The position numbers and the translations under genes are program-made. Of a DNA stretch of 64,000 nt, positions 1 to 64,000 are shown in pieces (the stretch's first letter is position 1; the number at the start of each line of letters is the position of its first letter). The DNA is taken from contig AP026544.2 of assembly GCA_026075535.2 (NCBI GenBank), positions 6,448,001-6,512,000 of the forward strand, written 5' to 3'. Below the pieces are notes generated by a model, which did no database searches, was not told the DNA's origin, and worked only from the letters and a program-made list of their open reading frames with translations. This DNA comes from Tricholoma matsutake (Eukaryota > Basidiomycota > Agaricomycetes > Agaricales > Tricholomataceae).

Positions 1-249
1 GCAGAAGAGTCTAACTAACCTTGACGATGTCTCGCCAGTATCGACTTCCCCTCGAATGCCTAACGGTTGTAAGTGATTCGATGAGAAGGTGCTCATCTTC
101 ATTTTGGAACAACCATGGACACGCACTTCACTGACTACGACAATAGAGTAGCTCTCCCCGCATCCGTTTGATTGGTCATTGACTTCCAGGTACGAGACGG
201 GAAGAGCCTCTTTGATCGCAGTCTCGATATCGGTTATATTCACTGGCAT
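1..249 (-). CDS. BolA-family protein, 5' part (cut by window edge)
   Basis: Read on the minus strand from ATG at 249-247. Exon 1 (249-127) encodes 41 residues ending in the BolA core NDQSNGCGESYSIVVVSE. A GT-AG intron (126-60) follows. Exon 2 (59-20) gives AFEGKSILARHRQ, the conserved FEGK and RHR motifs of the family, and a new intron starts at 19 and leaves the window. BolA proteins pair with monothiol glutaredoxins and help handle or sense iron-sulfur clusters. No mitochondrial presequence precedes the core, which fits the cytosolic BolA2/Fra2 type better than the mitochondrial one, but the C-terminal half is missing, so the subtype is open. It faces the amidohydrolase gene across 79 bp. 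Family call secure; subfamily uncertain. Confidence 0.88.
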   Translation of the reverse strand, partial: MPVNITDIETAIKEALPVSYLEVNDQSNGCGESYSIVVVSEVRVHGCSKMKMSTFSSNHLQPLGIRGEVDTGETSSRLVRLFC

Positions 250-328
250 GATGGTTGTGGGGACTTGAGGAAAACAAGATGTCGGAGTTTCCCAGGCCGT
301 CTCCCTTGGCTTAATACTACCACATAGC
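250..328. promoter_or_regulatory. Divergent promoter between BolA and amidohydrolase genes
   Basis: The two start codons face away from each other with only 79 bp between them, so both 5' UTRs and core promoters must lie here. No convincing TATA box is seen; the segment holds pyrimidine-rich stretches and GGGGACTTGAGG. Inferred from position only. Confidence 0.55.
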
Positions 329-1841
329 ATGGCTGGTATTTTGGCGGCTCCCGCATATACTAAGTTATATGAAGCTGCTTTTAACTTTCCTGCCATCGAC
401 AATCACGCTCACCCGCTTCTTCGGGCTGAACAACGCGAAAGTATCCCATTTGAAGGACTGATATCCGAAGCACAAGGAGATGCACTAGTCAAAGATGCTA
501 CACATACGCTAGCCTGTTTTCGGGCAAGCCATCAACTCGCTGGGCTTTTTGGAATGAAGGATGCCACTTGGAAGGATATAAAGACTAGGAGATCCCAAAC
601 TGATTACCTTGATCTTTGCCGAACCTGCGTCGAGCCCACCAGAATTCAGTGCATTTTGATTGACGATGGGCTAGGCGACGGCAGCATCGCAGAAACTCTG
701 ACTTGGCATGATCAGTTCACTCATGATTCTGCTCGACAAATTGTCAGGATTGAGGTTGTGGCAGAGGTGACAGCTTATAATTATGATCTTCAAGATCGTA
801 ACTCATGCCCACGGTAGAGAATTCTTGATGGGCTCTTTGAATCTGGCCTTGAAATGGACCTAGACCTAATCAATCCCACAACATTTTTCGAGCATTTCCA
901 AACACAGCTGACAGAAACGCTCACTGCGAGTGCTAGTGATGCCAATGTAGCGGGCTTCAAATCCGTAGTGTGCTACCGCACAGGATTAGACATCGCTCCC
1001 ATTCTCCAGGACGAGTCTCTGAACAGGCTATTTGGCGCTTTTGCGAATCTCCTCGAACAGTATAAGACAAAAAAGCACATTCGATTGGCAAATAAATACT
1101 TCAATGATCATGCAGTTCGGATTACTCTTGAAGTTGCCGGAAAGTACCATAAACCAGGTAGATACATTACTTAGTTCCAATTCCTCTCCGAATTTACCAA
1201 TTATTTACGCAGTGCAGTTTCATACTGGTCTCGGCGATAACGACATGAGCCTCCTTCATTCTTCACCGGCGCACATGCAGCCGATAATAAAAGTATATCC
1301 TCAAACAACCTTCGTGTTACTGCATTCGTCGTACCCGTACACTCGTGATGCGGGCTATCTGACTGCGGTGTACTCGAATGTTTTCCTCGATTTTGGAGAA
1401 GTAATACGTTAATCTTTTTTATATCATTACTCACCCTTGAGTAGGTGTTTCCTTTTGTCTCTGGTCCAGGTCAGAGATCGATAATAAGACAAGTGCTGGA
1501 GCTTAGCCCCACTAATAAGATCTTGTGGTCTAGTAAGTTGCTATTTTTGACGTTCTTCAACTGCAACTAACTAAATTATTGTAGCGGATGCGCACTGGTG
1601 GCCCGAGTCATACTATCTAGGAACAATTCAGGCGCGGGAAGCTTTGTATGAAGTGGGTGGTGTCAATAACGGACACACTCTTGATACGTTTCTAATTCCT
1701 TTTTAGGTGCTCAGTGAGATAGTACGATCTCAAGAACTGACCGAAGGGGAAGCTGTGGCAATTGTGGAGAATGCCCTATTCCATAACGCAAACAGGATTT
1801 ATGACCTGGGCCTTGTACCACACGGGGGAAGCAATTCTTAG
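329..1841 (+). CDS. Amidohydrolase-family protein (FluG N-domain-like)
   Basis: Six exons: 329-766, 818-1157, 1213-1400, 1445-1532, 1585-1652 and 1707-1841, all with GT-AG introns of 44-55 nt, giving 418 residues. The N-terminal NHAHPLL contains the metal-binding HxH, VQFHTGLGDND carries the next metal ligand region and WSTDAHWWPE the late Asp/His, all diagnostic of the metal-dependent amidohydrolase domain found at the N-terminus of fungal FluG. The C-terminal glutamine-synthetase domain of full FluG is absent: the ORF ends at ...PHGGSNS and the next gene starts 146 bp on. The substrate cannot be named from sequence. The start is the first ATG after the divergent promoter, directly before a sequence well conserved in this family. 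The gene appears intact. Confidence 0.85.
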
Positions 1842-1865
1842 TATGTAACACTGAGACTGTTTAGT

Positions 1866-1930
1866 TATGTAGACGTCTCGATACATGAGGGTCACGTGTG
1901 CTGCCACGTCTAGGTGACACGTCACGACGG
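1866..1930 (+). promoter_or_regulatory. ACGT-core cluster upstream of KAR2 (possible UPRE)
   Basis: About 60 bp upstream of the BiP start holds four ACGT cores: AGACGTCT, TCACGTGT, GCCACGTC and GACACGTCA. The last reads TGACGTGTC on the other strand, close to the fungal unfolded-protein-response element bound by Hac1. AAATAAATAG at 1936-1945 could serve as a TATA-like box. The motifs are seen; the role in UPR induction is inferred from the identity of the downstream gene. Confidence 0.5.
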
Positions 1931-1987
1931 TTGTTAAATAAATAGCAAACAAGATTTTTTTTTTTAAACTACAACTTATCGTCCATC

Positions 1988-4641
<2,654 letters not shown>

Positions 4642-5584
4642 TTTATTTTGAATGCTTGTGGGGGCTGACGAGGTGAGACAGAGAGCGCTCGTTGAGGAGG
4701 TACGCGCATACGATACATCCAGAGCTGCAATATTATTTGGAGTAGCCGGGAAATAGCCTCGGATTACAGGTCGTATTATTGTATCGTATATAACTTAGAA
4801 TCACAGTTTTATCTGCCGTAACTAAACCTTGAGCTTGAGGTCTTGAAGACCTCGCTGCAGTCTTCAGTAGATACCCAAGATTAGAGCATATTTGCATCAA
4901 ACTTGGTTCAAATTTTTGTTAAACCTTTTTTGGTCATCCTCGAAAAGGAAGACCGTGTCCGAAAACGGTTGCGTCCCGGTCACTGACAATGCTTCTGCTA
5001 TTGCTGCTGCTGCTGCCGATGCTCCATGGCCATTCACAGCCCAGCCGGATCATGATGGGATCACGATTCACAATCATCATCCACTGCTGGCAATGCTGCT
5101 GCCGGTATGATATTGTACCAGGACGATCACGGAGGTCAAGTACTGGTATGGACAACCTGGCGGCCAAAAGTGTCCCAAAAAGGCAAATTTGAAGTATCTG
5201 ACGAAATCCTCCGTGAATTATTTGCATGTGTTGATTCAAATCATTGTTGTCACGTCATAATATTGTTGTTGCTTCGTCGTGTCCTCATTGTATGCTCGTT
5301 ATATCTGGCTACACAGCTGCCTCTTTATACTACTCTTATACTTATCTTCGTGAACTACCACTTGAAAGTGAACTAACTCATGAAATAATCCAGAGGTCAT
5401 CTCAGATTTAAGCAGTTTGGAACATGGAATGCCTAGAGACTTTAGACAAGAAAGCAGCTCATTTCTTGGCAATTGCATAAGAGAAGCAAGATAATGATTC
5501 TTCTGGTAATAGAACCAAACAGGATGATTGTTGGCAGAACATAAAGGAAGGAAGTTCAAACTCCAGAGATGGAAAAAAGTAGAA
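4642..5584. other. KAR2 3' flank and unassigned sequence
   Basis: The first about 250 bp should include the KAR2 3' UTR. Beyond 4890 there is a GCT-rich patch (about 4995-5040) and short ORFs on both strands without recognisable motifs. The stretch ends at the GAGAT target duplication of Gy1. Joined across Gy1 to 16941, it may continue the older sequence that hosts the nest, but I recognise no family in it. Confidence 0.4.
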
Positions 5585-5589
5585 GAGAT

Positions 5590-5834
5590 TGTAAGCCTGG
5601 CTTACGTACACATTGACACTTATTTGTACACACTTCAAGAACTTGCCATATTAACTACACGTCACATCACTGATTCGGATTCTCCCCTTTCCCCCCCGTA
5701 TATTCCACCTGTCATATACTCTGATACCATTGTCTATGCTTAAGAACACATCGTTGTCCTGTCTTTTGGTGATTAGACATGAGTGTTAGCTTGTCTCGTC
5801 TCTACTTAGTCCCCGATTATGGGGTAGGTTTCCA
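5590..5834 (+). repeat. Gy1 5' LTR
   Basis: Begins TGTAAGCCTGGCTTAC, a short terminal hairpin (GTAAGC/GCTTAC), and ends GGTAGGTTTCCA. It matches 16681-16935 along its length but lacks the 10 bp TGTTTCCTAT present near the end of the 3' copy. Confidence 0.93.
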
Positions 5835-5844
5835 CTTTTTTTTT
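5835..5844 (+). other. Oligo-T tract at the primer-site position of Gy1
   Basis: Directly after the LTR end (TTTCCA) the sequence is C followed by nine T, then GACATCG. A tRNA primer site (starting TGG) is not seen. The same arrangement occurs in Gy2 and Gy5. Confidence 0.8.
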
Positions 5845-5994
5845 GACATCGACAACACCCATTCTCGCATTGTTTTCACGCGTTGACATTGTCTACCTAG
5901 ACGACTAAACATGCTTCGATCCAAGCCCTGCCTCGCCAGCCTTCTGTCAGCACCTCCCTTACCACACGTAGTAAGGCAAGGAAGACGAACACTA

Positions 5995-6340
5995 TGTTGG
6001 AATCGCACCGTGAGTCCATAACACTTTTGATGCATTTGATGTGTGTGCTATTTTTAGCATTCCCTTTGATCCACGTGGTTGGTTCATGTTTAAGTTTCCC
6101 CTTGTCTCTTTTCCTTTGACACACATCCTTTTGTTACGCATTACACGTATATATATCTTCAGTAGTTTACTTTATCACCTCAGTCACTTATCCAGAGACT
6201 GAGGTGAGCTATATTTACTATACATATTTATTGACGCGTACTTACTCTACTACAACAGTTGTTTATACTAGGTATAGTACGGATTAATAAAGTCACTTAT
6301 CCAGAGACTGAGTTGTTTATACTATGATTCACTTTCTACA
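5995..6340 (+). repeat. Cop1 5' LTR
   Basis: Starts TGTTGGAA and ends CTTTCTACA. It has 11 bp (TCGCACCGTGA) not present in the 3' LTR, right at position 9. The LTR carries an internal duplication: AGTCACTTATCCAGAGACTG appears at about 6182 and again at about 6292, and TTGTTTATACTA also appears twice. Confidence 0.93.
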
Positions 6341-6351
6341 GGTTATGGGCC
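6341..6351 (+). other. Cop1 primer-binding site (initiator tRNA-Met half)
   Basis: GGTTATGGGCC follows the LTR directly. Its complement GGCCCATAACC is the anticodon stem-loop of initiator tRNA-Met (CAT anticodon). Copia and Ty5 are known to prime from this internal region of a cleaved tRNA-iMet rather than the CCA end. The same site is found in TRIM1. Confidence 0.75.
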
Positions 6352-6550
6352 ATTCTCGTTGTCTTTGAACAATGGGAGAAAGTATCCTAGCCACTCGACA
6401 TTCTGCTTCGTCATACCTTCTGATCCGTTTCCCTGATCGTTTTTGATCTTGGATCAATTCCTTTGTCTTTCACGGACCCGGCTGCTCTACCATTGCATCT
6501 CTCTCATCTCCCTTTGCACACTCGTCGTCCACTGACCTCAGTTTTCTATC

Positions 6551-9178
6551 ATGGGTACCGATACTGTTGATCCCCCATCCGTTTCCCCTATCAAACTTTC
6601 TGTGCAATATACTGGGGAGAAGCTCGACAAACTTAAATCAAATTACAAAGAATGGTGCGAGGAGATTATTATTGCTTTATCATTAAATGGCCTTTATGAG
6701 TATGTTATGGGCAGAATACCTGAGCCCACTTCTACCGAACTCCGAGCGCTTGCCAACTGGAAGGCGAATTCCCACCTCACGTATGCGTTTATCACATCCA
6801 GCATCTCTCCGTCTGAGCGTAAATTCCTGGACATTAAAGTAGGCCCTGATGCGAACTGGAAAATTCTCCAGGACTGTCACCAGAAGGAAGGCCCTGTTCG
6901 GCAGGTCCAGCTCTTACAACAAGCACTTTCCATCCAGTGTACGAAGGACACACCACTCCCCGAGATGGCAGAAAAGATTTGCGTGTTAATTGAATGCACT
7001 TTTGCCATGGGTGATATACAGGCCGATCTTCTTTGTTGCATCGCTCTCCTTAATTCCCTTAGTGATAATTTTCCACATGCTCGCTCCATTATTTCATGGG
7101 ATATTGCCACTTCTTCCCTCTCAGCTCCATATGGCTTGAAGGATATCAAATTATTTCTGGAGAACGAACAATCACTACTTGAGAATGATCAGCATGGTGG
7201 TTCCAAAAACCATGCCGCTTTTACCACACAGTCCAAATCTTCCAAGCTCCCTAATGCACCAATCTGCACCAACGCTAACTGTGGGAAACTTGGCCACACG
7301 AAACAATATTGCATTAAACCTGGCAGTGGTATGGCTGGGAAATCACTCGAGGAGTCAATTGCTGCTCGCAGGGCCACCCATGAGAAGAAATCCTTACCAG
7401 CTGGCACTACAAAGGTTCCTATTACCGTGAAGGACATTAATGGATGTGCCTTCACTGTCATGGTTGACCCCAATATTCCTACCCCACCTGCACCGGAATT
7501 TGCCAGGCTTGCTCACGACCTGCTGCCTTTAGACCCTTCGGACGCGCTGGAATATGAAGGATGGGTTGCTGTGGAGGAGGAGCTCACCACTACAGTGGAC
7601 TGGAAACACCATACATCACCCATCCCTGACAATGCACTCACCGTGGAACCCCTTTCACAGACTTGTTGCTCATGCATCACCTTAGATGCTCTCCCCTTTA
7701 TTATTGACTCTGGGGCTACAGTACATATATCCCCTGACAAGTCTGACTTCCTCACCTTACAACCCATTTCACCTCGCTCTGTCAGAGGTGTCGGTGGTTC
7801 ATCTATTGATGCTGTCGGTGTTGGTGATATACAGCTAAGAATAGTCCAGGGCACATCAATTATTTTACGTAATGCCCTCTACATCCCAAAATCAGCAGTT
7901 CGGCTGATCTCAGTGGGCACGCTGGCCGACAACTCTAACACTGTCGCACATTTTGACAGTAACACATGCTGGTTCACTGATAAATCCTCCGGGGCCTTCA
8001 TAGCTCATGGATTGCGCATATCTGGAAAGCTTTACATGCTCAACATTGCATCGGCCCAGGCTGATCATGCACTAACGGTTCACAATACCCCTACTCTTGA
8101 GACATGGCATCGTCGTCTGGGTCATGCAAATTACCAGGCACTCTGGGATATGGCCAAGAAGGGCGCTTTCACTGGTGCGCTGCTCGCTTCATTGCAAAAA
8201 TTACCTAAATGTGATTCCTGTGTCCTTGGCAAGCAGACCAAGTCTCCAGTCCCCAAGAAACGTCAGGAGGGACCAGGCCATAAGGCGACAAGGAAGCTGG
8301 AAAAGGTGTGGGTGGATCTATCTGGACCACATTCAGTAACGTCGCATGCGGGGAACCGTTATATCATGGATATAGTAGATGACTACACCTCATTCCCATG
8401 GTCTATACCATTGCAAAATAAAGATGATGCTTTCACGGAACTTAAAGCTTGGGAACTTGCCCGGGAGAACGAAACCGGCCTCAAAGTCAGGACCTATATC
8501 ACCGATAACGGTGAACTTAAATCGCACGAAATGAAGGAGTGGTTGAAGACTCGTGGTATTGATCAGCGTTTCATGGCACCTCACACCTCGGCTCACATAG
8601 GCCGTGTTGAGCGAATGCATAGGACGCTTATGGCTAAAGCACGCACTATGCGAATATATGCTGGTCTGCCAGCTTATTTGTGGGACGAGTTCTACCTCAC
8701 AGCTGCCCACTTGCACGCCAAGACTATGACCTGTTCACTAGCAAGCCTAACGCCTTGGGAATTATGGTACGAGAGAAAACCTGATTATTCTTATCTTCAG
8801 GAGATAGGTTGCAGGGTGTTTGTGCTTATCCCAGGAAAGGATAATCCCAAGATACTTGAACGATCCATCAAATGGGTCTTGATAGGCTACGAGCCAAAAT
8901 CAAAAGCATATCGCTGTTATAACCGTGCAATGCGTAAGGTTCATATTTCATATCATGTCCACTTTCTTGAGAGCCATGAAGGCTATTCACCACCTTCAAT
9001 CGATGAATTAGGAGAGGATGATAATATTGGGTCCAGTGGTAGTCTACCCACATTCCTTGGTCCTATTTTACAGCAAGATGATGATGTTGAGTCTTCTCAT
9101 GAATTCACTCTCCCTGATGCGCCCTCTAATAGTTTCATGACACCGCCACCGCCACCCATCACCCAGCCTATTCGTTGA
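6551..9178 (+). CDS. Cop1 gag-protease-integrase ORF
   Basis: An 875-residue ORF. Residues 1-230 are Copia-type gag, followed by a zinc-knuckle-like CGKLGHTKQYC, the aspartic protease motif IIDSGATVHIS, the GAG-pre-integrase zinc domain (WHRRLGH ... CDSCVLGKQ) and the integrase core with its acidic triad in VDLSG, TDNGELK and GRVERMHRT. The frame stops at TGA 9176-9178, but RT continues in the same frame from 9341, with a second TGA at 9326-9328. I infer a single ancestral polyprotein interrupted by two TGA codons at places where Arg (CGA) would fit. A real ORF split cannot be excluded without copies to compare. Confidence 0.9.
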   Translation: MGTDTVDPPSVSPIKLSVQYTGEKLDKLKSNYKEWCEEIIIALSLNGLYEYVMGRIPEPTSTELRALANWKANSHLTYAFITSSISPSERKFLDIKVGPDANWKILQDCHQKEGPVRQVQLLQQALSIQCTKDTPLPEMAEKICVLIECTFAMGDIQADLLCCIALLNSLSDNFPHARSIISWDIATSSLSAPYGLKDIKLFLENEQSLLENDQHGGSKNHAAFTTQSKSSKLPNAPICTNANCGKLGHTKQYCIKPGSGMAGKSLEESIAARRATHEKKSLPAGTTKVPITVKDINGCAFTVMVDPNIPTPPAPEFARLAHDLLPLDPSDALEYEGWVAVEEELTTTVDWKHHTSPIPDNALTVEPLSQTCCSCITLDALPFIIDSGATVHISPDKSDFLTLQPISPRSVRGVGGSSIDAVGVGDIQLRIVQGTSIILRNALYIPKSAVRLISVGTLADNSNTVAHFDSNTCWFTDKSSGAFIAHGLRISGKLYMLNIASAQADHALTVHNTPTLETWHRRLGHANYQALWDMAKKGAFTGALLASLQKLPKCDSCVLGKQTKSPVPKKRQEGPGHKATRKLEKVWVDLSGPHSVTSHAGNRYIMDIVDDYTSFPWSIPLQNKDDAFTELKAWELARENETGLKVRTYITDNGELKSHEMKEWLKTRGIDQRFMAPHTSAHIGRVERMHRTLMAKARTMRIYAGLPAYLWDEFYLTAAHLHAKTMTCSLASLTPWELWYERKPDYSYLQEIGCRVFVLIPGKDNPKILERSIKWVLIGYEPKSKAYRCYNRAMRKVHISYHVHFLESHEGYSPPSIDELGEDDNIGSSGSLPTFLGPILQQDDDVESSHEFTLPDAPSNSFMTPPPPPITQPIR

Positions 9179-9340
9179 TCTACCCATGTTCTAATACCCA
9201 CAGACAAAAACCCCAATGGTGGCCCTGCTATTACTAGAACAGTGGCTGCAGTGCAAGAATCATTGGAGAGCGCTGCGCATGTAAAGGAGGCGCGGCAGGA
9301 GCATCAGGCTGCTATTGTGGCTGCATGATCAGATCACATT

Positions 9341-11065
9341 ATGGATCAATCCTCCGATCATGATCATGATGTCATGGAAGAACTCCAACAATCATTTCAT
9401 AATCTTGATTTGGGCGATCAAGCGCATCAATTTCAGGCCCTGATCTCGGAAATGGTAGATTTTGATCCAGAGTCACTTCAATTTGAGGATGAGCCGAAAA
9501 CATGGGATGAAGCCAGAAGATCTGTTGATGCAATGCGATGGGAGCATGGATATCTGGAGGAATTGAACTCATTGAAAGAAATGGGGGTATACAAACTAAT
9601 ACCTAGGTCAGAGGTTCCACTAGGGAAACGTATTAGGCGTGGGAGACCGATTTTCCACATTAAGCGCAATGAGGCAGGTACCCCTATTAGATGGAAGGTA
9701 CGCCTAGTCTTCAGAGGAAATGAACAAATTTATGGCAGGGACTACACCAAAACTACCTCACCAACTGCACGCATGGAATCATGGCGGATTCTCTTACACA
9801 TAGCCGCCTCACTTGGCTGGGATGCACAACAGGTCGACATAAAGACGGCCTTTCTTTACGGCTTACTTCCAGACAATGAAATTCAATATATGCAGCAGCC
9901 TGCTGGTTTCAAGGAGCAGGGCAAGGAGGACTGGGTTTGGCAACTACAGCGCGGCTTATATGGTATGAAACAGAGTGGGCGCATTTGGAATCAGACCCTT
10001 AATGTGCAGATGCTAAATTGGGGATTCACCCGCCTCTCGTGCGAGTCCTGTATCTATTACCATAAAACTGACACTGGTACAATTATCGCTGCTGTCCATG
10101 TCGACGACTATCTAACCATCGCTGACTCCAAGGACGAAAATGAGTGCTTCAAGAACCAGATGCATGAAGTATGGACTATCTCCGAATTGGGGACGGCACA
10201 TTTTATTATGGGTATTGCTGTCTCATGGGACCGAGACATGCATACTGTTGCACTTTCACAGACTGCTCTTATTGACAAAATAGTGGAACAGTTTGGTCAG
10301 AAAGAAGCACACCCCGTTTCTGCCCCATTGGATCCTGGTTTGAAACTACGGCGCTCCAATCTGCAATGTATGTCCCAGGATGCCAGGAACGCCCTGGCCA
10401 AGCTTCCCTACCACTCTCTTGTCAGATGCTTATTGTACTTGGCAATATCTATGCGTCCCGACATTTCTTATGCAGTACAACAGCTCTCTCAATACCTTGA
10501 TTTGTACTCCTTAGAACACTGGAGTGCTGCTATACAGCTAGTACGTTATCTAAAGGGAACTAGGGACTTCAAGCTTTATCTGGGCGGACAGAACCCCATT
10601 CTCCTGCACACCTATAGTGACTCCGACTGGGCTAATTGCCATGACACTCGTCACAGCATTGGGGGATACATGTGCTCTCTTGGCTCAGGCGCAGTGTCTT
10701 GGGCAGCACGTAAACAGAAGGTAGTGGCAGCTTCCACCTGTGAAGCAGAATACATAGCGGCGTTTGAGACCGCAAAGGAATGCATCTGGTTGCGTATGCT
10801 ACTACGCACTATTGATTTTCATCAAAACTCACCTACTACCATCCTCTGCGACAACAACACTACGAAGACATTATCCGAGGACCCATTACTTCATTCACGC
10901 GTTAAGCACATCAACATCAAATATCATTTCCTATGTGAGCGTGTACAGTCGGGCGACCTAGCTATCACTTACATCCACACCCGTGACAATGTAGCCGACA
11001 TGTTTACTAAAGCCCTGGAACCTAAACATTTCGCCATCCTTCGTGCATCTCTTGGCCTTTGTTAG
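9341..11065 (+). CDS. Cop1 reverse transcriptase-RNase H ORF
   Basis: A 574-residue ORF in the same frame as the upstream gag-integrase ORF. It has the Copia RT start (WDEARRS ... RWKVRLVFRGNEQ), the DIKTAFLYG motif, LYGMKQSGR, the catalytic HVDDYL (normally YVDDIL) and the RNase H motifs YSDSDWANC and STCEAEYIA. It ends ADMFTKAL..., the usual Copia C-terminus, 22 bp before the 3' LTR. The upstream TGA codons (9176, 9326) mean this part would need readthrough or a separate start at the ATG 9341. RT function looks preserved; the His for Tyr before VDD is unusual. Confidence 0.9.
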   Translation: MDQSSDHDHDVMEELQQSFHNLDLGDQAHQFQALISEMVDFDPESLQFEDEPKTWDEARRSVDAMRWEHGYLEELNSLKEMGVYKLIPRSEVPLGKRIRRGRPIFHIKRNEAGTPIRWKVRLVFRGNEQIYGRDYTKTTSPTARMESWRILLHIAASLGWDAQQVDIKTAFLYGLLPDNEIQYMQQPAGFKEQGKEDWVWQLQRGLYGMKQSGRIWNQTLNVQMLNWGFTRLSCESCIYYHKTDTGTIIAAVHVDDYLTIADSKDENECFKNQMHEVWTISELGTAHFIMGIAVSWDRDMHTVALSQTALIDKIVEQFGQKEAHPVSAPLDPGLKLRRSNLQCMSQDARNALAKLPYHSLVRCLLYLAISMRPDISYAVQQLSQYLDLYSLEHWSAAIQLVRYLKGTRDFKLYLGGQNPILLHTYSDSDWANCHDTRHSIGGYMCSLGSGAVSWAARKQKVVAASTCEAEYIAAFETAKECIWLRMLLRTIDFHQNSPTTILCDNNTTKTLSEDPLLHSRVKHINIKYHFLCERVQSGDLAITYIHTRDNVADMFTKALEPKHFAILRASLGLC

Positions 11066-11087
11066 TGGGATTCCATGCGAGGAGGAG

Positions 11088-11422
11088 TGTTGGAAGTCCA
11101 TAACACTTTTGATGTGTTTGATGCATGTGCTATTTTTAGCATTCCCTTTGATCCACATGGTCGGTTCATGTTTAAGTTTCCCCTTGTCTCTTTTCCTTTG
11201 ACACACATCCTTTTGTTATGCATTACACGTATATATATCTTCAGTAGTTTACTTTATCACCTCAGTCACTTATCCAGAGACTGAGGTGAGCTATATTTAC
11301 TATGCATATTTATTGATGTGTATTTACTCTACTACAACAGTTGTTTATACTAGGTATAGTACGGATTAATAAAGTCACTTATCCAGAGACTGAGTTGTTT
11401 ATACTAGGATTCACTTTCTACA
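11088..11422 (+). repeat. Cop1 3' LTR
   Basis: Starts TGTTGGAAGTCC, ends TTTCTACA, followed by the CACTA duplication. Close match to the 5' LTR apart from the 11-bp indel and a few transitions. Confidence 0.93.
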
Positions 11423-11427
11423 CACTA

Positions 11428-13655
11428 CTAGCACCTCTACTATGTATGCCGCTAATGCTGCATCGACTAATTTACTCACGCCCATTGATTCAATCGACGC
11501 GCATACATCCACATCTTTTGCCCCTCTCATGAAAAAAGCCGTGATCGCCACTTTAGACGCGCATACAGTCACACCTCCCTCATCACCTCTCACACCTGTA
11601 TCCACCCCTCCCTCATCACCTCTCACACCCCCTCCCTTGACTATTAAAACACTTCGTAAATGAAGTTCTTCCTCCTCCTCTGACAAATATTGCATACTGC
11701 CTCTAACGATGATCATGTCTTCTACTGGTGCGACCATCGCAGTTTTGAGCCTCAACAATGGCAAACACTCTATGATATCTGCAGGTGCTATGACACCCAA
11801 ACTCCTGCACAGGTTTGAACATCACACACGCAGATACTTACATAACAAGGATGGCCTCCAACACAAGGATTTCGTTGACCATATTGTCTACTCTTTTGAG
11901 GATCCTCTGTTCTCTGACTGGTATCAGTCACAGCAAGATCTCCTGTCTCCCCTGTCTTTCCTCAAGTTCATGGCCAGAGTGCATGCGCGTTGGCTGCCAA
12001 AATGTTGGCAACAGGACCTTGCACACAAGGTTCGCTCGACAAAGCAGAACAAAACCCCGTTTTCAGAGTTCATCGACGTGTTGCACTGCGACAACCTCCT
12101 ACTTAAAAACTCCCAGCATCACTTATCTCCTCCTCAGCTACGCACGCAGATTGAATCCAACATCTCCCCGGAACTTGCTTCGGCATTCGATCATTGGAAG
12201 GACAGCCATGATTCTTCTGATGACGAATCAGACAAAGAGAACAAAGTAGCTGTCGCACCGGAAGACGAGGCTGCCGCTGCTGTGGCCAAAGCAACCACTA
12301 CCGTGCTCAAAGCTGAGACCAAGCTTCAATCCTTCATTGATATGCTCACCAAACTTGATCAGAAACTTATCGAGGACTGTAACACACATAAACGTGATGC
12401 TGAGGATGCAGCACAAAGCCTGAAATGATCTGGCTCTTCGGTCGGGTTGTCAGATTCCTCTTGTTGCCCCCCACATGCTCACTCCCAACCAACCTCTTCA
12501 TCCCGTGCACAATCTATGTTGTCTTTCTCTTCATCGTCGTGTCCATTTAAACTGACTGACCATGAGAGAACATATCTGGAAAGCCACAGCGGATGCAAGA
12601 AATGCCGTGGTTTCTACTTACCAGATGGACATCCTTGCAAATTCCCGTCCGGAGATAGATACGTAGAATGTACAATGGCTTCCATGAACAAAGCAAGGAG
12701 ATGCATCAAATTGGCGCCACTGCCTGTCCCTTGTGATGAACACTTGTCATCTGTCACTTCTGTGTCTTCTCAACCTCCACAACCAACAATGGCTCCTGTG
12801 GCACTGCCTGTCGCGGCGGTGTTGGGTATGTCCACTTACCCTGTTGCGTCTGTCTGCCCACCCAATGATTCTTCAATCCTAGGCGGGGGCGACAGTGATC
12901 TATCTCGCGACTCCAATGACTCGGTAAGCACATGCATACCCTTCTTCTTGCCACACCTCATGTGGAAATGCACTATTGAAAGCCGAGATCCTTCTTCATT
13001 CTCTCATATACCCATTGAAGCATTGATTGACCTTGGCTCTGGTCCAGTTTTAATTGATCAAGACCTCGTCGCTCACTTGCAATTGGTGATACGTGTACTC
13101 CATCAACCGTTTCCTGTTTCTGGTGCTTTTTTCAATGGCTTGAGCTTGAGCCCTCAAATTTCGCTTACCCAGTGGGTTAAACTCAAACTGCATGATCATA
13201 ATAATTGGTATTCTGCCCGAACTGTTTGTGTGCTTGTTGTGCCTGGTCTCTGTCATCCTATTATCCTTGGACTGCCTTTTCTTTACCATAATAATGTCAC
13301 AGTAAATGTCTGCGACGGTTCAGCTATTGATATGACTTCGAACTTTGACCTCCTGCACCCTGTACCCCCACCTGTATGTAAACCTATTGTGAAATTATGA
13401 GATGTTATCTCCACGAACATTGCAAACAGAAAACTCTTGATAACTGAGCTGAAAGAAATGTGTGCCATCCGTCGACCATTGATTGATGCGCGTTGTGAGC
13501 CAGTGAATGGCATCGACATAATAGCTGCTGTGCGTGGACGTATCACACAGTTGGCAGCTGTTGAACATTTGGAAAAGTTAAATGAGAATATTCACGAAAC
13601 TTATGCAGATGTTTTCAAACCTATTCCACACGTAGCCGGATACTGTGCAATGTAA
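11428..13655 (+). pseudogene. Gy1 gag and protease (degenerate)
   Basis: One frame runs from the Cop1 insertion to 13655, broken only by TGA at 11661, 12426 and 13398 and closed by TAA at 13653. It encodes a gag with a helical capsid-like part (FEHHTRRYLHNKDGLQHKDF), a zinc knuckle (CKKCRGFYLPDGHPCKF) and a retropepsin-like segment ALIDLGSGPVLID, where the usual D-S-G is D-L-G. The gag 5' end lies upstream of Cop1, on the other side of the insertion. Each TGA sits where an Arg codon CGA is plausible (for example SLK-stop-SGSS), so I read it as a decayed gag-protease, not as separate genes. Confidence 0.82.
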
Positions 13656-13659
13656 AATT

Positions 13660-16554
13660 AAATTGAAAGATGCAGATAAAACTATTATGACATGAAGTTA
13701 CTCGTGTCCATGAAAATTCCGCGAGGCGTGGAGTGTTCTGATTCAACGACATTTAGAGGCAGGTCGAATCCGCCCATCGTCATCCAAACACGCATCACCT
13801 GCCTTCCTTGTTCCCAAAGCTGATAATGCTGTACTACCGCATTGGGTCAATGACTACTGACAGCTAAACACGAATACGATCATGGACTCCCACCCACTGC
13901 CTTGCATCGATGACATCCTTGCAGACGCTGGACATGGAAAAATTTGGAGCAAGCTTGACATGACCAACAGCTTTTTCCACACGAAAATGGACCCAGAAAG
14001 CATTCATCTCACCACTGTAACAACACCGTTGGGCCTGTACGAGTGGGTCGTAATGCCTCAAGGATTGCAAAATTCTCCCCCTGTGCATCAATGATGTGTA
14101 ACAGCTTGTCTTTGGCCTTTCCTAGGAATTTTCTGTCACATTTACCTAGACGACATTGTGATCTATTCGAACACTTTAGCAGAGCACAACGAACACATCA
14201 AACAAATTATGGATGTTCTATGCAGAGATCGTCTATACTGCAACCCAAAAAAATCGAAATTTTATTTGTCTGAACTGATGTTCCTGGGACACCGAATCTC
14301 TCAGGGGGGAATTGAAGCCTGCTCATCCAAAGTGGACAAAATCTTGAGTTGGCCGACGCTGAGTTCTGCTACCGACGTCAGGAGTTTCTTAGGCTTGGTT
14401 CGATATATCGCTGTGTTCCTCCCTAACCTGGCAGAACACACCACGACCCTTACACCTCTGACTACTAAAGATTGTGATAAGCACTTCCCCACTTGGACCC
14501 CTAAACACCAGGTCACCTTTGAAGCAATCAAAGGTCTGGTGGTCAGCAGGGAGTGCCTTACTGTGATCAACCACTCGGATGCTGGCGACAACAATATCTA
14601 TGTGACTTGTGATGCCAGTGATAAGCGCACTGGCGCAGTGCTGAGCTGGGGCCCGACTTGGGAAACTGCTCGACCTGTAGCCTTTGACTCAATGCAACTT
14701 AATGACGCACAAAAGAACTACCCTGTCCACAAAAAAGAGATGCTCGTGATTGTTCGCGCACTAAAAAAATGGCACTCTGATCTATTAGGGTCGCAGTTTG
14801 TTGTATACACAGACCATAGGACTCTTGAAAACTTTGACACTCAGAAAGATTTGTTGTGGTGACAAGCTCGCTGGATGGAACACCTGTCACAGTTTGACAT
14901 GGCCATTCACTACATTCGTGGTGAAGACAACACTGTAGCTGATGCCCTGTCCTGGCTGCCTGAAGATGCGGCTGAGCAGATATCTGAAGACGTTGATGTT
15001 GCCAACTCACCTTTACGGTGGGATAACTGGCTGAAGAGCAAAGCTTCTTGCAGCGCAATATTGACTATCTCTGCTGATGAGTCTTTCCTATGTGACATAT
15101 GCCTTGGGTACAAAAATGATGATTTTTGCCAAAAACTTTCGGTCGCAGATGAGAGCATCCCCGGTATCCGATTTGTTGATAACCTATGGTACATCGGTGA
15201 CCGACTGGTGATTCCTTGCTTTGGTACACTCTGTGAAGATCTTTTCTGCCTCGCTCATGACTCCCTGGGGCATTTTGGAGCTGATAAATTGTATGTGAGC
15301 ATCCGAAACTGCTACTACTGGCCAAACATGCGCAGAGATCTGGAGAACGCCTATGTACCAGCTTGCCCTGATTGCCAGTGCAACAAAAGTGCTACTTCCA
15401 AACCAAAAGGTCCACTACATCCACTACTGATCCCTGAACATTGAGGCGACTCCATGTGTTTGGATTTTGTTGGTCCTTTGCCTGAGGATGATGGTTTTGA
15501 CTGCATCCTGACCGTGACGGATCGGCTAGAGTCAGATATCTGGCTGATCCCCACTCGCACGGATATAACTGGGCCAAATCTAGCCTTGATCTTCTTCAAT
15601 GAATGGTACTGCAAAAACGGATTACTATTAGAACTTATCAGTGACCGTGATAAGCTTTTCGTGGCCAAATTCTGGAAAGCGCTCCACGAGTTGATGGGTG
15701 TACACCTGAAAATGTTGACTGCTTACCACCCTCAAACTGATGGTGCTAGTGAATGCACTAACAAGACGTTGAATCAGTGTATCCGATTCCACATTGAATG
15801 AAACCAAAAAGGTTGGGTACACGCATTGCCTATCATCAGGTTCAACATGATGAACTCCATCAACACGTCCACTGGATACTCTGGGTTCCAGATCCGCATG
15901 GGACGCAGTCCTCATATCATTTCTCCTTTGGTACCTGGGGTCATCATGGAACCTCTGGCAGAAGAAATAGCTGCTCGAGAAATTATATCACAGATTGAAG
16001 CAGACGTCACCGATGCTAAAGATGCCTTGTTGGGTGCAAAAATTCTGCAAGTGTTCTATATGAACAAGTCCAGAGGGCGCGAAGATTTGTATGCTGTAGG
16101 CGATAAAGTCATGCTGGCAACCCTACACCGACGTCGGGAGTACAAAGCTGGCAATAAGTCTCGCATCGCTAAATTCTTCCCTCGATGGGATGGTCCCTAC
16201 ACTGTCACAAAGGCTTTCCCAGAGAACTCCTCATACACACTCCACCTACCTAACTCCCCTGACACTTTCCCAAGTTTCCATGCGTCATTACTCAAAAGAC
16301 ATATCGAGAATGATGCAACACTATTTCCTTCCCAAGATCATGAAACACCTGCACCGGTACTTACCGAGGATGGAATGGAAGAGTACCGGATCGAGAAAAT
16401 CATTGATGAGAGAAAAAGAGGTCACAGATATCAATACCTAGTGCGATGGGCAGGCTATGCCAAGGGCGATGACCTATGGCTTCCCCAACGCAAACTTGTG
16501 GACTGCGAAGTGTTGGACGTTTGGTGGTCTTGTAAGGCAGAGGGGGCACGGTAG
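13660..16554 (+). pseudogene. Gy1 pol: RT, RNase H, integrase, chromodomain (degenerate)
   Basis: From about 13800 a single frame continues to the TAG at 16552-16554 and is cut only by TGA at 13858, 14092, 14860, 15442 and 15799. RT motifs are WVNDY-stop-QLN, SKLDMTNSFF and an intact catalytic YLDDIVIYSN. RNase H has VTCDASDKRTGAVLS and YTDHRTLENF. Integrase has the zinc part (HFGADKLY ... CPDCQCNKS), then DFVGPLP, SDRDKLF and ECTNKTL. The C-terminus is a chromodomain (YRIEKIIDERKRGHRYQYLV RW...), placing it among chromoviruses. Several stops match CGA to TGA changes (YRQLN, WRQAR). Non-autonomous now. Confidence 0.88.
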
Positions 16555-16680
16555 CTTTTTCCCACTGGGTTTTTTAATGCACCTGTCATTTGGTTGATGA
16601 CAAGTTGAATTTTTATTTCCAAGCTTTATCAGTTCTTACTTTTCATTTCTCACCCAGACACTTTTCTGAGGGTGGGAGGG

Positions 16681-16935
16681 TGTAAGCCTGGCTTACGTAC
16701 ACATTGACACTTATTTGTACACACTTCAAGAACTTGCCATATTAACTACATGTCACATCACTGATTTGTATTCTCCCCTTTCCCCCCCTGTATATTCCAC
16801 CTGTCATATACTCTGATACCATTGTCTACGCTTAAGAACACGTCATTGTCCTGTCTTTTGGTGATTAGACGTGAGTGTTAGCTTGTCTCGTCTCTACTTA
16901 GTGTTTCCTATCCCCAATTATGGGGTAGGTTTCCA
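16681..16935 (+). repeat. Gy1 3' LTR
   Basis: Preceded by purine tract GAGGGTGGGAGGG, starts TGTAAGCC, ends GGTTTCCA, followed by GAGAT. Confidence 0.93.
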
Positions 16936-16940
16936 GAGAT

Positions 16941-17218
16941 GTCCAAACCACAAAGACTAATTGTAGATCTGTGAACCAGATTGCATACAACAAATGCATT
17001 GCAAGAGAAGTAGCTCAGAAATGGCACATTGTCACTAGAAGCACAAAACCAGCAGAAAGCCAATCACAGACAGAGTCAGAAGAAAGAAAGAACTCTGAAT
17101 GAAGCTCAGGGTGATAGAGTGCATCAAGAGCAGGAATAACATGCTGAGGAGGCACATAAGGGTAGCAGCACACAAGTTTAGCAAGAGGAAAGAAACATTT
17201 TGGTGGTAGTTCACTCAT
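16941..17218 (-). other. Unassigned coding-like segment in the host of the nest
   Basis: The minus strand has an open stretch from 17218 (MSELPPKCFFPLAKLVCC...) ending at a stop at 17015 with further short open parts. I recognise no domain. It adjoins the Helitron-like segment (17219-17418) but after two stops, so it may be a different piece of the same old element or captured DNA. Confidence 0.3.
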
Positions 17219-17418
17219 ATTTTTTAGTGGTAATGCACATCAAAAAAACCTGCATAGTTACATATAGTATTTCTGCAAGAAAGTTTTGATGCATGTGAGC
17301 CAGGAATTTTTGCAGCTATTGTATTTACTTGTTTTACTAAATTCATTACATTTCTCTGTTCATCACTCAACTGTGCAACATTTCCCTCTTGTTCTAAGTG
17401 GTTTGCAACAGCTACAAG
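17219..17418 (-). pseudogene. Helitron Rep/helicase-like fragment, downstream part
   Basis: The minus strand reads ...LVKQVNTIAAKIPGSHASK followed by RNTICNYAGFF and then stops. The pattern Met/Leu-x-x-V-x-x-I ... PGS-x-A-S-K ... RN-x-I is that of the Helitron-like N-terminal (Rep) domain frequent in agaric genomes. The frame joins exactly to 25996-26118 when the AAGGT-flanked insertion is ignored. A decayed remnant of the sequence that hosted the whole nest. Confidence 0.55.
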
Positions 17419-17479
17419 AAGGTTGGAAGGAAGCCGGAGCTTCCAACACTAGAGGGAACTGAGAACTATAAGGAACTTA

Positions 17480-17723
17480 TGTAAGAGAACCAGTCCTCTT
17501 ATGACACCTTTCTACCATATCACACATGATGCACATTTACTAACACGATGCACAACTTGAACATCACAATCAGTTACAGATCACATGTCTCTCTATTAGG
17601 TCACATGTCTAGTCACTATGTTATGGGAACTTGTTTGTAATAGTTAGTTAGTTTTCCTTGAATCAATACCACTTTCCTCACAGTTCCTAGACTCTAAGTG
17701 TTGGGAGTACCCACTCCCTTCCA
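17480..17723 (+). repeat. Gy2 5' LTR
   Basis: Starts TGTAAGAGAACC, ends CCCACTCCCTTCCA. The 5' tip hairpin TAAGAG/CTCTTA is present; in the 3' LTR it is extended to TGTAAGAG/CTCTTACA. Confidence 0.93.
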
Positions 17724-17733
17724 CTTTTTTTTT
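17724..17733 (+). other. Oligo-T tract at the primer-site position of Gy2
   Basis: C plus nine T directly follows the LTR end CTTCCA, then GTGATGAAC. Same layout as Gy1 and Gy5. Confidence 0.8.
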
Positions 17734-18194
17734 GTGATGAACATGATTCCTACCAAGTGAAACTGGGAACATGACAATGGCTGACAGTGAGATCTGCAAA
17801 ACCAACACCTGCGCTATCTCTGTTAACACCTGCAATGTCAACAGATGTGCGGATCATGCCACGCCTACTTCTGAGGTGATCAGAAACCCACTGTCACCCC
17901 ATCCCAGGCAAACCTAGTCCAAAGAACCCACAGGAGACCAATAAGCTACATCACGAAACATGCAACACATCAAGAAACAACATCAGAGATCACCTTCTGG
18001 ATAACCCAAGATAACCGCGCATACAGTCACTAAAATTGGATATATAGTGTCCCCATGTCGAGTATAAACTCAAACCCCCACCCCTTGCCTTGCAATAGTC
18101 AACATCAGCCCCCTCGTCACAATGTAATCCTGTCTCACAACACCTTCACATGGATCCCCATCGCCACTCGTAGTAAATCATGAGTCGCACCCAC

Positions 18195-18260
18195 TGAGTG
18201 ACTACAACAGGTGTGACTACTCTACTGACTAAGTCACGTGATGACCCGATCACACTACTC
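18195..18260 (+). repeat. 66-bp direct repeat, left copy
   Basis: Begins TGAGTGACTACAACAGGTGT and ends GATCACACTACTC. It matches 20708-20773 with one difference (CACGTGATG versus CACATGATG, a CpG transition). The two copies bracket the antisense pseudogene in the Gy2 spacer. Confidence 0.9.
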
Positions 18261-18376
18261 TGTCTGCCTGTCTCCCAAATGGCGACATCCTTGTCATCGC
18301 AGAAAAAGAGGAACAAGAACAATAGGTATAAAAAATAATGTAACAATGAAGCTAAGAAAATTCGACAAGAAACGAC

Positions 18377-20362
18377 TCAACACGGTGGTGTCCATCCCAA
18401 AGCACGAAGTGCCTTACTCAGGTCAGCAAGGTGGGGGTCTTGATCCCAGTTGAGCTTTGGGGCAAAAGGAATAGGAGCAGGTGTTACTCCAAGGGGAACA
18501 GTGATGACTGGCTTGCCTGGTCCAATGCCAGAGGGGTGACATTGAGAGATAAAAGGCTGAGGTGGAATGAGAGAAGGCAGAGCTGAGTTAAAAAAATTTG
18601 AGATGGAAAATATTGCAGAGGGGCCCATCGTCGCCTTGTACGCTGTCATAGAGTCCCGAACGGCTGTGCATGGCCTGTCTTCAGAGCTGAGAAATCCCAC
18701 AGTGGTGGATACATGCTGGGTGGGGCTGGCATCGATGCAGTATCTTCTGTCCAGTCAAAATGTGGTGGTACAGGGCTCAGAGTGGGTGAGACCAGAGCTG
18801 GGGGCCATAAAGTGGGGGCTGGGGTGAGCTCAGACACGTCCATGGCCATGAGAGATGGGGGGGATGGAGAAATGGCTCATTTCTGGGGCACCAGGGGCAA
18901 GCAGGGTGGTTGGGTCAGGAAGCATGTCCCATCATTTCTGAGTTGTGTCGCATGGTCCAGAGTGGGGCAGAGCAGGGGAGAACACGGTCATTGTCAACAG
19001 GCATGTCGATGACATGGCAGAGGGCATGGACATGTGGGGGATTGTGGTGGGCTCATCATGCATAACAAGGGTCTGGGGAGCGAGCAGGGGGGGGACTGGG
19101 AGGTGTGGGAGGTGGTACAGATGGTGGTTGTGGATGATGGGGCTGGCAGGATTCATCTGTTGAATACACGACATGTTTCAATGAACCTGTTTGCTCGTTG
19201 TCGTTTGACTCGGTCTGCTGGGCTGTAGCTTGCCTGTGTAGCTATCTCTGAGGTGGTGGTAACCATTTGGGTGCCAGACGAGACCCTAGCCATCGTTTCT
19301 GGGGTGGTTGCAACTGACTGTGTTGCCATTGTTGGGTGTGACATGGCGGCGGAACAGTGAGGCTCAGTGCAGAACAAGAGGCTGGGGAGCATGCTGGGGA
19401 GCTATAGCTTGACTTGGGAGTGAATGCCATCATTTCAGAGGTGTCGGTGGCTGTTTTAATGCTGGGGAAGTGGCAGTGGTGGGCATTGTCGACGATGTTG
19501 GCAACATTGATGGGGGCTGTGCAAGTGTTGCCAGCTGCGATGTGGCAAGCAGTGGTGATGGTGATGGTGGGCTGGTGGGGGTTATATCAAAGGGTGCCAT
19601 TTGCATATCAACATCGACATTGGTGGTGGCATCGGTCTGGGTGCTAGAGTCATTCTGCATGATTATTTTGGCCTCCTTTGATGCAATGGCCTTCACAACC
19701 TCCGTTACGAGCAATAGGCTCCCTTCTTCAATCGATACACAGTGGCTGTAGCCATGTTTCCAGCTGTCTTCCTCTGTGTTGCTGTTTTCGTCGCGTGTTT
19801 TGATTGCTTGGGTGCATCTTTGTATCAATGTGCACATCCCAGGTCCATGTCCTTCTGCTAACCACTTCGCTCGCTCCTCATCCTTCCTGAATTCATACCC
19901 CTTTAACTGTCCTTCCTTGTGTGCCCTTTCCTCCTTCTCCTTGCCCATCTTCTGTCCTGCCTCATAACCCACTTTGTGTCCTTCTGCCCACTTTCCACTT
20001 CCTTCCTCATATCCCTCCTGCCTTCCATTGAGCTGTGCATCTTCTATGAGTTGCCGAACCTCTTCATGCATGTAGGTGAACGGCTGTTGTTGCGAATCGA
20101 CGTGGTTCATTGATGATGTGGCTGTGGCTGTGTCGATTGTAGTGGTATCTGCTGTTGTAGCTGCTGTATCGTTTGTGAGTGGTGTTGCAATACTCTCGTC
20201 ACTAGGTGACAATGATGTTGATGTGGCAGTTCTCGCATTTGGAATGGATGTGCTTGATGCTGTCACTACGGCATTTATGGCCGCAATATTTGCATCAAGT
20301 TTTGATGTGTTTTCACACCATTTCTTCTTTTGGGTTCATTTGCCTTGTCCTGGACCTGGCAT
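18377..20362 (-). pseudogene. Antisense accessory gene inside Gy2, family of unknown function (decayed)
   Basis: The minus strand starts at ATG 20362-20360 (MPGPGQGK, then a TGA where Arg fits, then TQKKKWCENTSKLDANIAAI). The longest open part (20266-19430) has a Ser/Thr-rich N-terminus and a charged region of repeated Glu-Gly steps (GYEEGSGKWAEGHKVGYEAG), then WLAEGHGPGMC. Downstream pieces in two frames give HFDWTEDTASMPAPPSMYPP, a DFSALK/PFGTL motif and a C-terminal LNWDQDPHLADLSKALRALG. I recall similar motif sets in uncharacterised agaric proteins but cannot name a function. It lies opposite to the element's own genes, between LTR and gag. Frameshifts and TGA codons make it a pseudogene. 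Confidence 0.6.
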
Positions 20363-20707
20363 TGCTGAATAGAGGAACTAAGAAAGAAATAAACTGAGGG
20401 GCTGGTACTGGTTCTGTGTAGCTGGTTCTGTGTCTGTGTGGCTGGTCTACTAGGTAGCTGCAAGACTGAGGTTCTGAGGTTCTGGGGCTGTTACTGTGTG
20501 CTAAGGCTGAAGACTCAAGAGCTGAAAAAAAGAAGCAGAGCTAGACACGAACTGGGCGCATTATGACGTGGCTCACGAGAATCAAAAGCTACCAGAAATA
20601 GACCAAAGCAGCTGTGAGTGCATTGAATCATGCTCTCATCACCAAGATGGAGACGTGCTGGGAGTCTCCTCTATAGCAATGGTGTGGATGCCCAGATAGT
20701 GATCGGA

Positions 20708-20773
20708 TGAGTGACTACAACAGGTGTGACTACTCTACTGACTAAGTCACATGATGACCCGATCACACTACTC
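20708..20773 (+). repeat. 66-bp direct repeat, right copy
   Basis: Second copy of the repeat at 18195-18260, one mismatch. It lies about 345 bp upstream of the start codon of the antisense gene, i.e. in its promoter region, and 165 bp before gag. Confidence 0.9.
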
Positions 20774-20937
20774 CACCACACCACCCAGCTCACCAGAAAC
20801 AGATCTAGACCCTGCCTCTGCAATAAATACCATGCTCCCTGCACCCTTGCCACAGCCCCCTGCACCATTCTACTTCTGTATCATCCTCGGATTCTTCTGA
20901 CTCTGAGTTCACCCCAAGCCCAGCCATAAGCCACAAT

Positions 20938-22490
20938 ATGGACAACATCCAGTATGTACCCGCAACAGTGAAAGGTGGAAAAGGAAATCATGCACCTATC
21001 CTTTCCACCAGATGAATCACCATCCCTGTCATGTGAATCTTTGAGAATGCATGCAAAAGATACTTTCAAGTTAAAAAAGTTGCCAAGGATGAACACATTG
21101 TTGAAATAATTTACAATTTCAAATTGTTGGCTGTTCAAGCTTGGATTATGACTCATCATGACCACCTCATTAAACTCACGTTCAAGGTATTTATAACAGA
21201 ATTCAAGAACAAATTTCTTCCTGCAAATTGGAAGGACAATCTTATTGCAACACAAATTACTATGCAGAGCTCTCAGGCATTCTTAACTTGGATGGAAGGA
21301 GTATGTGAAGCAAATGCAGAGTTATCTATCGCAGGATCAGACTACATATTGTGGAAGACAAGCTCCGCATGCATTTCATTCCCTGCTTGTCACCAGCCCT
21401 CAAGGCATCTTATGATGCAAACAACACACATGGAACCCTCGATGCAATCACTGACCTTGAAGCTTGGATTCAGTGCATGCATCTGTTAGATTTGGAAAAT
21501 CAGAACAAAAGAGAAGAATGGCTAAAGATCACTCAGTCGATGGCATGCACCAACAACAAAGGTAATGCTGGATGCGGAGGAGGAGGACCATCTTCTAGTG
21601 GAGCCACAGGCACCACCATGACAGGTGTCGCCTCAATGGCTGTACTAGCAAATACAATGAACACCACCAATGCAACCCAACCTGTAACTCCAAAATTGAC
21701 ACAAGTGGAACACGACCTTCTTAGGGCTCACCATGGCTGTTTCAGGTGCAGACTTTTCTATGCAGGACATTATGCCCCCAAATGTCCTCTCGGCACAAAT
21801 GGCCGACCAACCGCTGAAGCATGCAAAAGTGTTACCATTACCGCAGCATTGAAGGTAAAGACACCTTTTGAAGGAAAAGGCTCGACTGTTGTAGCCACAG
21901 TTTTTGAGGATGGAGAAGAGAGTGATGACTTCGAGATCACTGGCAATGAAGCAAATGAGTACGTGCAAACTCCCAGATTACCTCCACATCTGTGGTGGAA
22001 TTGTTGCATCAATGCTCCTCTTACTTGTGCTTCTACTCCAATCTGTGTGCTGATTGATCATGGTTCCCCCCCAGTTCTGATTTCTTCTGAGCTCATAGAT
22101 GTTTTAGGACTTCCACGTCGAAAGTTATTCAAGCTGTTTTCAGTATCAGGGGCCCTCGTAAATGGACAGAGAGAAGTGGACTCTAGTTTAACTGAATATT
22201 GTAAATTACACCTCCAATCGCCAGATTCAGTATGGAAATCGAAAGTTGTCAATGCAGTCATTTCTCTGAACCTCTACACCAAAATAATTATGGGACTTGA
22301 TTTCTTGGCGCAAAACAGAATCGTGGTCGACGTGGAATTGAGAACAGCCATTGCAAAATCGGATGGTTATGACTTACTAAACCTGCCAGAAGCAAAACCA
22401 TGGGCAACACCTTGTTTGCCTCATAAATGTCACAATACAGATGCAAAAGTGTTACAAATTGGTAGAAAGCAGATGCGTGAACTACTATGA
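20938..22490 (+). pseudogene. Gy2 gag and protease (degenerate)
   Basis: Starts ATG 20938 (MDNIQYVPATVKGGKGNHAP). TGA codons at about 21013 and 21037 interrupt a capsid-like region (IFENACKRYFQVKKVAKDEH), and a frameshift near 21350 leads into the rest (LRMHFIPCLSPALKASYDAN). A zinc knuckle CFRCRLFYAGHYAPKC (CX2CX6HX4C) and a retropepsin-like ICVLIDHGSPPVLI follow, with His at the usual Ser/Thr position. The last stop before pol, at 22488-22490, is again TGA. Decayed and not expected to give an active gag. Confidence 0.82.
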
Positions 22491-25400
22491 CCAGTATTAC
22501 AAGAATTACAATTTGTGTTCAACAAAAACCCAGGGAGGTTTGATTTTGAAGCATACTCCACAAAACCACCTTGCGTAATTGCAGCAATCAGAAAATGTAT
22601 TGGAGAGTTGTCAGGACAACTAGTCCTTGAGAAGTTGGACTCAGTCTATAAAGATTGTTACAGTGATCGATTCCCAACAGACATTCCACATGCAAAGGAC
22701 TTACCGATGAATGTGTATCACCATATTGAGGTAAAACTGGGAGCCCCAATTTCAGTAGGGAGGGCATACTCTTGTCCAAGAAAATACTGCGAGGGGTGGA
22801 AAACTCTAATTGAGCAGCACTCTAAAGCTAGATGAATCCAGCCCTCATCTTCTCTGTATGCTTTACCATCTTTCATAATTCCAAAGGTGGATTGTTCCAT
22901 ACTACCACATTGGGTTAATGACTACAGGAAACTGAACAAAATTACCATACCAGACAATTACCCATTGCCAAGAATTGATGACATCTTGATGGATTGTGCA
23001 AAAGGAAGGATTTGGGGGAAATTTGATATGTCAAATTCATTCTTCCAGACCCTGGTACCCCCTGATCATGTCAAATACACTGCGATGGTAACACCATTTG
23101 GCTTATGGGAATGGGTAGTGATGCCCATGGGCCTAAGAAACTTGCCAGTGACACATCAACGAAGGGTTATGCTAGCGTTATCAGATCTGATAGGAAGAAT
23201 ATGCCATGTTTACCTTGACAACATAGTTATATGGTCATCAATGCTTGCTGAACACAAAGCAAATGTTGCCTTGGTTTTGGAAGCCTTACAGATGGTGCAG
23301 CTTTATTGTTTGACAAAGAAATTGTTGTTGTTTATGATGGAGGTCCACTTCCTTGGACACAATATCTCCTCTGAGGGAATTGAAGCTGATGGGTACAAGG
23401 TGGATTGAGTCTTGAATTGGCAGGCACCCACATTGGTGAAGCAAGTAAGACAGGTTCTCGGACTTGTGAGATACATCAGTGCCTTTCTTCCTGCGCTTGC
23501 GGAACATACAGCGGTATTGACACCACTTACAAAAAAAAGAATGCAATGCAAATTTCCCTGAATGGACGGTGGAACATCAGTACACGTTTGAAGGGAATAA
23601 GGGCTTAGTACCCAGCCACGAGTGCCTAATGACCATCGACCATCAGAATCCTGGCAAAAATGAAATATATGTTACTTGCAATGCAAGCAAATGGCACACG
23701 GGTGTCATTCTGTCCTTTGGAAAAAGTTGGGAGCTAGCAAGGCCAGTTGCCTTCAAGAGTCAACAACTGAAAGGGGCGGAATTGCACTACCCAGTACATG
23801 AACAAGAAATGTTGAGCATTATGCATGCCTTGACGAAGTGGCAAGTCAACTTCTGGGGATGCACATACACATTTTCACAGACCACAAAACCATTCAAAAC
23901 TTTGACAGACAACAGGACTTGTTGCTATGCCAGGTTAGGTGGATGGAATATCTATCACAATACAAATACACGATCACATATATCAAAGGTGAAGATAATA
24001 CCATGGCTGACACACTTTCCAGAATGATGGAACCAATATTGGAAGAGGAGGTAAACTTATCTGTAACTGTTTTCGACATAGGGAGTAACCCAAAACTGTA
24101 CTCGTGGATATGGAAGGGATATCTAATGGACAAGTGGTGTGCAGCTATCCTCAATGATTTGAAATGGGGCATCATCGACCCAAAGCTGGAGATCAATTTC
24201 AAGAATGGGCTGCTATTCATAGGGCAGAGATTAATCATTCCAAAGTACAAAAACTTATGGGAACAGTTGTTCAGGATGGCACATGATCACCTAGGACATT
24301 TTGGAGGAGAAAAATCTTATGCATCGCTGAGAGAGGAATTCTACTGGCCAAACATGAGAAAGGATTTAGTAGGAGCTTACATACCTGGCTGTGGGCCTTG
24401 TCAACGAAACAAGTCGACGACAGCGAAATCTCCAGGGCCTTTACACCTGCTGCCCATACTGGATAAGAGGTTTGATTCCGTAGCAGTGGATTTCATAGGA
24501 CCACTGCTGATCAACAACAGTTTTGATGCTATCGTGTCAATGATGGATCGACTAGGTGCCGACATTCAGGTGGTGCCATGTAAAACGAGCATGACAGTGG
24601 AAGAATTTGCAAACATCTTTTTTGACTGTTGGTACTGTGAAAATGGATGCCTGTTGGAAATCATTAGTGATCACAACAAACTATTTGTTTTGAAATTCTG
24701 GAAAGCATTGATGAAACTCACGGGGATCAAGCACAAACTTTCAACAGTGTACCACCCTGAAATGGATGGTGCTTCAGAGAGAACAAACAAGACCATCATT
24801 CAAAGCCTGTGTTTCCATGTGGAACAGAATCAAATGGGCTGGGTGAAAGCTCTATTCAAAGTACATTTTGATATAATGAACACAATGAATGTGTCCATGC
24901 AGATATCACCATTCATTTTAAAAACAGGAAGGTCATCCAGGGTGATGCCTCTGATAATCTCAGGGGAAGATGAAATGGAGAGGGCAGATGAAATCGAGGA
25001 GGGAGAAGCAAGTCAGTTGGTGGAAAGATTGCACGAAGAGATGGAGGGAGCAAAGGATTGCCTTCTAGCAGCCAAAATATTGCAAGCTCACCATGCAAAC
25101 AAGGAGAGAGCTGCAGATCCAGAGTTTGCTGTAGGAGATAAGGTGATGCTGGAGACTGCACACTGCAGGAGAGATTACATGCAGAAAAGGAGTGGGAGGG
25201 TAGCAAAGTTCATGCTGCGGTGGGATGGGCCATATGAAATTTTGGAAGTGTTTCCGGAATCGTCAACATACAAGTTAGTGATGGACAATAGGTCCACATG
25301 CTGCACAACTTTCCATGTTGCTCACCTGAAGAGACATACAGAAAACAACAATGTGTTGTTCCCAGACAGAAAAATGGAGCGTCTGGGGCCTACTAATATT

Positions 25401-25529
25401 ATTACAAATGAGGGAACTATGGAGTACTTTGTGGACCATATTTTGGATGAAAGGCCACAGGGAAGGGGAAAACAATATCTAGTGAGGTGGAAAGGTTATG
25501 GCCCAGAGGCTGACTTGTGGCTGCCGTGA
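22491..25529 (+). pseudogene. Gy2 pol: RT, RNase H, integrase, chromodomain (degenerate)
   Basis: RT is in pieces at 22515-23408 (WVNDYRKLNKITIPDNYPLP, GKFDMSNSFF, then YLDNIVIWSS where the second catalytic Asp is Asn). TGA codons lie at 22833 and 23406. RNase H (VTCNASKWHTGVILSF) follows a frameshift near 23550. From 23838 an open frame of 563 residues covers the RNase H end (FTDHKTIQNF), the integrase zinc domain (HFGGEKSY ... CGPCQRNKS), core motifs DFIGPL, SDHNKLF and ERTNKT, and a C-terminal chromodomain (YFVDHILDERPQGRGKQYLV). The change to YLDN would abolish RT chemistry. Confidence 0.87.
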
Positions 25530-25612
25530 TCCAAAATGCTGGAAACAGAAATGTTACTCACCTGGGAAGGAAGACTTGGGTAACCATCAAAAGTTTTCAA
25601 AATGGATGAGAG

Positions 25613-25856
25613 TGTAAGAGAACCAGTCCTCTTACAACACCTTTCTACCATATCACACACGATGCACATTTATTAACACGACACGCAACTTGAACATCAC
25701 GATCAGTTACAGATCACATGCCTCTCTATTAGGTCACATGTCTAGTCACTATGTTACAGGAACTTGTTTGTAATAGTTAGTTAGTTTTCCTTGAATCAAT
25801 ACCACTTTCCTCACAGTTTCTAGACTCTAAGTGTTGGGAGTACCCACTCCCTTCCA
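25613..25856 (+). repeat. Gy2 3' LTR
   Basis: 244 bp, the same length as the 5' copy; starts TGTAAGAGAACC, ends CTTCCA, followed by ACTTA. The differences from the 5' LTR are mostly C/T and G/A transitions. Confidence 0.93.
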
Positions 25857-25995
25857 ACTTAGTATATTTCGGGGGAGGAAACTAAGATAAGATACAAGGA
25901 CTCAAAGTATAGACTATATACTACTGGAATAACATGTGATAACAGGTGTGGATGTAGATAAGGAATGCTGATGTAAGAGACACTCTTACAAAGGT

Positions 25996-26118
25996 CAGGT
26001 GAAAGAGCAATAAGTTTTTCTGCTACAGAATCAAAATGTGAGCTTTTCACAGTAAAATATGTCTGAAGATGAGCCATCCTACGTTCAATAATGTTCCATA
26101 CAACAAATATGAAGGAAT
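25996..26118 (-). pseudogene. Helitron Rep/helicase-like fragment, middle part
   Basis: The minus strand reads FIFVVWNIIERRMAHLQTYF then VKSSHFDSVAEKLIALSPDL with no stop. It continues in frame into 17418-17219 when the solo LTR/Gy2 insertion is ignored, and upstream into 33310-33252 when TRIM1 is ignored. The pattern F-x-F-V ... RR ... F-x-S-V-A resembles the region before the PGS motif in Helitron Rep proteins. Confidence 0.5.
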
Positions 26119-26367
26119 TGTTGGATTATATAATCTGTCACTGCTTAATCAGTGCTTAACAGACCATAGTTTGCACACACACACAAGTGATGTGATAGTT
26201 GTAGCAATCCATGTCTGGTTATATGGTATCCTTGTTCTGTTGAACCTGTAAGGGGAACACCTTACGAGCCCCTACAATGGTTGGCGCACATTTGCAAACA
26301 TTTCTGCACACCCACAAACATTCGCGCAACAAAGCACCTTTTTGCGCAAAGAGGCGCCTTTTGCACC

Positions 26368-26793
26368 TGTAAGGGGACTAGGGGGGTGCCCTGTGTGTTT
26401 TTCCTATTTTTTATGTTCGTCCCATATTTTTCCCCACCTCATTTCCTTCTATTCTTCATTTTCTATGATTTTTCCGGATTTTATTACTAATTTTCCCTTG
26501 CTATCATGTTTGTATATGTTGACACTTTTATATTTAGAGGCGGAGTACCCCTTCCAACACATACCCCTTGGTATGATGTCATTCGGCGGCCTTGATCCGC
26601 CTATCTCCGCCTTTTTCTATTTTTAGGTTATATTTGATTTTTGTCGTCTTCACATATACTGGGCATCAGCAAGGGGATCCTTAGAGTTTTCTCTTCGGAT
26701 TTCCCTTTGCTAGGTGCGCCCCCAATGCCTGTATTATGTAGTATAATTTTAACTTCGGATTTCCCTTTGCTAGAGGTTTAGGTTGCCCTTATA
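26368..26793 (+). repeat. Gy3 5' LTR
   Basis: Starts TGTAAGGGGACTAGGGGG, ends GGTTGCCCTTATA. It contains the 10-mer AGAGTTTTCT (26683-26692) that is complementary to the primer site after the LTR. Confidence 0.95.
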
Positions 26794-26795
26794 GT

Positions 26796-26805
26796 AGAAA
26801 ACTCT
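26796..26805 (+). other. Gy3 self-priming site
   Basis: AGAAAACTCT lies two nt after the LTR end and is the exact reverse complement of AGAGTTTTCT at 26683-26692 in the LTR. Tf1 of fission yeast primes from the 5' end of its own RNA in this way. The LTR 10-mer would then mark the transcript 5' end, about 25-45 nt below ATATTTG/CATATAC TATA-like runs. No tRNA match seen. Confidence 0.65.
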
Positions 26806-26959
26806 CCCCTAAGGCCCGAAAATCGCGAACGCGCTGCCCAAAATAGGCAGGTACGGACTGGACGACGCTTCCCAAAGCTCCACAGAGTCCCTACACACCG
26901 TTCCAGATACTCTCGCCTTTATTGCGCTGCCATTTTCGCCAAACGCGCTCCCTAGCGAC

Positions 26960-28078
26960 ATGGACGCATCAGAACGCTTCGACGCGCTTGAAAGCAACGT
27001 TTCCGGAATGCATGCGCAAATCGACTCGCTTAAATCTACGATTGAAAACTTCGTTAGGACCCTCCAGGCTAACCCTACGACTAATAGTTCCCCCTTCACG
27101 ACTCCAAGCGCACCCAACAACGATGTTTTGCCAAACGCGTCCACTAAGGAACGTGCCCAGATCAAACCGTCCCCCCCCGCCGAATTTAATGGTGCACGTG
27201 CGCAGGGACGTGCATTCCTTAATTCCTGTGAGTTATACATTAGTCTCCAGTCGCATCAATTCGTCGATGAGGCTGCAAAAATTTATTGGGCCTTCACATA
27301 CATGAAATCTGAACGCGCCTATCTCTATGTGGACCGTATCCTACGTCAAACTAAAGAACTCGGTTCTCTACCTTTCTCCACTTGGGGGGACTTTTGAGCT
27401 GAGTTCGTACGCCACTTCTGCCCCCTCAATGAACGCCACCGAGCAGTGACACGACTTGAGTCATCCACTTACCACCAGGGACGTCGATCCGTGGACGACT
27501 ATATCGATGAGTTCAAGGATTTGGTGGACATGGCAGGGTATGGGCGTGGGTTACCAGTGGTGGTGAAGTTCCGACGGGGGCTCAACCGAGAAATTCAGGA
27601 CCAGATTGCACAGATGTTGGAAGGGCGCCCAGCGGACGATGATATCCTTGCTTGGTATGAAGCTGCTTCACTCTGTGACGAGAACCGACTCACAAATGCG
27701 GCGTTTAATGCTGCATTCCGTGCTCCAACTACCACTCATACACCCTACACCTTCAATCGAAGCCTCCCCCGCCCTAACCCCATTCCTCCTCGTCAAACTC
27801 CCACACCAGCCGTCAATATCCCAGTACCAATGGATGTTGATGCAGCCTGCAGCCGTGCACGTAAGTTGGATCTCTGCTACCGTTGTGGGGAACCTGGACA
27901 CAGGGCTGGAGCGTGTCCCCATCGTCAGGATATCCGCATGCTCACCCCCGAGGGACGAGACGAACTCCTGCAAGATCTGTTGGCACTTGTAGATGTTGAG
28001 GAAGCGAAGGATCAAGTTGCAGAGGAGGTTAAGCTGGAAGTTGTAGAGGAGCAGGATTTTCCTATTCGCAGCGAGTGA
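26960..28078 (+). pseudogene. Gy3 gag (one premature TGA)
   Basis: Starts ATG 26960 (MDASERFDALESNVSGMHAQ). A coiled N-terminal part is followed by a retrotransposon gag domain (PAEFNGARAQGRAFLNSCEL ... WAFTYMKSERA) and a zinc knuckle CYRCGEPGHRAGAC. TGA at 27395-27397 interrupts DF-stop-AEF, where related copies would have Arg; apart from this the frame is open to TGA 28076-28078. Pol lies one frame away and overlaps by a GTGA step at the gag stop, so pol expression probably uses a frameshift or reinitiation. Confidence 0.88.
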
Positions 28079-31000
28079 ATTGTACGCCCTCACTGCCTGT
28101 CCATAACCGCTTTGAAGTCTTGTCAGTTGAATCCCTGGAGAATGAATCCATTTCTGTGACTGCTCCCCTCTCTGACCCTTCGAAGTTGGCTAAAGACGTA
28201 CCTGCTCTCCCCATCTCTCCTTCTACTCCACATCCCAAAATTAAATCATGGGAGCGTAAACTACCACGCAAGTATATTGTGGCATCCACTCCCTCTGCAC
28301 ATTCCTTAAACCTAGCCATCGAACTGCAGACGACCGACACTGGACAGATACTCGGTGTTTCTGCGCTCCTGGACTCTGGTGCGACTGGTCTCTTCATCGA
28401 TTCCCATCTGGTACAACAACATCGTCTAAATACTCGCTCACTCTCACGTCCGATACCTGTATATAACGTGGATGGATCCCCAAATGAAGCTGGTGCCATC
28501 TGAGAGGTTGCAGACCTGGTTCTCCGTTACAAAGATCATAGTGAGCGTGCCCTTTTTGCTGTCACTCAATTAGGAAAGCAAAAGGCGATTTTGGGATATC
28601 CATGGCTTCGAGACCATAACCCAGAGGTCGACTGGCGCACCGGGGAGGTTACCATGAGCCGATGTCCATCCCGCTGTTGGACGTGTTTCACAGAAGCCAG
28701 GCAAGAACGTCGTGGACAGAAGGCGGCAATACGACGAACTCAGAAGTGTCGTGCTGGACCCCTGCCTATACCTGAAGTGGAATTGGAAGGGGTTCCTGAT
28801 CTAATGCCGGACTCGGATGATGATGATGAGGACCCAGAGGAAGTGGAGGAGGGTGATCGGATCTTCTACACTGCGATTCGCTCATCGCATGAGGTGTGTG
28901 CCACATCGAACATATCCCAACGCCTCGCCGAGGCCTTCCACAAAAACAACGCTGCTAAATCCTCTACTAACTCCTTACTCCCTCATCTCCATGAGTTTGA
29001 AGACGTGTTCTCCAAGGAGTCATTTGACTCTCTTCCTGCGCGTAAGCCATGGGATCACGCGATCGAACTCACCCCCGGCGCAACCCCTTCATCCTGCAAG
29101 GTCTATCCTCTCTCTCCGGAGGAACAACGGCAGCTTGACCAGTTCATCGACGAGCACCTGGCCTCTGGACGTATTCGACCATCGAAGTCACCCATGGCCT
29201 CTCCCTTTTTCTTTGTCAAGAAGAAGGATGGCTCACTTCGACCGGTTCAAGACTACAGAAGACTCAACAACATCACGGTCAAAAATCGCTACCCACTACC
29301 CCTCATCTCCGAACTCGTAAACCAGCTCCGTGGAGCCCGATACTTCACCAAGCTCGATGTCCGTTGGGGCTATAATAATGTGAGGATAAAGGAGGGAGAT
29401 GAGTGGAAGGCAGCCTTTCGTACCAACCGTGGTCTTTTTGAACCGCTTGTCATGTTCTTTGGCCTTACTAATAGCCCTGCCACCTTTCAGACCATGATGA
29501 ACGACATCTTCCATGACCTCATCCTCGAAGGCGTTGTCTGCATCTATCTCGACGACATCCTCATCTTCACTCGCACGGTTGAAGAGCACCGTCGCATCAC
29601 GCGCCTCGTCCTAGAGCGACTTCGACGGTACAAACTCTACCTTCGTCAGGACAAATGCGAGTTCGAAAGGACCAAGATCGAGTACCTCGGCCTGATTATC
29701 TCGGAGGGTCAAGTGGAGATGGATCCTATCAAGGTAAATGGGGTCACAGCTTGGCCTACGCCCACGAACAAGAAGGAGGTGCAGTCTTTCCTGGGCTTCA
29801 TCAATTTTTATCGGCGTTTTATCAAGGATTTCTCACATCATGCACGACCGCTGTTCGACTTGACAGGAAAGGAGGCATGGAGGTGGGATAATGCACAACA
29901 GGAGGCGTTCGAAAAGCTTAAGGAGATGGTCACTTCCGCTCCGATCCTTACCTTTGCTGACGATTCGCGTCCTTTTCGTGTAGAAGCCGACAGTTCTGAC
30001 TTTGCGACGGGCGCTGTGTTGTCTCAGCAGTCTCCGGAGGACCAGAAGTGGCATCCTGTTGCGTTCTACTCCAAAAGCCTTAGTGCTGTAGAGAGAAACT
30101 ACGAGATCCATGACAAGGAGATGTTGGCGATAATGCGTGCGCTTGAGGAGTGGCGACACTTCCTCGAGGGTGCCCAACACAAGGTGGAAATTTGGACGGA
30201 TCACAAGAACCTCGAGTACTTCATGACGGCCAAGAAATTGAACCGTCGTCAAGCTCGTTGGTCCCTGTATCTATCTAGATTCGACTTCTCCTTGCACCAC
30301 CGTCCGGGTCGCAGCATGGGGAAGACCGATGCCCTATCCCGACGTGCAGACCATGGGGATGGCAGCGGTGACAACCAAAACATTGTGCTGTTGCAGCCAG
30401 ACCTGTTCACCATTCGGGCACTGGAAGGCATCGTACCCCAGGGCGAGGAGTGGGACATTCTACGTGACATTCGTCGCGCAAACCGTAGCGGTTTACATGA
30501 GGATGTTGTCGCCCGAGCTGTTAAAGAACTGAGGAAGGGATCGACCCTTTCCTTACGTGCGGCAGAGTGGGCTGAAAAGGAGGACTTGTTGTATTTCAGG
30601 GATCGCATCTATGTTCCCAATGACCCAGACCTTCGCCGGCGCATCATATCCCAACACCATGACTCACAGATTGCTGGCCACCCCGGATGCTGGAAGACCT
30701 TGGAGCTCACCTCACGGAACTATTGGTGGCCACAAATGTCACGGCTCATTGGTCAGTATTGTCGCACTTGTGACCTTTGCTTACGCACCAAGGTCCCTCG
30801 TCGCAAGCCTATTGGTGAGCTACACCCTCTTCCTGTTCCAGAGAGTCGTTGGGATGTCGTCAGCATCGACTTTGTGGTGGAATTGCCAGAGTCAAACGGG
30901 TTTGATGCGGTGATGTGCACAGTTGACTCAGTGGGAAAACGCGCTCACTTCATTCCCACTCACACCACTGTCAGTGCCCTAGGTGCCGCTCGACTCTACC

Positions 31001-31977
31001 TCCACCACGTGTGGAAGTTACATGGACTTCCTGGTGCCTTCCTCTCGGATCGTGGCCCTCAGTTCATGGCAGAGTTCACTCGTGAGCTGTACCGACTCCT
31101 GGGGATCAAACTCCTCGCTTCAACTGCTTATCACCCACAAACTGATGGCCAGACGGAGCGAGTCAACCAGGAACTGGAGCAGTACATCCGCCTCTTTGTC
31201 AATGAACGCCAGGACGATTGGGATGATCTCCTTCCTTTGGCCGAGTTCGGATACAACAACCATGTCCATGCTTCCACTCAACAGACCCCTTTCCTCTTAG
31301 ACACTGGACGACATCCACGCATGGGATTTGAACCTCGCCAAACTCCCTCACACATCGAGACAGTGAATGAGTTCACAGAACGCATGAGGGATAGCTTGGA
31401 GGAGGCAAGGGCAGCCTTAGCAAAGGCGAAGGACGACATGGCGCGATTTTACAACCAGCGCCACTCCCCAACCCCTCAGTACAAGGTTGGTGATCAAGTT
31501 TATCTTGACTCCAGTGACATCTCCACTACACGTCCATCCAAGAAACTCGCTCATCGCTTCTTGGGACCTTTCCCCATTGTCAAGTGCGTTGGAACACATG
31601 CCTATCGTCTACGCCTCCCAGCCTCCATGTCCAGACTCCATCCCGTCTTCCATGTCGTCAAATTGCTTCCAGCTCCCCCAGATCCGTTCCCGGGACGCCA
31701 TTCACACCCACCACCACCACCTACAGTGATCGAGGGAGAACCCCAATATGAAGTCGAGTCAATCTTGGACAGCCGTTTGCGTCGAGGAAAACTCCAGTAT
31801 TTGGTACATTGGAAGGGTTATGGGTATGAGGAGAACTCATGGGTCGAAGAGTCTGACGTAAATGCCCCTCGGTTAATCAAGGAATTCCACCGACGGCACA
31901 CTGCTGCACCGCGTCGCATTCAAGTCACGGACTTTGGTCGTATACGATTTCGAATGCATCGGGGCGATGCATCTTAG
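28075..31977 (+). pseudogene. Gy3 pol: protease, RT, RNase H, integrase, chromodomain (one TGA)
   Basis: A continuous frame of about 1300 residues with a single TGA at 28501-28503 (GAI-stop-EVADL, where CGA/Arg fits). Protease: LDSGATGLFIDSH. RT: PFFFVKKKDGSLRPVQDYRR, KLDVRWGYNNV and the intact catalytic CIYLDDILIF. RNase H: VEADSSDFATGAVLSQ and WTDHKNLEYF. Integrase: zinc part (HDSQIAGHPG ... CRTCDLCLR) and the triad in SIDFVVELP, SDRGPQF and TERVNQELEQ. The C-terminal chromodomain (YEVESILDSRLRRGKLQYLV) suggests targeting to H3K9-methylated chromatin. All catalytic residues I can identify are present, so it is almost functional. Confidence 0.93.
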
Positions 31978-31988
31978 AGAAGGGGTGA

Positions 31989-32414
31989 TGTAAGGGGACT
32001 AGGGGGGTGCCCTGTGTGTTTTTCCTATTTTTTATGTTCGTCCCATATTTTTCCCCACCTCATTTCCTTCTATTCTTCATTTTCTATGATTTTTCCGGAT
32101 TTTATTACTAATTTTCCCTTGCTATCATGTTTGTATATGTTGACACTTTTATATTTAGAGGCGGAGTACCCCTTCCGACACATACCCCTTGGTATGATGT
32201 CATTCGGCGGCCTTGATCCGCCTATCTCCGCCTTTTTCTATTTTTAGGTTATATTTGATTTTTGTCGTCTTCACATATACTGGGCATCAGCAAGGGGATC
32301 CTTAGAGTTTTCTCTTCGGATTTCCCTTTGCTAGGTGCGCCCCCAATGCCTGTATTATGTAGTATAATTTTAACTTCAGATTTCCCTTTGCTAGAGGCTT
32401 AGGTTGCCCTTATA
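31989..32414 (+). repeat. Gy3 3' LTR
   Basis: Nearly identical to the 5' LTR; the visible differences are single G/A or C/T changes (for example CCGACAC versus CCAACAC, CTTCAGAT versus CTTCGGAT). Followed by GCACC. Confidence 0.95.
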
Positions 32415-32865
32415 GCACCAACCATCTACAAACATTCTGATATGTCAATCCATCAGCCCCTATTGTACTCTCACCATTCTCGCAGTCAATACCCTGCAGA
32501 AATGATCAAGGATGTCTTCGCATGCCCATTACCAATCATGGCCTGATGCGGACACCACTTACCAAGTATGGCCTGATGCGGACACTATCACTGATTGATG
32601 GCCATCTCCCCAAATGGGAACACAACCCTGGATCTGAATTAGTGCTAGGATGGAAGGGGCTCCAAGTATTTTAGAACGTCGCATGCCTTCCATATATATA
32701 CTTTGGCCTTGCACTGGGCTCCTTAGAGTTTTCTCTTTGGTTTTCCCTTGCAAGATATGGGTCTTTCCTTGTTCAATAGTTATTGAATCTAATCTTTGGT
32801 TTTCCCTTGCAAGTATTGAGTTCTTAGGACTCTGATTGTAAGGTTGCCCTTACAGAACCCTATAA

Positions 32866-32939
32866 GACCTGATAGCTCAGTTGGTCAGAGCATCTGGTAT
32901 ATGTCCAGGAGGGCCTGGGTTCAATCCCCAGTCTGGTCA
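32866..32939 (+). tRNA. tRNA-like unit inside TRIM1 5' LTR
   Basis: A 74-nt segment folds as a full cloverleaf: acceptor GACCTGA with TCTGGTC (one T-T mismatch) plus discriminator A; D arm GCTC/GAGC; anticodon stem TCTGG/CCAGG with the 7-nt loop TATATGT; 5-nt variable loop; T arm CTGGG-TTCAATC-CCCAG. Internal Pol III boxes are intact (TAGCTCAGTTGG and GGTTCAATCC) and a TTTT terminator follows at 32942-32945. Position 33 is A instead of the universal U, and the nominal anticodon TAT would be Ile, so translation use is doubtful. Present in both LTRs, hence part of the element. Confidence 0.75.
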
Positions 32940-32959
32940 TCTTTTCTGCATTCCTAACA

Positions 32960-33026
32960 GGTTATGGGCCCTGGCACTTCTGTCAGATTACCTGAGCAGA
33001 TTAAGATGTGCCAGATTAAGGGGGTG
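32960..33026 (+). other. TRIM1 internal region (67 bp)
   Basis: Primer site GGTTATGGGCCCTGG at the left end (initiator tRNA-Met anticodon-arm complement) and a purine tract ATTAAGGGGGTG at the right end. A 7-bp stem CTGGCAC/GTGCCAG spans most of the rest. No ORF. Confidence 0.85.
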
Positions 33027-33246
33027 TGTTGGATTATATAATCTGTCACTGCTTAATCAGTGCTTAACAGACCATAGTTTGCACACACACACAAGTGATG
33101 TGATAGTTGTAGCAATCTGTGTCTGGTATCCTTGTTCTGTTGAACCCTATAAGACCTGATAGCTCAGTTGGTCAGAGCATCTGGTATATGTCCAGGAGGG
33201 CCTGGGTTCAATCCCCAGTCTGGTCATCTTTTCTGCATTCCTAACA
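33027..33246 (+). repeat. TRIM1 3' LTR
   Basis: Starts TGTTGGATTATATAATC, ends CATTCCTAACA, followed by the duplication GGAAT. Holds the second tRNA-like unit at 33153-33226. Confidence 0.9.
33153..33226 (+). tRNA. tRNA-like unit inside TRIM1 3' LTR
   Basis: Same 74-nt sequence as 32866-32939, again followed by TTTT at 33229-33232. Same A33 and the same acceptor mismatch. Confidence 0.75.
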
Positions 33247-33251
33247 GGAAT

Positions 33252-33310
33252 CTCCCACCCCCACCACTGCGAGCAACTGCAAACACATGACAACTGTGTT
33301 GTGCCTAGTG
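33252..33310 (-). pseudogene. Helitron-like fragment, upstream part
   Basis: The minus strand reads VVMCLQLLAVVGVGD and runs in frame into 26118-25996 once TRIM1 and its GGAAT copy are removed. Too short to classify alone; assigned by continuity. Confidence 0.4.
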
Positions 33311-33455
33311 TTGTGATGGCTCAGCTTGGCCTGAAAGCTGTGGCTAAGGCTTGGCTTTGAGGGGCTCAGGCTTTCAAAAATCCAAGCCTGAGCTGTGAAG
33401 ATGGCTTCAGGCTGGCTTAGGTCAGCCTCGGCCCAAGCCACAGCTCATTGGGGTA
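33305..33455 (+). repeat. GGCTC-rich short repeat, copy 1 (CpG-poor)
   Basis: Begins near GTGTTGTGATGGCTCAGC and holds CTGTGGCTAAGGCTTGGCTT, CTCAGGC and CAAGCCTGAGC steps. It resembles, in inverted orientation, 34095-34255, with CG replaced by TG or CA. Type unknown (non-autonomous element or SINE-like). Confidence 0.45.
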
Positions 33456-34094
33456 CACAAGGGCATCATGATAGTGGGCACTGCTGGTGGTGGTGGGCAT
33501 GGGGGTTTGTAGCAGGGGACACAGGTGCAATGGTGAGTTTTGATGTATGTGTGGTGGTCATTATGCTGGTAATCATCGTTGTGTGGCTAAAGGTCAATAA
33601 TAGAATGCATTGTTAGTGGAAAAATGAACACAATCCAAAAAGAAACATACTTGGAATACATAAACGGCTCAGAAGTGGCTATTTTCACATATGAACATTT
33701 GCAGCCATGCACTTTGGCTGTTGGAACTCCACAATTGGGCTGGATGGATCGGATGGGTGTAGGGCACCATTTACAAGAGGTACAAGTATGGGAGGTGGTG
33801 TTGTGGGTGGTTGTGGTTGTGGTTGTGTTGCAGATGTCATGGTATGCCATTATGTCTGTTTGAGGGGAAAATGTAATAATCTTAATTTTAAAGCTATAGT
33901 AACATCAATATCATGAAGTTAACACGGGTTCAGAAGATATGACCTACCTAAACTATACGTTCTCGAATCTCGATCATGAAAATGAGACGCGTCGACGCGT
34001 CAATCACGCGTTGACCATTGACGAATTTACAAACAAGAGTAAATACAATCGTCGGTGAAATCCGTTTTGAGAAGGAGTTCAAGTTCGACGTGTC
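33456..34094. other. Unassigned intergenic sequence
   Basis: GT-rich runs at 33530-33580 and 33790-33830 (GTGGTTGTGGTTGTGGTTGT) and no recognised gene. A minus-strand open stretch (33850-33587) has Thr runs and a CTSCKWC motif but no known domain. Confidence 0.35.
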
Positions 34095-34255
34095 GTTACC
34101 AAAAGCCGCAGCTAAGGCCACGACTTACGGCTTTCTTGACTCAAAGCCTGAGCCGTGGGCCCTGTGAAGCCGTCACTACGGCCCACGCAGGCTCGGCTTT
34201 TTAGGGCTCGGCCTCGGCCGGCCTCCGGCTTTGAGCCGAGCCGCGCACATCACTA
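34095..34255 (-). repeat. GGCTC-rich short repeat, copy 2 (CpG-rich)
   Basis: Reads on the minus strand from CTAGTGATGTGCGCGGCTC through GGCCGAGGCCGAGCC to GCTGCGGCTTTTGGTAACGAC. Compared with copy 1 the CpG sites are still present, so this copy is younger or unmethylated. Confidence 0.45.
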
Positions 34256-34606
34256 GTTGTGACGATAACATGCTATTGTGACTGCTGCTGCTTGTGAGGC
34301 TATTAATGAGGAAATGATTTCGAACAGTACAGAAATTTAATATGTTACAGGTAATACAGGCCTATAGCTGAAGATTGAATACATATATGATATCAGCCTG
34401 CTCATCGTATTGACGCCATCTTATGTTTGTTACTGTCCATTTGATGAACACCGATTTCGAGCAGAATCAAATTTTGGTTGAGTAACACCAAATTTCTAAT
34501 GAAAGTTGGGATTTAGGCTGTTGCAAATATGCTCTATTAAAAAAGTACAATATCGCGGTATGAATGGTCCAGAAAGGGTAAAGTACGATAACAGAGCGGG
34601 GCAGAA

Positions 34607-35500
34607 TTAGCGAGCAGATACAAAATCGTCGTCTTCATCATCAGAATATGGTGACACTCGGATAGCGCGATATGGCATGCGACTCGGACGTCGTGAACAG
34701 TGTGACCCGCTGGAATCGGAGCCGTCGTCAGCATCAGAATACGGAACAGCAAGGACGAGCCTGAACGCGTCCTTGCCGTTCAAATAGAATCGGTGAAGTC
34801 GCTTCTCGCGTATGAAGCCGAGCGACTCGTAGAGCGAAAGGGCAGCATGGTTATCATACTCCGTTTCCAGGACAATCTGACACAACGTGAGAGAGAGTAT
34901 AGCGTGGACAAGCTACTGGGACAGACCTCGTCGACACCGTCTTCCTTCATAACTTTGATGGAGTTTTGCACAAGCGCGCTAGCTAGACAAATACAAAGGG
35001 AAAAAAACAAGAATCCGCACCATAGGTGTGTTTCCCTTAAACTAAGACCGGGTGAGGATGGAAGAGAAGGGGGAAGGGGTTACGAACCTATGCCGCGCTT
35101 ACGCCAGTTCTTGCTCACACTCAGCATGGCTATGTATCCTCTGTTTGTCGAATCATTGTGGGTGCTCTGCTTACACACGATAACACCTATGGGGCTGGAG
35201 TCGCCTGAATCACTCGGATATGCCTGATATGATGTTCGGGATGGAAATCAGACGTGTCAAAGCCCTGTATGACGATTACAGTGTGAGATAGGCATACAAG
35301 AAAAGAGAGATGGGGCCTATCCGTGGCAATCTGGTGAGTATCGATGATGTCGTGTGACCAAAAGCTTGCACTCACCACTGATGAAGGAAATAACGGAAAG
35401 TGTATATGACATACGGTTCGCTAAGTTCATTCTGTACGAGGCCCATGACATGGGGAAGGTCAGATTCGCCGATATACTGACGATAGATTACTTCAGACAT
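34607..35500 (-). CDS. NAA30: NatC N-alpha-acetyltransferase catalytic subunit
   Basis: Five exons on the minus strand: 35500-35376, 35316-35298 (19 nt), 35223-35088, 34982-34927 and 34876-34607, giving 201 residues. Motifs match Naa30/Mak3 throughout: LPHVMGLVQNELSEPYVIYT, FRYFLHQWPHLSFL, GVIVCKQSTHN, NRGYIAMLSVSKNWRKRGI (the acetyl-CoA-binding R/Q-x-x-G-x-G/A region) and LETEYDNHAALSLYESLGFI. It acetylates N-terminal Met before hydrophobic residues, in a complex with Naa35 and Naa38 at the ribosome. The C-terminal tail after FRLVLAVP is an acidic/Ser-rich extension (SDDEDDDFVSAR). ATG 35500-35498 is the only start that keeps the conserved N-terminus. It is divergent to the permease gene. 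Confidence 0.95.
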
Positions 35501-36161
35501 GAACGTTGCTCTCTTAAAGGCTATGTGCCACGTGCTCTATGCACTTGCTCAATCATTTCTCACGGCTAGGTTAGCAGCAACTGGTAGCGACAGGGATTCC
35601 AACGGAAAAACCAAGCCCGCCTTGACTTCAAGAGCTGTTCGGATCGTTCGGGAATGATTTGCTTCCGACTGACAGAAGCTACCGCAAGATAGGAAAGATA
35701 TGCAAGTCTGACAACTGGGGATGTGACAACTGATAACCGAGCTGAACGGGTCAGCATTGCCACTGGGTTTCTGCGCATATGTAAGATAAGCGAGTCGACA
35801 CTACTGATGATCTAGTGGCACCCAATTGCAAGTTTCAAACCGCTCTTAAGACGACCCTTAGGGATCTTAAAGATACATGGGAACTTCAAGGGATGGTAGC
35901 GCTATCTTGCTTCCGTCCTTTGACTGGAATAGCTTAGTTCTCTCGGAAATTTTATATATCCAGAGGGTGCAGGGTGCGGCGTATGTCATGGTGCGCCACA
36001 TGCTCTCTTCTTGATACAAGCTATTCTTGGGCTGCTTCTTACATAAATGGTCCATACATACTTACCCCCATCCAGAATTCCGTGGCACCCAGGGACTTTT
36101 ATAGATGCAGTTTACTTATTCGTTCTAGGACTGACGTGATAGCCATCATCAGTCTTTGAAC
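35501..36161. promoter_or_regulatory. Divergent intergenic region between NAA30 and permease
   Basis: 660 bp holding both promoters and 5' UTRs. I see no clear motif and no gene in it. Confidence 0.4.
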
Positions 36162-38410
36162 ATGGTCGGGAAACTTTCGGAAGACGCCCCCACTGGTAAA
36201 CACGAGGATTCACTTGAACGAAGGGACGAAGAGCTATTAGCCACTCTCGGATATAAGCAAGAGTTTAAAAGAGAATTTACACCTCTCGAGGTAAGTGTTA
36301 AATTACGAATGGAGTCCTATTTTCTAATCATATCAGGTGTTCGGTATCGCATTTTCAATTATCGGTTTACTGCCGTCCATTTCATCTGTTTTATTCTACG
36401 CTATACCAAATGGCGGAGGACCAGCGATGGTCTGGGGCGTAAGTCTATCAGATTCGTTCCTTGTTTGATGCTAATCTTTACTATTCGGAAGTGGGCTGTA
36501 GCCAGCTTTTTTATTTTATGTGTTGGAATGTCGATGGCAGAATTGGCATCAGCTGCACCTACTTCGGGAGGGGTACGTGCCTAGTATTTCAAACCTGCGT
36601 GAACTAAAATTTCTCCAACAGCTGTATTATTGGACGTACTCGCTTTCTTCACCGCGATGGCGTAATCTTCTTTGCTGGCTCGTGGGCTGTAAGTTATTTT
36701 TGTTCCTCTTTCGTACATGCTCGCTCGGCTATAATAATACTTGCGGGCAGACGCGAATACGATAGGGTCTATTGGTTCAGTAGCGTCTATCGATTGGGGT
36801 TGCGCGGTTCAGATTATGGCAGCCGCGACTATTGGCTCCAACGGAAGCTTTTCGGCGACACCGGGACAGACCTTGCACGTTCCATCATCGTTCTCTGAGA
36901 AGCATATCCAGTACTTACTTTGTCCGCCCAAACAGTGCAGTGTATGCCGCTATCATAATTACACACGCTATTCTATGTTGCTTTGGGACCGCGGTCCTTG
37001 CCAGATTGCAAACCGTTTATGTCATTCTGAATGTATTGTGAGTCGTCTGCTCTGCAGATCGGATTTCGTCGAAGTTTATGTCTCCAGGCTCTGCCTGGCC
37101 GTCATTATTGCTCTACCTGCTGCCACGCCAAAGGAGTTCAAGAATACCGCGAAATTTGCTTTGGGTGATTTCACCAATTGTCTGTCTGCTCATTTTTATC
37201 ACGCGTCTATGCAATTATGACGACGATTTAGTGAATGGTTGGCCAGATGGCTATGCATTTATCCTGAGCTTCCTTGCTCCACTTTGGACCATCTGTGAGA
37301 AATATAGTTGTATTATTCCAAGCAGACGCGTGATATATTTGTTGCAGGCTCGTTCGATTCAAGCGTGCATATCAGTGAAGAAGCATCCAATGCCGCTACT
37401 GCAGTCCCCTGGGCAATCGTTATGGCTATCTTCGTTGCTGGCGTCCTCGGTTGGGGTATGTACATGATTATATCGCGTTTTCATCCCCCCATAAACCCCT
37501 TTGTCGTCTAGCAATCAATATGTCCCTTGCATTCTGTATGGGAACGGATCTTCAAACCCTCTCGGCCAGCCCTCAGCCGATGGCTCAAATCTTTTTTCAG
37601 AGCTTTGGACAGAAGGGAACATTGGCTATTTGGGCATTTGTTGTCCTTGTGCAGTACGTGGACGTGTGATGGGGATAATCCCATCTTTTCTGACATAATT
37701 ACAGGTACATGATGGGTTCCAGCATGGTTTGTTGTCTTGAATCTTGAAACAATTAAAATTTAATTTGAACGTCGCTTAGCTGCTTGCCGCGAGTCGTCAA
37801 ACGTTTGCATTCAGCCGGGACTCGGGTAGGCGTTGTGACAGGGTTTCAATAGAGACTTCTTAATAATGTCTTTTATTCAGCACTTCCGTTTTCTAAATGG
37901 CTCTATCGGATGAACGGGTACACGAAAACGCCTGTGAACACAGTGTGGTACGATGCAGGGCTTGCCCTGGGACTTGGACTACTGGCGTTTGCCGGCACGC
38001 AGGCGATCAACGCTGTGTTTGCTATTTCTGTGACAGGACTTTACATTGCGTATTCCATCCCGATTGCAGCCCGATATTTAGGCGACAATGATTTCAAACC
38101 AGGGCCATTCAATCTGGGGATTTTCGTATGTTGATTTTCAGTGGGGCAATGGGAGGTGCTAAAGCGTTTGTTTTAGAGTCTACCGGTTGGGTTAGTGTCT
38201 GTGTTATTCATGGTATTCCTGGGCACGGTATTTTTATTCCCGGGGAGGCCGGGACCATCGGTGTCGGGTATGAATTACACGGTAGTAGTTCTCGGGGGAG
38301 TGATGATTCTTTCAGTTGTGTGGTACTATTTCCCAAAATATGGGGGGGTGCATTGGTTTACAGGACCAGTGTCGAACATTGTAATGGAGGATGATAGGTC
38401 GAGTATATAG
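36162..38410 (+). CDS. Amino-acid/GABA-type permease (APC superfamily)
   Basis: Fourteen exons: 36162-36290, 36337-36438, 36492-36572, 36622-36688, 36751-36889, 36936-37037, 37088-37179, 37232-37294, 37348-37455, 37512-37653, 37705-37726 (22 nt), 37780-37825, 37881-38125 and 38177-38410, giving 523 residues. The cytosolic start ELLATLGYKQEFKREFTPLE and the first helix VFGIAFSIIGLLPSISSVLF with MSMAELASAAPTSGG are typical of fungal UGA4/choline-type transporters; further blocks are TAVLARLQTVYVILNVLL, AASRQTFAFSRDS and LPFSKWLYRMN. About 12 membrane helices are expected. The substrate (GABA, polyamine, choline or an amino acid) cannot be fixed. The 46-nt intron with a GTTCTC donor (36890) is the least certain joint. 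Confidence 0.9.
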
Positions 38411-38921
38411 ATAATCGATGCCGTGGGCCGGCCGTGACCGAAATAGACCGAGAGACAAGCACATGACAGAGCCAAAGGACGTCCGTGCGCAGGCCGAGAA
38501 AGTTCTCACGGTGTGGCAGGAAAACAAAGTAAGAGAGAACCGCAGCGTCAGCCAAAAAGTGCCCTATACGCTCCCCTACAAGCCATTCCTCTAAATCTCT
38601 TGTTTTCAAATCCCTATCCGCTCAAATAATCCTCAATTGTAAGTATCAGTTTTATATCGTATACAGATCCAGTCCCCGGTTTCAGGAAGATTGTTGGCGT
38701 CGTCGTTGCTGTTCTGTACGCGCAAGTGGTATAATGGGGTAGTGAGCGCGAAGGCTTTGTTTGTTTGGCCCGTGTCTATAGCTGGGCGCGTCCTTACAAG
38801 ACGCGTCCCACAGAACTCTTTCCTCCTTGTCCTCTTTCTCTCTTTTCTTTTCCTTCTCCACTTTCTTCTTCCTCATCGTTCTCCTCGATGCCAACGTGAT
38901 AACTCACTTCAGATCATATAG
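38411..38921. other. Intergenic, permease to NHP6
   Basis: About 510 bp: permease 3' flank and NHP6 promoter/5' UTR. A CT-rich stretch (about 38815-38885) lies directly upstream of the NHP6 start, typical of fungal promoters. No gene seen. Confidence 0.5.
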
Positions 38922-39692
38922 ATGCCCAAGGAAGCTACCAAACCTAAAGTCTGTTCTTTTTATTTCCCTTCTTGCCTTTTCCTGCTATTGTTGCGATCAT
39001 TGGAGATAAGGTGTTCAACTGCGTTGTTTGGAGCTTGAATCTAGACAAGACTCGCTACCCTCTTCTTGGTGTAGGAGCTTTTTCCGCCTCCTTCGCATAG
39101 TACTCTCATCATCACCATACTGCTGTTGTCCTTGTCCTCGTCACCTTCTCAAGTCACCTGTACTAATCGTATCCCTACACAGCGCAAAGCCGCTGAGAAG
39201 GCTGAGAAGGCTCCCCGAGCAAAATCCAAGAAGGACCCCAAGGCACCCAAGCGTGCATTGTCCGCATACATGTTCTTCAGCCAAGACTGGCGTGAGCGAA
39301 TCAAGACAGAGAACCCAGATGCTGGTTTTGGTAAGTCTCCCCTCCCATCCCCCAAACTTGGTAACTGTTTTTTTTTTAAATCTTTTTTACCTTGTGCCTT
39401 TGCAGGTGAGGTTGGAAAGCTGTTGGGAGCAAAGTGGAAAGAGCTCGATGACGAGGAGAAAAAGGTATGTTTGGAGCCACTGTTCCGTAAGGTAACGTAG
39501 CTAAGGTGATTTGTAGCCCTATGTCGAACAAGCTGCACAAGATAAAGCAAGAGCAGAGGAGGAGAAGGCAGCTTATGATGTAAGAGTTCTGAGCCACATT
39601 TTGTTCAACTTGGGTGTATAACATGGGAATATTCACAGGGAACCAAGAAAAGCACTGGAAGTGGTGGGGAGGACGATGAGGAAGAGGAGTGA
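38922..39692 (+). CDS. NHP6: HMG-box chromatin protein Nhp6
   Basis: Five exons: 38922-38948, 39183-39330, 39406-39464, 39517-39579 and 39639-39692, giving 116 residues. A basic N-terminus ([20 protein letters not shown]) leads into one HMG box: [40 protein letters not shown] and [20 protein letters not shown]. It ends in an acidic tail (GGEDDEEEE). It is a DNA-bending architectural protein working with FACT and Pol II/III promoters. Intron 1 is long for this locus (234 nt), so an extra 5' exon or an alternative start is possible. Otherwise a standard, intact gene. Confidence 0.94.
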
Positions 39693-39874
39693 TTGTTTCG
39701 TTCTTTTAATTATATTTTTTTCAGCAGGAGGGACTTGCAACTATCATCTCTCTGTTTGTTGTTGATGTCTTTGTTTTTTTTTTTAAAATAAACAATTTGA
39801 AATTACGACCACGTGCTACAAAGAAAGTCACGCCGCAGTCTTCTACTTACGTAAGTTTGCTCTTTACTTGTAAT

Positions 39875-41623
39875 ATGTCTGAACAAGAATCTTCCGTTCG
39901 TTGTGTTTTTATTTTATTTTATTTCTTTCCGTCTTTTCATCTTTCTTACATTACAGGCTGTCCCTCCTGCTCAGCGTGGAAGCTGGTCATCGTTTCTTAA
40001 ATCGCATGTCTTTGCTCATTTTTCTTATATCTCCATCTGCTCATCTTCCTTTCAGCATCGCTTCGTTTTCAGGTGATCTATCATCACTCACTGCGCCTCC
40101 TTTCATTCTTTCACCCGTATCTCTCACCGAGTTTCCTGGTATTAAATAAATCTATCTTCACTTCATAGCCCACCTAATTTCATTTTAGCATATTGGTGTG
40201 AACATCCAGAGATATTTGCTGCTATCGCAGATGCTACCACAGGAGAGACAAGGGCACTCGCCGTGCTCAAGTGGTTCATCGTTAGTCACTTGTTCCCCTA
40301 TCAGCTTTATCACTCACTATATAAAACCAAATAGAGCACATTAAAAGGTCAGTATACCTCTAGAAATGAGAGCATGGGTTCGGAAAAGAAGTACGTTTTT
40401 TTTCAACCCCTTATATTCTTCACCTACCCAATCACTGTGTACCATAGACCACTCAACCCTGTTCTTGGCGAGTACGTTAATTCCATTTTATTCCCACATC
40501 ACACTACAATGTCTTAACAACTCAGATTATTCTATGGCCAATGGCCCGATATCCACAACTGCGGCCGCACTGACCTACTGGTCGAACAAGTCTCTCACCA
40601 TCCTCCTATAACTGCATATGTTATCGAAAATAAGAAGAAAGGTCTACGACTTGTAGGACACAACGCGCAAAAGACTAGTTTCAGTGGTCCGTTTCAGTAT
40701 CACCCTACATAACCTTGCACGCCACTGACCTTTTTTGTTGCACAGGCGGCTCCATCATCGTAAAGCAAATCGGTCACGCAATCCTCACCATATCATCACC
40801 CTCTGGCAGGAAAGAAGAATTCCTTATAACGCTGCCCCGGCTACGAATAGACGGCCTGTGGTACGTCTTTCTATATCCAATCCAAGAAAATTCATCATGT
40901 CCATCATCGCAGGTACGGCTCACCCTACATAGAGCTCTGCGAGACCTCGCACATAATAGGAGGCGGGTTCGTCTCCCTCATCGAGTACAAAGGCAAAGGT
41001 TATTTCTCTGGGCGATCACACTCCTTCAAAGCAACAGTTTTTCCACAGCCGGGTATGAACAACGGCTCGGGCGCAAGCGACTACGTTGTCGAAGGCACGT
41101 GGCACCTCAACAGCAAGTTCACCAAGGGTGGGCACAAGGAGTTCATCGGGAACGGCGGGCTGTTCCATGATGTCGAGAGCGTGCCCAAGGAGGAAGTGAC
41201 TGTTGTTGGGGGTGATGGTAATGGCGGAATGGGCGAGTTTGAGAGCAGGCTACTATGGAAGTTCGTTGCGAAAGGTATTCGGGAAGGTGATTTTGAGACG
41301 GCAAGCAGAGAGAAGACAAGGATCGAGGTAGGCTTTCGGTGTGTCTCCCCTCTTCTCTTGGGTTGCTGATGGAACCTTTTGTTGTGGATAGAATGACCAA
41401 AGGCAGCGAAGAAAGGACGAGCTTGCGGCTGGGACGACGTGGACATTGAAGCACTTTACGAGACAGGAGAGTGATCCGATCTGTAAGTCTATCTTACTTC
41501 TCCTTACGGGCCATTTCATATTACTCCCGTCAAGATGAACGACTTGGAAAACTCGCCAAGATAATCCCGCCCACAGAAGATACGTACGTGTTTAAAGAAA
41601 ATTGGCCGATCGTCCGGGCTTGA
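39875..41623 (+). CDS. Oxysterol-binding protein (Osh4/Kes1-like)
   Basis: Eleven exons: 39875-39895, 39957-40003, 40056-40138, 40189-40280, 40335-40390, 40448-40471, 40526-40686, 40746-40860, 40913-41327, 41392-41482 and 41535-41623, giving 397 residues. Motifs: IASFSGDLSSLTAPPFILSP (lid), WCEHPEIFAAI, KKPLNPVLGE and the family signature EQVSHHPPITAY that binds PI4P. It is a lone ORD domain without PH or FFAT, as in Osh4, which exchanges sterol and PI4P between the ER and Golgi/plasma membrane. Intron 2 appears to be GC-AG (AAATC then GCATGT), needed to keep SFLKSIASF. The start gives MSEQESSAVPPAQRGSW, as in relatives. Confidence 0.93.
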
Positions 41624-42580
41624 TCACATTAGTTCCTCCTTATCCATGGCTAATTATACACTGTATCACCTCATGACCCGGGAGTTGTAGGCATAGAACA
41701 AGAGGGTTAGGTCCATTTTCTTGATGGAGGGAGCAGCACGAGCACTGTACTACTGAACACTCGCATCCATAGCATGTATTGTATCCCGACAGCAGATTGC
41801 ATTCTGGATCTGCGCGTTTCTGGCCCTCGATTGGACAATGTGTATAATACCCTCGACAAATTATCAGCTAGCGGTGCAATGGCTAGCACAATAGTTAAAA
41901 ATCTAGTTTCTACATACGAATTTTTTTATCCAACATACGAGATACGCGTCCTGCCATGTTCAGCACATCCGCGCTAGTGGCGTCTGGTTCAGCCAGACTG
42001 CTGCTCTGTTCTTACCATGTGGCTCATTTATTTTTTGGCGTGCGCCTATCAACAACGAACACGCCACAGGTTGTCTTCCCTGTCATGGATGAAAGTTGAC
42101 ATGGAAAGTCCTCATGAAGTATACAGATGTATCATTCTCGATGGTGGCAGCGCTGGCCTAAGAGTAACTTCGCCTTCTTAGCCTTGACATACAAGGAAAG
42201 GTGCATGCCAAGGGAGGATAGAAACTGTGGTTGAGTGGTCCCAGTTGTAACTTGTGGATGGGTGACATCCAGCAGCTTACTTTGACTTTAACGATGAATC
42301 CCCTATCCAACCACTGTTATGTAAACGTTAAACGTTAAACGTTACTCATGAAAATATATCCAAGTCTCAACTCAGAATTTGAATGCACCTTCGAAGTCGC
42401 ACCAATCATGAGAAAAAGCTACTTATAACGTACGCGTAGTAGTTACATCGCTAATTACTAAAACGCGCGTTTAAATACTTGAAATCACCAGGAAATCTGC
42501 ACCTGTCTCCCCACCAACAAATGAGCAGTTGACCGAAGAACGAGAAGTAAATAGCCCAGGTGTTTCAGCATCTGCATGCA
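41624..42580. other. Intergenic, OSBP to minus-strand membrane protein
   Basis: Two 3' flanks and unassigned DNA. A short tandem heptamer (GTTAAAC repeated, about 42320-42344) is visible. No gene motif recognised. Confidence 0.4.
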
Positions 42581-43271
42581 TCAGGCACAGTACTCCCGTT
42601 GCCACTTCAGACGCCGGCTTCGCTCCTTACCCCAGTCGATGTCGTGAGTACCAGGTATATAGTCTATGAAATCAGTAAGGTCAAAGATTCTCGAGTGAGG
42701 ACCGATGGATAATGAAAATACCTTTCCCCACCCACTGGATCCTAACCGTATGTTTACCAGGTCGTACGACAACAACACCAGCGCTGAATCCACTCGTCAA
42801 ACATGTTGCCACATCCTCCCCGCAGTTCATCGTTTGGTTCAGTTCGAAATCCCGCGTGAGTCCTCTCAGGTCATCATCTACATAAACAGCCATCTGCATG
42901 TCCCGCTCATCGATGTCTACCACACTCAGCTTGTGCGGCTTAGGGTGGTCTATGGTGTATTCAAGTGGAATCGGATGCCCGTCGGAACCTGGGAGCATCG
43001 TATGGATCTCATATGGTTGGAAGACTTCCGTTGGCGTCGGACATTCTACGACATCTACTTTGATATCACCCATCGATGGCGGTGGGTCTCGGCGTTTAGG
43101 TGTCGAAGAGAAAGGAAATCGGAATGAGGGCATATGGTGGGAATAAACATGAAACATTTCTGGCCAAAATACGGAGTTCAATTGAGTGTTATGATATCGA
43201 TGGAAGTTCTTACGGAGCAGGATGAATAGCAGGGAGATCGCCACTACCAAGCTCGCAATGGCTTGATCCAT
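42581..43271 (-). CDS. Single-pass membrane protein of unknown function
   Basis: Two exons on the minus strand (43271-42722 and 42663-42581) give 210 residues. Residues 4-19 (AIASLVVAISLLFILL) form one membrane segment or signal anchor; the rest is soluble and ends DYIPGTHDIDWGKERSRRLK..., with a central acidic stretch (VVDIDERDMQMAVYVDDDLR). One putative glycosylation site (NQT). I recognise no domain. It starts 104 bp after the stop of the Ppo-like gene on the same strand, but there is no sign of linked function. The open frame, clean intron (58 nt) and conserved-looking composition support a real gene. Confidence 0.65.
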
Positions 43272-43374
43272 GTTACGCCGTAATTTCTCAGTCTTCTTCC
43301 CAGGAAGGACTCTCCATTTCCGCTTTTTCAGCTTTGAGGGGGACCTGCGGATGGGTAATAAGCCGTCTTCCGCT

Positions 43375-46300
43375 TCAGAAAGAAGTGTGAAATCCTACGT
43401 ACCCCTCCGCAGAGCCATCATCGTCATACTGTGGGGACAAAAATCAGGCCAAGTAAACGCGACACCTGGTGGACCTACCAACAAAGAAAGAGATCGAGGG
43501 AAATGAGAGATCTCGCCAGTGGGATCTAAATATACCTTTGGATCTGACTATGTTGCAATGCTTAAAATTTACCCACGTTCACATTAAGCAAAACTTACCT
43601 GGGCAGGCGCAGGGTGGCAAACAAACATCTCCAAGCGGCCGGCCTTGCCACTGTCACGTCGAAGATTCTTCAAGCGAAAGATAGATTTAAAGAGCTAGAA
43701 ATATGCACGTAAGAGTTCAGAAGATGATAACTACCGCGGTCAACGATTACCTCTGGCATAGTCTAGTTATGTTATGAAACATAAGTAAGATTAAGGAAGT
43801 TCAAACAAGCTCTCACCTCGTCTACAAAGCCTATACCAGGACATTTGTGAAGTCCCATACCCTGTATGGAAGGAGTTTTCCGATCTGGGTCTATCTTGTT
43901 AGGATGACAGAAGTCCATGGCCTAGGGATGGTCAGCAACCATGATGCAAGATCGGAAGCAAAAACAAACATTTTTATGAGCCTTATTGAAGTCAGCAAAG
44001 ATACGATCCCCTTTGCGGACTTCTACACCGTTTCCTTGTGGGATGAAGTCCTTCTCGACGACGTCACGCCAAAGTCCTAATGGCTGGCTAAGTCCTGCCA
44101 TATTTTGTAAATAGCGGGTTAGAAGAAGCTGAAGCTCAGGCTAACTTTGTGCTTCCCGAATATAACCCATGATCTTCTTGTTCGCGCCTTGGCTCCGCGA
44201 ATCTCTTGGCGACAACATTGATAGTCGTACAATTTCTTTCCTTTCTTCTTCGTGTTCATCGCCGAGATAAAAATCAACAGCATGTGTACATGCTGAACGA
44301 CATACTGAGCAACAGTCCCGTGAGCAGGATGGGGGAAGTCAACATACTTTGTGCGTAGTTGACAGCCGTAACGACAGCCAATCCCAAAACGTTCGCCACT
44401 ATCCGACGCTTCTCAAGTGCTTCTTCTCGGCTCTGGACATTGGAATCATCAATGATGTCTCGGAGATGGCCGTGGTTGGTGAGCTCGCCAAGGCGGAACT
44501 GTCTGTTCGACTTGACCATCCTGTCAAGAAAGGTCAAGGCCACGCGGTGTGTTAATTCCTTCCCGGGTCCCATCTCTTGACAGATTCGAGTGAACCATGA
44601 ATATAGATCTATGAGACAGCTTCTGAAATCGTTGATCCAGTTCTACGGGATGAGCGTAAGTTATTATGAATGCCTTTGCAATCCCAACAGACTAACTGTG
44701 CCTCCGATGTCGGAGGGGATGGGCAGATGACGTTCGATATCTTTTCCGAGTCTTGAACTGGCATCCATGGCAGCTTCACGGACCGCCCACCCAGTCTCGG
44801 GATCGATAGTTCGAAAAATATATCTGGAAGTCGATGTCAAGACTACAAGCAAATACATGTCTCCGTCACTCACGCATAAATAGCTGCGAATTCTTCATGC
44901 TTTTTTGTCGCCTCACCGTCTGACAGAGAGCGTCCACACTGTCGTACACTTTTGCTTAGGATTATAAGGCATGTGTGAATAAAACGACACTTACGAGTGT
45001 CTCGCATACCCAACGAGTGCATGTCGTGTTGATAACATCTCGTACGATATCAACGGACCTGTGCCCATTGTTTTGGCTTGGTGTGCTAGGTTCAGAGCCC
45101 AAGGAAGCCAAAAATTATCGCGACAATACTTACATCGATTTGTCTCTTATAAGGGCAGCCGCAGTAGTACCGAAATAGGATGCGTGTCGAGACAAAGACC
45201 CTTTGTCCGGAATTAGTGCAAACAGTGTCTAAAAACTCATCAGTAACTGAAGAAGTGTAAAAGAACGCATGGTCACCATCATTTGATCTCGATCATGACT
45301 GAAGAAGGGCAATGGTGAGAATTTATATATCACACCAGTGGAATAAACTGACAGCAATTCGTTATCGAAACCCAGGAAATAGCTGCCGTATGTCAATTGA
45401 GCACCATAATCAAGTTTAAAGGCTTTACCCATAACCGTCCGTCAATTTCTCGAGATTCTTGCCATAGATTGTTTGGTATACAGAGGGTTTGTTGAAGACA
45501 TAACTTATTGCTCTCTTCGTCTCTATGACTTTGACATTGTGAACTTCGGGCCTCTCGAAATCGTATTGATTGCGCGAATCGGCTAAGGCTGTCTTCGTCG
45601 TGGCAGGACAGGTCAAGGGGAACAGACTGTAGGTGTTGTCGTATGGATAGTTCCGAGGAAAATTTCGCTGCAATACTATGTGTGGCTATTAAATGTTAAC
45701 GGGACAAATAATTTGTAGACACACATCTAGGCAACGTGGAGGTGAAGGCACCATTATTCAAACGGCGAGTACAGTCATTGTAACCCCATTGAGTTAATTT
45801 ACCAGCTAGAAAGATACTAAGGAACAGAATATCATGAAGTAAACGAGAACAGACCGGTAAATTCGGTCGTAAAACGGTGGTCACTGCGCATTATAGCCAC
45901 CTAAGACCAAAAGCGATCAGTGGGGAGATTACAAGCTCACAAGGAAAGTGCTTACAATATCGGCAAAGAGGCCGTACGTCTACAGTCAAGGGTTAGCGAG
46001 ATGTTGACAAGGTAAGATACTCGTACCATCGTGCAACCAAACCCAAGACCGGACCCAGATGTGTCCTCAGCTTGGAGGCCAGGCTGGTAGTCAATCGTGT
46101 CACTGTTCACCTTCTGCGGTTTGGTTCACAAGGGAAACTCACATAAAGTTCCAAGTTGTCAATGCTTCCATAGAGCTCCTCGGCTGCCCTGAAAACATCA
46201 GGGTTCGAGTTCCACTCTTGGAAGCTCTTTAGAACTGCAAGTCCGTTGTTTAGATTTGATAAAAAAGATAAACAAAGAAAGGTACCTTTGAGACCTAAAA

Positions 46301-48234
46301 ATTTCCTGAAGTCGTTGAAAGAGCATACGCCCCACCGTCTCGCTCGTTCAATAATCATGATTTCAGAGGTGCGGAAGCATGAGGGGATGCGACGAGCGCC
46401 GGGCGCGCCTGCATGATATCCTGTCGCATCTTGCAGGACACGAGCAAGATCATTATCCTGGAAGCGACCATCTCTCCCGCGTTTGAGGCTAGTGGAGGAA
46501 ATCATTTGTAACGTGTTGCACATGACCAGCAACTGATTGTTACTTACCCTGCGCTGTCTCGGTATCGTCTATCCGGATTCCTTGTACCATTCATCATCAT
46601 GTTCTGCACGTCGTCAGCAGACAGCTGAAGAAAGTCGTCAGCGATAAACAACGCGATCAACAGAGACACTACCTGATCGAGTGTAGTGTGAAATTCGTCG
46701 TCAACCGTTTCTTCGATTTTCCTGACATCTTCTGTAGCTATCATTGACGTCCACTGCATGGGTCTTAGAGTGAGAAAGATATGGTTCAGAAATAACACGA
46801 ACGTTATAAAGAAGAGCAGATTCCATGCTAGAGTCATGACCTCTACCCCTCTCCAATTGTTCATGATCCTTTGGAATATCGAGAGATTTAGCTGTTGCAC
46901 ATAAAACAAAAAAATTACGAATTCACAATTGAGATGTCCAAATCTGCGCTCTTTCCGTCGTGTGGAAGCCCCATCAATACTTTTAGGAAGTCCACTGCAA
47001 CAACGTTCTTGAACTGAACACAGTTTATCAGACGTGCAATGGTGAAGATCTCGTCGTCTTGTGCTTGGAGGTTCGCGGTGAGGTTACCATCAGGTGAGAA
47101 GGCATCGTCAGAGGGTTTGACCCATTTGTTTCCTTCGTTATTCAGCAAAAGAAGTCGTGCGATGAACTTATCAGGCAGGTTAATGAAGCCCACCAGACGT
47201 CAAAAGATAACATACATTGTGATTTCTGTTCCAAAGAATCAAAAATGCGGACACTGCGGGTGGGAGTAACATGACACGGTCCTCGTAGAAACAATCCGGA
47301 GAGAGCATTCCGCGCCCGTCCTTAGCACGAACCATATCCGTCTCTGGATCATTCACACCATAGAGGGGAGATAGATCAAGATAAGGAGACGTTTCGTTGC
47401 ATTCTGGTTTCTTTTCGTTGATACGGATGAGAGAAAGCTGCGGGTGATATGAAGAAGATGAAAAGATTCCATCAAAGAGATCTTACCGAAATAACAGTAG
47501 CGAGAACAAAAGCTAGACCCGAAATTCCATTCGGATGCTCGACGACATGGTTCTAAGCATTTATCATCAATAAATGACAAGATGAGACATTATAACACAG
47601 ACTGACCTCCTGCATCAAACGCTGGAATACAAGTTGAGGGTCTGGTGTTTGCGTGGAGGCGAGTGGTGTTTCGACCTTTCGTATGAAGGGATACTGTGTG
47701 GACGATAATTGAGCAGCAGGGTTATGAAGATCGACTAATGGAGAACGTTGCTTGTCATTGTGCACTTTTGTTGAAGAAAAAAATCGGGAATGGTTAATGA
47801 GTGAACATGCAAATGGAAACGTCGAGGTATACCCACACAAGGTCATAGCAACCTTTTTGGCCACTTTGTAATCAAGAGCTCTAGTTGACGTTGATTTGAT
47901 GCCATCCTGGAAGTACAGCGGGCGGATGATTAGATGAAAAACTACTTGTTGACTCGACCTACTCCATTCAACCTATCGTCGATGTCAGTAGGACTCTTAA
48001 ATATGTTTGTGAATGTTTTCTGAGCAACAGGGAGAACATGAAAAGACGACAAAAACAGTAAACGTACCACAATCGTTGCAGCAAAGATTTATCATGGTTG
48101 GGAACGAATGCCAGTATTGCGGGAGAGTATAGAGACTGAGACGCCGGGGAAGTCGTAAGAACAGCAACATCAGGATCAGTTTCCACCTTCGCTTCACCGT
48201 CATAGGCAATATCTGGAACAGAATCAATCGACAT
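43375..48234 (-). CDS. Ppo/linoleate diol synthase-like (heme dioxygenase plus P450), catalytic His residues replaced
   Basis: A long multi-exon minus-strand gene from ATG 48234 to TGA 43377-43375, roughly 1000 residues in about 20 exons (not all joints fixed). N-terminal peroxidase/cyclooxygenase-like domain: HPNGISGLAF, SPYLDLSPLYGVNDPETD and SMESALLYNWTSMIATEDVR. Then Ppo linker motifs (LTQWGYNDCTRRLNNGAF, YSLFPLTCPATT) and a C-terminal P450-like domain with GLAVVTAVNYAQ and the heme-thiolate motif GMGLHKCPGIGF. Ppo enzymes make oxylipin signals from linoleic acid. Here the distal His (normally IHDLF/THSLF) is replaced (ISLSLI) and the proximal His of YRWH is Thr (YNWT), although the Tyr stays. 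The P450 Cys is present. See the finding on activity. Confidence 0.85.
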
Positions 48235-48569
48235 GGTGGGTTCTGGAACTGGTTGAAATGGTATGAGGATTGGGAAGCAATCACTTTAATACCGAATGAC
48301 AGGAGGCTTCCGTCTTCGTCGGGAGATACAACATTTTCAGGCGTGCTGTGTATATTGCACATTCATCGATGCATCCATGAGGCGATCGGCGTTGAACATT
48401 GAACAGGGGCGAATGCTGGTACGCGTAAGGTTGATCGATTCTTCTCTCGGAAAACTTGAGCGTCAAGACCCTGCTTTGTCTGGCATATCCTTCTCTCTGG
48501 TTCAAAACTCATAAGTACGTAATAACTGAAGACGATGAGGCTTCTAGCCTCATCGGAATGAAAGACCGT

Positions 48570-48935
48570 CCGCTATAAAATGAAACATGACCTCGTTGGC
48601 CGAGGGGAACCCGCTGATCACCATGTAACTTGTTACGGCCGTGTGCTGCAGGTTGAGGAATAAACGTTGGATGCGATTACAATTGGCATGCAGGACGCTT
48701 GTCACTTATCACGTGTTCGAATTCTATATCACATCTAGATCTGCTAACGCCCATATATCATGGTCAGTGGCAGTCATTCCGGCTATAAAACGAAACATGA
48801 CCTCGTTGGCCGAGGGATGCCGCTGAGCACCATGTAACTTTTTACGGCCGTGCGCTGCAGGTTGAGGAATAAGTGTTGTTGGATGCGATTACATACAATC
48901 ATTTATCACGTGTTATATGTCACATAAACGCCCAT
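48570..48935 (+). repeat. Tandem duplication in the Ppo/DUF2235 divergent promoter
   Basis: Two diverged copies (about 48570-48765 and 48779-48935) share CTATAAAA, GAAACATGACCTCGTTGGCC, CACCATGTAACTT, TTACGGCCGTG, GCTGCAGGTTGAGGAATAA, TTATCACGTGTT and ACGCCCATAT. They lie between the two divergent starts (48234 and 49176), so both promoters may use them. Confidence 0.8.
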
Positions 48936-49175
48936 ATGCAGTCTGTGAGGTCCTCACACCCAATCGGATATAACATTCCTACTCACTGTAAGCTTCTCAA
49001 CGTGCATAAGTTAACTTGCGCATACTGCGTGAATGGGTGAGCCAGGGTCCCGTTACTTTCTTCTGCATCCTCGGCACTTGCAGTTGCATGTGCTCGGAAC
49101 TTCAGTGGAACACCTCCAGACAGTCAGTCATATATAGACTACTGAACAAGGAGCCTGAGCCACACCACTTTCAAC

Positions 49176-51223
49176 ATGGTCTCGTCACCTCCTTCCAATA
49201 ATTCTTCATCCCCTCGAAATATCATCCTGTGCTTTGATGGCACTGGAAATAAATTCGGCGAGGTAAGACATGAGCATGACTATCAGTTTTTCGCGACATT
49301 CGTTAAAAAAATTTCCCCTTCAGAACGTACGAGCTGAATTTGTTCCCCAAAACCATCCTCATTAACAGCATGAATAGAACTCTAGTGTTGTCCGCTTTTT
49401 TCACGCTCTCGTCAAGGACAATCCAGAGAAGCAACTGGTTTATTATCAGGCATTTGTTTCCTCCTTATTTTCGTCATAATTATCCCTGATACCATGCAGC
49501 CTGGGATTGGCACCTACAACAAGCGACAGTTCATAACGCGCACAGTCTCCGTCATCGCTTCAGTCATTGACCAAGGAGTAGCACTCCACTTAAACGACCA
49601 TGTTAAGGAGGGGTTCGTATATTCTGAATTTAATCATGACCAGCTGCTGAAGGCTGCCGACAGGTACCAGTTCGTCATGCGCAACTATCGGTTAATATAT
49701 ACTACGATTGCATGCTCTACAATCTAAATTTTCATCGTCTATAGGAAAGGCGATAGGATATTTCTCTTTGGTTTCTCTCGAGGTGGTAAGCACTGCACAG
49801 GATAACCAAAGATTGACAGTAACCGTGTAATTCAGCTTACACCGCACGAGTCATCCTTGGCATGCTCTACAAGGTATATATTCCAACCAATGAAACTCGT
49901 GGTGAGAAATCTGACACGATTTCCAGATTGGTATTCTTCCGGCCCATAACGACCAGCAGCTTGACTTCGCTTTCTCCGTATATCAAACGACAGGTGATCG
50001 TGGCTATGAGCTGAGCAAGGAATTCAAGCGTACTTTCGCGTACGGACGTGACATCTTATGTTTGACATGTTCACTTATGTAACATACAGGATGCCAGTAA
50101 CTGTTGACTTCGTGGGTGTATGGTATGTATTGAATTACCAGCGGTTTCCCTTGATCTCACGGAATGCAACAGGGATACAGTTTCATCGGTCGGCATCATC
50201 CCTCGCACCCATCCATATACCTCCGTCAACTATGCCGTGAAGCACTTCCGCCATGCCCTTGCTCTAGACGAACGACGTGCTCGATTCCGACCCAACGTTT
50301 GGAATGAACCAACCCTGGAACGAGAGCAAGACCTAGACACTGACGAACCAGACGTTATATATCCAGGCACAGTTTCTCGGGATGATTGGGTTTATGAACC
50401 GCCAAACCGTGATGTCTGTGACGTCAAGGAGGTATGGTTTTCAGGTAAAGTCACAGGCAAGCTCCTTCGCCGCATGCCTAATACCCCTTTGCCTTCATTC
50501 AGGATGCCACGCAGACATTGGTGGTGGCTCTCACCATAATAAGATCCAGGACAGCCTATCGCACATCCCATTGAGATGGATGATCAAAGAGTGTTTCATT
50601 AATACAGAAATCTTGTTCGACCACGAATACCTCAAGACTCTCGGGTTCGACCTTCTGGATCTAGCGCATGATCTCGCCGATGAAGGCGTTGACGTTGAAG
50701 CACGCGGGTTTGATAACGAGGCGCTGAGGGCCGCTGCGGAAGAGGCAAAGGCACTAACTTACGAGAAAGACTCAGACATCACGCTCCACCCTCACGTCGA
50801 AGCCCACTCTCATGCACTAACAACGTTCATGGCTGCCTTGCCTCGCATTTCGAATGCAGTGGTAAGGGCGAAGATGCGCGCCGACACATTAGCTATGATC
50901 TGGGATCAACTCACGTTGGCACGATCTTGGTGGGTGCTTGAGTTTATGCCGATGCTCGTAACATATCAGAAGGAAGATGGCACATGGATCCGCAAAAGAA
51001 TGTGAGAACCATGTTCCTCTTTCTGTCACCGTATTGATTAGCATTTCCTAGGCGCAACCTCGGGCAAGGGAGGTACATGCCGTTTCACGAAGACAAGGTC
51101 CAAGTGCATATTTCCGTCAAGCAACGTATCGAGGAGACAAAAGATGGAGAGAAACCATATACTCCTTCTGCATATAACTGGGACATTGTCAGAGATTCTG
51201 GGATGTTGACCTATGTCAAGTAG
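49176..51223 (+). CDS. DUF2235 alpha/beta-hydrolase-like protein
   Basis: Eleven exons: 49176-49262, 49378-49449, 49500-49612, 49664-49690, 49745-49785, 49836-49873, 49927-50039, 50090-50122, 50173-50444, 50503-51001 and 51052-51223, giving 488 residues. Motifs: IILCFDGTGNKFGE, QLVYYQPGIGTY, GDRIFLFGFSRGAYTARVIL (nucleophile Ser in GFSRG), VDFVGVWDTVSSVG and SGCHADIGGGS (Asp/His region). DUF2235 proteins are predicted hydrolases related to T6SS Tle1-type lipases and are common in fungi; the substrate is unknown. Intron 2 is GC-AG (CAG then GCATTT). Intron 1 (115 nt) might hide a 3-nt exon (AAC), which would add one Asn. ATG is the first after the TATATAG box at about 49130. Confidence 0.92.
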
Positions 51224-51632
51224 TCTGTTGACGTTTCTGTTACTCTGTGTTGTCACGATCTTCTACTTACACCGCACGTCTCCTTGTTTTTTTTTGTTTT
51301 TCAGTTGTTTTTTTAGTTTTTTTCTAGTTTTTTACCTTCTTTTTCTAATTGATCAAGCTCCGTAAACACAGGACAATGATTAATGTTTGGCAAACAACCT
51401 GAAATATGGGTAAACAATTGTTGACTGAGTCTTTTCACACCAGTATTTTTCAGCTTAACAAAGGAGAAAGACTCTACCAATAATTAAGTGACATTGCATT
51501 CATGGCAGGGGATAACATGCTAGGTGGCAGATTTTATCTGAACATTTGCCAAAAAATAATATCGTTGAAAACATGCTATCTCGGTGAATAAATTATAATA
51601 TTTTCTCTTGTTTGGCTGAAAATATTCATTGC
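51224..51632. other. DUF2235 3' flank, T-rich
   Basis: Long T runs at 51280-51345 and AT-rich DNA after that. No gene seen. Confidence 0.45.
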
Positions 51633-51640
51633 CTCCAGTG

Positions 51641-52526
51641 CAAGGGGGTGTCGGCACACAAATGCTGGACATCATGTGGGGGAGGGGGGTATCGTGTAGG
51701 TTGTTAAAAAAAAATTGACGTCAAATTATATAAGTGTAAATTGAGTGGTATAGCATGTAAAGGAAGTAAAATTACATTGTCATATACCTTTGAAGCACCT
51801 AGACAAAGATGAAGAGCAAAACCATTGAACTTTGATGGCAAACTCAACTCCACACTGATGGCTCAACAACCCAGCATTAATATTGAACTCATAACAAGGA
51901 TTGTGCAATTGCAAAGTTGATGCAGTTCTATGCTTGTCTGGACTCAGTGTAATTCCAAGGCAGACAAAGCCCCTCACAGACCACTGGCCCTCAAGCAACT
52001 TGTCACACAAGCAATGTGTAGGTAGGCACAATAATTTCAATTACTCACAGTATGGGGTTCATGGATCCATATACATGGAAGAACTCATGGTGGTAGAAAT
52101 GAGGCAGAAAATAATCACAACCTAGCCCACTTATATACCTCCACAGAAGCTGATGAGGTTCAAGACCTTGAGGCTGAGGAGACTCAGAAGGAATGCTCAC
52201 TCAGCCTTGGCCCTTGACACTTGTTCTCACTTGAAGAATACTTACCTGGGTACTTGGCTGAGTGAGAGTCAGTAGATGCATTATGCTACTCCAATAAGGT
52301 TTGTACAATGTATGTGAACAGATTATGACTGCAATTTTAGGTCAAGGAGAGTCACTGTTTCACAATAATTTAGTAAAATTAACAAATTGGTTGACATCAA
52401 ATTAGTAAGCACAGCATACCATATATGGGAATAACATACCCAATATGGCAGGAGGGGGAGGTCTGAGAGGTGGCTTAAAAAAAAAACTGAGTGGATATAT
52501 GAATTTCGGGTCCTGACACCCCCTTG
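51641..52526. mobile_element. TIR element with 8-bp target duplication (hAT- or KDZ-like, non-autonomous)
   Basis: Terminal inverted repeats CAAGGGGGTGTC (51641-51652) and GACACCCCCTTG (52515-52526), flanked by the perfect 8-bp duplication CTCCAGTG at 51633-51640 and 52527-52534. Length 886 bp. Inside is AT-rich DNA with small ORFs, none resembling a transposase. The 8-bp duplication fits hAT or KDZ superfamilies. Confidence 0.82.
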
Positions 52527-52534
52527 CTCCAGTG

Positions 52535-53156
52535 ACAAGCCCAGTGTGCCATTGCAGGAACAAACATTACGCCAAGTGAATTTGGTCAGCCTATCCCAGC
52601 TGCAGCAGTCTCTTGTTGGGGAACAGTTATCTTCTCATCAGAACCAAATCAGAACAGCATGTTTACTAGACTACTGTTGTCTAGAAAAACCAATGATGGG
52701 TCAAATTCTTGCCAGCCTTCTCATATGGATCTTCTGCTTGTCTTTGCCTGCACCGTGACAGTCCGACCAGAGGACCCTGCACTTCATAAATTGACGCTTT
52801 GGGTTAGAGCACTTCAGCTACCTGGTTAAACCTTCATTCCTGAGCAAGTTTCAGTGAAAATGGTGGAACTGATTTGGGTAAATTGCTCCAGATCATGAAA
52901 GTGGAGTATTGGGATATTAACCATGAGGGGGGAGACTTCTTAGTGAGTGCAGTGAGAGTCAAAGAGAGACCTAGACGTCTTGTATACTCCTATTGCAAGT
53001 AGTGACTACTATGTTCTATAGATAGCATGTTCTATAAATAGCATGTACTATTAATAGCATTATGTACTCGGGCATGGCTTGCCTATATCCCAACACCCTC
53101 AAGCCTACCATGGTTTGAGTACAGGAGAATGGTTACTTCATCCAGGTGCATCAAAA
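52535..53156. other. Unassigned repeat-region DNA
   Basis: No gene recognised. A direct repeat of ATGTTCTATA/ATAGCATGT units lies at about 53010-53065. It may be remnants of older elements. Confidence 0.35.
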
Positions 53157-54440
53157 CTAGACTGGTGACTGATCCCTAGTACATGGGCAAGCACAATGTA
53201 TAGGGACCGGTACAGCTGAGTTTAAAATCGCATGCAAAAGCTTGTGATCAAAAAATGCTGAATCATCACCCGTTTTCATAAATAACCCTTTTGGGAAGTG
53301 TGCAGTCACGTCAATGCGTCAACGCAGTTTCTACTTCCTATGCCTCTATGACCACCTTCCATGTACCTACACTTCAAGAAAGACTCAATGAGATTCGCTC
53401 CCTATCTGCTGAGGATGTCCATGAACTGGTTTCTACCATGCTCCCACTTGAAAAAAGCATTTTGAGGACATCTTTCACGACTTCAATTTTCTTTTTGGGT
53501 GGCTAATGAACTCAAAAAATATTGGCTCAAGTGGACATATATTGATATCAAGATCATTCAAAGGTGATAAAAGCGACGAAAATGGCACAGTATCTGAGGG
53601 TGTAAGTCCAAAACTCTGAGTCGTGGTATCAACCATCAAACTAGCAGACTGTTTGAATGCGTGCCTGCATGAGATCTAGCAGTGCAAGGGCAGCTTTGAT
53701 TGGTGGTGTAGAATGCGATGGTAGTCCTGGTAGTCCTGGAACAGAGGCCAATCTTTCACAGGAAGGGTCAGCCATCGGGTGAGGGGGCAAGTGGAACATG
53801 CTGGGCACTTGTGAGTTGTTATAACACGTCAATTGGCCTATTGTTACTGTTCAGGGCTGACAGGTGTCATCAGCAGCCCGATCCTGTTCTCATTTGCTGT
53901 ACCTTCCCAAGGCCAATCCATGGTGTAACCGTCATTTGCATCAGTGTTCGACAGTGTGCATGGGGTTAATAGGGCTGGTTGTGACATTGGAACATGTCCA
54001 CTGCCCTGTGCAGAGGAGCTTGGAGTAGAGGTCGAGAACATGGATATGTTGTGTTCCCATGGCTGTTTGATCCTGGATCCCCTCCCCCGCAGTTTTCAAT
54101 GAGTAGCAAAGTTCAGGTCGGGCATATTTGGATTGGGTGGAGCTGAGGGGAGTTGTGGGTCTTCCAGAGGCTCCTGGAGTCAAAAATATCTTTGATGAGG
54201 TGTAGCAGACATCCTTCACAGCAAGAGAACAGAGTAAGTTGCTTGTAATTATGGATGCGACGTGGTACACTGAGCCATTCCCAAAAGAGTTATATATCAA
54301 GAAAGGAAATTAGGAACATTCGGACCATGCTTTCAGGTGCGTTTTTCAATCACAAGCTTTTGCATGCGATTTTAAGCTCAGCTTCACCAGTCCCTCTACA
54401 TCGAGCTTGCCCATGTACGAGGGAGTGGTCACAAGTCTAC
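53157..54440. repeat. Inverted-repeat structure, arms about 150-170 bp
   Basis: Left arm 53157-53306 and right arm 54268-54440 match in opposite orientation; the best shared core is TTAAAATCGCATGCAAAAGC followed by TTGTGAT, and GTACATGGGCAAGC and CTTTTGGGAA also recur. The spacer (about 960 bp) has no recognised gene. It could be a DNA transposon with long TIRs, or two inverted copies of one LTR or gag region. Confidence 0.6.
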
Positions 54441-54479
54441 ATCAAAACCTCTGTGTGGTGGAAAACCCTGTGGGTAAAA

Positions 54480-54650
54480 CCTATCCACATGTGAGGAAAA
54501 CTACTAGTGCTTTGGTTAATACATCTGCAGTTTGCTGCAGATCATGACAGTTTTGTATATCAAGAACTTTTTTGTTCACAAGGTCCCTGACCCAGTGATG
54601 GTGCAGAGTGTTGTGTTTTGAATGTTGATGGAATTGTGGGTTGTGTGTTG
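54480..54650 (-). pseudogene. Copia RNase H C-terminal fragment
   Basis: The minus strand reads SKHNTLHHHWVRDLVNKKVL then DIQNCHDLQQTADVLTKAL, the end of a Copia pol (compare SRVKHINIKYHF and ADMFTKAL in Cop1). Cut by Gy4 or a rearrangement at 54665. Confidence 0.7.
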
Positions 54651-54665
54651 ATAATACAGACCCTC

Positions 54666-55108
54666 TATAAGGGCAACCTTAGAGGCCACTTAATTAATGG
54701 ACTAGCAAAGGGAAATCCAAAGTTAAAATTATAGTACATATTACAGGGATTGGAGGCATACCTAGCAAAGGGAAATCCAAAGAGAAAACTCTAAGGACCC
54801 CTTTGCCAATGCCCAGTACATATATGTGAAGACTACAAAAATCAAATAATAACCTAAAAATAGAAAGGTGGAGATAGGCAGATCAAGGCTGCTGAATAAC
54901 ATCATACCAAGGGGTAGATGTCAGAAAGGGTACTCTGCTTCTAAATATAAAACTGTCAACATGTACAAATGTGATAGAAAGGAAAATTAGTAATAAAATA
55001 AGGAAAAATCATAGAAAATGAAGAATAGAAGGAAATGAAGTGAGGAAAAATATAGGACAAACGTAAAAAATAGGAGAAACACACAGGGCACCCCCTAGTC
55101 CCCTTACA
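54666..55108 (-). repeat. Gy4 3' LTR (left in window)
   Basis: Reads TATAAGGGCAACC ... CCCTTACA on the plus strand. Contains AGAGTTTTCT-equivalent sequence and an extra segment (GGCCACTTAATTAATGG) not in the Gy3 LTR but also in the other Gy4 LTR. Confidence 0.9.
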
Positions 55109-56311
55109 TCACCTCCTCTCTAAGATGCATTGCCCTGGTGCATTCAAAATCACATACGACCAAAGTCAGTGACTTGAATGCGACACAGTGCAGCAGTGTG
55201 CCATCAGTGGAATTCCTTGACTAACTGAGGGGTGTTCACATCGGACTCCTCAACCCATGAGTTCTCCTCATACCCATAACCCTTCCAGTGCACCAAATAC
55301 TGGAGTTTTCCTCAACACAACCGGCTGTCCAAGATTGACTCGACTTCATACTGGGGTTCTCCCTCAATCACTGTAGGCAGTGGTGGTGGATGTGAATGGC
55401 ATCCTGGGAATGGATCTGGGGGAGCTGGAAGGAGTTTGACGACATGGAAGACTGGGTGGAGTCTGGACATGGAGGCTGGGAGGTGCAGACAATAGGCATG
55501 CATTCCAACACACTTGACAATGGGAAAAGGTCCCAGGAAGCAATGGGCAAGTTTCTTGGATGGATGTGTGGTGGAGATGTCACTGGAGTCAAGATAAACT
55601 TGATCACCAACCTTGTACTGAGGGACCAGAGAATGGTGTTGATTGTAAAAGCACACTGTGTCATCCTTCGCCTTCACTAAGGCTGCCTTTGCCTCCTCCA
55701 AGCTATCCCTCATGTGTTCTGTGAACTTATTCACCGTCTCAATGTGTGAGGGAGTTTGGAAGGTTTGAATCCCATGTGTGGATGCTGTCCAGTACCTAAG
55801 AGGAAAGGGGTTTGTTGAGTGGAAGCATGGACATGGTTGTTGTACCCAAACTCAGCCAAGGGGAGAAGATCGTCCCAATTGTCCTGGTGCTCATTGACAA
55901 AGATGCAGATGTACTGCTCTAGTTCCTGGTTGACTCACTCAGTCTGGCTGTCAGTTTGCGGGTGATAGGTGGTCAAAGCAAGGAGTTTGATCCCCAGAAG
56001 TTGGTACAGCTCATGAGTGAACTCCACGAACTGAGGGCCATGGTCAGAAAGGAAGGCGCCAGGAAGTCCATGTAATTTCCACACATGGTGGAGATAGAGT
56101 TGGGTGGCACCCAGGGTGCTGACAGTGGTGTGAGTGGGAATAAAGTGAGCATGTTTCCCCACTGAATCAACTGTGCACATCACTGCATGAAACCCATTCA
56201 ACTCTGGCAGCTCCACCACAAAGTCAACACTGACAACATCCCAATGACTCTCTGAAACAGGAAGAGGGTGTAGCTCGCCAATGGGTTTGTGATGAGGAAT
56301 CTTGGTGCATA

Positions 56312-56562
56312 TGTCACAAAATTATGTAATGCAGTATAACCTAATATGACCCACGTGACCCACATAACTGCCATAACCCATTAAAATCGACACTCAGAAC
56401 TGATGTTAAGCTAGCTACCAAGTCTTGGGTTCAGTTCAATAATGTAGTTTACATATGTAGGTAATAGATTTTCCACATTAGGGCCCAGTATACTAGCTGA
56501 GAGGGAGTGATAATCCACATATAATCTAGGTGAGGTTATAATGCCATCCGGAAATTTCCGAC
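56312..56562. other. 250-bp insertion in Gy4 integrase region
   Basis: Between CTTGGTGCATA and CATAAGCAAAGG, where Gy3 is continuous. The insert runs from TGTCACAAAATTATG to GGAAATTTCCGACA. Only CATA or TA is duplicated. It keeps some CpG, so it is later than Gy4 decay. Unclassified. Confidence 0.5.
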
Positions 56563-59247
56563 ATAAGCAAAGGTCACAAGTACAACAATACTGACCAATG
56601 AGCCATGACATTTGTGGCCACCAATAATTCCATGAGGTGAGCTCCAAGGTCTTCCAGCATCCAGGATGACCAGCAATCTGTGAGTCATGGTGTTGGGATA
56701 TGATGTGCCGGTGAAGGTCTGGGTTGTTGGGGACATAGATGCAATCCCTGAAATACAACAAGTCCTTGTGCATGCAAGGAAAAGGTGGATCCCCTCCTCA
56801 GTTCTTTAACAGCTTGGGCAACAACATCCTCATGTAAACCACTACGGTTTGCATGATGAATGTCGCATAGGATGTCCTGCTCCTTGCCCTGGGGTGCAAT
56901 GCCTTCCAATGCCCAGATGGTGAACAGGTCTGGCTGCAATAACACAATGTCTTGATTGTCATTGCTGCCATCCCCATGGTCTGCATGTCAGGAGAGGGCA
57001 TCAGTCTTCCCCATGCTGTGACCCAGACAGTGGTGCAAGGAGAAGTCAAATCTGGATAGATATAGGGACCAACGAGCTTGACGACAGTTCAATTTCTTGG
57101 CCATCATAAAGTACTTGAGATTATTGTGATCTGTCCAAATTTCCACCTTGTGTTGGGCACCCCTGAGGAAATGTTGCCATTCCTCAAGTGCATGCATTAT
57201 TGCCAACATCTCCTTATCATGGATCTCATAGTTTCGCTCCACAGCACTAAGGCTCTTGGAGTAGAATGCAACAGGATGCCACTTCTGGTCCTCCGGAGAC
57301 TGCTGAGACAACATGGTGCCCAGCACAAAGTCAGAACTGTTGGCTTCTACACGAAAAGGGTGCGAGTCATCAGCAAAGATAAGAATGGGAGCAGAAGTGA
57401 CCATCTCCTTAAGCTTTTCAAATGCCTCCTGATGTGCATTATCCCACCTCCATGCCTCCTTTCCTGTCAAGTTGAACAGTGGTCATGCATGATGTGAGAA
57501 ATCCTTGATAAAACGCTGATAGAAATTGATGAAGCCCAGGAAAGACTGCATCTCTTTCTTGTTTGTGGGTGTTAGCCAAGCCGTGACCCCATTCACCTTG
57601 ATAGGATCCATCTCCACCTGACCATGTGAGATAATTAGGCTGAGGTACTCGATCTTGGTCTTCTCAAACTTGCACTTGTCATGACAAAGATAGAGTTTGT
57701 ACTGTTGAAGTCATTCCAGGATGAGGCATGTGATGCAATGGTGCTCTTCAACCATGTGAGTGAAGATGAGGATGCCATCGAGATAGATACAAACAACACC
57801 TTTGAGGATGAGGTCATGGAAGATGTCATTCATCATGGTCTGCAAGGTGGCAGGACTATTAGTAAGGCCAAAGAACATGACAAGCAGTTCAAACAAGGTT
57901 CAAAAAGACCATGGTTGGTATGAAAGGCTGCCTTCCACTCATCTCCCTCCTTTATCCTCACATTATTGTAACCCCAACAGACATTGAGCTTGGTGAAGTA
58001 TCGGGCTCCATGGAGCTGGTTCACAAGTTTGGAGATGAGAGGTAATGGGTAGTGATTTTTCACCATGATGTCATTGAGCCTTCTGTAGTCTTGAACCAGT
58101 CAAAGTGAGCCATCCTTCTTCTTGACAAAGAAAAAGGGAGAGGCCATGGGTGACTTCAATGGTCAAATATGTCCAGAGGCCAGGTGCTCATTGATGAACT
58201 GGTCAAGCTGTCACTGTTCTTCAGGAGAGAGTAGATAGACCTTGCAGGATAAAGGGGTTGCACCAGGGGTGAGTTCAATCACGTGATCCCATGGCTTGCA
58301 CGCAGGGAGAGAGTTGAACAATTCCTTGGAGAACACATCCCCAAACTCATGGAGATGAGGAAGCAAGGAATCAGTAGAGGATTTAGCAGCATTATTTTTG
58401 TGGAAGGCCTCAGTGAGGCGTTGGGATATGTTTGATGTAGCACACACCTCGTGCGATGGACAAATCACAGTGTAGAAGATCTGATCACCTTTCTCCACTT
58501 CCTCTGGCTCCTCCTTGTCATCATCTGAGTCCAGCATCAGATCAGGAACCCCCTCTAACTCCACCTCAGGCACAGGCAGGGGTCCAGCATGACACTTCCG
58601 AGTGCATTGTACTGAGGCCCTTTGTCCATAGTGTTCTTGTCTGGCTTCCGTGAAACAAGTGCTACAGCGGGATGGAACTGGCTCATTGTAACCTCCCTGG
58701 TATGCCAGTTGACCTCTGGGGTATGGTCTCAAAGCCACAGATAGCCCAAGATCACCTTCTGCTTTCCTAACTGAGTGACAGAAAAAAGGGCAAAATCACT
58801 ATGATCTTTGTAATGGAGGACCAGGTCTACATAGTGTTTAAAGGTCCAGTCTATAGGACCAAAAAAAGACTGTTAACTGAACCTAACCAGACAGATATTA
58901 ACTGGACCAGCAGTTACAATTAAGGGCTGGTCTTTAGCAGTTAAGGTTAAGGTCTTTCAAATTTGAAAAACATTGTTAACCACAAAAAGACCAGTTTCAA
59001 TTGGTTAAGACCGGTTATTGATCATGTAAGCTATCTCATATAATTGCCCTGCTTATTACCTTAAATTTGGTTCTTGGTTCATCCAAAACGGTCAAGAACT
59101 GAGAAAGATGTGACCAAATACATTTTGATACCATGATATTTTTGTGATCAGCATAACATTGATTGTACTGCTTATAGGTTGTGCTACAAAATGTGGGACA
59201 TCATCCATGACATCAAAATAACACACATAAACATCTGTACACTGTAT

Positions 59248-59418
59248 CACTACTGGGGCTGACCTGTGTTTCCCACAGAAACACAGCCAAAAGTGCAGTG
59301 TATTAGTTTGCAGTTTGCGGTTGCAGTTTGCAGTATGTACTTACAACTTGTCAGGGCTGTTAAATGAATGAAATATACACTACTGGGGCTGACCTGTGTT
59401 TCCCACAGAAACACAGCC
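59248..59418. repeat. Two 41-bp direct repeats
   Basis: 59248-59288 and 59378-59418 are identical; each contains CTGACCTGTGTTTCCCACAG and then GAAACACAG, itself a small hairpin (CTGTGTTTC/GAAACACAG). The second copy abuts the left arm of the palindrome. Confidence 0.85.
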
Positions 59419-59998
59419 TTAGAAACTTGTTTTAAGACTTCTGATGTGTATATCCTTTGGATATTCTTAATATGTATGTAAAAGAAATGTCAGGGAAATA
59501 TTTTACATGCATCCAAGCTGTATCTGCAAGGAACATAAAAGGTGTATTCTACAATGTTTCTTTCAGATCCCTTCTGGAAACATTTGTCATGTTCCCTTTG
59601 TATAAGTTAAAGAAACACTTTTTGTGTAATCAGGCCTGTATCTGCAGAAAACATTTAACATGTAATTTTATTATGTGTTTCCTAGGGATACATGTGTAAC
59701 CATGGTAACCCCTTTGTTCTCTGCATATATCCATAGAAAACACATAATAAGATATATGTCAAGTGTTTTCTGCAGATACAGCCATAATTACATAAAAAGT
59801 GTTTCCTTAACTTACACAAAGGGAACATTAAAAATGTTTCCAGAAGGGATCTGAAAGAAACATTGTAGAATACACCTTTTATGTTCCTTGCAGATACAGC
59901 TTGGATGCATGTAAAATATTTCCCTGACATTTCTTTTACATACATATTAAGAATATCCAAAGGATATACACATCAGAAGTTTTAAAACAAGTTTCTAA
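59419..59998. repeat. About 580-bp near-perfect foldback palindrome
   Basis: Left arm from TTAGAAACTTG and right arm to CAAGTTTCTAA are reverse complements over about 285 bp, with the centre near 59708. Both strands therefore encode the same open stretch (MDILNMYVKEMSGKYFTCIQ...), which is a by-product of the symmetry. Arms differ at scattered positions. Confidence 0.88.
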
Positions 59999-60714
59999 TT
60001 ACAATTTCTATTTCTCTGCCTAATGGTCAAGTGTTTGGGGTAATACTCATTGAGATACATATAGGTTGTATAGTACAACAAATTTCACAACAAAAAACTG
60101 GTCTTAACCAGTCTTTTTTCAGTCCATTAACAGAAAAAGACTGGTCTTAGTCAGTCTGGTTAGGTCCTCCCAATGTCTGGGTCTGTCCTAGACTGGTTAC
60201 AGTTATGGTCTACCCATTGTAGGGTCAAAAAATTGAACCTAACCTAACCTTAAAACACTAGGTCTACAACCTCTCAGATGGCACCAACTTCATTTGGGGA
60301 CACATCCACATTATAAACAGGTATCAGACACAAGAGTGAGCAAGTATTCAGGTGATGTTGTTGTGCAAGATGGGCATCAATGAAGAGACCAGTCACACCA
60401 GAGTCCAGGAGTCCAGAGACACCAAGTATCTGTCCAGTGTCGGTAGTCTGTAGTTTCATTGCTAGGTTCAATGAATGTGTAGAGGGAGTGGATGCAACAA
60501 TATATTTGTGTGGTAGTTTGCACTCCCATGATTTAATTTTGGGATGTGGGGCAGAGGGAGAGATAGGAAGAGCAGGTACATCTTCAGCCAACTTTGAAGG
60601 GTCAGAGAGGGGAACAGTCATGGAATTAGATTCATTCTCCAGGGATTCAACTGACAAAACTTCAAAGTGGTTATGGACATGCAACAAGGGCATATGATTC
60701 ACTTGCTGCAAATA

Positions 60715-61824
60715 GAAAAATCCTGCTCCTCTACAACTTCTGACTTGATCTCCTCTGCAACCTGATCCTTCACTTCCTTGACATCTACAAGTGCCAACAG
60801 GTCCTGGAGGAGTTCATCTCACCCCTCAGGGGTGAGCATGCAGATATCCTGATGAGGGGGACACACTCTGGCCATGTGCCCAGTTTCCCCACAGTGGTAG
60901 CAGAGATCCAACCTATGTGCATGGCTACAGGTTGCATCAACATACATTGATGATTGGTACAGGGACATTGATGGCTGGTGGGGGAGTCTGACAGACAGGA
61001 ATGGGGTTATGCTGGGGGAGGGTTCAATTGAAGGTGTAGGGCACATGAGTGGTAGTTGGAGCACAGAATGCAGTGTTAAACACCACATTTGTGAGTCAGC
61101 TCTCATCACAGAGTGAAGCAGCTTCATACCAAGCATAGATGTCATCATCTTCCAGGCGCCCTTCCAACATCTGTGCAATCTGGTCCTGAATCTCTTGATT
61201 GAGGCCCCGTTGGAACTTCACCACAACTGGTAGCCCACTCCCATATCCTGCCATGTCCACCAAATCCTTAAACCCGTCGATATAATCGTCCACAGATTGA
61301 CGTGCCTGATGGTAAGAGGATGACTCAAGCCATGTCACTGCTCAGTGGCACTCATTGAGGGGGCAAAAGTGGCATATGAACTCTGCTTGAAAGTCACCCC
61401 AAGTGGAGAAAGATAGATAACCAAGCTCTTTGGTTTGGCACAGAATACGGTCCACATAGAGATAGGCATGTTCAGATTTCATGTATGTGAAGGCCCAATT
61501 AATTTTTGCAGCATTGTCGATGAATTGATGTGACTGGAGACTGATGTACAACTCACAGGAATTAAGGAATGCATGCCCCTGTGCATGAGCACCATTAAAT
61601 TTGGCAGGGGGGGACAGTTTGATCTGGGCACACTCCTTAGTGGGTGGATTAGGTGGCGCATCGTTATTGGGTGCGCTTGGAGTCACAATGGGGGGAATAT
61701 TGGTTGTGGAGCTAGTCTGAAGGGTTCTGATGAAGTTTTTGATCGTAGATTTAAGCGAATCAATTTGCGTGCATATTCCAGTAACATTGTTTTCAAGTGC
61801 ATTGAGGCACTCTGATGTGTCCAT
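60715..61824 (-). pseudogene. Gy4 gag (decayed)
   Basis: Starts ATG 61824 (MDTSECLNALENNVTGICTQ, equivalent to the Gy3 gag start). The gag domain (PAKFNGAHAQGHAFLNSCEL) and zinc knuckle (CYHCGETGHMARVC) are still visible, with Arg to His/Cys changes and frame breaks near 61340 and 61100. Confidence 0.85.
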
Positions 61825-61989
61825 GGCACTAGGGGGCACGTTAAGCAAAAATGGTGGTGCACTGCAGGTGGGACTGTTGGGAATGGTGTGTAGGGAGTCT
61901 ATGGAGCTTTGGGAAGTGTCGTCCACTCCATACCTGCCTATCTTGGGCAGCACATTCACAATTTTGGGCCTTAGGAGAGTGTTTTCTAC

Positions 61990-62434
61990 TATAAGGGCGA
62001 CCTTAGAAGCCACTTAATTAATGGACTAGCAAGGGGAAAGTTAAAATTATGGTACATATTACAGGGAGTGGAGGCACACCTAGCAAAGGGAAATCCAAAG
62101 AGAAAACTTCAAGGATCCCTTTGCCAATGCCCAGTATATGTGAAGATTGCAAAAATCAAATAATAGTCTAAAAATAGAAATAGGCAGAAATAGGCAGATC
62201 AAAGCTGCCAAATGACATCATACCAGGGGTAGATGTTGGAAGGGGTACTCCACCTCTAAATATAAAACTGTCAACATGCACAAATGTGATAGAAAGGAAA
62301 ATTAGTAATAAAATAAGGAAAAATCATAGAAATGAAGAATAGAAGGAAATGAAGTGAGGAGAAATATAGGAGAAATATAACAAATAGGAGAAACACACAG
62401 GGAACCCCCCTGAGTCCCCCCTAGTCCCCTTACA
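61990..62434 (-). repeat. Gy4 5' LTR (right in window)
   Basis: About 445 bp, ends CCCCTTACA on the plus strand (TGTAAGGGG at the LTR start). The primer site below it reads AGAAAACACTCT, i.e. the Gy3 site with two extra bases. Confidence 0.9.
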
Positions 62435-62770
62435 GATACAACAGAGTCATCAACCTGGGATCAGCAGTTCAAAGGCATAGTGGATCTCAACTTGGTTCCA
62501 ATGTTTGGCATAGACCTGGCAAGAAAGGGAGTGAATGCGGATGGGGGAGATGGTGAATATTTGCACCTGGGATGCCATTTGCAGGATAAGACCAATATTC
62601 CCAGGCATATACCAGGATTGATACACTACAACTCCCTTTGAGGTTGCATATTCAACAACATCTTTCTTGATATCCAGAGTAACCTCTCCACTTCCATCGG
62701 GGTTACATCCAATGCCAATGATCTGAACCCAGGCCCAGTGGTCTTTGCTTTTCTGTGGGGACCATGCAAC
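62435..62770 (-). other. Unidentified coding-like segment
   Basis: The minus strand has about 110 codons open from the edge of the Gy5 LTR (WSPQKSKDHWAWVQIIGIGC ... VVEYATSKGVVVYQSWYMPG ... LLIPG) to a TGA near 62462. Composition looks protein-coding, but no start is present and I do not recognise the family. Bounded by Gy5 and Gy4, so probably a fragment of an older gene or element. Confidence 0.4.
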
Positions 62771-62960
62771 TGTAAGAGTGCCTCTTACATCATCACTACA
62801 TTATCACATGCCACTCCATTATCACATGTCATTCCATTAATATATAGTCTATACTCGAGTGCATGTACTGTATTCTAGAATCCCCCTTTGAATCATATTA
62901 AGTTCCTTATAGTTTTCATGCCCTTGAGTCTTGAGTGTTGGAAGCTCTGGCTTCCTTCCA
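62771..62960 (+). repeat. Gy5 5' LTR
   Basis: Starts TGTAAGAGTGCCTCTTACA, a perfect 8-bp terminal hairpin, and ends GGCTTCCTTCCA. 190 bp. Confidence 0.87.
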
Positions 62961-62971
62961 CTTTTTTTTTT
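62961..62971 (+). other. Oligo-T tract at the primer-site position of Gy5
   Basis: C plus ten T directly after the LTR end CTTCCA, then ATAATGG. Third independent case in this window. Confidence 0.8.
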
Positions 62972-63411
62972 ATAATGGACTTACTATACATACTCTACTC
63001 TCTCACACATGCTCTTTTCCCTGAAACCCTGCTGACCCTGAAATTTCCAGAACAGTCAATTTTTTCCACACCAACACTGTACCTTGGCCATGTGAAACTA
63101 CCTGCTTGCTTGATGCTCACTCACTCTCAGAGTCCCTGCTGCAAGCTGCACCCCCATGAGACCTCTCTGGGCTTTGTTCAAATATCCTGGGGCTGTTTTG
63201 GCCCTTACACTGGCGTGTTCGACGGTGATTCCTGCTACGATTAGTTTTACCATCTTCAGCCTTTTTTCCCACTGCATGGGTCAACAATCAGATCCTTGAC
63301 AAACTACATGCTAACCACATTACCTTCCGTTGACGTCCCCACACCCTCATTTCCCCAGCCTCAACTCTCCTCTGGCCCCTGTTCAGAAACAACCTACAGC
63401 TCACCTTCTCA

Positions 63412-64000
63412 TGTCCAGAAACACTACTGCCACTACTGCGCCATCTGCCCTAGCTCATCCTGACTCAGGTGTAGATGAACTGCTTGAATTGCTGTTCCCC
63501 CCATCTTTCACGGCCACCAGCGCGTCTGAACCCACCACACCTACACCTGAAATCTCACACCTTGCCATTGCCACTCCTCCAGCAACACCACCCATGGTTC
63601 TTCTCTCTGTGCATGCTTGAGCCCGAGCTCTTCTTCGTCCTACATGCAATAGTGATCACACCGAGATTGCCAGACACGATGCGGAATACGCTGTCATTTT
63701 TCTTACATCTTTTCTAGACTGTGATCACTGTCATCAACATTCTCCCTACCCAAGTCGCAATTCTGACCCACACATATAAAACATCTAATACCATTCAAGG
63801 TCAAGATGTTCCGCCAGCTATAATTTCTGCAGCCACCTTCCCAACGTCAATGGCTCCTCGCAATAATGTGTATGCAATTCCATTCTATGGAATGACAGTT
63901 TCAAACCCTTCAGCATCCACCCATGTCTGAGATCAACCCATCCGTCAACGTCCAAGGATGTCAAGTCGATTTTGGTATGCAAACTACGAGGACTACAGAA
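63412..64000 (+). pseudogene. Gy5 gag N-terminal part (partial)
   Basis: Starts MSRNTTATTAPSALAHPDSG with an acidic/Leu stretch (VDELLELLFPP) and a Pro/Thr-rich linker, as in other gypsy gag leaders. A TGA at 63618-63620 (HA-stop-ARAL) and a frame change near 63720 interrupt it. Called gag by position after LTR and oligo-T; no capsid motif reached before the window ends. Confidence 0.5.

Follow-up and report, generated by a model that had tools for sequence, protein, structure and literature searches.

A Helenus-type TRIM family of Tricholoma matsutake with a tRNA-like unit and a weak-looking Pol III stop signal in its LTRs

A TRIM carrying a Pol III gene in its LTRs needs a full-length template despite the gene's own stop, and the question of how such a template might arise is raised by an element in the analysed stretch of 64,000 nucleotides (the window) of the Tricholoma matsutake assembly TMA_r1.1. 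This element almost certainly belongs to a family of Helenus-type TRIMs. All parts of the TRIM, as well as the elements nested in it, lie on the + strand.

The element is flanked by the target site duplication GGAAT, located from the sequence coordinates on the left (26114..26118) and repeated on the right (33247..33251). Its 5' LTR (LTR1) has a length of 228 bp and is found in two pieces, 26119-26246 (U3) and 32860-32959 (the tRNA-like unit and U5), because nested insertions split it. One of these insertions is a solo LTR of 556 bp in all (left part 26247..26367, right part 32420..32854), with the target duplication GAACC on both sides (26242..26246, within LTR1, and 32855-32859). Between the two parts lies a Gypsy element of 6047 bp (26368..32414; duplication GCACC), the 426-bp LTRs of which (26368-26793 and 31989-32414) show 3 differences between them; marY1 has been published with the same two lengths (6047 and 426 bp), and the element is likened to it by length alone. 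The 3' LTR of the TRIM (LTR2; 33027..33246) measures 220 bp; its alignment with LTR1 shows 2 substitutions and 8 columns with gaps. The non-coding interior of 67 bp (32960..33026) begins with the primer-binding site GGTTATGGGCCC (32960..32971) and ends with a polypurine-tract-like stretch, AGATTAAGGGGGTG (33013..33026), directly before LTR2. The tract before the 3' LTR reads AAGGGGGTG here and GGGGGAGTG in the one full element of a second family. The LTR lengths of 220-228 bp, the 67-bp interior and the GGAAT duplications given in the preliminary description are borne out by these coordinates.

Both LTRs contain a tRNA-like unit (32866..32939 in LTR1, 33153..33226 in LTR2) labelled by ARAGORN as tRNA-Ile(TAT), and each unit reached 56.3 bits (E 1.8e-9) with the Rfam model RF00005, for which the gathering score is 29. 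The A box TAGCTCAGTTGG and the B box GGTTCAATCC are both present in the unit sequence. Two nucleotides past its end stands TTTT (32942..32945 in LTR1, 33229..33232 in LTR2), followed by CT and presumed to be a weak Pol III terminator. The 74-nt cloverleaf with A and B boxes and a nearby TTTT, reported earlier for each LTR, was thus recovered by ARAGORN, Rfam and the sequence itself. In the Rfam alignment, residue 33 of the unit is A rather than U, and one pair of the acceptor stem is a T-T mismatch. The unit is 75% identical to tRNA-Ile(AAT) and 68% identical to tRNA-Ile(TAT), a single gene of the latter kind being compared; this gene, the only one retrieved, comprises 95 nt with an apparent intron. 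The earlier reading of the unit as tRNA-derived rather than decoding fits, because of A33, the acceptor mismatch and the 68% identity to the lone tRNA-Ile(TAT) gene.

The cloverleaf was not favoured in single-strand folding of the unit alone (z -0.20), the MFE structure being another fold, and 83 of 200 shuffles folded at least as well. For the presumed transcript of 373 nt the z value was -1.28, with 9 of 100 shuffles as good. The longest pairing run between the unit and the primer site was 8, G-U pairs included; Kojima reported no complementarity in his Helenus families (PMC10886601). An exact 27-mer of the unit gave 0 matches in viral_contigs. As identities of the whole element, Cassandra was rejected, as there is no 5S and the tRNA model RF00005 was the only Rfam model to pass its gathering score in the window, and a SINE was rejected on account of the two LTRs and the 5-bp duplications.

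The primer site is shared with a Copia-type element. A genome search located the primer-site string at 919 places, compared with 2 for the reversed pattern. The lone non-Helenus place fetched among these (L121) possesses two LTRs and the primer site and encodes a gag of Copia type (Retrotran_gag_2, 8.5e-29), and it is very probable that the TRIM is moved by Copia-type proteins. The complement of the primer site, GGGCCCATAACC, is taken by us to fit the anticodon arm of tRNA-iMet, and under this primer reading the spliced anticodon arm should presumably read GGGCCCAUAACC. The uninterrupted arm pattern had 0 matches in the genome, as expected if the iMet gene has an intron there. The site fits a half-tRNA-iMet as putative primer.

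The element is one of many copies. In the genome search, a 25-mer of the D arm gave 208 matches at up to 3 mismatches and a 25-mer of the LTR start gave 219, while the reversed patterns used as a control gave 0 each; these counts are far beyond chance. Interior matches numbered 39, all 39 candidates were scored, and the longest was at most 74 bp. When 60 regions were picked solely by the exact LTR-start 25-mer, 51 of them contained a unit that exceeded the cut-off of RF00005, these regions covering C1-C3 and C4 up to 9.51 Mb among the matches listed (100 of 219, all exact). A set of 89 full LTRs of family 1, which leaves out 12 partial hits, was also assembled; 68 of them lie on C1-C4, at least 4 of which came via LTR or tRNA similarity, and the other 21 are the best BLAST matches plus the window and are biased to conserved copies. 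Within this set, the A box is intact in 86, the B box in 79 and a TTTT within 12 nt in 84 LTRs; all three occur together in 75, and 50 units are identical. Duplications of 5 bp with at most one mismatch were found for 48 of 75 insertion records, the remaining 27 including broken copies and single 3' LTRs. The duplications TATTT, GTCAT and TGAAA each occur at two places on C1 as segmental duplicates, and the number of independent insertions is therefore below 75.

A second family possesses a unit 93% identical to that of family 1, joined to a U3 that is hardly alignable. Between the families, the alignment of the unit scored 126 (over 500 shuffles, a mean of -7.0 with sd 7.2 and a maximum of 17) and that of the rest of U3 scored -2 (mean -20.7, sd 9.0, max 6); judged by alignment, the unit is the best-kept part, and its identity could stem from module exchange. 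Within each family, where copies are not independent of each other, the pattern of changes is that of neutral decay. In family 1, private plus shared changes amount to 19 + 14 in 74 unit sites and 35 + 13 in 97 U3 sites (unit vs U3, p = 0.16), and of 26 changes in the unit stems 12 kept the pair, with 11.8 expected. In family 2 (23 rows, 2 incomplete ones dropped for the B-box and change counts and 4 for the terminator count), 32 private changes fall in 74 unit sites vs 40 in 139 U3 sites, the unit being denser if anything, and the B box is kept in 15 of 21 units. The preliminary description had named a missing or neutrally decaying unit in other copies as grounds for giving up its reading. 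The unit is kept in most regions and best of all between the families, which speaks for that reading; the neutral decay of copies and the lack of a compensatory excess speak against it.

The stop behind the unit has a characteristic composition, TTTT-CT in 81 of 89 family-1 LTRs and TTTT-CA in 18 of 19 family-2 LTRs. The comparison set consists of ten tRNA genes outside both LTR families, identified by ARAGORN among the loci fetched and including two near-identical pairs. Their first run of at least four T comprises 5-7 T in seven genes and T4 in three. The two bases behind T4 are GT, AC or AT; CT and CA were seen solely behind runs of 6 or 7, TTTT then C being present in 0 of these 10 sampled ordinary genes. 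According to a review, a run of four T suffices in human, S. pombe requires five and S. cerevisiae requires six; CT behind a five-T run weakens the stop in S. cerevisiae (PMC5356446). TTTTCT is presumed, from its sequence, to be a weak Pol III terminator; given its frequency in the LTRs and its absence from the ten genes, the stop should therefore leak in the 5' LTR. Pointing away from a weak stop, T4 is enough in human cells according to that review (PMC5356446), and it is also the stop in three of the ten genes. The path from one terminator to the other (283 and 399 nt) contains no TTTT, an absence of no significance: 52% and 25% of dinucleotide shuffles and 16% and 5% of single-base shuffles were free of it as well. 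The idea that this path has been purged of TTTT was dropped on that account.

From these features we infer a course of events in which the tRNA-like unit would, with fair probability, be the internal Pol III promoter of the TRIM. In the 5' LTR, Pol III would initiate immediately before the unit, read through the weak TTTTCT behind it, pass the primer site, the interior and U3, and end at the identical weak stop in the 3' LTR, the product possibly serving as the template. The unit would mark both ends of the genomic RNA; with a start in the 5' unit and an end in the 3' unit, it would therefore correspond to R, the terminal repeat, with U5 as the short segment that follows. Part of the polymerases would halt at the first terminator, giving a by-product of ~80 nt. 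The explanation as a whole, a Helenus-type TRIM moved by Copia proteins with the unit as Pol III promoter and R, is considered slightly more likely than not. The stronger proposal, in which one tRNA-like Pol III gene, present in both LTRs, provides the promoter, the entire terminal repeat and the 3' end, and selection keeps its terminator weak enough for four T plus CT to fail frequently in the 5' LTR and still work in the 3' LTR, is put forward tentatively. With so many almost identical copies and a weak stop of defined sequence, the template question becomes testable in a fungus.

Alternatively, Pol II may make the genomic RNA from U3, with the unit silent or yielding a short, TTTT-ended Pol III RNA, and either carried along or keeping the locus open. 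The terminator present behind the unit in 84 of 89 LTRs should block a long Pol III RNA if efficient, T4 also serves three of the ten sampled tRNA genes, and Pol II is the polymerase expected for the autonomous partners (PMC10886601); against this stand a U3 hardly kept between two families that both keep the unit, and the want of TTTT then C in the sampled tRNA genes, so that Pol II transcription is regarded as possible and rather doubtful. Chance copying of a tRNA gene or SINE that had landed in a single LTR, with no role for the unit, agrees with the missing constraint within families and with the SINE insertion proposed by Kojima as the origin of such units (PMC10886601). It is highly improbable in view of the 51 of 60 regions with the unit and of the second family, in which a hardly alignable U3 accompanies a unit with boxes and terminator; a one-off tRNA copy was rejected on these two grounds.

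The ARAGORN and Rfam calls and the 50 identical units among 89 would suit working tRNA-Ile(UAU) genes, spread by the transposon and feeding the host tRNA pool. This is hardly credible with A33 in place of U33, the T-T mismatch in the acceptor, a lone retrieved tRNA-Ile(TAT) gene of 68% identity with an apparent intron, and stem pairs not kept as copies decay (12/26 vs 11.8 expected); a decoding tRNA gene was rejected in view of A33, the mismatch and the pairs. The preliminary description had also suggested that the unit attracts or repels integrases. A bait or shield for the Pol III-directed integrases of other elements would explain why the solo LTR, on the upstream side of the LTR1 unit, stops 11 bp short of it (6 bp beyond the duplication of the solo LTR) and why the copy C5:7295643-7296100 is broken within the unit by an inverted sister LTR; other broken copies stop near LTR positions 29, 30 and 40, and with few events, scattered positions and no null model, this role is without support and quite improbable. 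A chaperone or export-signal role, likewise suggested, gained no support.

The units also bear on genome annotation. In T. bakamatsutake, 275 of 277 tRNA-Ile genes have TAT (PMC10627285), and Helenus-type units may be the cause of these 275 "genes". If true, the units are a source of inflated tRNA-Ile(TAT) counts in Tricholoma genomes, and a warning that agaric tRNA annotation can count transposons.

The expectation of a Cassandra parallel in fungi, with a tRNA-shaped unit of Pol III type in the LTRs of a TRIM, proved correct, and such elements had already been published: Kojima in 2024 gave the name Helenus to TRIMs with a tRNA-like LTR sequence, Agaricomycetes included (PMC10886601). The element shares with Helenus the TRIM structure, the A and B boxes, a Copia-related primer site and a polypurine tract before the 3' LTR, and with the fungal families of Helenus the 5-bp duplications. 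The commonest type of primer site in fungal Helenus is complementary to the tRNA-iMet anticodon arm, and in many Helenus families the tRNA isotype disagrees with the anticodon (PMC10886601). The Pol III promoter function of Helenus is described as expected, not yet validated (PMC10886601). No Helenus-type report for Tricholoma was found in the literature searched, and the word "Tricholoma" is absent from the main text of PMC10886601. "Terminator" occurs there once, for Cassandra only, and the stop behind the tRNA-like unit is therefore not discussed under that word. The kind of element has thus been known since 2024; new are the matsutake family and the weak-looking stop signal, which suggests how the TRIM could be copied.

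Plant Cassandra is likewise a TRIM, each LTR of which contains a small-RNA unit of Pol III together with a terminator (PMC7215508). A start in the 5' unit and a stop in the 3' unit are not new, since PMC10886601 describes Cassandra RNA as running from the 5S unit of the 5' LTR to that of the 3' LTR, with 18-bp end repeats. In contrast to Cassandra, the unit here is tRNA-like instead of 5S rRNA, and the repeat at the RNA ends would span the entire unit, ~80 nt. Ajax of nemerteans is another TRIM whose LTR contains a small-RNA fragment of Pol III type, but this fragment is a partial 5S rRNA and the host is an animal. tRNA-derived SINEs are short, non-coding and driven by an internal A/B-box promoter; the TRIM resembles them in its internal boxes, shortness and lack of coding sequence, and differs in having two LTRs and 5-bp duplications, along with a primer site and a polypurine stretch. 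Finally, retroviruses bypass a poly(A) site at the 5' end, and the weak TTTTCT of the TRIM would be the Pol III equivalent.

Rechecking of the Helenus-type miniature LTR retrotransposon (TRIM) at 26119-33246, flanked by GGAAT duplications, has upheld all of its coordinates in the preliminary description. The element consists of a 228-bp 5' LTR (LTR1) interrupted by a 556-bp solo LTR, a 67-bp interior and a 220-bp 3' LTR (LTR2). Both LTRs carry a 74-nt tRNA-like unit, labelled tRNA-Ile(TAT) by ARAGORN and reaching an Rfam tRNA score of 56.3 bits in each. The solo LTR (26247-26367 and 32420-32854; duplication GAACC), which ends on the right 11 bp upstream of the unit of LTR1, in turn contains a Gypsy element at 26368-32414 (6047 bp; 426-bp LTRs with 3 differences; duplication GCACC; chromodomain), giving three nested layers: Gypsy within solo LTR within LTR1. 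According to the accessible part of PMC10211490, marY1 shares the element length and LTR length of this Gypsy, an agreement of lengths alone. Stretches resembling the Gypsy are located at about 54665-62419 on the opposite strand, and positions 59419-59998 are self-complementary (about 580 bp, 91%).

The TRIM and its relatives (family 1) have been searched for in 161,040,721 bases on 13 contigs, the window lying on C7. At up to 3 mismatches, a D-arm 25-mer gave 208 matches and an LTR-start 25-mer 219 (reversed controls: 0 for both), against 39 copies of the interior (39/39 candidates scored), which suggests that most family-1 insertions are solo or broken LTRs. The interior copies reach a maximum of 74 bp, and no longer version was found among these 39 matches, the search being blind to any autonomous element whose likeness is confined to the ends. 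Duplications of 5 bp with at most one mismatch flank 48 of 75 insertion records; three record pairs on C1 have the same duplication and look like segmental copies. In 11 pairs with no broken LTR, the two LTRs are separated by 1-7 substitutions along 220-230 bp.

Several unusual arrangements have been identified. At L094 (C3:232824-233283) two family-1 LTRs stand head to head with starts 9 bp apart, and at G000:C5:7295643-7296100, in the host genome, an LTR is broken around query position 157-161, inside the tRNA-like unit, by an inverted sister LTR. L082/L083 (C2:6781011-6783650) forms an LTR-interior-LTR-interior-LTR array, with an interrupted middle LTR and CATTC at both outer ends, resembling the tandem arrays of Cassandra, the plant TRIM with a 5S unit. 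The LTRs of a single element, L116 (C4:6825964-6826478), differ in end type despite matching CTACT duplications, which suggests gene conversion.

Conservation of the unit was analysed in 60 regions selected solely by the exact LTR-start 25-mer, comprising every listed match on C1-C3 and those on C4 as far as 9.51 Mb. A tRNA match above the Rfam cut-off is present in 51 of them (15/20, 19/20 and 17/20); the remaining nine comprise two LTRs cut after the D arm, two of which just 29-30 bp remain at the place in question and five with a changed unit. In the 89 full family-1 LTRs the A box is retained in 86, the B box in 79, TTTT within 12 nt in 84 and all three in 75; 34 distinct units occur, and 50 rows are identical. 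The family-1 copies decay neutrally. The 97 U3 sites carry 35 private and 13 shared changes, and the 74 unit sites 19 and 14, respectively (U3 versus unit, p = 0.16). The suggested check for a cloverleaf kept by compensatory changes is negative at this depth: 12 of 26 distinct stem changes preserve a pair, 11.8 being expected, and there is thus no sign of compensatory evolution within family 1.

The Rfam genome search also yielded four solo LTRs, each about 259 bp long (duplications AAAAT, GAAAC, AAAAT and GGCTT), representing a second family. Used as a query, one of them gave at least 43 matches, with 40 out of 228 candidates scored; 24 of these matches extend over roughly two thirds or more of the family-2 LTR, and several others are family-1 units. 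One full element, L122, has an interior of 144 bp, the duplication AATGG and the primer site GGTTATGGGCCC. Between locus L042 and LTR2 of the window, identity is 80% over the first 25 bp and 93% over the unit (score 126, against a mean of -7.0, sd 7.2 and max 17 in 500 shuffles), and the remaining U3 is barely alignable (score -2, against a shuffle mean of -20.7, sd 9.0 and max 6). These two units differ at five positions: the D loop accounts for two, the variable loop for one and stems for the other two, where both changes preserve pairing (A-U to G-U, G-U to A-U). Constraint on the amplifying lineages would produce such a likeness, and so would module exchange. Within family 2, U3 (139 sites) shows 24 shared and 40 private changes and the unit (74 sites) 8 and 32, respectively; A box, B box and TTTT are all present in 14 of 21 units.

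The primer-site string AACANGTTATGNGCCCTNGC occurs at 919 genome places (at most 2 mismatches; reversed pattern 2). One non-Helenus place was examined, the LTR element of about 2 kb at L121:282-2307, which combines the same primer site with 196-bp LTRs, the second about 1.8 kb downstream. The open frame between them contains Copia-type gag domains (Retrotran_gag_2, 8.5e-29; Pol_BBD; zf-CCHC), and the element looks like a gag-only one. The primer-site complement GGGCCCATAACC presumably resembles the spliced iMet anticodon arm. An iMet primer is the dominant type in fungal Helenus (PMC10886601).

The name Tricholoma is absent from the main text of PMC10886601, and the accessible Helenus/TRIMp3 literature contained no report for this genus. 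In T. bakamatsutake 275 of 277 tRNA-Ile genes have the TAT anticodon (PMC10627285); the accessible part of that paper offers no explanation of the excess, and beyond it the available literature on Tricholoma tRNA-Ile anticodons yielded only work on morel mitochondria. Since the matsutake units have the same tRNA-Ile(TAT) label, the excess is likely due to a sister Helenus family.

After the unit, TC-TTTT-CT is found in 81 of 89 family-1 LTRs and TTTT-CA in 18 of 19 family-2 LTRs, copies of one family not being independent. Among ten tRNA genes outside these LTRs, a small sample with two near-identical pairs, the first run of at least four T has 5-7 T in seven and four T in three, followed there by GT, AC or AT; CT or CA comes after three runs, of 6, 6 and 7 T. 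As given in the accessible part of PMC5356446, a T run suffices for a Pol III stop at a length of four in human, of five in S. pombe and of six in S. cerevisiae, where CT after a five-T run makes a weaker stop. Judged against these genes and thresholds, four T with CT or CA are predicted to form a leaky terminator. No TTTT occurs between the terminators over 283 nt (family 1) and 399 nt (family 2); 52% and 25% of dinucleotide shuffles, and 16% and 5% of single-base shuffles, respectively, are likewise free of it.

A Pol III promoter role has been suggested, and not validated, for Helenus (PMC10886601). In the proposed scheme, Pol III would start from the 5'-LTR unit, leak past the first stop and end at the second, and the resulting template would carry the unit, acting as R, at both ends. 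The weak stop would provide the means of bypass, which we infer as an addition to the published layout. The same layout of start and stop, with end repeats of 18 bp, is described for Cassandra in the accessible part of PMC10886601.
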